A DNA stretch of 64,000 nt from Halohasta salina. Lineage in GTDB: Archaea; Halobacteriota; Halobacteria; Halobacteriales; Haloferacaceae. Positions within the stretch are counted from its first letter, which is position 1, and each line of letters opens with the position of its first letter. Below, one piece after another: positions 1 to 64,000 of the stretch. Below the pieces are notes generated by a model. The model did no database searches and was not told the DNA's origin. It was given only the letters and a program-made list of their open reading frames with translations. The translations under genes were made by a program, and so were the position numbers. The DNA is taken from positions 1 to 64,000 of the forward strand of contig NZ_JAMZIE010000001.1 in assembly GCF_024178165.1 (NCBI RefSeq), written 5' to 3'.

Positions 1-600
<600 letters not shown>

Positions 601-718
601 CCGGCACCTGAATCCACACGTCGACCGCCGACTGTTTTCACCACTTCGAGCGGCCGCGTCGTCGGCCGATCTATCAGAAACCCTGTAGAGTTTTAGGCCG
701 CCCACGCTTCCCTCCGGT

Positions 719-2422
719 ATGCGACGCGACGTTGTCGTCGTGGCCATCTTCGTCCTCGTCGGCTCTCTGGCGGTGCTGCCGGCCGTCGGGGCGGCCGCGC
801 CCGCCGACGAGATTCGACTGACGACGACCGTCGACCGAGCTCCCGACCATCCCGGCGAGATCGCCGCGACGGTCTCGTTTCGGCTCCCCGACCGTGTCAC
901 CGAGCTCTCCCCGGAGCTTCCCGAGGGAGCGACGGTCACCGGGACCGATGGGTTCTCGTCGTCCAACGGGGGTGACTACAGTTGGGACGGCCGAACTGAC
1001 TCCCCATCGATCACGTTCCGCGTCGACGCCGACCAGATGACCGACGACGAGGGACCGCTGGCCGAGGACGGACAGTACCTGTTTACCGCCACCGACGAGT
1101 GGGCGCTGGTCCGGATCCCCTCGGTCGGGGTCGGCTGGACCCAGACCGGCCGGGAAGAACTCACGGTCGACCGCGAGACCGCCGTCGACGGGCCGGGGGT
1201 CGCCGGCGACCGAATGGCGTATCTCGGCGAGTACAGCGTCGTCCGCCGGACCGCCCACGGCCAGACGTTCCACCTCGTGATTCCCGAGGCCGCGGAGCTG
1301 GCCGAGTCGCCCGAGGCGATTCTCGACTCGGTGAGCCACGCCTCGGACGCCCTGCGGGTCGGCGACCGTGACCGGGAGGTGCTGGTGATCGCCGCGCCGA
1401 CCGACGGCGTCGACTGGGGGGTTCGGGGCCTCCAGACCGGCGACGCCGAGCTGTGGGTCCAAGACAGCGAGCGGCTCGACACGCCAACCAACGTCTGGAT
1501 CCACGAGTACGTCCACACCAGACAGGCCTTCGCCAACCGGACGGCCGCCGACACGCGGTGGCTCACCGAGGCGACCGCGACCTACTACGCCGCCCTGCTG
1601 ACCCTCGAAGACGACCGGATCGCCTTCGACGAGTTCCGGCGGGCCCTCGAACTGGGCGCGAAGGCCCCCCAGTCGACGTCGACGCTGAGCCGCCCGGATA
1701 GCTGGCAGGCCGACGCCAACTACGGGAAGGGGTCGCTGGTCGTCGGCGAGCTCGACCGGCGGATGCGGCTGTCGACCGACGGCGAGGCGAGCTTCGGCAC
1801 CGTCTTCGGGTCGCTGAACCGCAACGGTGAGGAGCTGACCGCCGACGAGTTCGAGGCCGCTGTCGCGTCGGCCTCCACGCAGTCGGTCGGAACGGCTGCG
1901 GGTGACTATACGCGAACTGACGCCACGCCCGCCGTCTGGTCGGCGGCCGACCACGCCGCGGCGTTCGGTCAGTCGCCGGCCGGATTCGCGTTCCGACTCG
2001 CCAACGCGTCGATCACCGTCGCGGGCGGGGACCGAACCGAACCGCTGAACCGCACCGACCCCCGCATCGCCGCCGGCGAGACCCTCGCGGTCGAGGTCGA
2101 CGTCGAGAACGTCGGCGGGACGGTCGGCGACTACGAACTCCCCTTCGGCGTCGACAACCGGACGTCGACCGAACGCGGTCGGCTCGCTCCCGGCGAGACC
2201 GCCAGCCACCGGTTTACCCACACCTTCGACGACCCCGGCCGATACACCGTCGTCGCTGGCGACGACCGGATCGACCTGCGGGTCGAAGCGGCGGAGTCGG
2301 AGCCACCGATCCCCGATCCGTCCGACGAGCCGATCGCGGTCGACACGCCGGGGTTCGGGGTGATCCCCGCGGTTAGTGTGCTCCTACTAATAAGTCTGGC
2401 CGCACGTCGGCTGGCGGATTAA
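719..2422 (+). CDS. Secreted gluzincin-like metallopeptidase with PGF-CTERM anchor
   Basis: This 567-residue protein starts with an RRD signal peptide (hydrophobic residues about 6-28). The region around 262-284 carries HEYVH (H262, E263, H266) followed by WLTEATATYYA (E284). That arrangement is a zinc-binding HEXXH plus downstream Glu, as in the gluzincin peptidases of the M1/M61 type. Residues about 430-530 look like a CARDB/Ig-like domain. The tail (TPGFG, then a hydrophobic segment, then ARR) is a PGF-CTERM signal expected to be cut by archaeosortase A, which is encoded at 63271. I infer a surface-anchored protease; the substrate is unknown. The stop codon shares TTAA with the convergent rhodanese gene. 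Confidence 0.8.
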   Translation: MRRDVVVVAIFVLVGSLAVLPAVGAAAPADEIRLTTTVDRAPDHPGEIAATVSFRLPDRVTELSPELPEGATVTGTDGFSSSNGGDYSWDGRTDSPSITFRVDADQMTDDEGPLAEDGQYLFTATDEWALVRIPSVGVGWTQTGREELTVDRETAVDGPGVAGDRMAYLGEYSVVRRTAHGQTFHLVIPEAAELAESPEAILDSVSHASDALRVGDRDREVLVIAAPTDGVDWGVRGLQTGDAELWVQDSERLDTPTNVWIHEYVHTRQAFANRTAADTRWLTEATATYYAALLTLEDDRIAFDEFRRALELGAKAPQSTSTLSRPDSWQADANYGKGSLVVGELDRRMRLSTDGEASFGTVFGSLNRNGEELTADEFEAAVASASTQSVGTAAGDYTRTDATPAVWSAADHAAAFGQSPAGFAFRLANASITVAGGDRTEPLNRTDPRIAAGETLAVEVDVENVGGTVGDYELPFGVDNRTSTERGRLAPGETASHRFTHTFDDPGRYTVVAGDDRIDLRVEAAESEPPIPDPSDEPIAVDTPGFGVIPAVSVLLLISLAARRLAD

Positions 2423-2772
2423 AACGGTGATTCGGGGCCTTCGTCGGGGGCCGCGGTCGCGGCCTCGAACTCGCCGTCCCACGCGGTGAGCCCACCGTGC
2501 ATGCTCTCGACACGGGCGGTGTCGGTGCCCTCGTAGGAGGCGATGAGTCGGGCCGCCTGAATGCTCGATTCGCCGTGGGGACAGACGGTCACGATGTGGT
2601 CGGCGTCGGCGAGCGACGCGACGCGCTGGGGGAGTTCGGGAAACGGGATGTTCTCGCTGCCGGGAATGTGACCCCGTCGGAAAGCCGCTGGCGAGCGGAT
2701 GTCGACGATCCGCGGCTCGTCGGCCGTTCCCAGCAGTGACTCGACCGCCGCGGGACTGATCTCGGCGTCCAT
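2419..2772 (-). CDS. Single-domain rhodanese-like sulfurtransferase
   Basis: This 117-residue protein is one rhodanese domain. It has the early motif IVDIRSP (residues 22-28), the GHIPGSENIP segment (34-43) and the active-site loop C64-PHGESS at the expected place. Members move sulfane sulfur between donors and acceptors, or act as sulfur carriers. It is cytosolic by sequence, with no signal peptide. It ends tail-to-tail with the metallopeptidase gene (4-nt overlap) and is divergent from the UspA gene, sharing a short AT-rich promoter region. The physiological partner cannot be told from context. Confidence 0.9.
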   Translation of the reverse strand: MDAEISPAAVESLLGTADEPRIVDIRSPAAFRRGHIPGSENIPFPELPQRVASLADADHIVTVCPHGESSIQAARLIASYEGTDTARVESMHGGLTAWDGEFEAATAAPDEGPESPF

Positions 2773-2844
2773 ACCCGAGGCTGCCGGCCGACTCGGATAA
2801 GTCCCCCGAGTCTTCCCGTCGGCGCGACAGTCCGACGGAGAACT

Positions 2845-2857
2845 TTATACAGTATAA
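2845..2857. promoter_or_regulatory. Palindromic TATA element between rhodanese and UspA genes
   Basis: TTATAC-A-GTATAA is a perfect palindrome with a one-base centre, so it reads as a TATA-like element on both strands. It is well placed only for the minus-strand rhodanese gene (start 2772), and far from the UspA start at 2936, which has its own TATA box. It could also be an operator. Confidence 0.4.
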
Positions 2858-2891
2858 CAGAGTGTTTGTTTTATCTGTGCTTGCACACACA

Positions 2892-2898
2892 TTTATAC
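2892..2898 (+). promoter_or_regulatory. TATA box of the first UspA gene
   Basis: tttatac lies about 40 nt before the GTG at 2936, giving a predicted short leader. Confidence 0.5.
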
Positions 2899-2935
2899 GG
2901 CCGTCGCCCGTACCGTCCGGTGGAGTGGTTTCCCC

Positions 2936-3448
2936 GTGTACGACACGATTCTCTATCCGACCGACGGGAGCAAAGGTGCAGACGCGGTGATCGACCACGC
3001 TCGCGACCTCGCGGGCCGCTACGACGCGACGGTTCACGTGCTGTTCGTCGTCGACGCCGAACACGTCGAGTCGGGGATGGCCCCTCGGCACGACGAGGAC
3101 GGCCGGCGGGTGACGGGGATGATGAAACGCGAGGAGGAACTCGCCGGCGAGGGCCACATGTCGCGGCACGACGATGGGTTGTTCGAGGCTCTCGAACGGC
3201 AGGGCCACGAGGTGACCGAGGCGATCGCCGAGACACTACGCGAGTCTGGTATCGAGGCCGTCCCGGTCGTCCGGGAGGGTGAACCCTTCCGGGTGATCAC
3301 CGACTACGCTACGGACATCGATGCCGACCTCATTGCGATGGGTACCCACGGCCGCCGTGGGATCAGCCGACAGCTAATCGGCAGCGTTACCGAGAAGGTC
3401 GTCCGGACCGCCGAAACCCCGGTGTTGACCGTCCGACTCGACACGTAG
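2936..3448 (+). CDS. Universal stress protein, UspA family
   Basis: This 170-residue protein starts with GTG (MYDTILYPTDGS). It shows the UspA nucleotide-binding pattern: an N-terminal YPTDGS strand-loop and the C-terminal loop GTHGRRGISRQLIGSVTEKV, the G-x2-G-x9-G-S type typical of ATP-binding members. An insertion around residues 50-90 (GMAPRHDEDG...GHMSRHDD) makes it longer than the usual ~145 residues. It is a close paralogue of the next gene, sharing the insert and the C-terminal loop, so a local duplication is likely. The exact stress is unknown. Confidence 0.92.
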   Translation: MYDTILYPTDGSKGADAVIDHARDLAGRYDATVHVLFVVDAEHVESGMAPRHDEDGRRVTGMMKREEELAGEGHMSRHDDGLFEALERQGHEVTEAIAETLRESGIEAVPVVREGEPFRVITDYATDIDADLIAMGTHGRRGISRQLIGSVTEKVVRTAETPVLTVRLDT

Positions 3449-3482
3449 CCCTCGACTCCCTGCCCATCGAACTGGACACTGG

Positions 3483-3490
3483 CTTTATAT
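3483..3490 (+). promoter_or_regulatory. TATA box of the second UspA gene
   Basis: ctttatat lies about 38 nt before the GTG at 3526. It shows that the second UspA has its own promoter. Confidence 0.5.
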
Positions 3491-3525
3491 GACAGCCGTC
3501 TGAACTAGCTGTCGGGTGGTTCACT

Positions 3526-4038
3526 GTGTACAATCACATCCTGTATCCGACCGACGGAAGCGAGGCCTCGGAAGCGACGATCGACCACATCAAGAGTCTT
3601 GCCGACCAGTACGATGCCCGCGTGCATATCCTCTATGTCGTCGACTCGGACCACAACGAGTCGTCGATGACGCTCAAGCGGGACTCCGAAGGCAACTGGA
3701 AGACCGGCATGGTAAGCCGCGGACCCGGTGAGGATCAGGGTGGGATGTCACGCGACAAGGTCGACGTCCTCGAAGTGCTTGAACGCGAGGGCGAGGAGCT
3801 CGTCGCAGAGATCGCCGGCGAGCTGAGCCAAGAGGAGGGGATCAAGACCGCCACCGCCTGCAAGCGGGGCAAACCCCACCGCGTGATCTGTTCGTACGCC
3901 GCGGACAACGACATCGACCTCATCGCCATGGGTACCCACGGCCGCAGCGGGGTGAGCCGACAGCTGATCGGCAGCGTCACCGAGAAAGTCGTTCGGACCG
4001 CCGATACCCCGGTGTTGACGGTCCGACAGTCCGACTAG
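3526..4038 (+). CDS. Universal stress protein, UspA family (tandem paralogue)
   Basis: This 170-residue UspA protein starts with GTG (MYNHILYPTDGS). It has the same length and the same central insertion as the preceding gene (SSMTLKRDSEGNWKTGM...GGMSRDKVD) and an almost identical C-terminal nucleotide loop, GTHGRSGVSRQLIGSVTEKV. The two genes are 77 bp apart and each has a TATA box, so they are probably separately regulated copies of a duplication rather than one operon. UspA proteins often form dimers, so heterodimers are possible but unproven. Confidence 0.92.
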   Translation: MYNHILYPTDGSEASEATIDHIKSLADQYDARVHILYVVDSDHNESSMTLKRDSEGNWKTGMVSRGPGEDQGGMSRDKVDVLEVLEREGEELVAEIAGELSQEEGIKTATACKRGKPHRVICSYAADNDIDLIAMGTHGRSGVSRQLIGSVTEKVVRTADTPVLTVRQSD

Positions 4039-4043
4039 CGGCG

Positions 4044-4604
4044 CTACAGCACGCCTTCTTTTTCGGCGAGCAGGACGCCCTCGACAGTCGCGTCGTTCGT
4101 CGGCTGTTCGCGCCCGACGGCGACCGCCTCCTCGACTGGGATCGCTTCGGGCACCAGAAACTCGTTGCTGTCGAGTTCCCGGTCGACCGGCGACAGGTCC
4201 TCGGCGACCACGAACCCGCGGCGGTGTCGGAGCAGGCCGGTCGAACACCACATCGTCTGGAGCAGCCGGGTCGTTGCGGGCTCGAAGCCGGTCTCCTCTT
4301 GGAGTTCGCGGGCGGCCGCCTCGCAAAACGATTCCCCGGGTTCGACGATCCCCGCGGGCAGTTCCAGCTGCGTCTCCCGGATGGTCGGCCGGTACTGCTC
4401 GACGAACAGCAGTTGCCCGTCGGTCACGCCGACGATTACCACGGCGGGCGCGAGTTCGGCCCAGTAGTAGCGCTTGGTCGACCCGTCGGGCTGTTCGACC
4501 ATATCGTAGCCGCCGGTGTACCAGCCGGTTTCGTACTCGGTGACCGACTCGACGACGGGCCACTCGGGGGCGGCGAGTTCGGCCAGCGCGTGGCGATCAC
4601 GCAT
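4044..4604 (-). CDS. Nudix hydrolase, ADP-ribose pyrophosphatase type
   Basis: This 186-residue protein carries a perfect Nudix box, G85-x5-E91-x7-R99-E100-L-x-E103-E104-x-G106. The strand before it (FVEQYRPTIRETQLELPAG) is typical of the ADP-sugar pyrophosphatase branch, which cleaves ADP-ribose or related NDP-sugars to AMP plus a sugar phosphate. The N-terminal domain (YETGWYTGGYDMVEQPDG) fits the dimerisation region of that branch. It overlaps the upstream membrane-protein gene by 8 nt, so the two are probably co-transcribed. Substrate is inferred only from the family. Confidence 0.88.
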   Translation of the reverse strand: MRDRHALAELAAPEWPVVESVTEYETGWYTGGYDMVEQPDGSTKRYYWAELAPAVVIVGVTDGQLLFVEQYRPTIRETQLELPAGIVEPGESFCEAAARELQEETGFEPATTRLLQTMWCSTGLLRHRRGFVVAEDLSPVDRELDSNEFLVPEAIPVEEAVAVGREQPTNDATVEGVLLAEKEGVL

Positions 4605-5019
4605 CGTCGACCCCGTCCCCCTCTCCCGCCGTGACGACGGTCACGTGGTAGCGCCCGCTGTCGTGGTCGATCACGACGCCGTCGCCGTCGTCGCGGACGG
4701 CCGCAGGTTCTAGCTGCTGGAGGGCGTCGACCTCGTCGAACGGCGAGTGGGTGAACGTCGTTTTGAACCCGCCGAGGCCGCGCTGGTAGCCGTCCGACCG
4801 GCCGTCATCGGCGGCCAGCGCCGCCGTCAGATACGGATACCGTCGTTCGCTGATCGACTCGGCGTCGACCGCCGCCCCGTCGTCGTCGGTCGCCGTCGCT
4901 TCGAGGTAGTAGTACTCCCCCGCGCCGAGATAGCCCGGCAGCGCACCCAGCGCCAACAGCCCGACGACCACCAGCCCGACGATCAGCAGGGCGTTCCGCA
5001 TGATTCGGCGCATACTCAC
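4597..5019 (-). CDS. Small membrane-anchored protein, unknown function
   Basis: This protein has about 140 residues if the GTG at 5019 is used; an ATG two codons later (5013) is equally possible. One N-terminal hydrophobic segment (NALLIVGLVVVGLLALGALPG, residues about 9-29) is a membrane anchor or signal. The remaining acidic domain contains GEYYYLEA and FKTTFTHSPFDEVDAL. I do not recognise the family. It lies directly upstream of, and overlaps, the Nudix gene. A function related to that enzyme is possible but not shown. Confidence 0.7.
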   Translation of the reverse strand: MSMRRIMRNALLIVGLVVVGLLALGALPGYLGAGEYYYLEATATDDDGAAVDAESISERRYPYLTAALAADDGRSDGYQRGLGGFKTTFTHSPFDEVDALQQLEPAAVRDDGDGVVIDHDSGRYHVTVVTAGEGDGVDDA

Positions 5020-5086
5020 CGTTGGCGACGGTATCGAATAGGGATTTCGACACCGGGTTTATGCGCCGGGCGGTCCTGCTGGCTCC

Positions 5087-6049
5087 ATGGAGTTCCGGTT
5101 CGAGGTGGCGCTCTGCGGCTGGCTCGAAGCCCACACCGACTGGCTCGTCGCCCGCCAACTCGGCGGCGCGGTCGCCGACCCCGGGAGCCGGATCGTCGAC
5201 GTCTGTGGGTTGCGGCCGGGCCCGGAGTTCGACCGACGGACCGCGATCACGAGCGGGACGATCCCCCCGCTGGCGATCGAGAGCGACGTCGGAGCCGGCG
5301 AGGCCGTCTTCTGGCGCGAGGCCTTCGACTGCTCGCCCGACCACGCCCGGAGCGTCGTCGACCGGGCGGTCGAGTGTGGGTTTTTCGCCGCCGAGCGCCG
5401 CAACGGCCGGCGCTACGTCCGGCAAACCACGCGGTATCCCGACTGGATCGGCGGGCTCGTCGGGATCGAAAACAAGCCCGATCTCTCGCGGCCGGGGGAC
5501 CTCGACCGCCAACTCCGGCTCGACGTCTCGCTGGGGCTGTTCGACGAGGTAATTCTGGCCACTGAGAGCTACGTCACCCGCGCCCATCTCAATCGGCTCC
5601 CCAAAGCGGTCGGCGTCTGGCGGTTCGACCCCGACGACGGCGAGCGGACCGTGATCCGGGAGCCGACGCCGCTGTCGACCGCCGAGCCGGGGGTCGAACT
5701 CCGGGCCCAGCAACCGCTCCGGACCGATATCGCGTTCGTCACGCCGGACGAAAAAGGGCGCCAGCGCCGCCGGGTCGCCGAACGTGCCTACGGCAAGGGG
5801 TGGCGAACCTACACGTTCCCCGGCTGTCGACACGCCCGAGGGACCGACGACGGCCGCCCCCACTGCGGGTGGTTCGATCGGGTGGTCGAGCCGGCGACCG
5901 ACTGTGGGGCCGACTGCGAGGCCTTCGAGCCGGCCGACCCGCCGGCGGTCGACACCGACGCGATCCGGAACCGGCGGGGGCCGTGGGTGGCCGATCCCGA
6001 GGGAGTCGTCCGCTCCCAGAGCGGCCTCGATCGGTTCGTCGACCGCTAG
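5087..6049 (+). CDS. DUF5787-like protein with PD-(D/E)XK-like motif and Cys cluster
   Basis: This 320-residue protein looks like the haloarchaeal DUF5787 family. Residues 119-130 read DWIGGLVGIENK, giving an Asp then E128-N-K130 at the end of a hydrophobic strand. A helix with Q142 and a strand VILATES follow. That order resembles PD-(D/E)XK nuclease-fold proteins. The C-terminal part has a Cys/His cluster (GCRHARGTDDGRPHCGW, then CGADCEAF) that could bind zinc or an Fe-S cluster. Nuclease activity is my inference and not established. It is convergent with the next gene; their stops share CTAG. Confidence 0.75.
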   Translation: MEFRFEVALCGWLEAHTDWLVARQLGGAVADPGSRIVDVCGLRPGPEFDRRTAITSGTIPPLAIESDVGAGEAVFWREAFDCSPDHARSVVDRAVECGFFAAERRNGRRYVRQTTRYPDWIGGLVGIENKPDLSRPGDLDRQLRLDVSLGLFDEVILATESYVTRAHLNRLPKAVGVWRFDPDDGERTVIREPTPLSTAEPGVELRAQQPLRTDIAFVTPDEKGRQRRRVAERAYGKGWRTYTFPGCRHARGTDDGRPHCGWFDRVVEPATDCGADCEAFEPADPPAVDTDAIRNRRGPWVADPEGVVRSQSGLDRFVDR

Positions 6050-6456
6050 GGGCTCTCGGGAGTCACCACGAGATCGATATCGTCGGCGGCGTAGCTGAGC
6101 CGCACCGGGTGGCTGGTGTGGCGGGCGTGGGTTTCGGCCCAGCGTCGGGCCGGCCGCTCGTCGAGATAGGCGTCGGTGTCAGGACACTGCTCGCAGTCGA
6201 CGACCCACGGCGAGACGTCGTCGGGAAAATGACCGGTGTGACGTTTGTGGTCGAGGGCGAACTGCTCGAAGGCCTGGTTGCCGGCGTACAGCGTTTCGAG
6301 TTCGTAGGTGAGTTCCCACGTCCGGTCGCAGCGCGAACAGCTGATCGTCGGCGTGTCGTCGACCGGCTCGTCGAGTGCTGGCGGGGTTCGGTCGGTGTCG
6401 TCTGGCGGGGTCGGCACACCCACCACTACCGAGCCCGAACGTATGTATTTACCCAC
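6046..6456 (-). CDS. Haloarchaeal Cys/His (zinc-finger-like) protein
   Basis: This protein has up to 136 residues; the start is uncertain and may lie a few codons inside (VGVPTPPDD). It carries CSRCDRTW, then HKRHTGH, then DCEQC, then HARHTSH. Those are two CxxC pairs, each followed by an HxxHxxH group, so two zinc sites are plausible. There is no signal peptide or membrane segment. The family is unknown to me beyond being typical of haloarchaea. It is convergent with the DUF5787-like gene, overlapping by 4 nt. Confidence 0.7.
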   Translation of the reverse strand: MGKYIRSGSVVVGVPTPPDDTDRTPPALDEPVDDTPTISCSRCDRTWELTYELETLYAGNQAFEQFALDHKRHTGHFPDDVSPWVVDCEQCPDTDAYLDERPARRWAETHARHTSHPVRLSYAADDIDLVVTPESP

Positions 6457-6468
6457 CCAGTAGGGAGT

Positions 6469-6486
6469 GGCTACTCGGGAGTAGCC
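6469..6486. promoter_or_regulatory. Perfect 8-bp palindrome upstream of the Cys-rich protein
   Basis: The sequence ggctactc-gg-gagtagcc is a perfect palindrome with a 2-bp spacer. It lies between the divergent starts at 6456 and 6577 and has the look of an operator. No regulator gene is adjacent. Confidence 0.35.
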
Positions 6487-6576
6487 GGTGGCTTCGCCCG
6501 TGATACAGACAGGGCGGTATCACGATGCAAACCCGCCATAACGCCTGTCGCTTCCCCCGTGGATAGCTGGTGTGCG

Positions 6577-6921
6577 ATGGCAATTCAACAGCTCCACCAG
6601 CAGAACACCGAACTCAGCGAGTGTATCGACAACTGTTCGGAGGCCGTCCAAGCCTGCGAGATGTGTGCGGATGCCTGCGCCGAAGCGGGCGAGGAGATGG
6701 TGCGGTGTCTCCGACTCTGTCGTGACGTTGCCGACCTCGCCTCGATGCATGCCCGGTTTATGGCCCGTGAATCCGAGTTCCACGCCGCACAGGCGTCGCT
6801 GGTCGCCGACGCCGCCGAAACCTGCCGCGATGAGTGTGCGCAGTTCGACGCCGACCACTGTCAGACCTGCGCCGAAGTGTTGGAGCCCTGTATCGAAAGC
6901 TGCCGGGCGATGGCCCAGTAG
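6577..6921 (+). CDS. Four-helix-bundle Cys-rich protein (DUF326, copper-binding type)
   Basis: This 114-residue protein starts at the ATG of MAIQQLHQQN. It has 13 Cys residues (16, 20, 27, 30, 34, 44, 48, 83, 87, 95, 98, 105, 109) spaced one helix turn apart, plus His 58, 69 and 94. This is the pattern of the DUF326 family, whose characterised relatives store copper(I) in a Cys-lined four-helix bundle. No signal peptide is visible, so it is probably cytosolic. The in-frame open stretch continues upstream but lacks this composition, so I chose the ATG at 6577. Copper binding is inferred from the family. Confidence 0.88.
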   Translation: MAIQQLHQQNTELSECIDNCSEAVQACEMCADACAEAGEEMVRCLRLCRDVADLASMHARFMARESEFHAAQASLVADAAETCRDECAQFDADHCQTCAEVLEPCIESCRAMAQ

Positions 6922-7136
6922 GGAGTCGGTGTCGACCGCGTAGTACCCGACTAACAATATGTCTCTCCTCGATTTTTCGGGATACGCGACGGTAGTGTAG
7001 CAGCATCACGCGGCCGTTTCCACGGTCGTAACGCAGCGTGCAACTCCTGCCCGTCGCATCCGTCGATCACGGGACTCACGTCTCGACGGTGTAGGTGCGG
7101 TAAGAATTGGCTGGGGAGGTGCGCCGTAACCTGTGA

Positions 7137-7210
7137 TGGGTCGACACGGATTTGAACCGCGGACCTCCCGGTTATCAGCCGAGCGCTCAACCTAACTGAG
7201 CTATCGACCC
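7137..7210 (-). tRNA. tRNA-Ile (anticodon GAT)
   Basis: The minus strand folds into a 74-nt cloverleaf. It has acceptor GGGTCGA/TCGACCC, D stem GCTC/GAGC with loop AGTTAGGTT, anticodon stem CTCGG/CCGGG with loop CTGATAA (anticodon GAT, isoleucine), and T arm CGCGG-TTCAAAT-CCGTG. The discriminator is A, and CCA is not encoded. No intron is present. Confidence 0.97.
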
Positions 7211-7243
7211 GATCTGGCGCATCTCATCGTAGCGCCGGGTTCT

Positions 7244-7251
7244 GTTTAAGC
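7244..7251 (-). promoter_or_regulatory. Probable TATA box of tRNA-Ile
   Basis: On the minus strand gcttaaac lies about 35 nt before the mature 5' end of the tRNA, which is suitable for a short 5' leader. Confidence 0.45.
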
Positions 7252-7318
7252 GTTTCCTTTCCCCACCGTTACGTCAGTCGGTTTCACGGCGCACCGTCCC
7301 ACCGTCGGCCGGTCGACA

Positions 7319-7346
7319 CACTCGACTCACGACTCAGTGTCGAGTG
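7319..7346. other. Short hairpin downstream of fxsA
   Basis: cactcgac (7319-7326) and gtcgagtg (7339-7346) form an 8-bp stem with a 12-nt loop. It lies 20 bp after the stop of the minus-strand FxsA gene and could help end that transcript, but no T-run follows it on the minus strand. Confidence 0.3.
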
Positions 7347-7365
7347 CCAACACGACCGCTTCGTG

Positions 7366-7953
7366 CTAGGAATCCGACTGCGGTTCGCGTTCGGTTTCGT
7401 CGTCGACCTGTTCGAAGTCGACGTCGACGATGTCGTCGTCGACGTTGCCGTCCCGCGACTGTCGTGTCGCCTGTTCGTGACCCATCTCGAAGCCATCGCC
7501 CCCGTGGTCCGCCGCCTGCTCCGGGTCGGGAAAGCCGAAGGTCCACGCCGCACCGCTGCCGAGGCCACCGGTCTGTTTGTCGATGTAGGGGACGACGACC
7601 CAGCGTTTGAGCGCGACCCGGATCGGGTATCGCGTCGGCGGCAACACCAACAGGAAGCCGATGAGGTCGGTGACGAGGCCGGGCGTGAGCAGAAACGCAC
7701 CCGAGGCGATCAACAGCCCGCCGTCGAGCAGTTCGTCGGTCGGCGGCGAGCCAGCCGCGAGCTTGCGCTGGAACCGACGCAAGGTAGATCGGCCCTCCGC
7801 GCGGACGAGAACCATCCCGATGAGGCCGGTGAGGACGACGAGCGCGACCGTCTGGAGCCACGTCAGCAACTCCATCCCGACGATCGCCACGAGGACGAAG
7901 GCGTCGACCAGCGGGATGAGAAGCAACGACACGAGCAGGGTGCGCGTTCGCAT
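7366..7953 (-). CDS. FxsA family membrane protein
   Basis: This 195-residue protein begins at MRTRTLLVSLLLIPLVDAF. Three or four hydrophobic helices follow, including the family's typical GLLIASGAFLLTPGLVTDLI segment. The C-terminal third is acidic and probably cytoplasmic. FxsA in enterobacteria counters phage T7 exclusion by the F plasmid, but the normal role of the family is unknown. The start at 7953 is chosen because the family begins here; the open frame runs 26 codons further upstream. Confidence 0.85.
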   Translation of the reverse strand: MRTRTLLVSLLLIPLVDAFVLVAIVGMELLTWLQTVALVVLTGLIGMVLVRAEGRSTLRRFQRKLAAGSPPTDELLDGGLLIASGAFLLTPGLVTDLIGFLLVLPPTRYPIRVALKRWVVVPYIDKQTGGLGSGAAWTFGFPDPEQAADHGGDGFEMGHEQATRQSRDGNVDDDIVDVDFEQVDDETEREPQSDS

Positions 7954-8042
7954 GGCTCCTGATTGCGTCCCGCCGTCTATAACCTCTTTCGTCGACGTCC
8001 CCGTGCCGAAGCCCTTAGGCGGCGGCCGCACCGAGGGGTCGT

Positions 8043-9680
8043 ATGAACGAGCCGACCCGCGTCGACTGGCGGCCGTGGGGGCCCGAGGCCTTCGCCGAGG
8101 CCGAACGCACCGAGACCCCGATTTTGCTGTCGCTGACTGCGACGTGGTGTGGGGCCTGCCACGAGATGGACGCCCGGATCTACGCCGAGCCGCGAATTGC
8201 CGCCAACGTCAACGACAGCTTCGTCCCCGTCCGCGCCGACGTCGACCGCCACCCGCGCGTCCGGGAACGCTACAACATGGGCGGGTTTCCAACTACTGCC
8301 TTCCTTACTCCGCAGGGAGAACTCCTCTCGGGGACGACCTACCTCGGTCCCGACGGGATGCGACAGGTCGTCGACCGGATCCGCCAACTCTGGGGAGACA
8401 AGGGTGCCGAGGCCGGTCGGGTCCCCCGGGCGCTCGCCGACGAGCCGACCCCCGCCGGCGACCTCGACGAACGGATCGAGGAGCATATCGCGGGCCAACT
8501 CTCCGAGCAGTTCGATCCCCGCCACGGTGGCTGGGGAACCGAGGCGAAGTTCCCGCTGCCGCGGACCATCGAGTTCGCCCTCAAACGCGAGCGCCAGCAG
8601 GCCCTCCAGACGCTCGATGCGATCGCCCAACACCTCCACGATACGGTCGACGGCGGCTTCTTCCGCTTTGCCACGGGCGGCGACTGGTCGGATGTCCGCT
8701 ATGAGAAGGTCCTCGATACCAACGCCGCCCTCCTGCGGGCGTTTGCCAACGCCTACCTCTACACCGGCGAGGCGGCCTACCGCGAGCCCGCCGCCCGGAC
8801 GGTCGAGTACCTCACCGAGACGCTCTGGACCGGGATCGCTGTCGGCGGCAGCCAAGGCCCCGGCCAAGGAGCGGCCTACTACAGCCTCGATGCCGACGAA
8901 CGCGCCGACCACGAGTCCCCACGGACCGATCTCACCGTCTTCGCCGGTGGCAACGCCTTGGCCGCCGACGCCCTGCTGACCTACTACAGCTACACCGACG
9001 ACGAGACGGCCCGAAGCTACGCCGCGCGGATTCTCGATGCCCTCGAAGGCGAACTGGTCGACGTCGACTCCGGCGTCGTCACTCATTATCGGGCTGGCGA
9101 GGAGACCGGCGAGACCCATCTGCTGGAGGATGCCGCGAGCGTCCTCACAGCGTGGTGTCGGGCCCGGCAGGTCCTCGGCGGCGAGCGGTACACCACTGTC
9201 GCCCAGCGAGTTACCGACGAGACGATCGACACGCTGTGGGACGGCGACGCGTTCCGCGACGGCCCGGCCCGCGGCGAGGGGCTCTGCGACCGGCCGCTGT
9301 ACCCGATCGATAGCAGCGTCGCCTTCGCCGACGGACTGCTTGATCTGGCGGCAGTTACCGGCGAGGAGCGCTACCGCAAGGTTGCGGCCGAGGCTATCGA
9401 GGCGTTCGCCGGCGCGTGGGACCGGATCGGCGTGCAGGTCGCCGGCTACGGCAGCGTCGCCGCCCGACTCACCGGCGGCGATCTCGTCGTCGACGTCGGC
9501 GGCCCCGCCGGTTCGGACCTCCACCGGGCGGCCCTCCGGGTCGCCGACCACGAGATCGTCGTCGTCCCCGACGCCGCAGGGGTCGACGCCGGCGAAGCGA
9601 CGGTCCGCGGCAGCGATACCTCGGCGACCGACCCCGAGACGCTGGTCGACCGGGTGTCGGCGGCCGCGGCGAACCGATAA
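8043..9680 (+). CDS. Thioredoxin-domain protein, YyaL/DUF255 type
   Basis: This 545-residue protein opens with a thioredoxin-like domain containing TATW-C36-GA-C39-HEMD, the DUF255 signature. The rest is a long region resembling the alpha/alpha six-hairpin fold of YyaL/SSP411-type proteins (WGTEAKFPLPRTIEF, VDGGFFRFATGGDWSDVRYEK). It is shorter than typical YyaL (about 650-700 residues), which is common in haloarchaea. Known homologues have no agreed activity; a redox-linked role is likely. No signal peptide is visible, so it is cytosolic. Confidence 0.88.
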   Translation: MNEPTRVDWRPWGPEAFAEAERTETPILLSLTATWCGACHEMDARIYAEPRIAANVNDSFVPVRADVDRHPRVRERYNMGGFPTTAFLTPQGELLSGTTYLGPDGMRQVVDRIRQLWGDKGAEAGRVPRALADEPTPAGDLDERIEEHIAGQLSEQFDPRHGGWGTEAKFPLPRTIEFALKRERQQALQTLDAIAQHLHDTVDGGFFRFATGGDWSDVRYEKVLDTNAALLRAFANAYLYTGEAAYREPAARTVEYLTETLWTGIAVGGSQGPGQGAAYYSLDADERADHESPRTDLTVFAGGNALAADALLTYYSYTDDETARSYAARILDALEGELVDVDSGVVTHYRAGEETGETHLLEDAASVLTAWCRARQVLGGERYTTVAQRVTDETIDTLWDGDAFRDGPARGEGLCDRPLYPIDSSVAFADGLLDLAAVTGEERYRKVAAEAIEAFAGAWDRIGVQVAGYGSVAARLTGGDLVVDVGGPAGSDLHRAALRVADHEIVVVPDAAGVDAGEATVRGSDTSATDPETLVDRVSAAAANR

Positions 9681-9721
9681 ACCTCCGACGAGTTTTTGGT
9701 AGCGGATGACGCTCTTCCGGT

Positions 9722-10540
9722 ATGCCTAGCCTGCGCGATCTCGGTCTTTCGGAGTACGAAGCCCGGTCGTACCGGTCGTTGCTCCGGACTGGACCGACAA
9801 CCGCCAAGGAGTTGTCACGAACGAGCGAGGTGCCGATGGGTCGGATCTACGACGTGCTCAACAGCCTCGAACAGCACAATCTGGTCCGGAGTCAGGCCGC
9901 CGGCCGCCCGAAGAAGTACGTCGCCGTCGAGCCGGAGGTGGCCCTCGACCGGCTGCTGGAGGCCAAACAGCGCGAACTCGACGAGCAGGCCCGTCAGTAC
10001 GAGGAGGTCGTCGACACCCTCATCGAGGAGATCGACGCGACCGCCCCGGTCGACGAGCAGTTCTGGACCGCCGCGGTCGGCCCCGAGGAAACACTCGAAC
10101 TCCTGCTCGAACGGATCGCGGCCGCCGAGGCGGAGTTGATCTACGTCGCCGGCTCTCCCGGCTCGGGGATCGACCTCCGGAGCGCCACCGACCGGGTCAC
10201 CGACAAGCTCCAGGCGGCCCTCGACCGCGGGGTCGACGTCGACCTGCTCGTGACGCCGACGGTGGTCGCCGATCTCTCCGAGCGGAGCGTCAACCGCTAT
10301 CACGGCCGGCTCGACGACTACGAGAACTTCGCGGTCCGCATCCTCGACGGCGTCGACGGCACGTTCATGCTCGTCGACGGGGTCGAGGTCTGTATCGAAG
10401 TGCCAAACCCGCTGGATCCGACCGAGGCCTTCGCCATGATCGATCTCAAGGACGACGCCTTCGCCGCCGACGTTCGCGAGGAGTTCGCCCCGCGGTGGGA
10501 CCGCGCCGAACCGCTCGAACCGTCGGCAGACAAGAGCTGA
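9722..10540 (+). CDS. TrmB family transcriptional regulator
   Basis: This 272-residue protein starts with a winged helix (LRDLGLSEYEARSYRSLL...TAKELSRTSEVPMGRIYDVLNSL, residues about 3-70). A coiled segment follows (about 78-110), then a C-terminal effector domain (about 115-260). That is the TrmB layout known from sugar-responsive archaeal repressors and activators. Motifs in the effector domain include YVAGSPGSGIDL and DGVDGTFMLVDGVEVCIEV. No sugar transporter lies near it here, so its target is unclear. It is convergent with mptA, one base apart. Confidence 0.9.
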   Translation: MPSLRDLGLSEYEARSYRSLLRTGPTTAKELSRTSEVPMGRIYDVLNSLEQHNLVRSQAAGRPKKYVAVEPEVALDRLLEAKQRELDEQARQYEEVVDTLIEEIDATAPVDEQFWTAAVGPEETLELLLERIAAAEAELIYVAGSPGSGIDLRSATDRVTDKLQAALDRGVDVDLLVTPTVVADLSERSVNRYHGRLDDYENFAVRILDGVDGTFMLVDGVEVCIEVPNPLDPTEAFAMIDLKDDAFAADVREEFAPRWDRAEPLEPSADKS

Positions 10541-10541
10541 C

Positions 10542-11474
10542 TCAGGCGTCGCCGTGTAGCTCGCTTCGGAGCTGGCCCAGCGTGACTTCGCGTTCGGCGT
10601 GGGCGTTGTGCTGGTGGATCGATTCGTCGTTGGACTGCCGAATATAAACGACCGCCGAGTCCGCGAGGTGGTCGAACTCCTCGACGGCACCCTCGGCGAG
10701 TGCGCGCACACAGTCCTCGACGAACTTGGCATCCGAGTGGGCTTCGAAGGTCATGTGGTCCTCGTCGGGCCGTTTGGCGAGGTTGTAGATCCGCGCGCTC
10801 ATCGAGTCGCGGGCGATGTCGATGATATCCCGGAGGTCGACGTCCGGGCTCCCCTCGCTGGTGACCGTCAGCGTCGCGTGGCCGCGCTGGGAGTGCCCCG
10901 GCTGTGGGACGCGGTCTAAGAACTCGTCGATGACGTCGCGGTCGACGTCGAGGTCCTGTAGTTCTTCGCGGGCACGGGACTCGGACATCCCCTGCGAGCA
11001 GGGACAGACCGTCATCCCCGTGACCTCGGCACCGATCTCCTCGTGGGTGCCCTCCTCGGTGGCGGTCGCGCTGGCGATGATCGTCGCGGTGTTTTGGGTC
11101 TGCTTGTCGCTGGCGGGGGTCTCTTCTTTCGTGATGAGTTCGGCGGTCATCTTCACCTCGGCCGTCGAGGTGTAGTCGTGTTTGGCCAGCAGGCGTTCGG
11201 CGGCCTCCCCGCAGACGTCTTCGACCCGGTAGGCCTCGGCCTCGGTGGCCTCTTCGAGGATCTCGTCGATGACCTCCATGTTCCGGCTCATGTCGATCCC
11301 CTTGCGGCCGCCCGGCAGGTCGACGAACACTTCGAACTCCGCCATCAGAACGATGGGCCGCTTCCCGTTGCGGGCGAGTTTGACGAGTTTTTCGACGCCT
11401 GTCACACCGACTTGGCTGAGCCCGACGGCGACCTCTGGACGAGCGGCCTGCACGTCGGGGAGCTGGTGACTCAT
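10542..11474 (-). CDS. mptA: GTP cyclohydrolase MptA (FolE2-like)
   Basis: This 310-residue protein matches archaeal MptA/GTP cyclohydrolase IB. It has the start [19 protein letters not shown], the [14 protein letters not shown] motif (C157, C159) and [11 protein letters not shown] (H194, H199). These are expected ligands or catalytic groups of this metal-dependent enzyme. In archaea it opens GTP to 7,8-dihydroneopterin 2',3'-cyclic phosphate, the first step toward the pterin part of folate or methanopterin-type cofactors. It is a single gene; no other pterin gene is adjacent. Identification is strong from the conserved central and C-terminal regions. Confidence 0.95.
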
Positions 11475-11579
11475 TACGCGTATTAGGCGTGTCCGCTGAT
11501 TAGGACTTTCGGTCGGCGAAACCGCTGCAGCTACCGTTGAGACCCCACAACTAGCTAGTGGTCGTCCCGTCGACCGCGT

Positions 11580-11999
11580 TCAGGGCCAGTCGTCGCGCGT
11601 GTCGTCGTCGAAAAAGTCATCGTCGCTCTCGTCGGCGGCTATCTCCCACTCGGCGGCCTCGGCGGCCTGCTCCAAGGGGAGGTACTCCCAGCCCGTCTCC
11701 GCGGCGATCGCTTCGTCGTCCTCGGAGGTGCCGATGAAGACGTGGCGGTCGGTATCGAACTGCTCGGCGACGTTCTCCAAGCTCTCGGCGACGCCTCGTG
11801 GGCCCGAAAAGAAGTCCTGCCGGACGCGGTGTTTCCGTGTGAAGTTCGTCACGACGTAGGTCGGCTTCTCGCTGACGACGCCGACGTACTCGGTCCACTG
11901 TCGGGCGTCGTTGAACACGGCGTTCGGGTCCGCAAGCGACTGCAACGCGTCGAGTTCCAACGCCAGTGTCATCTCGCCGCCCTCGCTTCCTCCGTTCAT
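11580..11999 (-). CDS. Conserved acidic haloarchaeal protein, unknown function
   Basis: This protein has 139 residues from the ATG at 11999, or 130 from the internal ATG at 11972 (MTLALELDALQSL), which looks like the more conserved start. It contains WTEYVGVVSEKPTYVVTNF and ENVAEQFDTDRHVFIGTSED, then a very acidic tail (DESDDDFFDDDTRDDWP). No membrane segment or metal motif is visible. I recognise it only as a haloarchaeal conserved protein (possibly DUF7124). It lies between mptA and the FAD/NAD oxidoreductase on the same strand. Confidence 0.75.
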   Translation of the reverse strand: MNGGSEGGEMTLALELDALQSLADPNAVFNDARQWTEYVGVVSEKPTYVVTNFTRKHRVRQDFFSGPRGVAESLENVAEQFDTDRHVFIGTSEDDEAIAAETGWEYLPLEQAAEAAEWEIAADESDDDFFDDDTRDDWP

Positions 12000-12056
12000 A
12001 CCCGCGTTACTCCTCGACCGCCGAAAACCGCTTCGCTTGTTGGTCGACGCCGGTCG

Positions 12057-13295
12057 CTACTGTTGCTGTGTGGCGGCGATGTCGTCGGCGCTGAACTCCT
12101 CGTTCAGCAGGACCTCTTTCTGGTCGCCGACGTAGGTCTCCTCGCGCATGAGCTGTTTGAGACCGCTCTGGGGGGCCAGATCACCGATCAGGACGCCGCC
12201 GACGACCTTGCCGTCCTTGATGGCGATCCGCCGCCACTCCGTGTCGGAGTACTTCTTCGAGACCGCCTCCTCGCCCAGCGTCGGGTGACCGAACGAGAGG
12301 AACGGGAAGTCGAAGTGGGTGATCGAGTACGACGAGACCCAGCGGAACGCGTCGCTTTCGGGCTCGATCATGTTTTTGGCGGCGATGGTGCCCTGTTCCT
12401 TCGCGGAGCCCCACGAGCCGTTCTGGGCGTACTCCCCGAGGATCGTATCGTAGTAGCGGGTGAGGTCGCCCGCCGCGAAGATGTCGTCGGCGCTGGTGCG
12501 CATGTACTTGTCGACCACGACGCCGTCGTCGGTCTCAATCTCGAAGTCCTGCAGCAGTTCGAGGTTGAAATCGAGGCCGATGGCGATGCCGACGAACTCC
12601 GAGTCGAAGACCTCGCCGTTGGGGTCGACCGTCGAGACGACGTGGCCGTCGTCGTCGGTCTCGAAGCGGTCGACGCCGCTGCCGAAGACGGGTGTGACGC
12701 CCCGTTCGCGCATGGCATCGTGCATGATTTCGGCACCCTCGGGTTCCAGCGCGTAGCGCCACCAGCTTTCGCCGCGCATCAGGTAGTTGGCTTCGACCTC
12801 TTGGGCCCCACAGATCGCCGCCAGGTCGATTCCCAGCAGCCCCGCGCCGACGATGGTCGCCGAGTCGGCGCCCTCGATGTGTTCGCGGATCCCCCGGGCG
12901 TCTTGGAACGTCCAGAAGTGGTGGATGCCGTCGGCGTCGGCGTTTTCGACCGGCAGTTGGGTCGGCGTGCCGCCGGTCGCGATGAGGAGTTTGTCGTACT
13001 CGATCGTCTCGCCCTCGTGGGTCGACACCGTGTGGGCGGCGGGGTCGATGTCGGTGACGACCGTATCGAGTTGGAGGTCGATATCGCGGTCGTCGTACCA
13101 GCTTTCGTCGTGGATCGAGATCGGCGCCTCGGGGAGCTTGCCCTTCGCAAACTCCTTGATCAGGATGCGGTTGTAGAGGGCTTCGCCCTCCTCCGTAATG
13201 ACGGTCACGTCGGCCTCGGGGGCCTCCTCGCGAAGCGTCTCCGCCGCGGAGCTGCCCGCGATCCCGTCGCCGATGATCACGTACGACTCGGTCAT
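12057..13295 (-). CDS. FAD/NAD(P)-dependent oxidoreductase (nitrite-reductase/rubredoxin-reductase type)
   Basis: This 412-residue protein starts at MTESYVIIGDGIAGSSAAET. It has an N-terminal FAD GxGxxG motif (G9-DGIAG14) and a second dinucleotide site, ATIVGAGLLGIDLA (about 145-158). The FAD-closing motif TSADDIFAAGDL follows, and the C-terminal domain is of the NirB/rubredoxin-reductase sort. It would transfer electrons from NAD(P)H to an acceptor protein. The acceptor is not indicated by neighbours. The start at 13295 is chosen because the beta-alpha-beta fold begins there; the frame is open 29 codons further upstream. Confidence 0.9.
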   Translation of the reverse strand: MTESYVIIGDGIAGSSAAETLREEAPEADVTVITEEGEALYNRILIKEFAKGKLPEAPISIHDESWYDDRDIDLQLDTVVTDIDPAAHTVSTHEGETIEYDKLLIATGGTPTQLPVENADADGIHHFWTFQDARGIREHIEGADSATIVGAGLLGIDLAAICGAQEVEANYLMRGESWWRYALEPEGAEIMHDAMRERGVTPVFGSGVDRFETDDDGHVVSTVDPNGEVFDSEFVGIAIGLDFNLELLQDFEIETDDGVVVDKYMRTSADDIFAAGDLTRYYDTILGEYAQNGSWGSAKEQGTIAAKNMIEPESDAFRWVSSYSITHFDFPFLSFGHPTLGEEAVSKKYSDTEWRRIAIKDGKVVGGVLIGDLAPQSGLKQLMREETYVGDQKEVLLNEEFSADDIAATQQQ

Positions 13296-13434
13296 ACCCA
13301 CGCGTTCGTAGCCCGGGCTAAAGTGGGTTGCTATCGCTCCGACCGTTGGCGAGACGTGCCGGACACCCGGCGGATTCGCCATCGGCCGACCCGTTGCGTG
13401 GGCTTCAAGACGGTCGAAACCCTATAGATAGCCG

Positions 13435-14034
13435 ATGAAAATCCGCCAGAACCTGCGCCACTGGGCCGCCAAAAAGGCGCTGACGACGCCGGTCATCAAG
13501 GACGTCGCCAACGACAAACTGGTCGACCTCCACACGGAGATCTTCCTCGGGAAGGCCGACGAATCGGCCCGCGAGGCCCGCCGGACCCACCTCGATGGCT
13601 TCTTCGATGCGACGATGGACACCTACGTCGCCGCCCTCGAAGCCGGCCACACCGAGGCCGAGGCCCGGGAGATCACCCACATTCAGGCCAACTTCGATTT
13701 CTTCAACCACGGCTGGACCGAGATGATGGAGATCCCCGCCGAGGAGTTCGAGGCCCACTTCCGGCGCTACGAGGCGTTTTTCAAACGCTACGGGATCTCG
13801 GTCGACGATCCGCTCGGCGAGTTCGAGCCGGCCGGTGGTGTCCCTTCGGCGCCCGAAACACCGGAGAAACGCGACCAGCCGGCCTACGAGAACGCGATCG
13901 CGGGCTTCGCCGACGACGTCTACGTGCAGGACGACACCGGGACGGTCCATCAGGGTGGCGGCACCGCCGAACCGGCCGGCGTCGACCCCAGCGAGGCCCC
14001 CGGCCTCGACGAGACCGACCTCGCCGACAGCTAA
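13435..14034 (+). CDS. DUF6149-like haloarchaeal protein
   Basis: This 199-residue protein begins MKIRQNLRHWAAKKALTTPV. Its first 130 residues appear helical (REARRTHLDGFFDATMDTYVAALEAGHTEAEAREITHIQANF). A low-complexity acidic tail rich in Pro, Ala and Asp follows. There are no catalytic motifs, cysteines or membrane helices. I believe it belongs to the haloarchaeal DUF6149 family, whose role is unknown. It is divergent from the oxidoreductase gene, and a TATA-like cctatagat lies just before the start. It is followed 57 bp later by the DUF5815-like gene. Confidence 0.75.
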   Translation: MKIRQNLRHWAAKKALTTPVIKDVANDKLVDLHTEIFLGKADESAREARRTHLDGFFDATMDTYVAALEAGHTEAEAREITHIQANFDFFNHGWTEMMEIPAEEFEAHFRRYEAFFKRYGISVDDPLGEFEPAGGVPSAPETPEKRDQPAYENAIAGFADDVYVQDDTGTVHQGGGTAEPAGVDPSEAPGLDETDLADS

Positions 14035-14091
14035 GCCACCGGGGCCGGCCGAGAGCGCGGCAGTTAACAGGCCGGCGGTCCAAGCCGGTGT

Positions 14092-14622
14092 ATGGCAGAA
14101 CCACGCGTCCCGGGCGGCCGGGGCGAACGCGTCGACCTCCCCTGCGGCGAGAGCGTCCCGCTCGGGAGCTTCGACCTCGGGATGCGGGCCTTCGACTGCG
14201 ACTGCGGGTCGACCCACGGCGTCGTCATGGACGTCCACCCGCCCGATCGGTTCCTTCCGGAGTTCCTCGTCGAGATCCTCCGGGAGGCCATCGAGACCAC
14301 GAGCGAGGAGATGCCGGAGTTCGGTACCCCGCACCTGCTGGGGATCGTCCTCGAAGAGTACCCCGAGGCGGTGGTCGCCCACGACGCCACCGAGGATCAG
14401 GACGTCGGCTTTGCGATGTTGTGGGTGACCGACTTCGACTCCCGGCGGCTCCACGAACTCATCGTCGAACTCGTCATCGAGTTGATGGAACACGCCGTCT
14501 CCCACGCCGACGATACCAGCGCCCTCACCGAGTTCGAACAACAGATGCACGAGTTTTCCATTCCGGAGTTCGTCGACCAGTACCGCGATCAGCGTGATCT
14601 CGACGCCGAGGCCTTCTACTGA
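14092..14622 (+). CDS. DUF5815-like haloarchaeal protein
   Basis: This 176-residue protein has an N-terminal part with Cys residues (DLPCGESVPLG, FDCDCGSTHGVVMDVHPP) that could bind a metal. A helical C-terminal half follows (LHELIVELVIELMEHAVSHADD, FEQQMHEFSIPEFVDQYRDQRD). I recognise it as the haloarchaeal DUF5815 type; function is not known. It follows the DUF6149-like gene in the same direction and may be co-transcribed with it. Confidence 0.78.
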   Translation: MAEPRVPGGRGERVDLPCGESVPLGSFDLGMRAFDCDCGSTHGVVMDVHPPDRFLPEFLVEILREAIETTSEEMPEFGTPHLLGIVLEEYPEAVVAHDATEDQDVGFAMLWVTDFDSRRLHELIVELVIELMEHAVSHADDTSALTEFEQQMHEFSIPEFVDQYRDQRDLDAEAFY

Positions 14623-14718
14623 CGCGGTGATCGTCGACAGCTCCCAAACGCCCGACAGGCAGTCTGTCTGACAGCTGTCACACGTAGATTGAAACCCGAT
14701 GTTGCCGTACCGTCTCGT

Positions 14719-14937
14719 ATGCACACCACACACCGGGACGCCGACCGTCTGCGGGGTGTGCTCGCCGACGCCGACGAGCCGCTGACAGCTCGTGAGATAC
14801 TGCAGGCGCTGGAGGACCGCGGTGAGACGGGATTCGAGAGTCCTCACCAGATCGCCACCGTGCTAGGGCGGTGGGCCGATCGGGGGGCCGTAACCGTCCA
14901 CACCACCCAGCCCTACCGCTACCAGCTCGACACGTGA
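14719..14937 (+). CDS. Small winged-helix-like protein
   Basis: This protein has 72 residues from the ATG at 14719 (MHTTHRDADRL). The sequence LRGVLADADEPLTAREILQALEDRG, then HQIATVLGRWADRGAVTVH, then PYRYQL, follows a winged helix: helix, helix-turn-helix, and a beta wing. It is likely a small DNA-binding regulator, though such short domains can also serve in protein binding. No clear target is adjacent. Confidence 0.65.
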   Translation: MHTTHRDADRLRGVLADADEPLTAREILQALEDRGETGFESPHQIATVLGRWADRGAVTVHTTQPYRYQLDT

Positions 14938-15040
14938 GGCCTCCGTAGTTTCTTTCTACCGTTAGTAGGAACTCCTTACCAGCGGTCTCGGTCGGTGGCG
15001 GTGTTCCTAACCAAGGGGTTCGGGCCCGTCGACCGAGGCG

Positions 15041-15424
15041 ATGGCCTTCGCAATCGTGCATTTCACCGTCGGGTTCGTGACCGTGCTGGCGCTCCTCTGG
15101 CTGGTTCCGGTTACTCGCTACCGGCTCACGGGGGCATTTGTCGGCGGAGGCTTGGCATTGGTACCCGACGCAGGGAAGCTGCTTGATGGACGCTGGGGTG
15201 TGTGGTTCGACGCGTTTCACGACAGCGGGACCGCCGACATCTTCTTTCTGCACGCGACCCTCGACGGGCCGGCGTTTCGCGCTCACAACATCGAACTCAC
15301 CTTCCTGTCGCTGTCGGCACTCGGTGCCGCCTTTCTCCTCTACGATTGGCGGTTCGGTCACACTCCCTCTGCGGGGGTGTCGGGGTCGACCGACTCCGCG
15401 AGCCGGGACCACGACCGGCTGTAG
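15041..15424 (+). CDS. Small multi-pass membrane protein, unknown function
   Basis: This 127-residue protein has three hydrophobic segments (about 1-22, 30-45, 84-100). It also has loop motifs GLALVPDAGKLLDGRWG and FHDSGTADIFFLHATLDG with Asp and His residues. That pattern, with a PD motif in a membrane protein, is reminiscent of membrane-bound metal-dependent hydrolases (YdjM-like), but it is too short and divergent to assign. It stands alone upstream of carB. Confidence 0.65.
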   Translation: MAFAIVHFTVGFVTVLALLWLVPVTRYRLTGAFVGGGLALVPDAGKLLDGRWGVWFDAFHDSGTADIFFLHATLDGPAFRAHNIELTFLSLSALGAAFLLYDWRFGHTPSAGVSGSTDSASRDHDRL

Positions 15425-15576
15425 CCGCTGCCTTCCGCGGGTAGTCGACGCCTACTCTCGGTAGCCGGTGTCTAGGGTGCCGACACCGCCGGGCGGGACA
15501 GTGCCGTGCATGGTATGGTACCTCATCGCTTTCGAAATTCGGAAAATAGCTACGTATCTCGCAATTTATCGTCGGC

Positions 15577-15584
15577 CTTATTAC
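15577..15584 (+). promoter_or_regulatory. TATA box of carB
   Basis: cttattac lies about 27 nt before the ATG at 15608, which predicts a leaderless carB transcript. A second AT-rich element (aatttatc, 15563-15570) is a less well spaced alternative. Confidence 0.5.
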
Positions 15585-15607
15585 GATGAACGCACTCCGG
15601 GCGCATA

Positions 15608-18600
15608 ATGAGTACCGACAGCAGTTCGGGTGTCGCTGACTCCGCGGCCGAAGAGCGTACGATTCTACTCATCGGCAGTGGACCGATCCAGATCGGCCAG
15701 GCCGCCGAGTTCGACTACTCGGGGGCACAGGCCTGCCGAGCCCTCCAAGAGGAAGGCGCACGCGTCGTGCTGGTGAACTCCAACCCGGCGACGATCATGA
15801 CCGATCCCGAGATGGCCGACGAGGTCTACATCGAGCCGATCAACACCGAAGCCATCGCCGAGATCATCCGGAAGGAGAACCCCGACGGCGTCATCGCCGG
15901 GCTGGGCGGCCAAACCGGGCTCAACGTCACCGCCGAACTCGCCGAGGAGGGCGTCCTCGAAGAGTACGATGTCGAGATCATGGGAACGCCGCTGGATACG
16001 ATCTACGCCACCGAGGACCGCGATCTGTTCCGCCAGCGGATGGAGAAGATCGGCGAACCGGTCGCCAAGTCGACGACCATCTCGCTCGACGAGGACGAAT
16101 CGGTGACCGACTTCGACGAGGAGACGTTCCGCCAGCATATCCGAGACGCCGTCGACGAAGTCGGTGGCCTTCCGGTCATCGCCCGAACGACCTACACCCT
16201 CGGTGGCTCGGGGTCGGGCATCGTCGACGACTTCGAGAAGCTCGTCGAGCGCGTCCGCAAGGGGCTGCGCCTCTCGCGGAACAGCGAAGTCCTCATCACC
16301 GAGTCCATCGAGGGCTGGGTCGAACTCGAATACGAGGTGATGCGGGATGCCGACGACTCGACGGTCATCATCTGCAACATGGAGAACATCGACCCGATGG
16401 GGATCCACACCGGCGAGTCGACGGTCGTCACCCCCTCGCAGGTCATCCCCGACAAGGGCCACCAGGAGATGCGCGACTCCGCGCTGAAGGTCATCCGCGA
16501 ACTCGGCATCGAAGGCGGCTGTAACATCCAGCACGCGTGGCGCGACGACGGCACCCCCGGCGGCGAGTACCGCGTCGTCGAGGTCAACCCGCGTGTCTCC
16601 CGGTCGTCGGCGCTGGCCTCGAAAGCCACTGGGTATCCCATTGCGCGCGTGACCGCGAAGGTCGCCCTCGGCAAGCGCTTGCATGAGATCACAAACGAGA
16701 TCACCGGCGAGACGACCGCGGCCTTCGAGCCGGCGATCGACTACGTCGTCACCAAGGTCCCACGGTGGCCCATAGACAAGTTCGAGGACGTCGACTTCGA
16801 GCTGACGACGGCGATGAAATCGACCGGCGAGGCGATGGCCATCGGCTCGACGTTCGAAGAATCGTTGATGAAGGCGCTGCGCTCCTCGGAGTACGACCCC
16901 GCCGTCGACTGGAACACGGTCGACGACACGACGCTGACCAGCGAGTACCTCGAACGCCCCTCGCCGGACCGCCCATACGCGATGTTCGAGGCCTTCGACC
17001 GCGGCTACACCGTCGAGGAGGTTATCGACATGACGGGGATCGAGGAGTGGTACGTCGAACGGTTCAAACGCATCGCCGACGCGGCCCAAGCGGCGCAAGA
17101 CGGTGAGTTCACGCCCGCAGCAACCGCCGGCTACACGAACAACGAGATCGCCGAACTCCCCGACGGCGGCGTCGACGTCGATGCCGTCGAGCAGGAGGTC
17201 CCGGGCCGCAACTACAAGCAGGTCGACACCTGTGCCGGCGAGTTCGAGGCCGAGACGCCCTACTACTACTCGGCGCGGCTCCCGGAGTTCCACAGCGGCC
17301 CGCTGGTCGGCGATAAGGCCGCCGGCGAACTCAAGATCGACGAGGAGGTCGAAAGCGTCGTCGTGGTCGGCGGTGGCCCGATCCGCATCGGGCAGGGCGT
17401 CGAGTTCGACTACTGTTCGGTCCACGCGATTCAGGCGCTCCGCGAGTTGGGGATCGAGGCCCACGTCGTCAACAACAACCCCGAGACGGTCTCGACCGAC
17501 TACGACACCTCAGACGGGCTGTTCTTCGATCCGATCTCGGCCGAAGAGGTCGCCGACGCCATCGAAGCGACGGGCGCCGACGGCGTGATGGTCCAGTTCG
17601 GCGGCCAGACCTCCGTCAACATCGGCGAACCGCTGCAGGACGAGATCGACCGCCGCGGGCTGGATTGTGAGATCATGGGGACCACGGTCGAGGCGATGGA
17701 TCTCGCCGAGGATCGCGACCGGTTCAACGAACTGATGGACGAGATGGGGATCGTCCAACCGAAGGGTGGCACCGCGACCTCGAAGCCCGAGGCGCTGGAA
17801 CTGGCCCACGAGATCGGTTACCCGGTCCTCGTCCGCCCGAGCTACGTGCTGGGTGGGCGTGCGATGCGTGTCGTCCGCGACGACGCCGAACTCGAACGCT
17901 ACATCGAAGAGGCCGTCCGCGTCTCGCCGGACAAGCCGATCCTCGTCGACCAGTTCCTCGACGACGCGGTCGAACTGGACGTCGACGCCGTCGCCGACGG
18001 CGAGGACGTACTGATCGGCGGCATCATGGAACACGTCGAGAGCGCCGGGGTCCACTCCGGCGACTCGGCGTGTATGATCCCGCCGCGGTCGCTGAGCGAC
18101 GAGACGCTTGCCCGCGTGCGCGAAGTTACGGAGGACATCGCCACCGCGCTGGAAACGGTCGGGTTGCTCAACGTCCAACTCGCGGTCAAGGGCAGCGAGG
18201 TGTTCGTCCTCGAAGCGAACCCGCGGTCCTCGCGTACCGTCCCGTTCGTCTCGAAGGCCACCGGCGTCCCGATCGCCAAACTCGCCGCGAAAGTGATGAC
18301 CGGCACGACGCTCGATGAACTCGCGGTCGACGAACAGATCCCCGAACAGACCAGCGTCAAAGAGGTCGTCCTGCCGTTCGACCGACTGCAGGGATCCGAT
18401 CCGCGACTCGGCCCCGAGATGAAATCGACCGGCGAGGTGATGGGCAGCGCCGATTCGTTCGGCAAGGCCTACCAGAAGGCCCAGGATTCGACCGGCAAAC
18501 CGCTGCCGACCACGGGGACGATGGCGCTGGATCTCTCCGCCGAGGTCTTCCCCGACCCCGACTCGACGGCCGGCGAGGAACTCGCCGACGGCTTCGGTGA

Positions 18601-18838
18601 GTTCTTCGCGTTCAGCGACGCCGTCGACCTCGTCGAGGCCGCCCGCGCCGGCGATCTCGATCTGATCGTCTCCCGTGACCGCGAACTGCTCGAAGTCGCG
18701 GTCGAAGAGGAGATCACCTACTTTTCGACACCTGACAGCGCCGAGGCCGCCCTCGAAGCCCTGCGAGCGGCCGACGAACCGATCGATGTCGTCTCGATCG
18801 CCGACCGCCCGAAACGGGTCGAAGAGTGGGGCAAGTAG
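15608..18838 (+). CDS. carB: Carbamoyl-phosphate synthase large subunit
   Basis: This 1076-residue protein shows the internal duplication of CarB. The two synthetase halves each open with a GxGPIxIGQ motif (LIGSGPIQIGQAAEFDYSG near 25; GGGPIRIGQGVEFDYCS near 590), and each has an ATP-grasp domain (ARTTYTLGGSGSG; RPSYVLGGRAMRV). A shortened C-terminal allosteric MGS-like domain follows. CarB joins ammonia from the glutaminase subunit with bicarbonate and two ATP to give carbamoyl phosphate for pyrimidines and arginine. CarA is not in the window next to it. Length and motif order are normal for haloarchaea, and there is no frameshift. Confidence 0.98.
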   Translation: MSTDSSSGVADSAAEERTILLIGSGPIQIGQAAEFDYSGAQACRALQEEGARVVLVNSNPATIMTDPEMADEVYIEPINTEAIAEIIRKENPDGVIAGLGGQTGLNVTAELAEEGVLEEYDVEIMGTPLDTIYATEDRDLFRQRMEKIGEPVAKSTTISLDEDESVTDFDEETFRQHIRDAVDEVGGLPVIARTTYTLGGSGSGIVDDFEKLVERVRKGLRLSRNSEVLITESIEGWVELEYEVMRDADDSTVIICNMENIDPMGIHTGESTVVTPSQVIPDKGHQEMRDSALKVIRELGIEGGCNIQHAWRDDGTPGGEYRVVEVNPRVSRSSALASKATGYPIARVTAKVALGKRLHEITNEITGETTAAFEPAIDYVVTKVPRWPIDKFEDVDFELTTAMKSTGEAMAIGSTFEESLMKALRSSEYDPAVDWNTVDDTTLTSEYLERPSPDRPYAMFEAFDRGYTVEEVIDMTGIEEWYVERFKRIADAAQAAQDGEFTPAATAGYTNNEIAELPDGGVDVDAVEQEVPGRNYKQVDTCAGEFEAETPYYYSARLPEFHSGPLVGDKAAGELKIDEEVESVVVVGGGPIRIGQGVEFDYCSVHAIQALRELGIEAHVVNNNPETVSTDYDTSDGLFFDPISAEEVADAIEATGADGVMVQFGGQTSVNIGEPLQDEIDRRGLDCEIMGTTVEAMDLAEDRDRFNELMDEMGIVQPKGGTATSKPEALELAHEIGYPVLVRPSYVLGGRAMRVVRDDAELERYIEEAVRVSPDKPILVDQFLDDAVELDVDAVADGEDVLIGGIMEHVESAGVHSGDSACMIPPRSLSDETLARVREVTEDIATALETVGLLNVQLAVKGSEVFVLEANPRSSRTVPFVSKATGVPIAKLAAKVMTGTTLDELAVDEQIPEQTSVKEVVLPFDRLQGSDPRLGPEMKSTGEVMGSADSFGKAYQKAQDSTGKPLPTTGTMALDLSAEVFPDPDSTAGEELADGFGEFFAFSDAVDLVEAARAGDLDLIVSRDRELLEVAVEEEITYFSTPDSAEAALEALRAADEPIDVVSIADRPKRVEEWGK

Positions 18839-19054
18839 ACGGCCGCTAACTCACGCGTTCAGACATCCGCGGCTCCCCCCCACCGAGCGACACGATCACG
18901 TCGTCGCTTCAATAGTCGACCGACGACAGAACAGTTCCGTCAGGCGTTTGCAGTGTCTACTTAAGCAGCGTTCCGGCCGTTCCAGCACTCGCCGGACTCC
19001 CCACGCCTCTTGGGACCCACCTCACGACAGCCGATCTCGCCGTCCGGACGGGAA

Positions 19055-20992
19055 CTACCGCTGTTGATCCTGACCGCCGTCGGTCGTCACGGGGGTTTTC
19101 CCACCTGCTTCGGCGGCCGTTCGATCCGTTCTCGCAGTAGTCGTGGTCTCGAAACTGGCAGCCTCGTCGTGAAGTTCTGTAGCCCGTTCCGCGAGCTGTT
19201 GTACGCTTTCTGCGACTTCCGCGAGCGTCGCCGCCTGCTCTTCGGTCGCTGCCGAGACGGCTGCCGCGTCGGTAGCCGTCTGTTCGCTCAGTGTCAGTGC
19301 CTCGTTGGCCATTGCTGCCACCTCTTCGGACGATGCTGCCTGATCGTCGGTGGCACCGGATATCTCGGCGATGCCGCTTTCGGCCTCGGATACCGTATCG
19401 GCAATCTCGTCGAAGATCTCGATCGTCTCGTCGATAGTCGAGGCCCCCTCGGCGACTTGGGTAGTCATCTCCTCGATACTGGTTACGGTCTCGTCGGTGA
19501 TCGATTGGGCCTCCGTGATCTGCTGTTCGATCTCGTCGGTCGCCGTCGAGGCCTCCTCGGCCAGTGATTTCACTTCGTCGGCAACGACCGAGAACCCTGC
19601 GCCGGCCTCACCAGCCCGTGCCGCCTCGATCGATGCATTGAGTGCGAGCAGGTTGGTCTGGTCGGCGATCTCGTCGATCATGTTCACGATGTTGCCGATT
19701 TCAACCATCTTCTGATCGAGCGCGTCGACCTGTTCGGCTACCTCACGTGCCTGCACTTCGATCGTATCTACCTGTGCCGTTGCCTCCGCAGCGTACTCCC
19801 GGCCAGTATCGCTCCGCGCAACCGCCGTGGTTGCCGTTGCCGACACTTCCTCCGAGGAGGACGCGATTTCTTCGATCGTAGCCGACATGTTGCTCATCTC
19901 GTCGGCCACGCTTCCCAGCTGCTCGGTCTGTGTGTCGGCACGCTGTGATACGTCCTCGACCGATCGAGCGACGTCCTCGCCCGCCTGCTCGATCTCACTG
20001 ACGCTCACTGTCGCGTCTTCGCTCGCTTCCGAGACTTCGACGGCAAACGATTGGATCTCAACGATCGTCTCCTCCCATTCGTCGACCATCTCGTTGAACG
20101 AGTGTGCGATCTCCGCCATCGCCTCGTTGTCGACGTCCTCGTCGAGTCGTTGTGTCAGGTCGCCGTCGGCGCAGGCAGCAATGACACTGCCGTACGAGTC
20201 GGCCAGTTGGGTGTTGAGTTCCGCCATCCGTTCGCGTTGTTTTTCGACCTGTCGGCGTTGTTTTTCGGCTTCTTGACGCTGTTTTTCGGCCCTCGTGCTC
20301 TCCCTTTCGATGTCGTCTTTGGCTTGCTGCACCTCCGCGAGTTGGGCTTCGACCTCGTTGCGTGCGACCGCCAACGACTGCCAATTAATCAGGATCGCCA
20401 CCGCAAGCATGCTGACGAACACAGCGTGTACCCCGCCCCAGACAACAGGATTCGACATCGCTGCGGGGTGGTTGTACACGGTAAACCATTCGATGAGGCC
20501 GAACACACTGTGTTGTGTTGCGACGTAGCCGATGGCGACCCCGAACGGAACCCAGTCCTCGTACAGCGCAACGACACCCACACCGACGAAATAGAGGAAG
20601 TGTGCTTCGATGAAGCCGCCGGTGAAGTACGCTAACACCGCAGCGGTCGTCATGAATGCGAGCGAAGCAAGCGAGGTTCGTACCTTCCGCGGGAACACCG
20701 GGACAACGGCTGCACCGAGGAGCACTGCGACGATCCCAACCCCGACCACGGAGTGCACCAGCGGGATCGCGGGGAGTTCCGCCCCGGTCACCGACTCGAC
20801 TCCGGTAAGACGACTGATCGCGAAAATAATTGGCAGTAGGAGGGCAGTGACCGTGAGCACGACTCGATGTCGCCTCTCGAAGGCGCTGTCCGAGATCCGA
20901 CTCCCGTCCGGGATGTTGGAAACGAACTGGCGTATCTTCACGCCAAAATCACTATTATTATTGAAATTCACATGGACATGAAATGAGCCCAT
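19055..20992 (-). CDS. Membrane methyl-accepting chemoreceptor (Htr type)
   Basis: This protein has 645 residues from the ATG at 20992; a GTG at 20941 is an alternative start. Its N-terminal module has about six membrane helices (residues about 40-205) with [20 protein letters not shown] and a His in the [14 protein letters not shown] helix. A long coiled coil follows (about 210-270), then a HAMP-like segment ([24 protein letters not shown]). The signalling tip has the hallmark [20 protein letters not shown]. Methylation helices surround it, and the tail has no visible pentapeptide. It would feed a CheA/CheW pathway. There is no large extracellular domain, so the membrane module is probably the sensor. 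Confidence 0.93.
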
Positions 20993-21018
20993 GAGCTTAA
21001 CTCTATGGCATGTATGGG

Positions 21019-21071
21019 AAAATATCACAAGTCATTTTTGTAATTTGTTCAATTAGAATAAAATATCACAA
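21019..21071 (-). promoter_or_regulatory. Two 12-bp direct repeats before the chemoreceptor gene
   Basis: AAAATATCACAA occurs at 21019-21030 and again at 21060-21071, exactly 41 bp apart, in an AT-rich stretch upstream of the chemoreceptor start. This spacing is close to four helical turns, which suits an operator for a dimeric regulator. No bound protein can be named. Confidence 0.45.
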
Positions 21072-21162
21072 AACGGGAATCCGGGACTCACCGTGCATAC
21101 ATTCCGTAGGTGGCTGTGTCACACGTGGTCACTCACGGTCGATTCGCGCGCGAAACCGCACA

Positions 21163-21228
21163 ACTACCCGAGGAGACGCCGTTCGTGGCGGTGTCACTAC
21201 CCGAAGGGACCTCGCTCGTGGCGGTATC
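21163..21228. repeat. Two tandem 33-bp imperfect repeats
   Basis: Copies at 21163-21195 and 21196-21228 match at 27 of 33 positions, each starting actacccga and ending cgtggcggt(g/a)tc. The unit is 11 codons long. In the + frame it would read TTRGDAVRGGV then TTRRDLARGGI, but no credible gene contains it. It lies between the NAD kinase stop and the chemoreceptor promoter and may be a remnant of coding DNA. Confidence 0.5.
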
Positions 21229-21273
21229 GCTACACTGACCGCGGTGTTCATCGACAGGTTCGCCGGTCGTCAG

Positions 21274-22098
21274 TCAGGAGAGTTTGCCGAGGGCCTCGAA
21301 GAAATCCGCCGCCGGCCCGGCCAGTCGCACCGGCGGCTCGGTCCGTGAGACGGTGATCTCGCGGGGCACGTCGAGTTCGTGCGGTCGACGCCCGTCGCTG
21401 ACGACGACGATGTGGTCGGCGTCGTCGACCCGGACGGTGATCTCGCAGTCGCCGTCGACGACCAGCGGCGGCATCGCCTCGGTGCCGGCCATCTCGGTGA
21501 CGATCAGGCCGTCGATCGAGGGGTGGACCAGCGGCCCGCCCTCGCTGAGGTTGTAGGCCGAACTCCCCGTCGGCGTGGCCATCAGGATGCCGTCGGCGTG
21601 GCCCGCCGTGTAGTCCGAGCCGTCGACGTCGACGTCGAACGTCGCGCCGCCGCCGTGGCCCCGCCGACCCGTGACGACGATCTCGTTGACCGCCGGGACG
21701 CTCTCGAAGCCGTCGCTTTCGGCGGTGAGCCGCGGGGCCTCCCGAATCTCCGCGTTGTCGGCCGCTATCGCGCCGACCTCCTCGCGGACGGCGTCGACGG
21801 CCCCCTCCGGCCGGACGGCGTTCAGAAAGCCGACCTCGCCGAGGTTGATCCCGAGGATGGGCGTCCCGCCGGCTCCACGGGCGGCGAACAGGAAGGTGCC
21901 GTCGCCGCCGATCGAGACGACGAGGTCGTAGGCGTCGAACCCCGCGACGCTCGCAGCGGCTGCGGGGTCGCCGATCGCGGCCGCGGTCGACTCGTCGAAC
22001 CAGCAGCCGACGCCGTCCTCGCCGAGGGCCGCCCGGAGTTCGGCCGCCAGCGCCGCCGCCCGGCTGTTGTTCCGCTGTGCAACGATTCCGACCTCCAT
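21274..22098 (-). CDS. nadK: NAD(+) kinase
   Basis: This 274-residue protein carries the NAD kinase signature GGDGT (64-68, in [16 protein letters not shown]). It also has the NEI(V) motif ([11 protein letters not shown]) and the glycine-rich [19 protein letters not shown] loop. The enzyme phosphorylates NAD to NADP using ATP or polyphosphate. The start at 22098 ([10 protein letters not shown]) is the beginning of the conserved fold; the open frame runs 22 codons further up without conservation. The gene is divergent from the KaiC-like ATPase, with about 170 bp between starts. Confidence 0.95.
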
Positions 22099-22269
22099 GC
22101 AGTCGCCGTCGAGAGCCGGGGGCAAAAGCCCTCCGTCACCGCCCGATCCGGGTGACGGGAACATTCATAGTTCCGGATTGTTTTGATCGTGTATGGATCA
22201 TCAACCACTGCGCTCGGTTCGTTCGTCGGAGCCGCCGGCACGAGCCCGCAGTCAGGGGGGTGAGACACG

Positions 22270-23811
22270 ATGAGCGGCGACTGGTTCGAGGAGGCCCTCG
22301 AAGATATCGACGAGGACGCCGACGGTGAGCCGGTCGACCGCGATCCCGACGAGTCGTCGATCAAGGACGCCTTCGACGTCGATTCCGACACCGACGCGGA
22401 CGCAGCTACCGACAGCGAGGACGAGACCGGCCACACGGCCGCCGACGCTCCGGCGTCGCCCGACGAGTTCGACGCCGACACCGACCGCTCGGAGGCGACG
22501 GGGTCGGTCGATCCGTTCGGGTTTGATGCCGACGACGCGGACCGATCGACCGAGACGGACGACACGGATCGATCCGGCGAGCCGGCCGATCCCGACGCGG
22601 ACTCGACCGACCCCTTCGGCTTCGGGTCCGGGAATGGAGACGACGCGGGGCCGGCGGGCAACGGTGCCGGCGAGGGGGACCGCCCCGAGCCGTCGCCGGC
22701 CCAGTCGGCCGAAGAGTTCGGATTCAGCCTCGACGACGGGGCCTCGACCGATGGGTCGACAGTCGACGCGCCGACCACCGACACGCCGACCGCCGACACG
22801 CCGACCACCGACGCGCCGACCGCCGACACGCCAACCACTGACGCGCCGACCACCGACACGCCAACCACCGACGCGCCGACACCCGAGTCCGATGGACCGG
22901 CCGCCGGCGGGTCGACGCCCGACGCCGTCTCGGAACCCGGCGCCGACACCGGCGGCGCGGACGACCCCTTCGGCTTCGGCACCAGCGCCAGCCAGTCGGT
23001 CGGCGGTGGCGGCGATCAGCCCGACGATGACTTCGGCTTCGGCGGGTTCGGCGGCGGTGGCGGTGGCGGCGGCCCGGCCCCCGAGGAGTTCGACGACGAG
23101 GAGTTCGACTCCGATATCGACCGGATCGACCTCGGGATCGACGGCCTCGACGAGATGATCCTCGGCGGCGTCCCCGAGCGGTCGCTGATCGGTATCATCG
23201 GCGGGGCCGGGACCGGCAAGACGACGTTCGGGCTCCAGTTTCTGAACGAAGCGCTCGAAAACGGCGAGCGCGCGGTCTTCATTACGCTTGAACAGACCGA
23301 AGAGGCCGTCTTGTCGACCGCCGAGGAGAAGGGGTGGCCGTTCCGCGAGTACGCCGACTCCGGCCAGTTGGCGGTGGTCGTCCTCGATCCCGTCGAGATG
23401 GCAAACAGTCTCGCCAGCATTCGGGGCGACATCTCCCGGCTGATCCGGGAGTTCGGGGCCTCGCGGCTCGTGTTGGACTCCGTGTCGCTGCTGGAGATGA
23501 TGTACGACCACCCGGCCAAGCGCCGCAGCGAGATCTTCGATTTCACCCGGTCGCTGAAGGACGCCGGCGTGACGACGCTGTTGACCTCCGAGGCCAGCGA
23601 GGACTCCTCACACGCCTCCCGGTACGGCGCGGTCGAGTACCTCACCGACGCCGTCTTCGTCCTGCGGTACGTCCGGACCTCGAACTTCGAGGAGACCCGG
23701 CTGGCCATCGAGATCCAGAAGATCCGGGACGCCAACCACTCCCGAGCCACCAAGCCCTACGACCTGACCGACGAGGGGATGAGCGTCCACCGACAGGCCA
23801 ACATCTTCTAA
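22270..23811 (+). CDS. KaiC/RadA-like ATPase with long acidic repeat-containing N-terminus
   Basis: This 513-residue protein has two parts. Residues 1-280 are acidic and disordered, with several DPFGF-type short motifs (for example DPFGFDADD, DPFGFGSG, DPFGFGTS) and eight DxPTx pentapeptides at 166-205. Residues 285-513 are a single KaiC-like RecA-fold domain. It contains LGIDGLDEMILGGVPERS, the Walker A GGAGTGKTT (311-319), the Walker-B-like strand LVLD403 and Glu residues after FITLE. Single-domain archaeal KaiC homologues act as ATP-driven signalling switches, not as clocks. The gene is convergent with the membrane-protein/pseudokinase pair and shares a stop overlap. A functional link with that pair is inferred from position. 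Confidence 0.85.
   Translation: MSGDWFEEALEDIDEDADGEPVDRDPDESSIKDAFDVDSDTDADAATDSEDETGHTAADAPASPDEFDADTDRSEATGSVDPFGFDADDADRSTETDDTDRSGEPADPDADSTDPFGFGSGNGDDAGPAGNGAGEGDRPEPSPAQSAEEFGFSLDDGASTDGSTVDAPTTDTPTADTPTTDAPTADTPTTDAPTTDTPTTDAPTPESDGPAAGGSTPDAVSEPGADTGGADDPFGFGTSASQSVGGGGDQPDDDFGFGGFGGGGGGGGPAPEEFDDEEFDSDIDRIDLGIDGLDEMILGGVPERSLIGIIGGAGTGKTTFGLQFLNEALENGERAVFITLEQTEEAVLSTAEEKGWPFREYADSGQLAVVVLDPVEMANSLASIRGDISRLIREFGASRLVLDSVSLLEMMYDHPAKRRSEIFDFTRSLKDAGVTTLLTSEASEDSSHASRYGAVEYLTDAVFVLRYVRTSNFEETRLAIEIQKIRDANHSRATKPYDLTDEGMSVHRQANIF
22765..22884 (+). repeat. Eight 15-bp repeats in the KaiC-like gene
   Basis: The unit gac(a/g)cgcc(g/a)acc(a/g)cc occurs eight times with small variations and encodes DAPTT/DTPTA pentapeptides. 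All copies keep the reading frame. The Thr/Pro-rich stretch would be extended and could be O-glycosylated or act as a linker. Confidence 0.9.
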
Positions 23812-24560
23812 ACAGTCGTGTCGGCGACGTTCTGTTTGAGCCGTGTGGTCAGCACCAGCAGGAACGTGACGCTCATCACCGTCAGCACGACTGCCAGCGA
23901 CTCGACGATCGCCGGCTGGACGCCGACGACAACGCCGACCTCGACCGCACTCGCCCCGCCGGCGCTCAGGAGAACGGCGATAATGTAAGTCAGCATCGTA
24001 TCGAGGACCGTCCGGGTCGACATCGCCGCTCCCCTGATTCGGGTGGCAAACGAGACGCCGTAGGCGGTAAACCCGATGCTCGCGGCCAACTGGACGACGA
24101 GGCTGACGTCGATCAATCCGAGCAGGATGATCGCCATGAACTGCAGGAAGGCGACGAACAACAGCCCTGCCTCGATGTACCGGATGTACTCGATCGACAC
24201 CGGCAGCGACGTGGTCCGGTCGCCGGTGTGCTGTGGGGATTCGAAGTACAGCTCCCGCATCGCCAGCGCGAGGAAGATAATGAAAAACAGCTGACAGAGC
24301 CGTCGGAGCGCGCCGAGGAAGCCGATATTGGCGCTTCCGACGTCGGCGGCGGCCAACACCTCGCCGGTGCCCGTGATCGCATACAGCCCGCCGGCGATCC
24401 CCGCCAGAATCACGTACCCCCACATCTCCGAGTGGATCGTCCGTCGACGGGCGTTCTGGGCGGTGTAGTAAGCCAGACTGGCCGAGGCGACGCCCAACAG
24501 CAGGTAGGTCGTCAGTCGGGTGACGACCACCGTCCCCGTGGGATCCTCCAGCAGCGTCAC
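23808..24560 (-). CDS. Multi-pass (about seven-helix) membrane protein, unknown function
   Basis: This 250-residue protein starts with a GTG that overlaps the TGA of the pseudokinase gene (GTGA, 24557-24560), so translation is probably coupled. About seven hydrophobic helices are visible (for example LTTYLLLGVASASLAYYTAQ, LCQLFFIIFLALAMREL, LLFVAFLQFMAIILLGLIDV, LTYIIAVLLSAGGASAVEV, VLTVMSVTFLLVLTTRL). Charged loops contain RRRTIHSEMWG and RELYFESPQHTG. No retinal-binding Lys pattern or transporter motif is evident. I do not recognise the family. Coupling to a pseudokinase and its position facing a KaiC-like ATPase suggest a membrane sensor or scaffold. Confidence 0.75.
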   Translation of the reverse strand: MTLLEDPTGTVVVTRLTTYLLLGVASASLAYYTAQNARRRTIHSEMWGYVILAGIAGGLYAITGTGEVLAAADVGSANIGFLGALRRLCQLFFIIFLALAMRELYFESPQHTGDRTTSLPVSIEYIRYIEAGLLFVAFLQFMAIILLGLIDVSLVVQLAASIGFTAYGVSFATRIRGAAMSTRTVLDTMLTYIIAVLLSAGGASAVEVGVVVGVQPAIVESLAVVLTVMSVTFLLVLTTRLKQNVADTTV

Positions 24561-25924
24561 GCCGACCCCCTCCCGAGGGCGCGTCTGAGCTCGGTCTGGA
24601 AGTCCCGCACCGTGTCGTACCGATAGAGCTTGGACTTCCGCAGGGCCTTCGCGAGCACCGTGTCGACGGCTTCGGGCAGGTCGTCGGCGAACTGGCTGGC
24701 CGGCGGCGGCTGCTCGGTGGCAGCCTTGCGGAGGACGATTCCGGGCTGGTCCTCGAACGGGAGCCGGCCGGCCAACAGTTCGTAGACGATCAACCCGAGG
24801 TGGTAGATGTCGGTCGCGGCGTCGATGCCGCCGTACTGCTCGGGGGCAGCCTGCTCGGGGGCGGCGTAGCGCGGCGGCACGCCCATTGGCAGCGCCGTCA
24901 ACTGACACAGCAACCGGGAGATCCCCCAGTTGCTCACCTTGGGGTAGGCCCACGCGCCGTCCTCGTAGGTCCGGCTGAAGATCACGTTTCGCGGGGTGAG
25001 TCCGCTGTGGATCACGCCCGCCCCGTGGGCGTGACAGACCGCGTCGACGACCCGGTCGGCGATCCAGCGGGCCTCCCGTCGGGAGAGCGACCCGAGCCGC
25101 TCGCTGAGCCGTCGGCCCTCCTGATACTCGACGACGAACCATGGGCGGGGGATCGTCCCGTGGGCGACCACCGGGACGATCGCGTCGTGGCCGTCGATCG
25201 ACTGCCACTCGTCGAGCGTCTCGGTGAACTCCGCGTCGAACGCCGACGGCGCGGGGTGCCGCAGCTGTTTGAGCAGCGCCGTATGCGTCGCGGTATCGGT
25301 CTCGTAGGTCACCTGCCAGAGCTTGACGTGGCTGCCGGCCCCTTCGGTGGCGACCGGCTCGAAGGCTCCCCGTCTGACGTCGACCGCCGGCGGCGTCGGC
25401 GGTGGCTCTCGCGGCGGATGGCCGCGCTGTGGCTCCTCGCCGGTGGTCGGCGTCTCGGTCGACTCCGACGAGGGGGCGACTGCGCCCAGTCCTTCGTACT
25501 CGGTGGCCGCCCCGGCGGTCATGGTGACGTTCCCCTCGCCGGAGGGTTCGAACCGTTCGAACGCCGAGATAATCCGTTTTTCTGCCCCGTCGTCGTCGAG
25601 TTCGAACTCCTCGATGGCCTCTCTGACCAGCTCCGGATACTCCGATTCAACGTAGCCAAGCGCCCGGATAATCTCTCCGTGGCGCGATTCGGGCTCGCTC
25701 TCTAGCAGCGATGCCAGCGCTCGCACGGAGCCGGCGACCGCCTCGGGGGTGACCGAGACGACGAGCCCGAGTGCCCACGAGGCACTCAGCCGCACCGTCT
25801 GGTCACGGCTCTCGAAGAGGTCGAGCATCCGAGAGACCTCCTCGGTACCGAAAGACCCCGGCTCGACTATCGCTCGGCGAAGGATCGTCTCCGCGGTCTG
25901 CTGGTCGGCCCCCGATACATCCAT
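24557..25924 (-). CDS. HEAT-like repeat protein fused to a pseudokinase domain
   Basis: This 455-residue protein has a helical N-terminal region (1-125) of HEAT-like repeats (MLDLFESRDQTVRLSASWALGL, GEIIRALGYVESEYPELVREA). A Pro-rich linker (140-185) follows, then a protein-kinase-like domain (188-450). Several kinase features remain: K219 in the VAIK position, N313, the APE motif (A355-P-E357) and D372 in DIYHLG. The HRDLKP loop, however, reads H306-S-G-L-T-P, losing the catalytic Asp and Lys. The DFG motif reads N332-W-G. It is therefore probably a pseudokinase acting as a scaffold or ligand-binding switch. It is translationally coupled to the downstream membrane protein. Confidence 0.85.
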   Translation of the reverse strand: MDVSGADQQTAETILRRAIVEPGSFGTEEVSRMLDLFESRDQTVRLSASWALGLVVSVTPEAVAGSVRALASLLESEPESRHGEIIRALGYVESEYPELVREAIEEFELDDDGAEKRIISAFERFEPSGEGNVTMTAGAATEYEGLGAVAPSSESTETPTTGEEPQRGHPPREPPPTPPAVDVRRGAFEPVATEGAGSHVKLWQVTYETDTATHTALLKQLRHPAPSAFDAEFTETLDEWQSIDGHDAIVPVVAHGTIPRPWFVVEYQEGRRLSERLGSLSRREARWIADRVVDAVCHAHGAGVIHSGLTPRNVIFSRTYEDGAWAYPKVSNWGISRLLCQLTALPMGVPPRYAAPEQAAPEQYGGIDAATDIYHLGLIVYELLAGRLPFEDQPGIVLRKAATEQPPPASQFADDLPEAVDTVLAKALRKSKLYRYDTVRDFQTELRRALGRGSA

Positions 25925-26099
25925 TGATTTATCAAAGCATTTTGTCGTTTATAATTTCTCTGCAATCGACTAACCGGTCCGAGCCGACATCGGTCCGAAA
26001 CGCGTTTCCGTCTCTTTCGGGTAGTAGACTGTTCCTACCTCCGGTCTAGGGGATACGTACCACCGAGGGTTTAGGTACCTTGCGAGCCAATACCATACC

Positions 26100-26375
26100 G
26101 TGAAGAAAACCGAACTCGTCCATCTCCATGCGCTTTTGGTACTTCTCTCCGAGCGGGTCGTAGACCGGGGGTTGGTCGACCGGTCGTACTTCGCGCCCTA
26201 CCGGGATCTCGGTGTGACGCCGGTGTCGTTTCGCGCGCGTCGGGACCGCCACGAGGAGGCCGTTCTTCTGCTGGCCGCACTGCTCGCGGCGGCCGTCAGC
26301 GACGAGTACGACCCCCCACCTGACGTCGACAGCGTGCGCTCGGAATCCGATCCCTCCTCGGCCTCCTCGCCTTGA
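26100..26375 (+). CDS. UPF0058 family protein
   Basis: This 91-residue protein starts with GTG and opens MKKTELVHLHALLVLLSERV, the typical start of UPF0058, a small haloarchaeal helical family of unknown role. The centre (PYRDLGVTPVSFRARRDRHEEAVLLLAALLA) also fits. The tail is low-complexity and acidic. The stop abuts the stop of aroD on the other strand with no gap. Confidence 0.88.
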   Translation: MKKTELVHLHALLVLLSERVVDRGLVDRSYFAPYRDLGVTPVSFRARRDRHEEAVLLLAALLAAAVSDEYDPPPDVDSVRSESDPSSASSP

Positions 26376-27086
26376 CTACCGGTCGGCCGATAGGTCGTCG
26401 ACAAGCCGCCGGAGCGTCGCCAACTCGTACTGGCCGGGGGCGGTCGCCCCCGCGGGGTCGACCGGGGCATACCCGATCGCCGAGCCGTAGACCGGCGCGA
26501 CCGCCCGGGTGTGTTGGCCCGCCGAACCCATCGCCATCGTGGCGACGGTCCAGCCGGACTCGACGGCCCGATGGGTCGCCGTCAACACGGCGAGGGCGTC
26601 GCTTCGGTCGGTGGCGGTCACCGCGAGCTTGCCGACGTCGCCCTCGTCGCTCGCCCGCTCCAACAGGTCGACCAGTCCGTCGACCGACGGCGTCGACTCG
26701 AAGTCGTGGATCGAGGCGATGACCGCGATGTTCGCCTTGCGGGCGACGTCCCGCAAGCTGCGGACCCGCTCGGTGTCGGCGGCCGCGACGGTCCCGTCGA
26801 GCGCGCCGCATTCGAGGTCGACGGCGGCCACCGCCTCGTGATCGAGTGCGGCTTCGAGCGTATCGAGGCGCTGGGATTCGTCGTCGGCCTCGCCGCCCTC
26901 CCACGTAGCGCGGTTGGTGACGATCAGCGGGAGTTCGCCGTCGTAGGCCGCCAGCTGGTCGAGCGGGTCGGTCGCCATGTCCATGCGGAACTCTACGGCA
27001 TCCGCGTGCTCGCGGGCCGCGGGCTCCGCCGAGAGGTCGTCGTTCGCCGCCGCCAGCACGAACGCGTCGAAATCGAGCGTCGACAT
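26376..27086 (-). CDS. aroD: 3-dehydroquinate dehydratase, type I
   Basis: This 236-residue protein has the type I dehydroquinase pattern: VEFRMD near the N-terminus (E32, R34), the general-acid/base His in ASIHDF (H127), and the Schiff-base Lys in VGKLAVTA (K153). GSAGQHTR and SAIGYAPVDPAGATAPGQ follow. The enzyme dehydrates 3-dehydroquinate to 3-dehydroshikimate in aromatic amino acid synthesis. Other shikimate genes are not adjacent. Length is normal and all key residues are present. Confidence 0.95.
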   Translation of the reverse strand: MSTLDFDAFVLAAANDDLSAEPAAREHADAVEFRMDMATDPLDQLAAYDGELPLIVTNRATWEGGEADDESQRLDTLEAALDHEAVAAVDLECGALDGTVAAADTERVRSLRDVARKANIAVIASIHDFESTPSVDGLVDLLERASDEGDVGKLAVTATDRSDALAVLTATHRAVESGWTVATMAMGSAGQHTRAVAPVYGSAIGYAPVDPAGATAPGQYELATLRRLVDDLSADR

Positions 27087-27152
27087 ACCACTCCCTTCTC
27101 GGCGACCCGCAAAACAACACCGTTAGGCAGTGACTACTTATCAAGGAGGACA

Positions 27153-27212
27153 GTCAGCCGCGTTGTTCGAGGATCCGCGCAGCACCGGTCAGCCGCGCTG
27201 TTCGAGGATTCG
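27153..27212. repeat. 25-bp imperfect duplication of the ribL 3' end
   Basis: gtcagccgcg(t/c)tgttcgagga and the next five bases occur at 27153-27177 and 27188-27212, 35 bp apart, matching at 23 of 25 positions. The second copy contains the stop and last codons of ribL. The first copy lies just beyond the gene and is probably a replication or recombination by-product. Confidence 0.6.
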
Positions 27213-27623
27213 GTCGACGATCCGCCCCGTCGACAGCAGTTCGTCGGGATGGTCCTCCCGTGGGGTGGCGCGTTCGACCCGGCAGTCGAGGCCGCGCTTA
27301 CGGAGGGCGGTTCGAATCCCCTCGGCGTCGTGGTGTTGATCGTAGCCCAAGACGATCACGTCGGGGTCGATCTCCTCGATGGGGACGAAGATGTCCTCAG
27401 GATGGCCGATTCGGGCGTGGTCGACGACGTCCAGCGCCCGCACCATCTCGACGCGCTGACGGTCCGAGAGGACCGGCGGGGCCTTGTGGGTGACGTTGCT
27501 GCGGCGGGCGACGATGACGTGGAGGTCGTCGGCGTGGCTGGCGGCGTCTTCGAGGTAGTGGACGTGGCCCGGATGCAGGATGTCGAAGGTGCCCTGGGCG
27601 ACCGCTCGCGTCGACCTGCTCAT
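27189..27623 (-). CDS. ribL: FAD synthase / cytidylyltransferase-like protein
   Basis: This 144-residue protein is a single nucleotidyltransferase domain with [19 protein letters not shown] (HxGH at H17-H20) and the later [12 protein letters not shown], in place of the ISSTxIR motif. Archaeal proteins of this size and pattern (RibL) adenylate FMN to FAD, although glycerol-3-phosphate cytidylyltransferases share the fold. The ATG overlaps the TGA of the JAMM gene (27620-27623), so the two are translationally coupled. Confidence 0.88.
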
Positions 27624-28096
27624 AGCTCCTCGTCGATGTCTTCCTGGGTGAAGTCGAAAAACTGCTCTTCGGGGAGTGGGACATCGAGCACGTCAAGCGA
27701 GCGTGGGTCGCCGCTGCTGTCGAAGACGCGCCAGTCGCCCCATTCGTAGGGCGCGCCGATGATGATGTGGACGTCGCCCTTGTGGAAGGTGCCGAGATCG
27801 GCGTCGCTCGGCCGGAGGACGCCGTTCGGATGGGAGTGGACCGAGCCGACCGCCTTGATGTCGTTGGGGACCATATCGCTCCGGACGGTTGCGCTCATCG
27901 GGTCGGAGACGGTGCCGGGGATGACCAGCACGTCGGTGATGACCTGACCCTTCTTTTCGAGGCCGAGTTTGCGGGCGTCTTCGGCCCGGAGAAAGCCCAT
28001 GTACTCGTTGGGGTGGGTCTCCTCGGAGGCTTCCAGCGCGAACTCCATGGTGTCGCGGGCGATGCCGAGGATCTCGCTCGATCTGAAGAGCCGCAT
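27620..28096 (-). CDS. JAMM/MPN metalloprotease-like protein
   Basis: This 158-residue protein begins at [20 protein letters not shown]. It has a complete JAMM zinc motif, E31 ... H87-S-H89-x7-S97-x2-D100 ([15 protein letters not shown]). In haloarchaea, JAMM proteins include desampylases that remove ubiquitin-like SAMP modifiers; this protein has all residues needed for activity, but its substrate is unknown. It overlaps the RibL start by 4 nt. The start at 28096 is chosen from the conserved beginning; the open frame continues 28 codons up with no conservation. Confidence 0.88.
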
Positions 28097-28202
28097 TGGC
28101 GAATCTGGGTCCGGCGTCCATCTAAGCGTTCCGACCTGTCGACCCCGTCGGCGGCAGCGGCGAGATAACAAGCTTAACACGTCGGTCGCCCAAACGGGGG
28201 GT

Positions 28203-30101
28203 ATGACCGACGATACCGCCGGGGAGTCCGGCGAGCGGGACGATTCGCGTCCCGTCGTCTACGATCTCGCGCCCGACTGCACGCTTGCAGACGTCGAAGT
28301 TGGGGCGAACTATCACGCCGTCGTCAACGGTGTCGTTGCCTACGGCGTGTTCGTCGACATCTCCGACTCCGTCTCCGGCCTTGTGCACGAATCGAACCTC
28401 GACCGGGACTACAGCGTCGGCGACCGCTTGGTCGTCGAACTCGAAGAGCGAAAGAAAAACGGCGACATCGCCTTCGACGTCCCCGACATCGAGAACTACC
28501 GCACCGAGGTCGTCGACCACGAGCCCGACATCACGCCGATCGCCGACCTCGAAACCGGCAGCGAGGCGACCATCGAGGGCTCGATCGTCCAGATCAAACA
28601 GACCGGCGGCCCGACGATCTTCCACGTCAACGACGGCACCGGCATCGTCAGCGCCGCCGCCTTCGAGGCCGCGGGCGTTCGGGCCTACCCCGAAGCCGAG
28701 ATCGACGACATGGTTCGGATCTCTGGCGACGTCGAAACCCACCAAGACGTCCAGCAGATCGAGGCTGACTCGCTTGCGGTCCTGGAGGGTGAGACCGAAG
28801 CCGCGGCCCGCGAGGCCCTTGACACCGAACTCGCCGACCGCGCGGCGGCCGCCGACATCGAGCCGCTGATCGAGTGGCCCGCCTTCGAACCCGTGTTCGA
28901 GGAGCTGAAAGCCGTCGCCGAACTCCTCCGGGAAACCGTCTTGGAGGGTCGACCCATCCGCGTCCGGCACCACGCCGACGGCGACGGGATGTGTGCGGCC
29001 GCGCCGGTCCAACTGGCGCTCGAAAACCTGATCGCCGAGGTCCACGGCGACCCCGAAGCCCCGCGGCACCTGTTCAAACGGCTGCCGAGCAAGGCCCCCT
29101 ACTACGAGATGGAGGACGTCACTCGTGACCTCAACTTCGCCCTCGAAGGGCAGGAACGACACGGCCAGAAGCTGCCGTTCCTCCTGATGCTCGACAACGG
29201 CTCGACGGAGGAGGACGTCCCCGCCTACCAGAACCTGACCCACTACGACATTCCGATCGCGGTTATCGACCACCACCACCCCGACCCCGAGGCGGTCGAC
29301 CCGCTGTTGGACGCCCACGTCAACCCCTATCTGTACGGCGAGGACTACCGCATCACGACGGGGATGATGTGTGTCGAACTCGCCCGGCTGATCGACCCCG
29401 AAATCAGCGCGGATCTCGAACACGTCCCGGCGGTTGCGGGGCTATCGGATCGCTCGAAGGCCGACGCCATGTCGGACTACGTCGACCTCGCCGACGCGGC
29501 GGGCTACGACCGCGAGCATCTCGAAGACATCGGCGAGGCACTCGACTACGCCGCCCACTGGCTCCGCTACAGCGAGGGCAAAACCCTCGTCACCGACGTG
29601 CTCGACGTCGGCTGTGACGACCCCGAGCGCCACGCCGAACTCATCGCGTTCCTCTCGGAGCGCGCCGAACGCGACATCGACCGCCAGCTTGAGGCGGTCG
29701 AGCCGCACGTCGAACACGAACGGCTCGACTCGGAAGCCCACCTCTACCGCGTCGACCTCGATAACTTCGCCCACCGATTCACCTACCCCGCGCCCGGTAA
29801 AACCACCGGCAATCTCCACGACCAGAAGGTCACCGAGACCGGCGAGCCCGTCATCACCATCGGCTACGGGCCGGACTTCGCTGTACTCCGCTCCGACGGC
29901 GTCCGGCTCGACATCCCGCGGATGGTCACCGAACTCAACGAGGAGCTACCGGGTGCTGGCGTCTCCGGCGGCGGCCACCTCGTCGTCGGCTCGATCAAGT
30001 TTGTCAAGGGTCGACGCGAGTCCGTGATCGATCTCTTGGTCGAGAAGATGGCCGAAGCCGACCTCGACGAGTCGCTGTCGACGGCCGCACCGCTGGAGTA
30101 A
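28203..30101 (+). CDS. DHH-family phosphoesterase with S1 and OB domains (archaeal RecJ-like)
   Basis: This 632-residue protein has an S1 domain (about 32-85), an OB-fold nucleic-acid-binding domain (ATIEGSIVQIKQTGGPTIFHV, about 115-200), a DHH domain (HHADGDGMCAA, VIDHHHPDPEAV) and a DHHA1 domain with GVSGGGHLVVGSIKF. This is the layout of archaeal RecJ-like single-strand nucleases, some of which associate with the replication complex. It could cleave DNA or RNA; the S1 domain hints at RNA. The start at 28203 has a clear leaderless setting; the open frame upstream overlaps the JAMM promoter and is not conserved. It abuts the phospholipase-D-like gene tail-to-tail. Confidence 0.9.
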   Translation: MTDDTAGESGERDDSRPVVYDLAPDCTLADVEVGANYHAVVNGVVAYGVFVDISDSVSGLVHESNLDRDYSVGDRLVVELEERKKNGDIAFDVPDIENYRTEVVDHEPDITPIADLETGSEATIEGSIVQIKQTGGPTIFHVNDGTGIVSAAAFEAAGVRAYPEAEIDDMVRISGDVETHQDVQQIEADSLAVLEGETEAAAREALDTELADRAAAADIEPLIEWPAFEPVFEELKAVAELLRETVLEGRPIRVRHHADGDGMCAAAPVQLALENLIAEVHGDPEAPRHLFKRLPSKAPYYEMEDVTRDLNFALEGQERHGQKLPFLLMLDNGSTEEDVPAYQNLTHYDIPIAVIDHHHPDPEAVDPLLDAHVNPYLYGEDYRITTGMMCVELARLIDPEISADLEHVPAVAGLSDRSKADAMSDYVDLADAAGYDREHLEDIGEALDYAAHWLRYSEGKTLVTDVLDVGCDDPERHAELIAFLSERAERDIDRQLEAVEPHVEHERLDSEAHLYRVDLDNFAHRFTYPAPGKTTGNLHDQKVTETGEPVITIGYGPDFAVLRSDGVRLDIPRMVTELNEELPGAGVSGGGHLVVGSIKFVKGRRESVIDLLVEKMAEADLDESLSTAAPLE

Positions 30102-31724
30102 CTACCGGCGTCCGTTCGCCGCGAATTCGAGTCGACGTTTCAGCGCCAGTACGGTCCCGCCGGCGGCACCGACCGTGACAACGAGGATCCCGACCGGCAG
30201 TTCGCGGGTGCCATCGCTCGACCAGTCGCCATCGAACACCTCGGCGTAGTAGTCGGCGACCGCTTCGTCCTCGATGGCGAGAGCCACCTCGCGGTTGTTC
30301 TGGAGGGAGTTGTCGTTCCAGTTGAGGCTGCCGACGACCGCGGTGTCGTCGGCGACGATCCCCTTGGCGTGGATTTTCCCGAACCGGCCGTTGCCATCGG
30401 CGAGTCGGATTTCGAGATTGTCGGATCCTTCGGTTTGCTCCCGGAGCCGCGCCGCGAGCGCGTCGTTTTCATCCTCGTTGTACCACTGGCTGCCCAACAG
30501 GATCCGGACGTCGACCCCCCGATCGGCCGCCCGCATCGCCGCTTCGAGCAGCGGGAACTCTGCGCTGCCGATCGACGGCTGGACGATCAGCAGGCGGTCG
30601 TCGGTCTCATTAATGAGCTCGGCGAGTTCCGCGTCGACGTTATCGGGTGCAGCCAGCACCGTCACCGACTCGGCCGTGGCGGTCATCGGCGGATGATTCT
30701 GGGCATACGATCCCGTCGACGCTTCCTTCTCGGTTGTTTCGACGGTCGACCGGAACTCGGACCACCGGACCGTATCCTCCCATCCTGCGTCGTGGGTGAA
30801 TACGGCCGCGAGGTCGTCGGCCGTCCCGCCGTCCTCGACGGTCACGCCCCAGCCGCGGTTGTCCGCGCCGCCGGTGCCGGAGGGTTTCCAGTTCTCGGTG
30901 AGGACGACCGCCCGGTCGTCGACCACGGCGTACTTGGCGTGGTGGTAGCGGAACCGCGCCCGCTCGCCGGTCATCGCCCGGACCTCGACGCCCGCCGTCG
31001 AGAGTTCGTCCAGCCGGTCGGCCTGTCGGGTCGACATCCCGCCGACCGGATCCCCCTCGACGAGCACGCGCACTTCGACGCCACGGTCGTGGGCGGCGAT
31101 CACCTCGTTGACGACCCGCTCGGCGGTCAGCGTGTAGGCCGCCAGATAGAGTCGGCGGTCGGCGTCTCCGATCGCCGCGATCGGGGCCTCGGGGGAGTCG
31201 GGCAACACGAAGGCTTCGACACTGGCCCCGTCGGTGGTCGCGGGCCCACGGGGGCGGAAGCCGGCGGGCTGCCAGTGGGGATCCCGGTCGCGGTGCCACC
31301 GCTGGCTCTCGGGGGCGTCGTCGTAGCTGACCCGGTCGACCACCCTGCCGTTTCGCCGGAGTTCGAGCGTCTCGCCGCCGACGGCCAGTTGGAACGAGCC
31401 GCCGGCCGTGACGGTCGTCGCGTTCGTGTGCTCGGCCGTCCGTTCGGGGTGGCGCGTGACGGCGAAGACGCCCTCGCGGTCGGGGAGCCGGGCGGTTCCC
31501 TCGCCGTCGGTCACTGTCCAGTTACCCGACCGGTCGAGGTCGACGGCGACGTACTCGCCGTGGTTCTGGGGGGTCGTCGGGTTCGGGTAGAGTTCGACGA
31601 TCCGGCCCGCGTCGGCCCCTGCGTGGCTGCCGTGGGCGGCGGCCGTGCCGCCGGCTCCAAGCAGGACGACGAGGGCGATCACGGTCGCGACGGTCAGTCG
31701 ACGATGGTCGGTGCGAGGACTCAC
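30102..31724 (-). CDS. Secreted phospholipase-D-like protein with two HKD motifs
   Basis: This 540-residue protein has a signal peptide (RRLTVATVIALVVLLGAGGTAAAHG). An N-terminal domain resembling a lamin-tail fold follows (IVELYPNPTTPQNHGEYVAVDL). Two PLD domains each carry a full HxK(x4)D motif: HAKYAVVDD in the first and HAKGIVADD followed by GSLNWND in the second. A C-terminal membrane segment (LPVGILVVTVGAAGGTVLAL) and a basic tail end it. It should act outside the membrane as a phosphodiesterase on lipid or nucleic acid, or as a transphosphatidylase. The substrate cannot be told. Confidence 0.88.
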   Translation of the reverse strand: MSPRTDHRRLTVATVIALVVLLGAGGTAAAHGSHAGADAGRIVELYPNPTTPQNHGEYVAVDLDRSGNWTVTDGEGTARLPDREGVFAVTRHPERTAEHTNATTVTAGGSFQLAVGGETLELRRNGRVVDRVSYDDAPESQRWHRDRDPHWQPAGFRPRGPATTDGASVEAFVLPDSPEAPIAAIGDADRRLYLAAYTLTAERVVNEVIAAHDRGVEVRVLVEGDPVGGMSTRQADRLDELSTAGVEVRAMTGERARFRYHHAKYAVVDDRAVVLTENWKPSGTGGADNRGWGVTVEDGGTADDLAAVFTHDAGWEDTVRWSEFRSTVETTEKEASTGSYAQNHPPMTATAESVTVLAAPDNVDAELAELINETDDRLLIVQPSIGSAEFPLLEAAMRAADRGVDVRILLGSQWYNEDENDALAARLREQTEGSDNLEIRLADGNGRFGKIHAKGIVADDTAVVGSLNWNDNSLQNNREVALAIEDEAVADYYAEVFDGDWSSDGTRELPVGILVVTVGAAGGTVLALKRRLEFAANGRR

Positions 31725-31810
31725 AGGCCGACTCGACGCGTGTTCGTATAAAAATCTCGGGCGATCGGCGCCGACGTGGCGCTTATATCGCCGCCGGTCG
31801 ACTGTCGGGT

Positions 31811-32290
31811 ATGGTCGAGGTGGTGTTTCTGGTGGCCGTGGCGGTGTTGATCGCCGCCGTCGTCGGCAGTCTGGTTCCGCTAGTCCCGTCGGGGCTGGTC
31901 TCGCTGGCGGGCGTCTGGTTCTACGTCGGCTTCGGGAGCGAGCCCGTGGGGCTGCTGGCGGTGGCGAGCCTGACGCTGGCGGGGATCGTGACGGTCATCG
32001 TCGACCAGTTCGGCGGGCCGATCGCGGCCCGCGCCAGCGGCGCGTCGACCGAGGTGACCGTCGCCTCGGCGATCGGCGGCGCGCTCATGCTGTTCGTGCT
32101 CGGTCCCGTCGGGATCGTCGTCGGCGTCGTCGGCACGGTGCTGTTGTTGGAACTCCGGCGAGGGACCGACCCACCGCAGGCCGTCCGACGGTCGCTGTAC
32201 ACTGCCGCCGGCGTGCTCGCGTCGTCGGTCCTTCAGATCCTGCTCACGCTGTCGATCCTCGTCGGCTTCCTCGTGGTCGTGATCGTCTGA
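31811..32290 (+). CDS. DUF456 family membrane protein
   Basis: This 159-residue protein has four to five hydrophobic helices and the DUF456 pattern (VPLVPSGLVSLAGVWFYVGF near the start, DQFGGPIAARASGAS in the loop, GPVGIVVGVVGTVLLLEL). The function of the family is unknown. It is divergent from the phospholipase-D-like gene. Confidence 0.85.
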   Translation: MVEVVFLVAVAVLIAAVVGSLVPLVPSGLVSLAGVWFYVGFGSEPVGLLAVASLTLAGIVTVIVDQFGGPIAARASGASTEVTVASAIGGALMLFVLGPVGIVVGVVGTVLLLELRRGTDPPQAVRRSLYTAAGVLASSVLQILLTLSILVGFLVVVIV

Positions 32291-32357
32291 GACGCGGTGT
32301 CGTCGTCCCCGGATCAGGTCCCGTCGATGACGTCCGACTGGTAGCGATCTCCCAAGA

Positions 32358-32365
32358 CATATAAG
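32358..32365 (+). promoter_or_regulatory. TATA box of the lipoprotein gene
   Basis: catataag is centred about 27 nt before the ATG at 32389, so the transcript should be leaderless. Confidence 0.6.
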
Positions 32366-32388
32366 TCAATCAACGACTGTGAACAACC

Positions 32389-32931
32389 ATGGATCGACGA
32401 ACGTACTGCGGATTGGTTGGTATGACGGCGCTCTCGGGCTGTAGCGCGCTCTCGACGGACTCCGTCGCCGACGACACCGGCGAGAGCTACACGACCGAAA
32501 CCGAACTAGAGGTGACCCTCGAAGCGGCCGAGACACAGTCCGGGGGGTCGGCCGTGTTCGGCAACGGCACCGAGATCGCCGGCGGCAGCGACTCGATCAC
32601 GTTCGTCTTTCCGCGTCTCGTAGTGACAAACACGACCGACGAGCCGCTGTCGGTGCCCAGAGCCGACGACTTCACGCTCCGGTCGAACGGGACGCGGCAG
32701 CAACCCTATCAGGTGGAGTTCGATGGGGTTCTGAGCGGGATCGAGCCGACGATCTCCGAGCCGGTTTCGGGGCCGCTGTTCCCCTCGACCAACGAGATCG
32801 GCCCCGAGGAGGAAGCCGAGGGCTGGCTCGTCTTTACGGTCCCCGACGCCGGGCGGAGCGTGGTACTCGAACTCCGGCTGGAAGACGACGTCCAGAAGGA
32901 CTGGTCGATCCCCGTCGGGACCGATCAGTAG
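32389..32931 (+). CDS. Putative lipoprotein with Ig-like domain
   Basis: This 180-residue protein has a short N-terminus and lipobox (MDRRTYCGLVGMTALSGC), so the Cys after LSG is the likely lipidation site. The rest resembles a beta-sandwich of the DUF4352 type (RLVVTNTTDEPLSVPRADDFTL, EEEAEGWLVFTVPDAGRSVVL). Such proteins are exported and anchored outside the membrane. The specific role is unknown. The 3' end overlaps the convergent korB by 7 nt. Confidence 0.78.
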   Translation: MDRRTYCGLVGMTALSGCSALSTDSVADDTGESYTTETELEVTLEAAETQSGGSAVFGNGTEIAGGSDSITFVFPRLVVTNTTDEPLSVPRADDFTLRSNGTRQQPYQVEFDGVLSGIEPTISEPVSGPLFPSTNEIGPEEEAEGWLVFTVPDAGRSVVLELRLEDDVQKDWSIPVGTDQ

Positions 32932-33788
32932 AACTCGCGGACGAGATCCGTCGCGTCCTCCGGCGCGCCGTCCGGAATGTCGGCCATGATCTCGGTGAGG
33001 CCGTGGGCCTGCTCATAGGAATCGGCGCGTTCGTTCTGGTAGAGGACGCCCTGATACTCCTTGTCCATATCGAGGATCAGATCCTTCGCCGCGTCGTAGT
33101 CGGTTCGGTCGTGGTCGGTGTCGGCGACGTCGACCAGCGAGTCCCGGAAGTAGTCGTAGGTGTCGGTGTCGTTGAACGTCACACAGGGACTAAAGACGTT
33201 GACGAAGCCGAAGCCGTCGTGTTCGATCGCCTCTTGGACGATTTCGGCGTGGCGCATCGCATCCGACGAGAACGACTGGGCGATGAACGTCGCGCCCGCC
33301 GAGAGTGCGAGCGCCAGTGGATTGACCGGCGGCTGTTTCGGCCCCTCGGGGGTGGTCGAGGTCTCGAAGTCCTCGCGTGAGGTCGGCGAGGCCTGCCCCT
33401 TCGTGAGGCCGTAGATGCGGTTGTCCATCACGACGTAGCTCATGTCGACGTTGCGCCGGACGGCGTGGATGAAGTGGCCCACCCCGATCGAGTAGCCGTC
33501 GCCGTCGCCGCCGGCGACCATCACTTCGAGGTCGGGGTTGGCGAGTTTGACACCCGTCCCGACCGGCAGCGCCCGGCCGTGGACACCGTGCAGCGCGTAG
33601 CTGTGCATGTAGGTGCCGATCTTTCCCGAGCAGCCGATCCCGGCGACGACGAACGTGTTGTCGGGGTCGTTGCCGGTGTTGGCCAGCGCTTTCATCATGC
33701 CGTTCATTGTCCCGAAGTCGCCGCAGCCGGGACACCACGTCGGTTGTTTGTCGGATTTGAAATCCGTGAAGCGTACGTCTGAGCTCAT
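32925..33788 (-). CDS. korB: 2-oxoacid:ferredoxin oxidoreductase, beta subunit
   Basis: This 287-residue protein contains the thiamine diphosphate motif GGDGDGYSIGVGHFIHA...DNRIYGLTKGQ and Cys residues at C19, C22 (WCPGCGD), C53 (GIGCSGK) and near 200 (FSPCVTF). The Cys set is expected for a [4Fe-4S] cluster. With KorA it oxidises 2-oxoglutarate (or another 2-oxoacid) with CoA and reduces ferredoxin, replacing the NAD-linked dehydrogenase in the haloarchaeal citric acid cycle. Length fits KorB better than PorB. Its start overlaps the stop of korA by 4 nt, so the subunits are co-translated. Confidence 0.92.
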   Translation of the reverse strand: MSSDVRFTDFKSDKQPTWCPGCGDFGTMNGMMKALANTGNDPDNTFVVAGIGCSGKIGTYMHSYALHGVHGRALPVGTGVKLANPDLEVMVAGGDGDGYSIGVGHFIHAVRRNVDMSYVVMDNRIYGLTKGQASPTSREDFETSTTPEGPKQPPVNPLALALSAGATFIAQSFSSDAMRHAEIVQEAIEHDGFGFVNVFSPCVTFNDTDTYDYFRDSLVDVADTDHDRTDYDAAKDLILDMDKEYQGVLYQNERADSYEQAHGLTEIMADIPDGAPEDATDLVREFY

Positions 33789-35548
33789 GCTGTTGCCTCC
33801 GTGCCGTCCGCCAGCGCGTCTTTGATCTCGGTTGCGAGTTCGTCGGCCTTGTATCGGACGCCGTTGTACTTGTTGATGCGTTGGACGCGGGCCAGCGCGT
33901 CGTGTTCCAACAGATCCGCGAACTGACCGGTATTGTTACACTCGACGACCAGTACGTCGTCGGCGCTGTTTATCTCCTCGCTGAGATCCGGCCGCGGGAA
34001 GATGTAGGGCACCGAGATGAAGCGGACGTCGACGCCCTCCGCCTCGAGGAGATCGATCGCTTCGATCATCGCGCCCTCGTTGGAGCCCCACGAGATGACC
34101 AGCGTGTCACTGTCGGGATCGCCGAACTCGCGTGGGCTCCAATCTTCCTCCGCCTGGGCGGTCTCGACCTTCCGGTTGCGCTTGTCGACCTGCTCGACAC
34201 GCATCTCGGTGTCTTCGGTCCGGCGGCCGAGTTCGTCGTGTTCGAGGCCGGTCGTCATGTGGGCCCCGTCGGTCGTCCCGGGGAAGGTCCGCGGACTCAC
34301 GCCGTCGTCGGTCAGCGCGTGGGGCTGGAACTGGCCCTTCTCGTTTTGCCACTCGTCGATGGTCTCCTCGTCGACGACCTTGCCGCGGTCGATCTCGACG
34401 TCGTCCATGTCGAACGCATCGGGCGCAAACGTCTGTTCGGTGACCGCCATCGAGAGGTCCGCGGTGAGGTAGACCGGGATCTGGTACTTCTCGGCGAGGT
34501 TGAACGCCTCGACGGTCTTCCAGAAACACTCGTCGATCGTCGTCGGCGCGAGGACGAAGCGGGGAATCTCGCCGTGGCCGCCGTACAGCATCTGATTGAT
34601 GTCGCCTTGTTCCTGTTTGGTCGGCATCCCGGTCGACGGACCGGAGCGCATCACGTTACAGATCACAAGCGGCGTCTCGCTGGTGGCGATCAGGCCGAAC
34701 GTCTCGGTCATCAGATCGATCCCCGGCCCGGAGGTGGCGGTCATCGACCGCGCGCCGGCGCGGGCCGCGCCGAGGGCCATGTTGATCGCCGAGAGTTCGT
34801 CCTCGGCCTGCATGACGTGGCCGCCGTACTGTTCGATCCGGCCGGTGAGATACTCCATCACATCGGTCGCCGGCGTGATCGGGTACCCCGAGTAGAACCG
34901 ACAGCCCGCGGCGATCGCCCCCATGCCGATGGCCTCGTCGCCGTTGATGAGGACGTAGTCCTCGTCGGTCGTCTCCAGATCGTAGTCGAGGTCGTGGTCG
35001 TAGTTGTCGAGTACGTAGTCCCGGCCCGCGCGGGCGGCCTCCTTGTTGTTGTCGACCAACTTCTGGCCCTTGGAGCCGAACCGTTTTTCGAGGGCACTGT
35101 CGAGGTTCTCGATCGGGAAGTCGGCGACGGCGCAGGCCGCCCCCAGCGCGACGACGTTCCGCATGATCGCGCCGCCGGCCTCTTCGGCCAGCCGTTTGAG
35201 CGGGACGTCGAGACCGACGACACCGTCGGGGATGGTAGCGTTCTGCATCGTCGTCCGTTCGCCGTCGTAGATGATCACCGAGCCATCGTGGAGTTCCGAG
35301 CGGTTCTCCTCGATGGTCCGGGGCGTCAGCGCGATGAGGACATCGAGTCGCTCGACGACACTCTGGACCCGGTCGACGGACGTGCGGATTTTGTACGCCG
35401 TGTATCCGCCGCGGATACGTGAGGCGAAATCCTTCGAGGTAAACACGTGTCGGCCGGCCCGTGAGAGTGCCCGAGCAAAGATCTTCCCGGTCGAGTCGAT
35501 GCCATCGCCGGCCTCGCCGCCGATGGCCCAGTTGAAGTCCGCGGGCAT
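33785..35548 (-). CDS. korA: 2-oxoacid:ferredoxin oxidoreductase, alpha subunit (gamma-alpha fusion)
   Basis: This 587-residue protein fuses an N-terminal gamma domain (NWAIGGEAGDGIDSTGKIFAR, about 1-180) to the pyrimidine-binding alpha domain (GDEAIGMGAIAAGCRFYSGYPITPATDVMEYL, TATSGPGIDLMTETFGLI). A C-terminal domain ends it (LVISWGSNEGAMIEAIDLLEAEG). This is the usual haloarchaeal KorA layout and length. It forms a complex with KorB to convert 2-oxoglutarate, CoA and oxidised ferredoxin to succinyl-CoA, CO2 and reduced ferredoxin. Assignment to 2-oxoglutarate instead of pyruvate rests on length and layout. Confidence 0.92.
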   Translation of the reverse strand: MPADFNWAIGGEAGDGIDSTGKIFARALSRAGRHVFTSKDFASRIRGGYTAYKIRTSVDRVQSVVERLDVLIALTPRTIEENRSELHDGSVIIYDGERTTMQNATIPDGVVGLDVPLKRLAEEAGGAIMRNVVALGAACAVADFPIENLDSALEKRFGSKGQKLVDNNKEAARAGRDYVLDNYDHDLDYDLETTDEDYVLINGDEAIGMGAIAAGCRFYSGYPITPATDVMEYLTGRIEQYGGHVMQAEDELSAINMALGAARAGARSMTATSGPGIDLMTETFGLIATSETPLVICNVMRSGPSTGMPTKQEQGDINQMLYGGHGEIPRFVLAPTTIDECFWKTVEAFNLAEKYQIPVYLTADLSMAVTEQTFAPDAFDMDDVEIDRGKVVDEETIDEWQNEKGQFQPHALTDDGVSPRTFPGTTDGAHMTTGLEHDELGRRTEDTEMRVEQVDKRNRKVETAQAEEDWSPREFGDPDSDTLVISWGSNEGAMIEAIDLLEAEGVDVRFISVPYIFPRPDLSEEINSADDVLVVECNNTGQFADLLEHDALARVQRINKYNGVRYKADELATEIKDALADGTEATA

Positions 35549-35690
35549 TGTATCCTTCCGCTTGGCAACGCCAAATCAAAAGGGTTCTGAAATGCCTGTT
35601 CTTTCCCGACAAATTTGTCCGCCACAGCGGGCGACCGTTCGATTCCCATCCGAAAGGAAGATCCTTTAGCATCGGTCCCGAAGCGACCGT

Positions 35691-36329
35691 ATGGATGCGA
35701 CGGTGGACGTCACCGACACGACGACAGTAGGCCCCGACACGGTCGCTATCGAATTCTCGACGCCGGCAGGGTTCGACGCCCAGCCCGGCCAGTTCGTCAA
35801 GCTCAGCGCAACCGTCGACGGCGAGAGCTACGCCCGCTTCTACACCCTTTCGTCGCCCGACGTCGACGGGACCGCCGAGATCACTGTCGGGATCGATCCC
35901 GAGGAGGGCGGCCCCTTCAGCGAGTTCCTCGCCGATCTCTCGGCGGGCGACGCCATCGAGATGAGCGGGCCGTTCGGCGCGGACTACTACGAGGGCGAAC
36001 CCCGCGTGGTCGTCCTCGCCGGCGGGCCGGGGGTCGGCCCGGCGGTCGGCATCGGTGAGCGGGCTCTCGACGACGGCGGCGAGGTAGCGATCGTCTACCG
36101 GGACGCCGACCCCGCCCACGAAGAGCGGCTCGCCGCCCTCGCGGATGCGGGCGCGAGCGTCGACATCGTCGACGGCCCGATTGCCGCGGCCGCCGGCGAT
36201 GCCATCACCGGACGGGACGACGAACAGGTCTTCGTCTACGGATTCGCGGACTTCGTCGAGGAAGCGACCGACGCGGCGGCGGCCGCCGGCGTGCCAGTCG
36301 ACGAACTGAAAGTCGAGAACTTCGGGTAG
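35691..36329 (+). CDS. Small ferredoxin-NADP reductase-like flavoprotein
   Basis: This 212-residue protein has the FNR-type FAD-binding motif ARFYTLSSP (about 45-53) and a nucleotide-binding glycine loop VVVLAGGPGVGPAVGIGERAL (about 105-125). It lacks a [2Fe-2S] domain and Cys residues for one. It probably passes electrons between NAD(P)H and a small carrier such as ferredoxin. It is divergent from korAB, which produces reduced ferredoxin, so a role in reoxidising that ferredoxin is a reasonable guess. The C-terminus ends at VENFG, typical of this fold. Confidence 0.82.
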   Translation: MDATVDVTDTTTVGPDTVAIEFSTPAGFDAQPGQFVKLSATVDGESYARFYTLSSPDVDGTAEITVGIDPEEGGPFSEFLADLSAGDAIEMSGPFGADYYEGEPRVVVLAGGPGVGPAVGIGERALDDGGEVAIVYRDADPAHEERLAALADAGASVDIVDGPIAAAAGDAITGRDDEQVFVYGFADFVEEATDAAAAAGVPVDELKVENFG

Positions 36330-36357
36330 GCACTTCTTACTGGTTGGTAGGAAGCGA

Positions 36358-39129
36358 CTACGCGTCGGATTCCGGTTCGGTTCGGTCGGCTGGTTCGACG
36401 CCGACGATCTCGAACTCGCTGCCGCCGTCGGCGGCGTTGCGGGCGGTGATCGACCAGCCGTGGGCCTCGACGATCTTGGCGACGATCGCGAGGCCGAGAC
36501 CGGTCTCCGACTCGCGGGTCTCGTCGTCGAGCTGTGGGGGCTCTTCGTCGAAGCCGAGCCCGTCGTCGACGATGCGGATTCGGTCGTTCTCGCAGCTGAC
36601 CGTGATCGTCAACTCGGGGCCGCCGTGTTCGACGCTGTTGCGGAAGAGGTTCTCGAAGACCTGCTGGAGCCGCGGGGCGTCGGCCTCGATGGTGAGTTCG
36701 CCCTCGATTTCGAGGGTCGCGTCCTTGGTGTCGACGGCCTCCCACGCCCACTGAGCGACCGCCTCGACCTGTGTCGGGCCGACCATGTCGATGATCTCGC
36801 CCTTGCGAGCCAACAGCAGCATGTCGTCGATCAGCGTCTGCATCCGGTCGTGGGCGCGCTCGACTGCCGCCAGCGTATCGGTGTTGCCGGTGGCTTTGAT
36901 CTGGTCGATGTAGCCTTGGGCGACGCTGAGGGGGTTCCGGAGGTCGTGGGAGACGTAGCCGGTGAACTCCGAGAGCCGCTCGTTTTGGCGCTGGAGTTCG
37001 GCCTCGCGTTCGACCCGGATCATCGCCGCACTGAGACTGGTGGCGAGGATCCGCAGCAGGTCGACTTCCAGATCCGAGAACTCCCGCTGTTCGAGCGTCG
37101 CCGTCACGAGGACGCCGTAGGACTGGACCGGAACGATGATCTCGGATTCGATCGCCGTGTCGGTGTTGTAGCGGTTCGGCTCCGACTGGACGTCGTCGAC
37201 GACGACCACCGAGTTCATGGCGAAGGCCTTCCAGACGAGGCCGTCACCGATCTCGAAGCGGGGTTGACGATCGAAGTGGTCGGCGGCGGGGCCGGTCTGG
37301 GTCACCGGCAGCAGGGCCTCGGCCTCGTCGTCGTGCTCCCACAGCGCCGTCAGCGGGAGTTCGAGGATCTCGTCGGCGGCCTCCATCGCCAACTCGGCGA
37401 CCGCCTCGTCGTCGTCGGCGGTGAGGAACGCCCGAGTCGTCTCCTGTAAGGCCCGGAGCTTCGACTCGGTAGAGCGGCGTTCGAGCTGGTAGCTCACCCA
37501 CTTGGTCAGCACCTCGACGAAGGCGCGTTCGGTGTCGGTAAACGGCCGCTGGCGGGCGTCGCTGTCGGCGAACCACAGCGTGCCGTACAGCCGGCCGCTG
37601 ATCTCGATGTTGCCGCCGAGATAGCTGTCGAGATCGAACCGCTGGCTGGCCGGATCATCGGCCCACCCTTCGGCGCTGGCATCTTCGACCGCAAACAGCG
37701 ACTCCTGTTGGACCGTCTCTCGGCAGTAGGTCGCCGACACCGGCCGGGTCGTCCCCGGCCGGAGGTCGTCGTGGTCGCCGTGGGCGACGACGATCTCTTG
37801 GGTGTCGTCGTCGAGCGTCGACAGGAAGCCGTACTGGAGGCCCAGTCGGTCGCAGGTGAGTTCGAGGACGCGCTCGATCCGGTCGGCAAACGCCAGTTCG
37901 GTGTCGGTCGACAGCTGGTAGAGCCGCCGGAGGGAGTCGACGTTTTCCCTGAGTTGGGTTTCGAGCCGCCGGCGCTCGGTGACGTCTTGGACCGAGCCGA
38001 TGATCTCGACGAGTTCGCCGCCGACCCGCTTCGGCGAGCCGTGGATCCGGACCCACTTCTCGGTGCCGTCGGTCGTCCGGAGTCGGGCCTCGATGTCGAC
38101 GGCCTCGCCGTCCCGGAGCCGGTCGAAGGCTTCCCGGACCTCGCCGTCGGGGTCGGGGTGGTACTGCAAGAGGTTGGCGATCGTCGCCTCGAAGCTCTCG
38201 GGAACCTCGTAGATCGCGTACACCTCGTCGGTCAGTTCGATGGAGTCATCGTCCGGATCCCACGCCCAGCCGCCGATCGTCGCCAGCTGCTGGGCCTGCC
38301 GGAACAGGTCGTTTTGGCGCTCCATCCGGCGCTGTTCGGCCAGCTGTTCGGTGATGTCCCGGCCGATACCAACGATGCCGACGATCTCGCCGTCGTCGTT
38401 CCGGTAGGGGCGAGCGAGCACGTCGGTGGTGATCGTCGGCTCACCGGCCGGCGCGAGGGTGAGCTTGATCCGCAGTCGACCGCGCTCGCCGGCCACCAGC
38501 TCCGAGAGTCCCGTCTCGAAGCGGTCGTAGCGCGGCTCGACCAGCAGCTCGTCGTCGAACACCGCTCCCAGCGGTTGGCCGATGAGGTCGCTGGCCGCGA
38601 GCCCGATGCGTTCGGTGAACCGCTCGTTGACGTAGCTGATCCGGAGTTCGGCGTCGAGCACCCACGCGGCGTCCTGCATCTGTTCGACGATCGCCGCATG
38701 GAGCGCCGAGGTATCGACCGTCTCCGCGCCGGCGGTTTTGGCGACCGGTTCGGTGGTGTCGATCCGGGCGTCGAGTTTCTCCGCCGCGGCCTCGCCGGCT
38801 GGCACGTAGCCGTCGACGGCGGTCACCAGTACGTTCCGTACTGCGGTCGGATCGTCCGGGCCGGCGACGATCAGCGGCACCGTCCGTGAGGTCGGCAGCT
38901 CCGCTAGCACGCCTTCGAGGTCCGCGATCGTCCCCGACCGCCACCGGTAGATCACCGCTGCATACTGGCTCGTCGAGACGGCCTCCCGGAGCGTCTCGAC
39001 CGAATCGGTGTGGTCGACGTCGAAGGCCGCCCACAGCGAGCTATAAAACGGCGACTGAAAGGAGCCGACCGCGTCGCTGGCCGGGTCGAACACGAGGATC
39101 GGCTCGTCGTCGGTCTGCATATCGATCAT
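36358..39129 (-). CDS. PAS/GAF sensor histidine kinase with receiver-like N-terminus
   Basis: This 923-residue protein starts at MIDMQTDDEP (ATG at 39129 or 39120). Residues 1-125 resemble a response-regulator fold, but the phospho-acceptor Asp is missing (AAVIYRWRSG). Two PAS domains follow (about 140-270 with WVLDAELRISYVNERFTERIG; about 285-390), then two GAF domains (about 400-560 and 575-710). The HisKA domain has H728 in YVSHDLRNPLSVAQGY, and an HATPase domain follows (FRNSVEHGG, DDGLGFDEE, GLGLAIVAKIVEAHGW). No membrane helices are present, so it senses a cytosolic cue. No partner regulator is next to it. Confidence 0.92.
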   Translation of the reverse strand: MIDMQTDDEPILVFDPASDAVGSFQSPFYSSLWAAFDVDHTDSVETLREAVSTSQYAAVIYRWRSGTIADLEGVLAELPTSRTVPLIVAGPDDPTAVRNVLVTAVDGYVPAGEAAAEKLDARIDTTEPVAKTAGAETVDTSALHAAIVEQMQDAAWVLDAELRISYVNERFTERIGLAASDLIGQPLGAVFDDELLVEPRYDRFETGLSELVAGERGRLRIKLTLAPAGEPTITTDVLARPYRNDDGEIVGIVGIGRDITEQLAEQRRMERQNDLFRQAQQLATIGGWAWDPDDDSIELTDEVYAIYEVPESFEATIANLLQYHPDPDGEVREAFDRLRDGEAVDIEARLRTTDGTEKWVRIHGSPKRVGGELVEIIGSVQDVTERRRLETQLRENVDSLRRLYQLSTDTELAFADRIERVLELTCDRLGLQYGFLSTLDDDTQEIVVAHGDHDDLRPGTTRPVSATYCRETVQQESLFAVEDASAEGWADDPASQRFDLDSYLGGNIEISGRLYGTLWFADSDARQRPFTDTERAFVEVLTKWVSYQLERRSTESKLRALQETTRAFLTADDDEAVAELAMEAADEILELPLTALWEHDDEAEALLPVTQTGPAADHFDRQPRFEIGDGLVWKAFAMNSVVVVDDVQSEPNRYNTDTAIESEIIVPVQSYGVLVTATLEQREFSDLEVDLLRILATSLSAAMIRVEREAELQRQNERLSEFTGYVSHDLRNPLSVAQGYIDQIKATGNTDTLAAVERAHDRMQTLIDDMLLLARKGEIIDMVGPTQVEAVAQWAWEAVDTKDATLEIEGELTIEADAPRLQQVFENLFRNSVEHGGPELTITVSCENDRIRIVDDGLGFDEEPPQLDDETRESETGLGLAIVAKIVEAHGWSITARNAADGGSEFEIVGVEPADRTEPESDA

Positions 39130-39373
39130 CTGCGTGGCCTATCGCCTAGCTAAGCGGGGGTAGGACGAATAAACCCACTGGTGCGCTACCGCTCCGGCAC
39201 CAGCCGATCGCCGCGAGGCAAGCGGCGGGCTCCCGTAGGACACCGATGTCTCACCACGTCGTGGGTGGTGTGTCACTGTACCGGTGTCGACCCCTCCCAG
39301 ATTGTTCCAGATCCGTTATGTATATTGGTTCTGACTACCGCTCGGCGACGATTCTCCGACGGCGTTGGAATAG

Positions 39374-39380
39374 GTTTATC
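39374..39380 (+). promoter_or_regulatory. TATA box of acs
   Basis: gtttatc lies about 30 nt before the ATG at 39407, consistent with a leaderless or near-leaderless transcript. Confidence 0.5.
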
Positions 39381-39406
39381 ATCGACAATACAGACAGTTC
39401 CCACGT

Positions 39407-41398
<1,992 letters not shown>

Positions 41399-41411
41399 CG
41401 CCGGCGTCGGC

Positions 41412-42029
41412 CTACAGCGCGTAGGCCGTCGGCTTCGACTCGTTTTCGAGCGATTCCGGCGCGGAACCGTGGGCGTACGTTTTCGCGCCCGACGGACTGT
41501 GGACGACGACCGTCACGTCATCACCACTCTCCAGTGGCTCGATGTCGTCCAAGCTGTTGAGCGAGATAATAACCATCACGTAATCATCCCGATCCTGAAG
41601 GATCCGATCGTCACCCTCGACCGGGTCGGGATCCGGCTGGCCGGTGCCGGACAACTCGTGGAACGAGACGCCACTGTCGGATGCGTGGACCGTCTCGACC
41701 GACTGCCCCTCGACATCGACGGTCCAGGTCGCCTCGGTCAGATTGATCGGCCCCGCTCCCGGTGCTTTCCGGTGGACGATATCGAGGTCGTGAACGTTCG
41801 ACTCGTTCGGGAAGGAAAAGCCAACGAACTGACTCACCTGCAGTCGGTCGACCACTGCTGCGGTCGACTCCTCGCCGGTCGCTTCGGCCTGCGTCTGAAG
41901 CAGCATCGAGGTGTCGATCAACACGCCCGCGGCCATCGCCGCCACGAGCACCATCGCAATGAAGACGATAAGCGTCCCAATGCCGACCTGTCCACGAACG
42001 GAGCCGTCCCGTCCCGATAGTTGTTCCAT
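41412..42029 (-). CDS. Archaellin (type IV pilin-like filament protein)
   Basis: This 205-residue protein starts with a short leader and the archaellin hallmark [20 protein letters not shown]. Signal peptidase PibD should cut after R12-G13, leaving Q14 as the mature N-terminus. The helical tail and beta-rich head match archaellin, though the head ([20 protein letters not shown]) is smaller than usual. N-x-S/T sites are present. It is a lone gene without fla/arl assembly genes in the window, so it could be a minor filament subunit. The MinD-like gene lies directly upstream on the same strand. Confidence 0.9.
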
Positions 42030-42155
42030 TGGACCGTCTCTACTACTCCTTGTTTCAGCGGTTTTCGATCGAATTAACTTAGTTATTGGTATGTAAACAA
42101 TGGTCTCTCGGGCTGTTGTCCGTGGACCGCCCCATCTCCTCGCCGTCGACCGATG

Positions 42156-43070
42156 TCACTTGTCGCCCTTGCGCTTGACGAACTCGAAGCCGCCTTCGCC
42201 CTCCTCGGCGGTGTCGAGTTCGTCGGCCTCCAGCGGTCGGGTCGACCCATCGAGGTTGTCTGGGTCGGCCTCGGCGGCTGTTTCGGCGATCTCCTCGGCG
42301 TTCTTGAAATCGGTGACGCCGCCGGTACCGATGACGCCGTCGCCGCCGTCACCGCTGTCGGGCGCCGAGAGGATCAGCGAGTCGGCGATCCGCCCGTAGG
42401 CCTCGGCCGCCGGGCTGTCGGGGTCGTACGACGCGACCGGCTGGCTCATGTCTTGGGCCTCGGCGACTGCCGGATCGTCCGGCACCGAACCGATGAGGTC
42501 GGCCCCCAGAAAGCCCGAGAGCCGTTCGGGTGGGGGAGCCTGACCGGTGCCCGCGCGGACGAAGACGACGCCGCCGACGGTGCCATTGACCCGCTCGGCG
42601 AGCTCGATGGTCTTCTTGGCGTCACGGATTGAGGCGACCCGCGGCGTCGAGACGATCAGCACCTCGTCGGCCAACCGGAGGGGGTAGATCGTCTCGGGGC
42701 TGACGCCGGCGGCGGTATCGAGGATGATCCAGTCGTAGGCCGGCCGCAGGCTCCGCACGACGGGGGCGAGGGCGGCGACGTTGATCGCGTTGAAATCCGC
42801 GAGTTCCGTCCCTGCGGGCAACACGTGGAGTCGCTCTTCGATCGCATACAGCGCCTTGGTCGTCGTCACGGTGCCAGCCAGCACGTCGTGGAGGGTTCGC
42901 TCGGGCTCGAACTGGAGGAAGTCGACGATGTTGGCCATCGCCAGATCCATCTCGACGATGGCGACCGTCTCGCCGGCATCGGCGAGCGCGACGCCGAGGT
43001 TGACCGCGGTGGTGGTCTTGCCGACGCCGCCTTTCGCTCCGGCGACCGCGAGGACACGCCCGTCTGCCAT
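42156..43070 (-). CDS. MinD/ParA-like ATPase
   Basis: This 304-residue protein has a deviant Walker A motif K13-GGVGKTT in VAGAKGGVGKTTTAVNLG. The DxxxG-type strand WIILDTAAGV and ParA/MinD helices follow. An acidic tail of about 70 residues ends in GGFEFVKRKGDK. MinD-like proteins in haloarchaea position archaella, chemosensory arrays or other cell-pole structures by ATP-driven membrane or dimer cycles. A link to the neighbouring archaellin is plausible but unproven; plasmid-type ParA is less likely as no ParB or centromere repeats are seen. Confidence 0.88.
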   Translation of the reverse strand: MADGRVLAVAGAKGGVGKTTTAVNLGVALADAGETVAIVEMDLAMANIVDFLQFEPERTLHDVLAGTVTTTKALYAIEERLHVLPAGTELADFNAINVAALAPVVRSLRPAYDWIILDTAAGVSPETIYPLRLADEVLIVSTPRVASIRDAKKTIELAERVNGTVGGVVFVRAGTGQAPPPERLSGFLGADLIGSVPDDPAVAEAQDMSQPVASYDPDSPAAEAYGRIADSLILSAPDSGDGGDGVIGTGGVTDFKNAEEIAETAAEADPDNLDGSTRPLEADELDTAEEGEGGFEFVKRKGDK

Positions 43071-43132
43071 ACGGTGCCATCATATCGACAACGACATAAA
43101 TCCACGTTCTCGACTGGTCCCGAGAGCCCACC

Positions 43133-43387
43133 TTACAGGTAGGCGGCGTCCCACCCCGTTGGCTTCCGGGCGTTGCCGCAGTCGGCGCATTCGAGCCGCC
43201 CCATCGGTCCCATCTGAACGGCGGTGCTGTCGCAGGAGCCACAGACGAACCCGTAGCGATCGGTGCGGTCGGCGTCGCTGTAGGCCGGATACAACGGCCC
43301 GGCCGATCCACGCTCGCGTTCGTCGGTCGCGAGGTACAGTCCGTCCTCGACGCTCCCGTCGTCGACTCCGTTCGAACGGAAATCCAT
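43133..43387 (-). CDS. DUF5816-like small zinc-ribbon protein
   Basis: This protein has 84 residues from the ATG at 43387 (MDFRSNGVDD). It has YGFVCGSCDSTAVQMGPMGRL, then ECADCGNARKPTGWDAAYL. The two CxxC pairs form a zinc ribbon, and the end WDAAYL is the signature I associate with haloarchaeal DUF5816. It may bind nucleic acid or protein. It lies 62 bp upstream of minD on the same strand, so co-transcription is possible. Confidence 0.8.
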   Translation of the reverse strand: MDFRSNGVDDGSVEDGLYLATDERERGSAGPLYPAYSDADRTDRYGFVCGSCDSTAVQMGPMGRLECADCGNARKPTGWDAAYL

Positions 43388-43524
43388 ACATGTTTCTCGC
43401 GCTGTTGGCACTAAAAACTATGTAAGAACGAGTATTGTTGGGCAAACAGTCGATTATTGGCTGAAATAGTGTTTATACTTCAACAAGATTTTGGTGCTCT
43501 GGTGCTCCGGTGATCCAGTGGCCG

Positions 43525-43794
43525 CTACTCGTCGACGCCGGGCGCGGCGTCGTCGAAGCGGTCGGAGACGACCGTCACCGCCACAAGGAGGACCCCGAGG
43601 ACGAGGCCGATCGTCAGCGCGCCGAAGGCCGCCAGTCCCAGCGGTGTCGGGGGGAACTCGACGAGAAACAGGAACCGTGGGGGATTGATCTCGCCGACGA
43701 CGGTCGCGGTCATGTAGCCGGCGACGCCGGTGAACGCGACGATGATGAGGTAGATCGTGACGACGACGCGTTGGCCGCGGAGTCCGGAAGACAC
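43525..43794 (-). CDS. Two-helix membrane protein (haloarchaeal, near cox genes)
   Basis: This 89-residue protein has two hydrophobic segments (VVVTIYLIIVAFTGVAGYMT, about 10-29; LGLAAFGALTIGLVLGVLLVAVTVV, about 52-76) and an acidic C-terminus. It is a conserved haloarchaeal type, perhaps DUF7520. It lies near the cytochrome oxidase genes on the same strand. A supporting role in respiratory assembly is a guess from position. Confidence 0.7.
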   Translation of the reverse strand: MSSGLRGQRVVVTIYLIIVAFTGVAGYMTATVVGEINPPRFLFLVEFPPTPLGLAAFGALTIGLVLGVLLVAVTVVSDRFDDAAPGVDE

Positions 43795-43874
43795 ACTTCT
43801 ACTCGCCGGGGGACGGAATTAGTGGTTTCGCACGCGACCGACGCCGTTTTCCACCGGGGACGCGAACAACGTGT

Positions 43875-43958
43875 ATGGACGACAGCGACCTGCTCGGTAT
43901 CGTTCTCGCCGGGATCGCGCTGATGATGTTTCTCACCGGCATCGTGCTCGTGATGTAG
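43875..43958 (+). CDS. 27-residue single-span membrane peptide
   Basis: The short reading frame ATG GAC GAC AGC GAC ... to TAG at 43958 encodes MDDSDLLGIVLAGIALMMFL followed by TGIVLVM. An acidic cap leads into one hydrophobic helix. Such small peptides occur near oxidase and transport genes. It has no overlapping gene on the other strand (neighbours end at 43794 and 43960), which makes it more credible. Expression is not shown by the sequence. Confidence 0.5.
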   Translation: MDDSDLLGIVLAGIALMMFLTGIVLVM

Positions 43959-43959
43959 C

Positions 43960-44472
43960 TCAGGTCGACCCCTCCTCGACCAGCCGGTCGCGGACCGTCT
44001 CGGCCCCCTCGCGGTCCGCGAACGTCACGACGAGCGGACCGTTCCACTCGCCAGCAGCCCACGCCTCAGCGAGCGATTCGGCGATGCCAAAGCTACTGAC
44101 CGTTTCGCCGTCGAGGTCGAGACTGATCTCCGCCGCCTGGTAGTTCTCCCGAAGACCGACTTCGGCGGCCGTGTCCGTCACCGACTGTGTGCCCGCGTCG
44201 GTGAGTTCGATCGGCATCGAGATCCCGGTCCGCTCGGACTCCGAGACGGGGCCGACCGCTGCGATCTCGACGGCAGTAAACAGCACGTGGTCGTCGTCGA
44301 CGACAAGCATGGCTCGGAACGGGGCGTCGGTATCGATCTCGGTCGTCATCTCGGTGTCTCCGGTCTCCGTCTCGTCGGTCGTTCCCGCACAGCCGGCGAG
44401 ACAGATCGCACCGACAACACCACCCCACCGCATTAGCCGGCGTCTCGTCGTAGCTCTCTCGTGTTCCTTCAT
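43960..44472 (-). CDS. Putative lipoprotein with SecD-P1-like domain
   Basis: This 170-residue protein starts at MKEHERATTRRRLMRWGGVV, with a twin-Arg-like basic stretch and a lipobox LAGC. The exported part (FRAMLVVDDDHVLFTAVEIA, GPLVVTFADREGAETVRDRL) resembles the P1-like domain of SecD, which helps protein export. The similarity is by pattern only. It sits just after the cytochrome oxidase gene and may be part of its cluster. The frame is open 27 codons upstream but lacks a signal peptide there, so I chose the later ATG. Confidence 0.75.
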   Translation of the reverse strand: MKEHERATTRRRLMRWGGVVGAICLAGCAGTTDETETGDTEMTTEIDTDAPFRAMLVVDDDHVLFTAVEIAAVGPVSESERTGISMPIELTDAGTQSVTDTAAEVGLRENYQAAEISLDLDGETVSSFGIAESLAEAWAAGEWNGPLVVTFADREGAETVRDRLVEEGST

Positions 44473-44573
44473 TACTAGCCACTGACTAGTCGACGCCCAA
44501 AGCAGTACCGGTTGGTGAGTTGTCGCTTTGGGTCTTCTACTGCCGTCGATCACAAAACCCGCCGGGAGAACAG

Positions 44574-46391
44574 CTATTCGGTGTTCGTTTCGGGATCAGC
44601 GTCCGCGTCAGCCGACGCGTCGTCAGCGTCGACTTGGCCGCCGTCGGTCGCCACCTCGTCGGCCTCGCCGCCGTCGGTGGCCAGTTGGGTGTCGAGCTTG
44701 GTGCCGAACCACTGCCACTCGATGGTGTTGACGCCGTCGTCGGCGAGGTTCCACGGGTCGGCGCTCTCGACGCGCTTGCCCTCGAACCACGACGAGACCA
44801 TGTTCCAGAACCAGATGAGCTGGCCCACGAAGATGATCAGCGCACCGAGGGTCGCCAGCTGGTGGAGGCTGGCAAACTGCGGCAGGTAGGTCGCATAGCG
44901 CCGGGGCATGCCGCCGTAGCCCAGCAGGATCATGGCGAAGAACGTGATGTTGGTGCCGATCATCGTCAGCCAGAAGTGGGCCTTGCCGAGGCTGGCCTGA
45001 TACATCCGTCCCGTGACCAGCGGGAACCAGTAGTAGATGCCCGCGAAGCCGGCAAACGCGATGGCACCCATCACGACGTAGTGGAAGTGGCCGACGACGT
45101 AGTAGGTGTCGTGGAGCACGAGGTCGACCGGAATCGATGCGAGGAAAACCCCGGTGACGCCGCCGATGATGAAGTTCGAGACGAAGCCGATACAGAACAG
45201 CATCGGCGTCGTCAGTCGGATCCGACCGTTCCAGAGCGTCGTGATCCAGTTGAACGTCTTAACCGCCGAGGGGATCGCAATGGCCATCGACACGGCCATG
45301 AAGGACGTGCGGAGTCGTGGATCCATCCCCGTCGCGAACATGTGGTGGGCCCAGACGCCAAAGGAGAGCACGCCGATGGCGAGCGTGGAGTAGACGACGA
45401 ACTTGAACCCGAACAGCTGTCGACCCGCGAACCGCGGCAGGACATAGCTGACGATCCCCATCATCGGCAACACGAGGACGTAGACTTCGGGATGGCCGAA
45501 GAACCAAAACAGGTGTTGCCACAGCATGTTCCCGCCATCCGAGAGGAAGAACGTGGTGCCGAAGTTCCGGTCGGCCAGCAGCATGACGAGCGCACTCCCC
45601 AGCAGCGGGAAGGCAAACAGGATCAGCCCCGACTGGGTGAGAACCGTCCACGAGAAGATGTCGAGGTTGGCCCACGTGACCTTCTCACCGCGCTGGGTGA
45701 AGATGGTCGCGATGAAGTTGATCGCCCCGATCGTGGTGGCGACCCCCGAAAGGTGGAGCCCCAACAGCATCATGTCGACACCCGCGCCGCCGACCATGTC
45801 GGCGCTGCCGCCGGCCGCGCCGGTCGACAGCGGCGTGTACATCGTCCAGGCGGTCTGGGCCGGTCCGAACAGTCCGAGCGGCTTGGCGAAGAAGCCCGCC
45901 CAGATCAGGAGTGCTGCGGGCGGCAGCAGCCAGAAGGCGATGGCGTTGATCCGGGGGAACGCCATGTCGTCAGCGCCGATAATCAACGGAATAAGGTAGT
46001 TGGCGAAGGCGGCGATGATCGGTGTCCCGAAGAGGAACAGCATCGTGATCCCGTGGCTGGTCAACAAGCCGTTGTAGGTTGCCGTCCCGAGCAGCGATTC
46101 GGACGTTACTAGATCGATCCGCATCGCGGTCACCATCAGCCCGCCGACGACGAAGGCCGTGATGCCGTAAAGCCCATAGAGGATGCCGATATCCTTGTGG
46201 TCGACCGTCGTTAGCCAGCGGATGATCCCCGCAGGTTTCTCCTCTTCGACGTACCCCGAGCGGTCGACGATGGCCCCGCCACCGACTGGACTGTACGAGC
46301 GCCAGTTTTCGACACGTGTGAGCCACGTGGCGACGGCGACGAGGAACACCCCCATCAACACCGTCAGGCTGATTTGCGCGCTAATATCCAT
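44574..46391 (-). CDS. coxA: Heme-copper (cytochrome c type) oxidase subunit I
   Basis: This 605-residue protein has about 12-13 helices. It contains WLTTVDHKDIGILYG, the low-spin-heme His segment LLTSHGITMLFLFGTP, the Cu_B and crosslinked-Tyr motif WFFGHPEVYVLVLPMMGI, the HH pair in VWAHHMFATGM and the heme His pair in GHFHYVVMGA. NYLIPLIIGADDMAFPR indicates an A-type oxidase. It reduces O2 to water and pumps protons. The acidic C-terminal tail is haloarchaeal. Subunit II is not adjacent in the window, so it must be encoded elsewhere. Confidence 0.95.
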   Translation of the reverse strand: MDISAQISLTVLMGVFLVAVATWLTRVENWRSYSPVGGGAIVDRSGYVEEEKPAGIIRWLTTVDHKDIGILYGLYGITAFVVGGLMVTAMRIDLVTSESLLGTATYNGLLTSHGITMLFLFGTPIIAAFANYLIPLIIGADDMAFPRINAIAFWLLPPAALLIWAGFFAKPLGLFGPAQTAWTMYTPLSTGAAGGSADMVGGAGVDMMLLGLHLSGVATTIGAINFIATIFTQRGEKVTWANLDIFSWTVLTQSGLILFAFPLLGSALVMLLADRNFGTTFFLSDGGNMLWQHLFWFFGHPEVYVLVLPMMGIVSYVLPRFAGRQLFGFKFVVYSTLAIGVLSFGVWAHHMFATGMDPRLRTSFMAVSMAIAIPSAVKTFNWITTLWNGRIRLTTPMLFCIGFVSNFIIGGVTGVFLASIPVDLVLHDTYYVVGHFHYVVMGAIAFAGFAGIYYWFPLVTGRMYQASLGKAHFWLTMIGTNITFFAMILLGYGGMPRRYATYLPQFASLHQLATLGALIIFVGQLIWFWNMVSSWFEGKRVESADPWNLADDGVNTIEWQWFGTKLDTQLATDGGEADEVATDGGQVDADDASADADADPETNTE

Positions 46392-46520
46392 ACCCTCAAT
46401 ACAGGATCGGAGGGTAATGAAAGGTTCGGGTCTGTCGGGCGCGACTCCGGCGTCTTCAGCGCGCTACGGGCCGGTCGACGCCGGCCCGGTTGCTATCTTC
46501 GTCACCGGATGGGCGGCGCG

Positions 46521-46874
46521 TTACTCGCTGGTCGACTCGGTGTCGTCGACCTCGGCGTCGGTGGCCGCCGAAGTGTCTGCGGCGTCGTCGTGTCCGTGAA
46601 TCGGTTCGGCCCCTTCGAGGCCGGCCTGTCCCTGCGCGTAGACGGTCGCCCGTTTCTCGTCGCCGGCGATCGCCTTCGCCGAGAGGTAGGTCAACACCGC
46701 CAGTGCGAGGAACATGACCACCATGATCGCAAACATCAGACCGGAGGCCATCGGCTCGAAGCCCCACGGTGCGAAGACCGCGAACGCGCCGATGAAAAAG
46801 AGGATGATCCCCAGTGGAATGAAGTTGACCACCAGATCGAGGATCGTCTCTCTGTCGAAGATCTTGGCTTCCAT
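46521..46874 (-). CDS. DUF6684-like two-helix membrane protein of the cox region
   Basis: This 117-residue protein starts at MEAKIFDRETILDLVVNFIP. It has two hydrophobic segments (NFIPLGIILFFIGAFAVFAP; GLMFAIMVVMFLALAVLTYLS) and an acidic tail. This is the haloarchaeal family I associate with DUF6684. It lies directly upstream of coxA on the same strand, spaced 129 bp, and probably supports the oxidase. Confidence 0.78.
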   Translation of the reverse strand: MEAKIFDRETILDLVVNFIPLGIILFFIGAFAVFAPWGFEPMASGLMFAIMVVMFLALAVLTYLSAKAIAGDEKRATVYAQGQAGLEGAEPIHGHDDAADTSAATDAEVDDTESTSE

Positions 46875-46914
46875 ACGCCAACGTGGGAGAGGCCGCCCAA
46901 ATAGGTTTCTGCTT

Positions 46915-47292
46915 TCAGGCGGGGAACTGACTCTTCGGGACGAACAGGCGACCGGCTCCCGCCCCCATCGCCAGGATGAGCCCGCTGGCCAAGATCGCGT
47001 ACGCACGCAGTGTCATGTCGACACCGACCTGTGGGTTGATGTAGAGGACGCCGCCGCCGGCCAGAAACAGCAGCCCGGCGCTGACCGCCAGCCCGGACCA
47101 CGGCATCCGGATGTAGCCGGCCTCCTGCAGCATGCCGACGACACAGCCACAGAACAACAACAGTCCCCCGACCGCAACCGGGAAGATATCGAACAGCAGG
47201 CCGAGCTCGGAGATTGGCACGCCGAGGGCGATAAACAGCGGCCACGGGCTGGCCTTCCGGTACTGGTCGCTGAGCCCCGGTGTCTCTTCCAT
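46915..47292 (-). CDS. Four-helix membrane protein of the cox region
   Basis: This 125-residue protein opens MEETPGLSDQYRKASPWPLF and has four hydrophobic helices (PLFIALGVPISELGLLFDIF, VAVGGLLLFCGCVVGML, WSGLAVSAGLLFLAGGGVLY, LRAYAILASGLILAMGAGAG). I recall similar haloarchaeal proteins (DUF7541 type) near coxA. It lies 40 bp upstream of the DUF6684-like gene on the same strand, so the three genes may form one transcript. Function is unknown. Confidence 0.78.
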   Translation of the reverse strand: MEETPGLSDQYRKASPWPLFIALGVPISELGLLFDIFPVAVGGLLLFCGCVVGMLQEAGYIRMPWSGLAVSAGLLFLAGGGVLYINPQVGVDMTLRAYAILASGLILAMGAGAGRLFVPKSQFPA

Positions 47293-47334
47293 ACGGCCAC
47301 AACGTGCCCCGGGGTAAGAAACGCTTCGGAAAGA

Positions 47335-47538
47335 TCAGGGGAGGCTGACGCCGTGACGGCTGAGAAAGCCGCTGACGGCCTTGATCTCGACGGGGCTCCC
47401 GATGATGCGACACCGCGCCGACTGACCCTCGACGATCGTCACCGTGAACTCGGCTTCGATCTCCTCTCGAAGCCCCTCCAAGCGCTCGGCCGGCACCTCG
47501 ATCTGGGTGCTGTCTCGGAGGCGTGATGGGTCCGACAT
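47335..47538 (-). CDS. VNG_1110C-like small protein
   Basis: This protein has 67 residues from the ATG at 47538 (MSDPSRLRDSTQIEVPAERL). A compact alpha/beta sequence follows (LREEIEAEFTVTIVEGQSARCRIIGSPVEIKAVSGFLSRHG) that resembles a small KH-like or ACT-like domain. It is a conserved haloarchaeal family without known role. It is the first gene of the minus-strand group that continues into the cox region. Confidence 0.78.
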   Translation of the reverse strand: MSDPSRLRDSTQIEVPAERLEGLREEIEAEFTVTIVEGQSARCRIIGSPVEIKAVSGFLSRHGVSLP

Positions 47539-47662
47539 GTCGTTGCTGACAGGTCGCCCAGATGCTGTATAACCGTGTCGAATCGATCCTCGGCTTCCGA
47601 CTCCGGAGACCGAACCCACCGAATGGACAGGCTTTTCGACGGCGACGGCCCAGTGGCCGGTA

Positions 47663-48772
47663 ATGGGATTGGAGGAGGAGATCGAATCGATCCGCGAGGA
47701 AATCGCCGAGACGCCGTACAACAAGTCGACCGAGGCCCACATCGGCCGACTCAAGGCGAAACTCGCGGAGAAAAAAGAGAAACTCGAAAACCAGTCCTCC
47801 GCGGGCGGCGGCGGTGGCTACGCCGTCGAGAAACACGGCGACGCCACCGTGGCACTCGTTGGGTTCCCGAGTGTCGGCAAGTCGACGCTGATCAACGCCT
47901 TGACCAACGCCGACAGCGAGACCGGCTCCTACGAGTTCACCACCCTCGATGTGAACCCCGGCATGCTCCAGTACCGCGGGGCAAACATCCAGATCCTCGA
48001 TGTCCCCGGCCTCATCGAGGGCGCAGCCGACGGCCGTGGTGGCGGCCAAGAGGTGTTGTCGGTCGTCCGGACGGCCGATCTCGCGGTGTTCATGCTGTCG
48101 GTCTTCGAGATCGACCAGTACGAGCGGCTCGCCCAAGAGCTATACAACAACAAAATCAGGCTGGATACCGAGCCGCCGAGTATCCACATCCGCAAGCGAC
48201 ACAAAAACGGGATTCAGGTCAACAAAAGTGACAGCGTGAGCCTCGACGAGCAGACGATCAAGGACGTGCTTCGGGAGAACGGCTACGTCAACGCCGAGGT
48301 AACCGTCCGCGGTGACCCCTCGATCGACGAACTCATCGACGGGATGATGGACAACCGGATCTACATCCCCTCGATGGTGGCGGTCAACAAGACCGATCTG
48401 ATCGATGAGAGCTACATTCCGACTGTCAAGGAGAACCTCCGGAGCCACGATATCGATCCCGACGAGTGCACGTTCATCAGTGCTGAGAAAGAAAAAGGAC
48501 TCGAAGCCCTCAAAGAGCGGATATACGAGACACTCGGCTTAGTGCGTATTTATATGGACAAGCCGGGCCGGGGCGTCGACTACGAGGAGCCGCTAATGCT
48601 CCGGGAGGGAGCGACCATCGAGGACGCCCTCCACAAACTCGGCGGGGAGTTCGAAGACCGGTTCCGCTTCGCTCGCGTCAGCGGCCCGAGTGCGAAACAC
48701 GACGATCAGCAGGTCGGTAAAGACCACGAACTGGCCGACGAGGACGTGTTGCGGATCATCACGAGCCGGTAA
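47663..48772 (+). CDS. DRG family GTP-binding protein
   Basis: This 369-residue protein is a DRG-type Obg GTPase. It has an N-terminal helical start, G1 GFPSVGKST (about 67-75), G3 DVPGLIEGA and G4 NKTD. An insert IRKRHKNGIQVNKSD lies within the G domain, and a C-terminal TGS domain (IYMDKPGRGVDYEEPLMLREG) ends it. The family binds GTP and interacts with ribosomes; archaeal and eukaryotic members help translation under stress. The gene is divergent from the VNG_1110C-like gene. The GGGGG stretch at the start of the G domain is a normal linker. Confidence 0.94.
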   Translation: MGLEEEIESIREEIAETPYNKSTEAHIGRLKAKLAEKKEKLENQSSAGGGGGYAVEKHGDATVALVGFPSVGKSTLINALTNADSETGSYEFTTLDVNPGMLQYRGANIQILDVPGLIEGAADGRGGGQEVLSVVRTADLAVFMLSVFEIDQYERLAQELYNNKIRLDTEPPSIHIRKRHKNGIQVNKSDSVSLDEQTIKDVLRENGYVNAEVTVRGDPSIDELIDGMMDNRIYIPSMVAVNKTDLIDESYIPTVKENLRSHDIDPDECTFISAEKEKGLEALKERIYETLGLVRIYMDKPGRGVDYEEPLMLREGATIEDALHKLGGEFEDRFRFARVSGPSAKHDDQQVGKDHELADEDVLRIITSR

Positions 48773-48829
48773 TCGAATCGTTGGTAGTCCGTATCTCGTC
48801 GACTTGGCGTTTTTGACAGTATCCAATAG

Positions 48830-48837
48830 TTATAAAT
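48830..48837 (+). promoter_or_regulatory. TATA box of the 48863 lipoprotein gene
   Basis: ttataaat is centred about 29 nt before the ATG at 48863, giving a leaderless arrangement. Confidence 0.6.
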
Positions 48838-48862
48838 TGATTTTAGTCTAATTAGTTGGTAT

Positions 48863-49381
48863 ATGGTACGTCGTCGACAGTTGCTGGCCGGAATCACGGC
48901 AGTCGGTGGAGCCGTCGTGGTCGCCGGCTGTAGTGGCAGCAGCGAGCCCATGGAGGAATCGGAACCACAGGCAAACGAGTCGGAAACCGAACCGGAGGCC
49001 GAGTCCGCGGAGACGGACACCGAGGTGTTACCGGAGATCAGCGTCGACGAGATCACGCTCACCTACGGGTTTTCGACTGGGGTCCGTGCCCGCATCCAAC
49101 TCACGAACGAGGCCGAGGAGGAAACCAAAAGCGTCTACACCGGGATCGAGGCCTTCGATGGCGATGAGTCCCTCGGTGACGACTCGACGTGGACCGATAT
49201 CGCCGCCGGCTTTTCCAAGCAGGCCGATATTACTATCGAGTCGATCGGCTCGCTTTCGGAGTACGACATCGAGGACGTCTCCGAGTTCGTCATCAGCGGC
49301 CGGCTTCAGGGCGGCGAGGACGGCGAAATCGAGTCGCTGACCGGCGACGAACTCCGCGAACGCGTCGACACCGACGGGTAG
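48863..49381 (+). CDS. Putative Tat-exported lipoprotein with FxLYD-like domain
   Basis: This 172-residue protein starts MVRRRQLLAGITAVGGAVVV, a twin-Arg-like signal, followed by lipobox AGC. A highly acidic spacer (28-58, Glu-rich) follows, then a beta-rich domain (ISVDEITLTYGFSTGVRARIQL, TDIAAGFSKQADITIESIG). The domain resembles FxLYD/DUF3426-type proteins that bind or regulate surface components. The function is not known. Confidence 0.78.
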   Translation: MVRRRQLLAGITAVGGAVVVAGCSGSSEPMEESEPQANESETEPEAESAETDTEVLPEISVDEITLTYGFSTGVRARIQLTNEAEEETKSVYTGIEAFDGDESLGDDSTWTDIAAGFSKQADITIESIGSLSEYDIEDVSEFVISGRLQGGEDGEIESLTGDELRERVDTDG

Positions 49382-49418
49382 CTACCGGGCGTTTGCAGCC
49401 GTCAACACCGCACCGTCG

Positions 49419-49427
49419 TTTATATAC
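49419..49427 (+). promoter_or_regulatory. TATA box of the TIGR04206-like gene
   Basis: tttatatac is centred about 29 nt before the ATG at 49452, again indicating a leaderless transcript. Confidence 0.6.
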
Positions 49428-49451
49428 TGCTGTCCCACGTAGCAGGGTGTA

Positions 49452-49925
49452 ATGTCGACATCGACCGGCAGTTCTTCGTCGGCCGCGCTGGCCGCAGTCG
49501 TGGCGCTCTGTCTGCTCCCGTGGGTTGCGGTCCCGAACGGGACGGGCGACGTGACGTTCGTCATGTCGTGGGGGCTCGTCAACACGAACCCGTGGCACGC
49601 CCTCAGTCTCGCCGAGTATTTCGATGCGACACGTGGGTTCGGAACGCTGCCGTGGTCGCTTCAGGTGTGGCCGATCGGTCTCGGATTTCATCTGGGTGCC
49701 GTGACGAGCGCGGCCAGCGGCGTCCTCGTCGACCGCGAGGATCCACGGGTGACGGTCGGCTTGTTGGTGTTGTCGGCCGTCGGATCGGCGATGGTTTGGC
49801 AGGGGTTGGTCGGACGCGGTAGTTCGGGCACGATTCCGGTGGGTCTGGTAGCGACCGGTGCCATCGTCTGGTGGTTCTACTGGCCCGCGCTTCGCCGGTT
49901 CGGTGGCCGTCGACCGGCCGAGTAG
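49452..49925 (+). CDS. TIGR04206-like haloarchaeal membrane protein
   Basis: This 157-residue protein has about four hydrophobic segments (AALAAVVALCLLPWVAVPNG, LQVWPIGLGFHLGAVTSAAS, VTVGLLVLSAVGSAMVWQGL, IPVGLVATGAIVWWFYWPAL). It also has the loop SWGLVNTNPWHALSLAEYF, which I recognise from the haloarchaeal TIGR04206 family. The role of this family is unknown. Confidence 0.78.
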   Translation: MSTSTGSSSSAALAAVVALCLLPWVAVPNGTGDVTFVMSWGLVNTNPWHALSLAEYFDATRGFGTLPWSLQVWPIGLGFHLGAVTSAASGVLVDREDPRVTVGLLVLSAVGSAMVWQGLVGRGSSGTIPVGLVATGAIVWWFYWPALRRFGGRRPAE

Positions 49926-50061
49926 GCCCGTGTTTCGTCCGATCGACACCGAGTACACCCTGATTACCCGGGTCCACGTCCCGGTCGGACCACTTGGCGG
50001 ATGAACATTTGTGAGGATTGTTCGGTATTCTTTTCGACCCGGCGTCCAATGTGTACGGTGT

Positions 50062-50856
50062 ATGACTGGCATCCTGGATCACGTAATGCTGCGCGTCGAC
50101 GACCTCGAAACCTCGGTCGACTGGTATCAGACCCACCTCGACTACGAGGAAAAAGAGCGTCACGAGGGCGAGGAGTTCACCATCGTCTATCTCGGGCCCG
50201 AAGAGATGCACGAGGACGGCGCAATGCTCGAACTCACCTCGAACCACGGTGAGACGCCCGAGGAAGTCGGCGACGCCTGGGGCCACATCGCGGTCCGGGT
50301 TCCCGAGGGCGAACTGGAGGACTACTACCAGCAGCTCATGGACGAAGGGGTCGACGACTACCGGGACCCCGAATCCTGCGGCGGTCGGTATGCGTTCGTC
50401 AAGGACCCCGACGGCCACGAAGTCGAGATCGTCCAGAAGGAGTACGGCGCACTCTGGTCGCTGGACCACACGATGATTCGCGTCGAGGACGCCGATGAGG
50501 CGCTGGGCTTCTGGACCCGGAAGTTCGAGTACACCGAACCCCGGAGCCGCTGGGAGGCCAGCTCCTTTGCGAACTTCTTCATGGCCCCCGAGGATATGCC
50601 GCAGGAGGCGATGAAACTCGAACTCACCTACAACTACGACGGCCGCTCCTACACGATGGGCGACGCGTGGGGCCACCTCGCCGTTCGGGTCGACGATCTC
50701 CAAGAGGACTGGGACCAGCTCATGCTCCGCGACGCCGACGACTACCGGAGTCCCGAGGAGTGCGACGATCTGTACGCCTTCACCAAAGATCCCGACGGCC
50801 ACGAGATCGAACTGATCGAACGGGACCCCGAGGCCGACTCGCTGTTCCCGTTCTGA
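50062..50856 (+). CDS. Two-domain VOC (glyoxalase-like) protein
   Basis: This protein has 264 residues from MTGILDHVMLRVDDLETSVD. Two tandem VOC domains (about 1-130 and 140-250) carry metal-binding-like His and Glu residues: DHVMLRV, GHIAVRV and GHEVEIV in the first; DHTMIRV, GHLAVRV and GHEIELI in the second. This is the layout of tandem glyoxalase I or dioxygenase relatives. It may detoxify methylglyoxal, but the substrate is not determined. The frame is open 17 codons upstream without conservation. Confidence 0.88.
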   Translation: MTGILDHVMLRVDDLETSVDWYQTHLDYEEKERHEGEEFTIVYLGPEEMHEDGAMLELTSNHGETPEEVGDAWGHIAVRVPEGELEDYYQQLMDEGVDDYRDPESCGGRYAFVKDPDGHEVEIVQKEYGALWSLDHTMIRVEDADEALGFWTRKFEYTEPRSRWEASSFANFFMAPEDMPQEAMKLELTYNYDGRSYTMGDAWGHLAVRVDDLQEDWDQLMLRDADDYRSPEECDDLYAFTKDPDGHEIELIERDPEADSLFPF

Positions 50857-50926
50857 TCGGCCAGCCGGCTGTCGTCGACGGTCCGCACAGCACACACTTT
50901 TTGTGATATCGCTTCGAGGAGCCGCT

Positions 50927-52021
50927 ATGCAACTGGTAGTCTGCGGTCTCGGCGGCGCGGGGAGTCGGGTCGCCGACGCGCTCGTGGCGGCCGATCGGCA
51001 GGACGCACGCTCCTGTGTCGACGGCAGCGTCGCCCTCGACACCGACAAGCGGTCGCTGGCCGGCCTCGAATCGATCCCGACCGACTCCCGGCACCTCTAT
51101 GGGGCCCTCGATGCCTCCGGCCGCGGGTTCGCCGGCAACCGCCAGCGGGCGGCGGCGGCCGCCGACGAGGAGTCGACCGAACTGTTTCGCGCGGTCGACG
51201 ATCAGGTCAGCTCCCGTGCGGACGCCATCCTGCTGTGTGTCGGGCTGGCCGGCGCCAGCGGGTCGACGCTCTTGCCGACACTCGCCGCCGAACTCCGGGC
51301 GGTCTACGAGCTACCGATCTACGGGCTGGGTGTGTTACCCGACGAGGGAGCCGACAACCAGCAGCGCCTCGAAGCCAACGCCGGGGTGGCCATCGAGGCG
51401 GTCACCGACGCGACCGAGGCGTTGTTGGTGTTCGACAACGCGCTGTGGACGAAGCCGGGCGACGAGATGGACGACCCCGACGTCCGGGGGCGGCTCAACG
51501 AGGCGATAGCGACCCGTGTGACCGCACTGTTTACCGCCGGCGAGGCCGACGTCGACGGCCGGGTCGCCGAGAGCGTCGTCGACGCCTCCGAACTCATCAA
51601 CACCCTCGAGGCCGGGGGGATCGCAACACTGGGCTATGCCACCCAAGAGGTCGAGCGGCCGACCGAATCGCGGTTCGGGCTGGGGCTGTTCGAGCGCGAG
51701 GTCGATCTCGACGAGACGACGGCGATCAAAGCGATCGAAACCACCGTCCGGCGGGCAGTTAATGGGAAACTAACCGTCGACGTCGACCGGGGATCGGTCC
51801 GGCGTGGGCTGTTGGTGACCGGCGGGCCGCCGGAGTGGCTCAACCGCCGAGCGATCTCGGATGCCCGGTCGTGGCTGGCCCAGGAAACGGGGAGCGTCGA
51901 GATCCGTGGCGGCGACCTGCCGACACCCGACGTCGACGAGATCGTCGCCATCGTGCTGTTGGCCGGCGTCGGCGACTGCCAGCGCGTGACAGAACTACGG
52001 GCCGCGGCCGACCGCGACTAG
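50927..52021 (+). CDS. Divergent tubulin/FtsZ/CetZ-like protein
   Basis: This protein has 364 residues from MQLVVCGLGGAGSRVADALV. The N-terminal nucleotide motif is FtsZ/CetZ-like. The signature GGGTGTG/GGGTGSG loop is, however, GLAGASGS (106-113). The T7 loop, normally NxDxxD, reads VVDASE (217-222), so the second catalytic Asp is Glu. The C-terminal half (GLFEREVDLDETTAIKAIETTVRRAVN) keeps the fold pattern. It may be a GTP-binding but weakly hydrolysing cytoskeletal or regulatory paralogue. The stop shares CTAG with the convergent RND gene. Confidence 0.8.
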   Translation: MQLVVCGLGGAGSRVADALVAADRQDARSCVDGSVALDTDKRSLAGLESIPTDSRHLYGALDASGRGFAGNRQRAAAAADEESTELFRAVDDQVSSRADAILLCVGLAGASGSTLLPTLAAELRAVYELPIYGLGVLPDEGADNQQRLEANAGVAIEAVTDATEALLVFDNALWTKPGDEMDDPDVRGRLNEAIATRVTALFTAGEADVDGRVAESVVDASELINTLEAGGIATLGYATQEVERPTESRFGLGLFEREVDLDETTAIKAIETTVRRAVNGKLTVDVDRGSVRRGLLVTGGPPEWLNRRAISDARSWLAQETGSVEIRGGDLPTPDVDEIVAIVLLAGVGDCQRVTELRAAADRD

Positions 52022-54522
52022 CGCTCGGCGGGGTCGGCGGCGGCCGACTGCGGTTCGAGTCGCTCCCGGAGCCAGCCGCGGAGCGAGCCGCCCTGATCGT
52101 ATCGGGCCCAGACGTAGGCTGTCGACGGAAAGACGACGATAGCGGCCACGAAGGAGTAGAAGACGCTGACCGCCATCAGCAGCCCGAACTGGCCGAGGAT
52201 CGGCGAGATCGCGAGGACGAGCGCCCCCGTCCCGATCGAGGTGGTCAGCATGCTGCCGGTGAGCGCGCCGCCCGTCCCCTGGAGGGTAACCTTCAGGCTC
52301 TCGTCGGTGCTCTTGCCGGCAGTGTACTCGTCGATAAACCGGTGGGTCATATGCACCGAGTAGGCGACGCCGACGCCGACGGTGATCGAGAGGATCGTCG
52401 CCGTCACCGCGTTCAGCGAGAGTCCGAGCACCCGCATCGTCGCCAACAGGACGGCGACGGTCACGAGGATCGGGAAGACGTTGACGACGCCGAGGAGGGG
52501 TTTGCGATCCAAGAGCCAGTAGACGCCGACGAGGAAAACCCCAGTGAGTCCGATGGCGATAAACAGGCTCTGGAAGGCCGACTGGAAGATGAGATCGGTA
52601 ACCGCCTGGAAGACGACGATCGTCCCCGTGGGGGTGGCGTCGTACCGGAAGTCTTCGGCGTAGTCGCGGGAGTCGGCGGTGATCTCACCCTGTGAGGCGT
52701 CGGATTCGACGGCGAACTCGACGCGGATCGCTCGGCGGTCGTCGGTGAGATACTCGTCGGCGCGGTCGGCCGCCGGCGAGGCTTCGAGGGCGTCGTAGAT
52801 CCGATCGAGGTTGCGGTCGGGGACGCCGTTGCCGTCGCGGTCATTGCGGTCGACGAGGGCGGCGAACTCGGGGTCGCGGTCGGCGTAGTTGTCGATGACG
52901 GTGATGATGCTCGTCGTCTCCGCCCGGCCGTCGGTAGTGAGGTAGGTGTCGGGCGGATCCCGAGTCGTCCGATGGACCGCTTCGAGGGTGTCGGCCTGAC
53001 TGAACGGTCCCTGTATGTACATCGTAATCTGGTCGTCCTCGCCGGCGTCGAAGTTGTCCTCGATGAAGTTGATGCTGCCGGCGGCGGTGTACTCGCTCGG
53101 TGCGAACGGCTCGGGCAGCCCTTCGATGTACTCCGGCAGTTCCTCGGGCGGCAGGAAGTCCTCCTGTTCGAAGCTCCGGTCGACGCCCTGCCCGTAGGCG
53201 GCGGCCCCACCCGAGATCACGAGAAACAGGAGGATGAAGGCGACGGGCGCGCGCTTCGAGACAGTCGCAGTCGCCGGCAGCAGGCGGCCGAGGATCGACT
53301 CCTCGGTCGCCAACGGCGACGAGCCGAAACTCGGGACGCCGAACCGCTCGCGGTTGCGGTCGGCGATGATCTTCGCCGCCGGGAGGAAGAAGCTGAACAC
53401 GAGGAACGTGAAGACGATGCCGACGCTGGCGACGATCGCGAAGTTCCGTGTCGGCTCGAAGTTGCTCGTCAAGTTTGCGCCGAAACCGAAGACCGTGGTG
53501 ACGGTAACGATCGCGAAGGCGACCGCCAGCTGGCTGTTGGTGACGGTCATCGACTCTCTGACGTCGACCCCACGGGAGCGTTCCTCCCGATAGCGGTTGA
53601 CGATGTGGATGCCGAAGTCGATGCCGACCGCCAACAGCAGGATCGGCACCGAGATCATGTTCTGGTCGAAGGGGATGCCCGCATAGCCGATGAAGCCGAA
53701 CGTCCACAGCAGCGTCATCAGGAGGGCCACGAGGCCAAGGACGAGGTCGATCGGGTCGCGGTAGGCGACGACCAGAAACAGCAGGATCAACCCGAGGACC
53801 GCGGGCATGACGATCCCCAGCGAATCGCCGATGACGTTTTGCGTCTCGCTGTTGGTGATACCGAGGCCGAAGACGCGAATATTCCCATCGCTGCGCTCGG
53901 CGATCTCCTTGACGCCGCCTTGGACCGCCTGGAGGTTGTCGTCCTGTGGCGGGAACGAGTGAGTCAGTACCGTCAGCGACGCCCCCGCGGTGGCCGACTG
54001 GCGGTTGAAATCAGTGCCGACAAGCGCCTGAAATCCCGGTCGGTCGGCGCTCGCACGGACGGCGTTCCTGAGTTCGGTGTCGCTGGCCTGCCGGATCGCG
54101 CGCTTTTGGGCCGCGTAGCTGTCGGCGGTGGGATCGAGTTGTTGGGCGACGATCGTCGCCGGACCGGTGGCGTCGGTCAGCCGGAGTTCGGCGCGCTCGT
54201 CGGTTCGTTCGACGACCGCCAGCGAGTCCAGTAATGCCTGCCTACTCAGGACGTTGTCGCCCTCTTGGAGCAACTGGGTCGACTCGTCGCCCCCGTCGAA
54301 GGAGGCACCGAACTCCTCGTTGACCGCATCGAGAGCCTCCTGGGCGGCGATGTCCTCGGAGAAGGCATCCGACTGGTCCTCGACGGTTTCGATCATCCCG
54401 AGGCCGCCGGTCGACAGCGCAGTCAGTAAGAGGAAGACGGCGACGACCGCCAGCGGGCGGCCGAGGATGACGCTGTTGACCGCGTTGAGCGACGGTTCGA
54501 GATCGAGGCCGGCGTCGCTCAT
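52018..54522 (-). CDS. RND superfamily exporter (MMPL-like)
   Basis: This 834-residue protein has two repeats of a large exported loop and a membrane bundle, about 12 helices in all. The clearest are the start (LAVVAVFLLLTALSTGG), the RND-type segment near 240-300 (GLVALLMTLLWTFGFIGYAG, VPILLLAVGIDFGIHIVNRY) and the matching C-terminal half (LNAVTATILSITVGVGVAYS, MTHRFIDEY). The Asp in GIDFG fits the usual proton relay. It probably exports lipids or other hydrophobic surface compounds. It follows the COG1361-type gene by 3 bp, so they are one operon. Confidence 0.9.
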   Translation of the reverse strand: MSDAGLDLEPSLNAVNSVILGRPLAVVAVFLLLTALSTGGLGMIETVEDQSDAFSEDIAAQEALDAVNEEFGASFDGGDESTQLLQEGDNVLSRQALLDSLAVVERTDERAELRLTDATGPATIVAQQLDPTADSYAAQKRAIRQASDTELRNAVRASADRPGFQALVGTDFNRQSATAGASLTVLTHSFPPQDDNLQAVQGGVKEIAERSDGNIRVFGLGITNSETQNVIGDSLGIVMPAVLGLILLFLVVAYRDPIDLVLGLVALLMTLLWTFGFIGYAGIPFDQNMISVPILLLAVGIDFGIHIVNRYREERSRGVDVRESMTVTNSQLAVAFAIVTVTTVFGFGANLTSNFEPTRNFAIVASVGIVFTFLVFSFFLPAAKIIADRNRERFGVPSFGSSPLATEESILGRLLPATATVSKRAPVAFILLFLVISGGAAAYGQGVDRSFEQEDFLPPEELPEYIEGLPEPFAPSEYTAAGSINFIEDNFDAGEDDQITMYIQGPFSQADTLEAVHRTTRDPPDTYLTTDGRAETTSIITVIDNYADRDPEFAALVDRNDRDGNGVPDRNLDRIYDALEASPAADRADEYLTDDRRAIRVEFAVESDASQGEITADSRDYAEDFRYDATPTGTIVVFQAVTDLIFQSAFQSLFIAIGLTGVFLVGVYWLLDRKPLLGVVNVFPILVTVAVLLATMRVLGLSLNAVTATILSITVGVGVAYSVHMTHRFIDEYTAGKSTDESLKVTLQGTGGALTGSMLTTSIGTGALVLAISPILGQFGLLMAVSVFYSFVAAIVVFPSTAYVWARYDQGGSLRGWLRERLEPQSAAADPAER

Positions 54523-54525
54523 CGA

Positions 54526-55821
54526 TCAGTTCAGGCCGCCGATGTCGCCGCCGTTGCGCCGCCACAGCAGCGCGCCGATCCCGGCGACCGCGACGAGCCC
54601 GATTAGCAGGGTACCGATCGGGAGGCCGCCGTCGTCCTCGGCTTCGGTGACGCCAATCGCCATCCGGTAGCTATCCGAGAGCTTGCTGTCGCCATCGCTG
54701 TCGGTGTACCGGAAGTCCATCGAGACGGGGTAGTTCTTCGGTGTCGACCCCGCGTCGGCGCTGAGGTCTACGGTGACGGTCGTCGTCTCGCCCGGCTCCA
54801 AGGATTCGGTGAACGTCTCGTCGTTGCTGCTGTCGAGCGGATCGTCGGCGAACAGCTTGCCCTCGACGTCGGTGACCGGCTCGTCGAGTTGGTTGGTCAC
54901 TTCGATGTCGAGCGCCCGGCTGCCGCCGGCTTCGACCGAGGCGTCGACCGGCTCGATATCGAAGGCGTCCCGCTTTGCGGCGACCTCGGCGAGGAACTCG
55001 GGGTCGTCGTCGGACTGCCGGATTCCGTTTTCGTCACGGAACGACACAGGGAGATCGAAGCGCCGTGGCACCGCCTCGGCCTCGCTGGTCACCTCGACGG
55101 GGATCGAGAAGTTCACCGTTTCGCCGGCGGGAACGTCGCCGACGGCGACGCTGCTTTCGAGGGCGACGACGGTCTCGCTCTCGGGAGCAAACCGGACCTC
55201 GGCGTTTGTGGCATCCTCGCCGCCGACGTTTTCGAGTTGGCCCGTCACTTTGCCTTCTTCGCCCACGCGAAGGGTGGAGTCGACTTCAGTGACTTCGAAG
55301 CGGGCGTCGTTGCTGATTTGGATTTCAATTTCTCTCGTAATAGAACGCGTCTGGGTCGTCTGTGAGGGTCGTAGTCCCGGTTGATCTTCGGCTTTACTTG
55401 TATAGGTGTAGTCGATGTCGACCTCCATCTCGTAGGTCCCCGGTTTCGCATTGTCCGGGACTTCGATCATGAAGTCGATGTTTCTGGGCTCGTTCTCCGA
55501 GAGTTCGCCGATCGACTGCGTGCCTGTTTTAATTCTGATCGGAGCGTCTTCAGCATGTAGTTCGGTAACCACGCTTCGAGCAGTTGTCACGTACCGTCGG
55601 TCGGCCTCGTTGCCCCGAATGAACTCGCCGTCGTTATCAAATTGGAGTGTAAATGCCGTTTCGGTACCCGGTGTGACCTCGTTGTCGGGTGTGTAGACGT
55701 TGATATCTGGCGAGCCTTGGGCATCTATCGTACCGGCTTGGGCAGAGACAACGCTTCCCGTGACGAGCATCAGAAGCACGATACCGACGACACCTATCAA
55801 TAAATATGATTTTTTAGACAT
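54526..55821 (-). CDS. Secreted COG1361-type protein with C-terminal membrane anchor
   Basis: This 431-residue protein has a signal peptide (MSKKSYLLIGVVGIVLLMLV...VSAQA) and three or so CARDB/Ig-like repeats. Recurring pieces are GEEGKVTGQLENVGGEDATNAEV, EVTNQLDEPVTDVEGKL and EPGETTTVTVDLSADAGS. A C-terminal hydrophobic segment follows (IGTLLIGLVAVAGIGALLWRR), then a short tail. Such proteins are often encoded beside RND exporters in archaea, and they probably form the outer part of the complex. It precedes the RND gene by 3 bp. Confidence 0.87.
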   Translation of the reverse strand: MSKKSYLLIGVVGIVLLMLVTGSVVSAQAGTIDAQGSPDINVYTPDNEVTPGTETAFTLQFDNDGEFIRGNEADRRYVTTARSVVTELHAEDAPIRIKTGTQSIGELSENEPRNIDFMIEVPDNAKPGTYEMEVDIDYTYTSKAEDQPGLRPSQTTQTRSITREIEIQISNDARFEVTEVDSTLRVGEEGKVTGQLENVGGEDATNAEVRFAPESETVVALESSVAVGDVPAGETVNFSIPVEVTSEAEAVPRRFDLPVSFRDENGIRQSDDDPEFLAEVAAKRDAFDIEPVDASVEAGGSRALDIEVTNQLDEPVTDVEGKLFADDPLDSSNDETFTESLEPGETTTVTVDLSADAGSTPKNYPVSMDFRYTDSDGDSKLSDSYRMAIGVTEAEDDGGLPIGTLLIGLVAVAGIGALLWRRNGGDIGGLN

Positions 55822-56109
55822 GAATTACCACGGCAGGTCCCAGTCCGAACGGCCGGCAACCGGTGAGGGACTTACGCGATCGTGAGACACTCCTAATACC
55901 AAATAGTTTGATCCATCTACATCTATGTAACGACCAGTCGGTGCGGACATACGTCCGTGTAATCAGCCATTAATAAAGGCTATTATGAAATTCGGGTACT
56001 GTTTAGTGTTGTTTATTGTAAGGTTGCGGAAGGTGTCTGAAAGCCATGGAGTAATCGATTTCTGAATCGGCTACATTCTAACCGTGGTTACCATTGTGGC
56101 GCGACATAA
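55822..56109. other. Intergenic region between COG1361 and S-layer 1
   Basis: This AT-rich stretch holds the divergent promoters of the COG1361/RND operon and of the first S-layer gene. It contains a small inverted repeat cggac-atac-gtccg near 55950. I see no reading frame or structured RNA that I can support. Confidence 0.5.
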
Positions 56110-56170
56110 TAAACACAAAGTACTTATATTGTACTGATATCTGTTCGGGTACCCCTACCCAAAACAGCAC
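56110..56170 (+). promoter_or_regulatory. Promoter and leader start of the first S-layer gene
   Basis: taaacacaaagtacttata (56110-56128) is followed 41 bp on by acccctacccaaaacagcac (56151-56170). The TATA-like tacttata is about 26 nt before the second block, which is therefore the probable transcript start. The leader to the ATG at 56282 is about 130 nt, long for a haloarchaeon. The same two blocks with the same spacing precede the second S-layer gene. Confidence 0.7.
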
Positions 56171-56281
56171 AACGGAACTCGTCTATTATCAGAAATAATC
56201 CGTGCTGGTATAGACACGCCGGGCACGCCGTGCCGGACGTCGACGGGTACGATGTGTTGTCTGAAAGAAAGTACAACCAAT

Positions 56282-58858
56282 ATGAAGCAAACCAACTTAC
56301 AGTACCGACAGAAGGGACGTGCCGTGTTCCTTGCCGCGATTATGCTGGTTTCGGTTGTCAGTATGTCCGTGGCGTTCGCGGGCTCGGCAACCGCAGTCAC
56401 ACCGGTAGAAGTATCGGAACTACCCGATCCTGTTTATCCCGGTCAGGAATTCAACACGAGTGTAGACAATACTCTCGGTGGTGACTGGAACGACGTGGGC
56501 GATAGCGCGTATCTCGTCGAAGTCCAGCGGGATGCTGGAAACATCGACGGTCAACGCCTCGTCAGCACCCTGAATCCTGAGACAAATGATGGGACCAACA
56601 CGTTCTACGAGGTCGACACCGACAGTCTCGAACCCGGCACCGAGTACGGTATCTCGAACACCACGAGTTATCAGAGCGGCACGACGCTGATCACACAGAC
56701 GTTCTCGGTGATCAGCGAAGGTTTCGGTGTCGCGTTCGATGACGATTCGGTCGACGAGACCGACAGCGAGAGCACCGTCGAACTCGATTCCGACCGACAG
56801 ACGACCAGCTACAACGTGACAGTCAGCGTCGACGGTCCCGATGATTTCGACGCCGATATGATCGAAGAGCTGTTCAACGCGACGAACGGGACCGGAGCGA
56901 CCGTCACCGATTCCGACTACCTTCCGCTCGACCACCTCGGCTACGATCGCGACGAGGGTGATGGTATCAACGAGCTTCGTGACGATGGCTACGTCACGCT
57001 CGATTTGAGTTACCTGGAAGCGAACAACGGGACGATCTCCGGAGAGGATGTGACGATGGACTTCGAGGCACTTGCCGATGGGGAGGGCCTCCCCGACGGT
57101 GGTGAATACGAGTTCGAATTCATCGTTACCGATACGGGAGCGACTGCAACCGATACGATTTCGATCGCGGAATCGGACGAGGGTGCAGGCTTCAGTTCCG
57201 GAACGTACCAGGCCGCCGCTGGTGACATCACGACCTTCGAGTTCGAACTCGAAGACACGGACGAGACGTGGATCCAGATCGGCGACGCGGATTCTGATTT
57301 CGTCGACGTGCTCTACATCGAAGCCGACGACGAAGCCGAACCGATCGAAGTAAAAGTCAATACGCGTCTCCTCGGCACGTCGACGAGCCTCGACGGTGAA
57401 GCGGTTTACGACGTCGAGAACGCCGACATTGTCGAGAGTGCCTACCACGACGCCAACGGTGGGACGATGACGAACACTCCCAATGGCGTGACGCTCTTCG
57501 AGGATGATGGCAGCAACACGAACAACAGCCTCGACAGCTACGTCAACGACCTCGGAATCGCCGATACGGCCACCGAACAGCTAACCCGGCCGCTACAGGC
57601 AACGACGTACGAACTCCAGATCGCGGGTACGGATGTCGACAACGCACTGTTCGATGCGGACCTCGGTGCTGGCGAAGCGAACGATCAACTCGATAGCGCC
57701 GTGATCGAACTAGAAAACCCTGAGATCGGTGATATCACCATCCATGCCGCACCCGGTGAGAACGCGGACGACGAGACGGAGATCGCCGACCTCGTCGAAG
57801 CTGCAACGCCACGCGACGAGATCGCCCTCGATGACCGACTCATCGTTCAGGTGGAAGCGACCGGTCTGTACGGCGCGCTCGTCGCTGGTGCGGAAAACGA
57901 GAACGCTGCGGATCCCAACTGGGACCGACTCGAAGACGGTGTCTCGACGCAGGTGCTGTACAACCTGATCGAGACGACCAACGAATCGATCGACTTCGAG
58001 ATCAGCGCCGAGGAAACGACCGGCAATCAGGACCCACTGGAGGTCGACCTCGAAAGCGGTGACACCGACTCCTATATTGTGATCGACAACGACGGCGGAC
58101 AGTTCTTCGTCGTCGTCGACACGAGTTCCGACACTGCCTTCGCCAACGGCGATGCGCCGGACGACGACCTCGGATTCACCGCCCTGCTCGAATACGATGC
58201 CGACAACGACGACGACCGCTACGAGTTCGACAGCGATAGCGATCCGGATCCATTCTCGGCTGCCGATGACGCGGTGAACTACCCCTACCTGCTTCAGGGG
58301 GACGTTCTCAGCAACAGCGTCGAGTTCGATCTTGCACCCGCTGCGATCAGCTTCGACAACCTGAACGCCGACGACGTGCTCGAAATCGAGAACGTAGAGG
58401 ACGCGGACATATCCGGGACGACGAACGTCGCGCCGGGTTCCGATGCGACACTCCGTGTCTCATCGACTGATGCGTCCAACTCGTTCCGAATCGGTCAAGA
58501 CGTGACGATCGACGACGACGGCTCGCTCACCGCTGAATTCGACTTCAGCGAACAGTCGGTCGGTGACGCCTTCGACACCACCTACCGTGTCGGTGGCTCG
58601 ACTATCGACACCGTCGACTCGGTGCTCGTCGAGGCGGGAACACTCGGTGGCGACCTCCCCGACGAGGGTGACGACACCGAAGACGATCCCGAGGACGAGC
58701 CGACCGACGACACACCCGAAGACGATGTCGACGAAGAGGAAACGGACGACGGCTCGACTGACGAGGAAACTGACGACGAAACGCCCGGATTCGGCGTGAT
58801 CGTCGCCCTCATCGCCGTTCTCGCGGCTGCACTGCTGGCTGTTCGACGAAACGAGTAG
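56282..58858 (+). CDS. S-layer (surface) glycoprotein, paralogue 1
   Basis: This protein has 858 residues from the ATG at 56282 (MKQTNLQYRQKGRAVFLAAI), a haloarchaeal surface glycoprotein signal peptide ending near residue 38. The body is acidic and beta-rich, with many N-x-S/T glycosylation sites and long Asp/Asn/Ser stretches. The C-terminus has an Asp/Glu/Thr-rich stretch (about 805-840), then the PGF-CTERM signal (TPGFG, hydrophobic helix, VRRNE). Archaeosortase A should remove the tail and attach a lipid anchor. It is a clear paralogue of the gene at 59993. An earlier in-frame start codon at 56252 is less likely, as it adds residues before the signal peptide. Confidence 0.93.
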   Translation: MKQTNLQYRQKGRAVFLAAIMLVSVVSMSVAFAGSATAVTPVEVSELPDPVYPGQEFNTSVDNTLGGDWNDVGDSAYLVEVQRDAGNIDGQRLVSTLNPETNDGTNTFYEVDTDSLEPGTEYGISNTTSYQSGTTLITQTFSVISEGFGVAFDDDSVDETDSESTVELDSDRQTTSYNVTVSVDGPDDFDADMIEELFNATNGTGATVTDSDYLPLDHLGYDRDEGDGINELRDDGYVTLDLSYLEANNGTISGEDVTMDFEALADGEGLPDGGEYEFEFIVTDTGATATDTISIAESDEGAGFSSGTYQAAAGDITTFEFELEDTDETWIQIGDADSDFVDVLYIEADDEAEPIEVKVNTRLLGTSTSLDGEAVYDVENADIVESAYHDANGGTMTNTPNGVTLFEDDGSNTNNSLDSYVNDLGIADTATEQLTRPLQATTYELQIAGTDVDNALFDADLGAGEANDQLDSAVIELENPEIGDITIHAAPGENADDETEIADLVEAATPRDEIALDDRLIVQVEATGLYGALVAGAENENAADPNWDRLEDGVSTQVLYNLIETTNESIDFEISAEETTGNQDPLEVDLESGDTDSYIVIDNDGGQFFVVVDTSSDTAFANGDAPDDDLGFTALLEYDADNDDDRYEFDSDSDPDPFSAADDAVNYPYLLQGDVLSNSVEFDLAPAAISFDNLNADDVLEIENVEDADISGTTNVAPGSDATLRVSSTDASNSFRIGQDVTIDDDGSLTAEFDFSEQSVGDAFDTTYRVGGSTIDTVDSVLVEAGTLGGDLPDEGDDTEDDPEDEPTDDTPEDDVDEEETDDGSTDEETDDETPGFGVIVALIAVLAAALLAVRRNE

Positions 58859-58880
58859 TCGCGCGCATCGGCCTCAATTC

Positions 58881-58886
58881 TTTTTT
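58881..58886 (+). terminator. T-run terminator after S-layer 1
   Basis: A tttttt run (preceded by ttc and followed by aat) lies 23 bp after the stop codon of the first S-layer gene. Archaeal RNA polymerase ends transcription at such T-runs. Confidence 0.6.
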
Positions 58887-58995
58887 AATCACTCTGTTAC
58901 TGCCGAGAGCTGACGTCGTCCGGTAGCGGTAGCAGCGTCATGACGGAATCATTATCAGATAGTACCACTATACATTCACAAAGGGCTACTATTCG

Positions 58996-59646
58996 ATGAC
59001 CGCCGTTTTCGACGCACTCCGAACTGGGCCGCAGACGGAGATCGACATCGCACTGCTGGACCCCGACGAGCGGATGGTGGTCAGACGGATCCGGATCGAT
59101 GGCTCCGTTGGGTCGACCCCAAACGTCCCTGTGGGCCGATTTACCGGGGTCTTCTATGTCGTCGGTGATGAGCGTCGCGCCGCCGAGCGGTTCGTCGAGG
59201 AGAACCGAGATGCCCTTTCGGATCTGGACTTTTCGAGCCGGAACCCGATCTCGACGAGCGTCGACCGCGATCTCTACGACTGGATCCTCCATGCCCTCGG
59301 TGAGCGGGAACTCGAAGTCCACGAGACGGTTGTCATCGAGCGCCGGGACGACGTGATCTGGTGTCTCGGCCGCCGGACGTTCGAAGAGACGCCCATGCGA
59401 CGCTACTCCGTCGGCGGGAGCGGATCGGCGAAGATCGAGGACGTCGACCTCGCTGAACTCTACGACTCGTTTGACGGCCCTCTCACGGAGTCGACCCTCG
59501 CCGCCGAGCCGTCGGTGTCGGGGGACACGCGGGTCGTGTTGGATGCCTTTCGCCAGTCGCCGGCCTTCGACTGCCGACCGACGACCGTCGACGGCGAGTT
59601 GGCCATCGAACCGGTCGACGCGGGGTCGGACCGAAGCGGTACTTAA
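58996..59646 (+). CDS. Conserved-type acidic protein between S-layer genes, unknown function
   Basis: This 216-residue protein starts MTAVFDALRTGPQTEIDIAL. It has an alpha/beta pattern without signal peptide or membrane helix (RFTGVFYVVGDERRAAERFV, DRDLYDWILHALGERELEVH, ETVVIERRDDVIWCLGRRTF). No catalytic motif is evident and I do not recognise the family. It lies between the two S-layer genes on the same strand, separated from the second by its own promoter. Confidence 0.65.
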   Translation: MTAVFDALRTGPQTEIDIALLDPDERMVVRRIRIDGSVGSTPNVPVGRFTGVFYVVGDERRAAERFVEENRDALSDLDFSSRNPISTSVDRDLYDWILHALGERELEVHETVVIERRDDVIWCLGRRTFEETPMRRYSVGGSGSAKIEDVDLAELYDSFDGPLTESTLAAEPSVSGDTRVVLDAFRQSPAFDCRPTTVDGELAIEPVDAGSDRSGT

Positions 59647-59801
59647 TATGGACCATTCACTGCTTCGATTGTGGAATAGATTCACATGCGGTACGCGTCT
59701 CTCGGCAATGCTAAATCACCGACACAGTTCCTCATTACCGCATCTACCGCCGAATAGATACTCGAACCCACGACAGCCTATTGCTTCATCGCTCCGACTG
59801 G
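59647..59801. other. Intergenic region before S-layer 2
   Basis: I find no gene or clear structure here. It separates the 216-residue protein gene from the promoter of the second S-layer gene, and together with the promoter and leader it makes a 346-bp non-coding stretch. Confidence 0.5.
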
Positions 59802-59862
59802 TAAACACAAAGTATATACCAGATTGCCCGTGTGTTTCAGACACCCCTACCCAAGACAGCAC
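59802..59862 (+). promoter_or_regulatory. Promoter and leader start of the second S-layer gene
   Basis: taaacacaaagtatata (59802-59818) and acccctacccaagacagcac (59843-59862) repeat the promoter blocks of the first S-layer gene with the identical 41-bp offset. The leader to the ATG at 59993 is about 150 nt. Sequence outside these blocks is much less alike, so they are probably under selection. Confidence 0.7.
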
Positions 59863-59992
59863 GGTAGAGTACGTCCGGTGTCGCGGCGATTCGTGATGGC
59901 ACGGATCGTGTGCGATTGACGCGGGGTAGTGAAGCCGTGGACGGAAATAGGGTGTTGTCGTTGCAGTGCAGTTGCGAACCAACAACTCATAC

Positions 59993-62614
59993 ATGACACG
60001 AAACAACGACACATCGTATCGCCAAAAGGGACGCGCAGTGTTCCTGGCCGCGATCATGCTGGTCTCAGTTGTCGCCATGTCCGCAGCGTTCGCGGGCTCG
60101 GCAGCTGCGACATCGCCGAATAGCATCGACTCTATGTCGGACGAGGATCCGGCATATGCAGGACAGGAATTCAACACGAGTATCGACAATACGTCCGACT
60201 GGCAGGACTCAAATGGGGATGCAGATAACGCATTCCTTGTTGAAGTCCAGCGTGATGCAGGTTCCTTGGACGGTCAGACTGTCGTCAGTACGCTCAATCC
60301 AGAGGCAGCAGATGCCGTCGGTGGTAACATCTACTACGAGGTCGACACCGCTGACCTCGAATCTGGTACTGAGTACGGGATCTCGAACGAGTCGAGTTTC
60401 AAAGGCGTTAACCAAACCAACATCACCCAAACGTTCTCGGTCATCAACGAAGGCTTCGGTGCCGAGTTCGATGACGACGAGGTCGACGAGACCGACAACG
60501 AGAGCGTCGTGGAACTCTCCTCGGACCGACAGAATACGGATTACAACGTGACTGTCAGCGTCGACGGTCCTGACACCTTCGACGCCGACATGATCGAAGA
60601 CCTGTTCCAAGCATCGAACGGCTCGGTTGGGACGGTCACTGACTCCGATAACCTCCCGCTCGACGGACTCGGGTACGATCGTGATGACGGTGACAACATC
60701 AACGACATCCGAGGCGACGATTACGTCACGCTCAACCTGTCGGCTCAGGCTGAAAACGGTACGCTCTCGGGTGACGACCTCGAGATGAACTTCACGAACC
60801 TCGACACCGGAGCCGGTCTGCCGGACTCTGGCGAGTACGAGTTCGAATTCTACGTGGCCGACACGGGTGCAACCGCGACGGACACGATCTCCATCAGCGA
60901 GTCCGACGAGGACGCCTCGTTCACTGAGGGAACGGTCCAGACGGCCGCCGGTGACATTGCAACCTTCGAGTTCGAACTCGAAGACACCGACAGTACGTGG
61001 GTCCAGATCGGTGACGAGGATACGGACTTCGTCGACGTGCTCTACGTCGAAGCCGACGACGAAAACGAACCGGTCTCGATCTCGGTCAACACCCGTCTGC
61101 TCGGTACGGACACCAGCCTCGACGGTGACGGCGAGGTCTACGACACCGAGAACGTCGACGTTCTCGAAAGCGGATTCCACGACTCGCCGAACGGTTACTC
61201 CAACGCACCGAGCGACGCGACCCTGTTCGGTGACGACGACGCAAACACCAGCCAGTACCGATACTACGTCCAGGGCGACCTCGGACTCGTCGATCGGAGC
61301 AGTGGTGAAAACTACACTGACCAGCTGGTGCGACCGATGCAGCCGACCGACTACGAGATCCAGCTCGCTGGCACGGACGTCGACAGCGACGAACCGGTCT
61401 TCGACGCTGACACCGGTGGCGAGGCCACCGACCAGCTCGGCAGCGCTGTGCTCGAACTCCAGCAGCCGGAGATCGGCGACATCACGGTCCACACCGCACC
61501 CGAAGACAACGCTGATGCCGAAACTGAAATCGAAGAACTCGTCAACGCTGCAACCGTGCGTGACGAGGTCGCGATCAACGACCGCCTCGTCGTTCAGGTC
61601 GAGGCAAGCGGGCTCTACGGCGCGCTCGTTGCCGGACCGAACCAGAAAGGTGCTAACTACAACATCGACTACGACCGACTCGAAGACGGTGTCGATACGA
61701 ATGTGATGCAGAACATCGTCGACAACACCGACGAATCGGTCACCTTCGAAGTCGTTGCAGAATCGACGACCGGCAACCAGGATCCGCTCGAAGTCAACCT
61801 GGGAGCCTCCGACAGTGACACCTACATGGTGCTCGACGAGGAGAACGAACAGTTCTTCCTCATCGCTGACACGAGCGCAGATAATGCGTTCAAGAACGGC
61901 GACGCACCCGATGACGACACCAGCTTCACCGCAACGCTCGAATACGATGCTGACAATGACGACGATCGATTCGAGTTCCAGAACACAGCTGGTGGCTACG
62001 CGTTCAACGCAACCAGCAACGCGGTGAACTACCCGTACCTGCTCGACGGTGACGTCATCAGCAACAGTGCTGAACTCGACCTCCAGCCGCGTGCGATCAC
62101 CCTCGACAACGTGAACGCCGACGACCAGCTCCAAGCTGAAAACGTCGAGGCTTCCGAGATCACCGGTACGACGAACGTTGCACCCGGCTCGGATGCGGTG
62201 CTCCGCGTCTCCTCGACCGACGCTTCGACTTCGTTCCGTAACGGACAGAACGTCAACATCAGCGAAGACGGTACGGTCTCGGCCGAGTTCGACTTCAGCG
62301 ATCAGGAAGTCGGCGACCTGTTCGACACGACCTACCGCGTTGGTGGCTCGTCCGTTGACACCGTCGAATCCGTGATCGTCGAAGAGGGCTCGCTCGGTGA
62401 CGCTCCTGAGGAAGACACTGAGGAAGACACCGAGGAAGAGGAAGACACCGAAGAAGACACTGAAGAAGACACTGAAGAGGACACCGAGGAAGACACCGAG
62501 GAAGACTCCACCGAGGAAGACTCCACGGATGACGAGACGCCCGGCTTCGGCGCACTCGTCGCCCTCGTTGCCCTCATCGGTGCAGCACTCCTCGCCGCGC
62601 GCCGTCAGAACTGA
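59993..62614 (+). CDS. S-layer (surface) glycoprotein, paralogue 2
   Basis: This protein has 873 residues from the ATG at 59993 (MTRNNDTSYRQKGRAVFLAA), with the same surface glycoprotein signal peptide as paralogue 1. The two proteins align along their whole length (for example EVQRDAGSLDGQTVVSTLNP and FEFELEDTDSTWVQIGD have close matches in paralogue 1). The tail carries Thr-Glu-Glu-Asp repeats, then the PGF-CTERM signal (TPGFG, hydrophobic helix, AARRQN). A GTG at 59966 is possible but adds residues before the signal. It is likely anchored by archaeosortase A. Confidence 0.93.
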   Translation: MTRNNDTSYRQKGRAVFLAAIMLVSVVAMSAAFAGSAAATSPNSIDSMSDEDPAYAGQEFNTSIDNTSDWQDSNGDADNAFLVEVQRDAGSLDGQTVVSTLNPEAADAVGGNIYYEVDTADLESGTEYGISNESSFKGVNQTNITQTFSVINEGFGAEFDDDEVDETDNESVVELSSDRQNTDYNVTVSVDGPDTFDADMIEDLFQASNGSVGTVTDSDNLPLDGLGYDRDDGDNINDIRGDDYVTLNLSAQAENGTLSGDDLEMNFTNLDTGAGLPDSGEYEFEFYVADTGATATDTISISESDEDASFTEGTVQTAAGDIATFEFELEDTDSTWVQIGDEDTDFVDVLYVEADDENEPVSISVNTRLLGTDTSLDGDGEVYDTENVDVLESGFHDSPNGYSNAPSDATLFGDDDANTSQYRYYVQGDLGLVDRSSGENYTDQLVRPMQPTDYEIQLAGTDVDSDEPVFDADTGGEATDQLGSAVLELQQPEIGDITVHTAPEDNADAETEIEELVNAATVRDEVAINDRLVVQVEASGLYGALVAGPNQKGANYNIDYDRLEDGVDTNVMQNIVDNTDESVTFEVVAESTTGNQDPLEVNLGASDSDTYMVLDEENEQFFLIADTSADNAFKNGDAPDDDTSFTATLEYDADNDDDRFEFQNTAGGYAFNATSNAVNYPYLLDGDVISNSAELDLQPRAITLDNVNADDQLQAENVEASEITGTTNVAPGSDAVLRVSSTDASTSFRNGQNVNISEDGTVSAEFDFSDQEVGDLFDTTYRVGGSSVDTVESVIVEEGSLGDAPEEDTEEDTEEEEDTEEDTEEDTEEDTEEDTEEDSTEEDSTDDETPGFGALVALVALIGAALLAARRQN
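62408..62526 (+). repeat. 12-bp TEED repeats in the S-layer 2 tail
   Basis: About ten variants of gaagacac(t/c)ga(g/a)ga encode Thr-Glu-Glu-Asp units just before the PGF-CTERM motif. They keep frame and differ mostly at third codon positions, so selection acts on the protein. The tail spans the cell-wall region. Confidence 0.85.
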
Positions 62615-62661
62615 TCTGACGACCCGCAGCGAGTAGCCGCTCCCGATTTCACACTCAACCA

Positions 62662-62690
62662 CCGGCCGCGTGCCGGCCCTTCTTTATTTA
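62662..62690 (+). terminator. Hairpin and T-rich terminator after S-layer 2
   Basis: ccggc (62662-62666) pairs with gccgg (62672-62676), and a T-rich stretch (ttctttattt) follows. It lies 48 bp after the stop of the second S-layer gene. Confidence 0.6.
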
Positions 62691-62758
62691 TCAACCGCCG
62701 AGCCGCAGCACTCGCCCGAGAGCGATTGATTCACATCGGTCGAGTCCGAGGTGCCGAT

Positions 62759-63202
62759 ATGTACGATATCGTGCTGTTCCCGACCGACGGTAGCGACACC
62801 GCAACCGAGGCGGCGGCCCACGCGATCGACCTCGCCGCGCGCCACGACGCCGCACTCCACGTGCTGTACGTCGTCGACCACGAGCGCGTCAGCCGGATGG
62901 CCCCGAAACTCGGAACCGACCACATCAAAGAGACCCTCCAGCAGGAAGGCGAGAAGGCCACCGGCGAGATCGCCGACCGCGCGGCGGAGGCCGGCCTCGA
63001 AACCACGACCAGCATCCGGGAGGGCGCGCCCGCCGACACCATTACCGCCTACGCCGACACCGTCGACGCCGACGCGATCGTCATGGGAACCAACGGCCGG
63101 ACCGGGATGGACCGGCTGCTGTTGGGCAGCGTCGCCGAGCGGGTGATCCAGACGACCGACCTGCCGGTGACGACGGTCAAAGCCCCGGCCGACGACGACT
63201 AA
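62759..63202 (+). CDS. Universal stress protein, UspA family
   Basis: This protein has 147 residues from the ATG at 62759 (MYDIVLFPTDGSDTATEAAA). It has the UspA nucleotide loop MGTNGRTGMDRLLLGSVAER, of the G-x2-G-x9-G-S type. It lacks the central insertion of the pair at 2936-4038, so it is a typical-length member. It lies just upstream of archaeosortase A on the same strand, but a 68-bp gap leaves room for a separate promoter. Confidence 0.9.
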   Translation: MYDIVLFPTDGSDTATEAAAHAIDLAARHDAALHVLYVVDHERVSRMAPKLGTDHIKETLQQEGEKATGEIADRAAEAGLETTTSIREGAPADTITAYADTVDADAIVMGTNGRTGMDRLLLGSVAERVIQTTDLPVTTVKAPADDD

Positions 63203-63270
63203 GCGGCGGCTGGACGCTGGCGGCACCCGCAACGACAAGCGATTTAGGCATCCTCGTCGACCAGTCAGGT

Positions 63271-64000
63271 ATGCAAGCGGCGATCGACTGGCTCGGCGCG
63301 GAACTGTTCACCGTGGGGCCGGTCTCCGACGCCTTGGCGTGGCTGGTCATCGGGCTGTTCGTCCTCGCCGGCGGCGTCGAGTGGTACGGCCGGCGGAGCG
63401 ACGCCGACCTGATGTCGACCGCCCGGCCGATCGCGGCCGCCGCGTGGGTCGGCTTCGGCCTCTTTTGGCTCAACCTCTTTCCGGCCTTCGCGTTCGAACA
63501 CCAGAGCTTCGTCGAGGGCCTGCTGAGTCTCGCCGCGTTTCCCGCCTGTCTGTACGTCGCCAAACACCTCTACGACGGCCGGGATACGCTGTTCGTCCTC
63601 TCCCGTGCGGTGGCGGTGATGGGGCTGATCTACCTCCCCTTCGAGACGATCCCCGCAGTCACTCTCGCGGGGACGACCCTGCCGGCCCCCCGGCAGTTCC
63701 TTATCGAGTTCGTGGCCGTTCTCACCGGCGACATCATCTCGCTGTTCGGCTACTCGCCGACGCTCATCGAGAGCTCCGAGGGGTACATGGCGACCTACCA
63801 GTGGATCTTGGCGGACGGCCACCGCTACAACGTCTCGATCGTGCTGGCCTGCACCGGCCTCGGCAGCATCGCCATCTTCGGCGGGCTGATCGCCGCCGTC
63901 CGCGCGCCGCTGGACCGGAAGCTACGGGGGCTGGCGGTCGCTGTGCCGACGATCTTCGTCCTCAACGTCTTCCGGACGGCGTTCATCTCGATCGCCTCCG
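63271..64000 (+). CDS. artA: Archaeosortase A (partial, cut by window end)
   Basis: The open frame starts at MQAAIDWLGAELFTVGPVSD and continues past the window end after about 243 codons. It shows multiple membrane helices and the archaeosortase signature LACTGLGSIAIFGG, with the catalytic Cys at residue 194, plus LNVFRTAFI with Arg at 235. A second conserved Arg should lie beyond the window. ArtA cuts the PGF-CTERM signal of surface proteins and couples this to lipid attachment. Three likely substrates are in this window (the metallopeptidase at 719 and the two S-layer proteins). Confidence 0.92.
   Translation, partial: MQAAIDWLGAELFTVGPVSDALAWLVIGLFVLAGGVEWYGRRSDADLMSTARPIAAAAWVGFGLFWLNLFPAFAFEHQSFVEGLLSLAAFPACLYVAKHLYDGRDTLFVLSRAVAVMGLIYLPFETIPAVTLAGTTLPAPRQFLIEFVAVLTGDIISLFGYSPTLIESSEGYMATYQWILADGHRYNVSIVLACTGLGSIAIFGGLIAAVRAPLDRKLRGLAVAVPTIFVLNVFRTAFISIAS

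Follow-up and report, generated by a model that had tools for sequence, protein, structure and literature searches.

The bacterial pseudokinases MviN and EssB/YukC act with or in membrane proteins, and the review of bacterial pseudokinase families that describes them mentions archaea once in its text (PMC12599244). In MviN (ActPs3), the degraded kinase domain and the membrane protein it works with are fused in a single polypeptide. Among active enzymes the nearest comparison is with the PknB/Stk1 Ser/Thr kinases. For seven-helix membrane proteins, the systems to be compared are GPCR-like receptors, microbial rhodopsins and the HisKA_7TM (PF16927) N-terminal sensor domains, which are common in haloarchaeal genomes as parts of histidine kinases. 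Haloarchaea also have a described KaiC-like gene, cirB of Haloferax volcanii, which has a divergent NAD kinase gene as its neighbour; a cirB deletion mutant is viable, and the other cir genes are expressed arrhythmically in it (PMC3941300).

Here we examined a window of 64,000 nucleotides from the haloarchaeon Halohasta salina (contig NZ_JAMZIE010000001.1, positions 1 to 64,000). A KaiC-like ATPase gene (22270..23811, + strand, 513 aa) faces two genes on the - strand, one for a pseudokinase with a HEAT-like N-terminal region (24557..25924, 455 aa) and one for a seven-helix membrane protein with a predicted GPCR-like bundle (23808..24560, 250 aa). The stop codon of the pseudokinase and the start codon of the membrane protein overlap in a GTGA (24557..24560, - strand), an arrangement suggestive of translational coupling, and the ATPase and membrane-protein genes, on opposite strands, end in a shared CTAA (23808..23811). 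A preliminary description of the locus had read this arrangement and both overlaps correctly, and had further joined the three proteins into one signalling unit of membrane sensor, pseudokinase adaptor and ATPase output. Like MviN, the - strand genes associate a degraded kinase domain with a membrane protein, here known from genes; unlike MviN they are two separate genes, and the archaeal pseudokinase has a HEAT-like N terminus and retains the APE motif and the αF Asp. A pseudokinase scaffold with a membrane partner is the known kind; what appears to be new here is the GPCR-like seven-helix partner, and its occurrence in archaea. We found no description of this pseudokinase family or of the pair in the open-access literature searched.

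The pseudokinase is composed of a helical HEAT-like region (residues 3-124), a disordered Pro-rich linker (residues ~125-180) and a kinase-fold domain (residues ~183-455) that matches the Pfam Pkinase family PF00069 with an E-value of 1.5e-17. In the AlphaFold2 model (pLDDT 87.7) the N-terminal region is helical, the linker disordered and the remaining domain a kinase fold. Comparison with Stk1/PknB gave a Z-score of 28.6 and an rmsd of 2.4 over 253 residues at 24% identity. The HEAT-like label of the preliminary description is founded on the predicted all-helical region together with a sub-threshold Pfam HEAT_EZ match (E 0.037). Each of the motif residues listed earlier was found in place: K219, H306, G308, N313, N332-W-G, A355-P-E and D372. 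In the window copy HRD has become HSG, DFG has become NWG and the αC Glu is Thr, so that Gly and Asn stand at the positions of the HRD and DFG aspartates. Although the protein shares the protein-kinase fold with PknB/Stk1, it lacks the catalytic Asp, the αC Glu, the DFG Asp and the PASTA domains, and its membrane helices are in a separate protein.

To describe the family we scored these positions in 63 kinase domains that are paired with a membrane-protein gene. The HRD catalytic Asp is kept in 0/63; the position is occupied by Gly in 44 copies, Ala in 14, Cys in 2, Ser in 2 and Thr in 1. The DFG Asp is variable (25/63), and the αC Glu is kept in 3/63. Homologues retaining HRD and DFG, which the preliminary description had named as evidence against itself, are thus not what the paired family contains. 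K219 and N313, which it had singled out as retained, are present in the window copy but are not features of the family: the β3 Lys is kept in 8/63 copies and the HRD-loop Asn in 13/63. By contrast, all 63 retain the HRD His and Arg435, and among the copies tabulated for these motifs the αF Asp is present in all and APE in nearly all. Judged from these residues, the kinase domain is predicted to be catalytically dead throughout the paired family. Of 39 copies whose fetched stretch contains no membrane-protein gene, 24 keep the HRD Asp; the others include unpaired dead copies from family f4 as well as copies of paired loci that were fetched with short flanks. In a maximum-likelihood tree, a branch with support of 97/84 separates all the paired kinase copies from the Asp-bearing haloarchaeal domains, with which three dead solo copies are placed. 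The tree is unrooted, and is compatible with a single loss of the HRD Asp. Family f4 also contains a second clade of apparently dead kinases (L208, L209, L210, L213 and L175), with no membrane-protein gene within the stretches read.

The membrane protein belongs to no Pfam family. As expected from its description as seven-helix-like, AlphaFold2 predicts seven helices (pLDDT 90.6, pTM 0.88). The best solved matches among those listed were MRGPRX1 (Z 18.2, rmsd 3.9 over 223 residues), LYCHOS (Z 18.0) and Frizzled-7 (Z 17.8), all above the Z of ~13 under which, according to the tool's own note, helical bundles may match by common arrangement only. Foldseek searches with the model returned weak E-values, the best being 2.3e-3. 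None of 13 family members matched a GPCR family in Pfam, and no convincing transporter or enzyme family was found for them either. The modelled protein and GPCRs therefore appear to share an arrangement but no sequence similarity in Pfam; homology is not proven, and seven-helix bundles can converge without common ancestry. Basic residues are located in loops 1, 3 and 5 and at the C terminus, with none in loops 2, 4 and 6, and by the positive-inside rule the protein is therefore predicted to be oriented N-out/C-in, as are GPCR-like receptors. Microbial rhodopsins have the same bundle and orientation. We rejected a microbial rhodopsin, as helix 7 lacks the retinal-binding Lys at its middle: of 66 family members, 1 has a Lys anywhere within positions 218-239. 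No microbial-rhodopsin structure was among the 50 structure matches listed, which we do not count as evidence. An origin from HisKA_7TM was also rejected, the hhalign probability being 0.8% with no profile similarity; unlike those sensors, the membrane protein has no fused kinase.

Surveying 391 good-quality genomes of the haloarchaeal class, we obtained 134 matches to the membrane-protein profile in 126 genomes. A pseudokinase match lies at most 2.5 kb from the membrane-protein match, our definition of a pair, in 74/391 genomes from five families (f1, f4, f10, f12 and f17). In 74/74 pairs the pseudokinase gene is upstream and on the same strand. In 44 of the 63 loci examined, a membrane-gene start codon overlaps the stop of the pseudokinase gene within 20 bases, and in 54 a start overlaps that stop or follows it by at most 60 bases; in genus g44 (family f17) most copies have a spacer of several hundred bases. 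A narrower profile scan of contigs returned 13 named loci, all haloarchaeal, with homologues of the membrane protein in Halorubrum and Natronomonas strains. Both genes are under purifying selection (dN/dS 0.12-0.29). Across 43 genomes, pseudokinase and membrane-protein distances are correlated after KaiC distances have been removed (partial r 0.56, permutation p 0.0005); linked genes that were transferred together could also give such a correlation, which is supportive only. Together these observations strongly support the pseudokinase and seven-helix protein as a conserved two-gene module of haloarchaea. Family f7 includes 37 genomes that have the membrane protein and no pseudokinase detected at the thresholds used, and some f4 members carry unpaired, catalytically dead kinase copies; each half can therefore exist alone. 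In one f7 locus (L177:3602-5622) a multicopper-oxidase-domain gene lies just upstream of the unpaired membrane-protein homologue on the same strand, and in another (L179:2931-5010) the upstream same-strand neighbour falls in the similarity cluster of that gene.

Other genes recur near the pair in family f4. In 16/28 f4 loci, from six genera, the pair has an MCP/HAMP transducer gene nearby, which is divergent and upstream in 15 of them (L131, L141, L148, L152, L161 and others). An SDR gene and a GDPD gene, each present in 13 of the 28 loci, are about as persistent. Since these metabolic neighbours recur nearly as often, we rejected a chemotaxis transducer as partner of the pair; the proximity of the MCP/HAMP gene may be plain synteny, and it is a lead at most.

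The ATPase has a single KaiC domain, as the preliminary description stated, at residues 288-513. The acidic region of about 280 residues described there as a tail is present, but is N-terminal to this domain. The protein has an N-terminal DWFEEAL peptide, the acidic linker contains five [DE]xFGF-type motifs, and the DxPTx run of the linker is encoded by a 15-bp tandem repeat of ~8 copies (22757..22880, + strand). The protein scores 291.8 bits against the TIGR03880 (KaiC_arch_3) model over positions 1-224/224, above the curated cut-off of 249.45. TIGR03880 is found in 315/391 genomes, with one copy per listed genome. A divergent NAD kinase gene adjoins the ATPase gene in the window (21274-22098, - strand), as does a homologue in 24/30 relatives' loci as fetched. 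H. volcanii also has a TIGR03880 match, and together with the synteny this indicates that the ATPase is probably CirB, although its N-terminal acidic linker is longer and carries a lineage-specific tandem repeat. It is an already known, independent gene that is near-universal in haloarchaea. A short DWFExAL-type N-terminal peptide occurs at 31/38 KaiC/CirB loci read (some genomes being counted twice), ahead of an acidic linker 70-308 residues long; 17 of these 31 homologues carry FGF motifs, and the window copy (22270-23110) has five. The peptide and linker resemble a flexibly tethered interaction peptide. Between carB and the NAD kinase gene, the window encodes a methyl-accepting transducer (19055-21028; MCPsignal E 4.9e-41) that is missing at the corresponding place in two other genomes of the genus (G001 and G002).

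Is the ATPase a third component of the module? A unit of membrane sensor, pseudokinase adaptor and KaiC output is favoured by the window itself, where the ATPase gene directly adjoins the pair and overlaps it at the stop codons; the ATPase and membrane-protein genes also touch in Halohasta litorea (G003), and lie within ~2 kb of each other in G001 and G002. Gene order elsewhere tells against it. The pair and KaiC were both located in 55 genomes. They lie no more than 20 kb apart in 3 of these, all from the genus of the window, and KaiC is elsewhere in the genome in the other 52. KaiC is also far commoner than the pair (315 versus 74 of 391 genomes), and its usual neighbour is the NAD kinase gene. 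The three-part unit therefore fails, and we consider it highly improbable. There is no conserved triad: of the earlier proposal, the link between membrane protein and pseudokinase survives as a conserved pair, and the inclusion of the ATPase does not. The independence of the genes in most relatives, which was to count against the proposal, holds for the ATPase and does not hold for the pair. Even within the genus, an acyl-CoA dehydrogenase gene sits between KaiC and the membrane-protein gene in G001 and G002. No match to it at E 1e-60 is present in the genome of the window or in H. litorea. Its best matches in three other genomes (G004, G011 and G031; 75% identity) are convergent to the membrane-protein gene, with KaiC on a different contig. 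The simplest reading would be that the pair and the dehydrogenase gene arrived together beside KaiC in Halohasta, and that later loss of the dehydrogenase gene brought the genes into contact. Within the genus the pair proteins (69-84% identity, dN/dS 0.12-0.29) are less conserved than the KaiC domain (97-98% identity, dN/dS ~0.05).

We propose that the two-gene operon is the unit, and this is probably correct as a whole. The seven-helix protein would act in the membrane as sensor or anchor. Its C terminus and basic loops would face the cytoplasm, and translational coupling would keep synthesis of the pseudokinase in step with it. The pseudokinase would dock onto the cytoplasmic face of its partner and serve as a conformational scaffold without phosphoryl transfer, and its HEAT-like arm would make the output contact. 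KaiC/CirB would be independent, its gene having been placed alongside the pair through rearrangement and loss of one intervening gene. The conserved pairing and order, the absence of the catalytic Asp from every paired copy, the two fold predictions and the lack of KaiC linkage are computed results; the physical contact, sensing, scaffold mode and output of the pair are inferred. The pseudokinase could instead regulate the seven-helix protein as a transporter or as a lipid or redox membrane enzyme. The MviN pseudokinase domain is a precedent (PMC12599244), no ligand-binding motif was identified in the seven-helix family, and the multicopper-oxidase-domain gene of L177 and its counterpart in L179 accompany unpaired homologues. 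Against this, the protein is a single 250-aa domain with a receptor-like arrangement in the model, and matches no transporter or enzyme family convincingly; we regard such a role as unlikely. It is also quite unlikely that the kinase-like protein, rather than being a pure scaffold, still binds nucleotide or carries out a non-canonical transfer, either AMPylation-like or divalent-independent. The window copy does keep K219, N313 and a Gly-containing loop, and the DFG Asp persists in 25 of the 63 paired copies; the scarcity of the β3 Lys, the HRD-loop Asn and the αC Glu in those copies argues otherwise.

Under the two-gene proposal, a haloarchaeal seven-helix protein of GPCR fold might signal via a dedicated dead-kinase adaptor in place of a G protein, a histidine kinase or a methyl-accepting transducer, a suggestion we make only tentatively. 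The tempting linkage of KaiC to the pair is false, and was corrected by the survey of gene order. What the survey leaves is a conserved archaeal pseudokinase family that spans five families of haloarchaea and has a tightly linked membrane partner, so that a kinase-fold scaffold can be tested in microbes amenable to genetics. If confirmed experimentally, a GPCR-like seven-helix arrangement beside a kinase-fold protein outside eukaryotes would bear on how seven-helix sensors can be coupled to the inside of the cell without G proteins.
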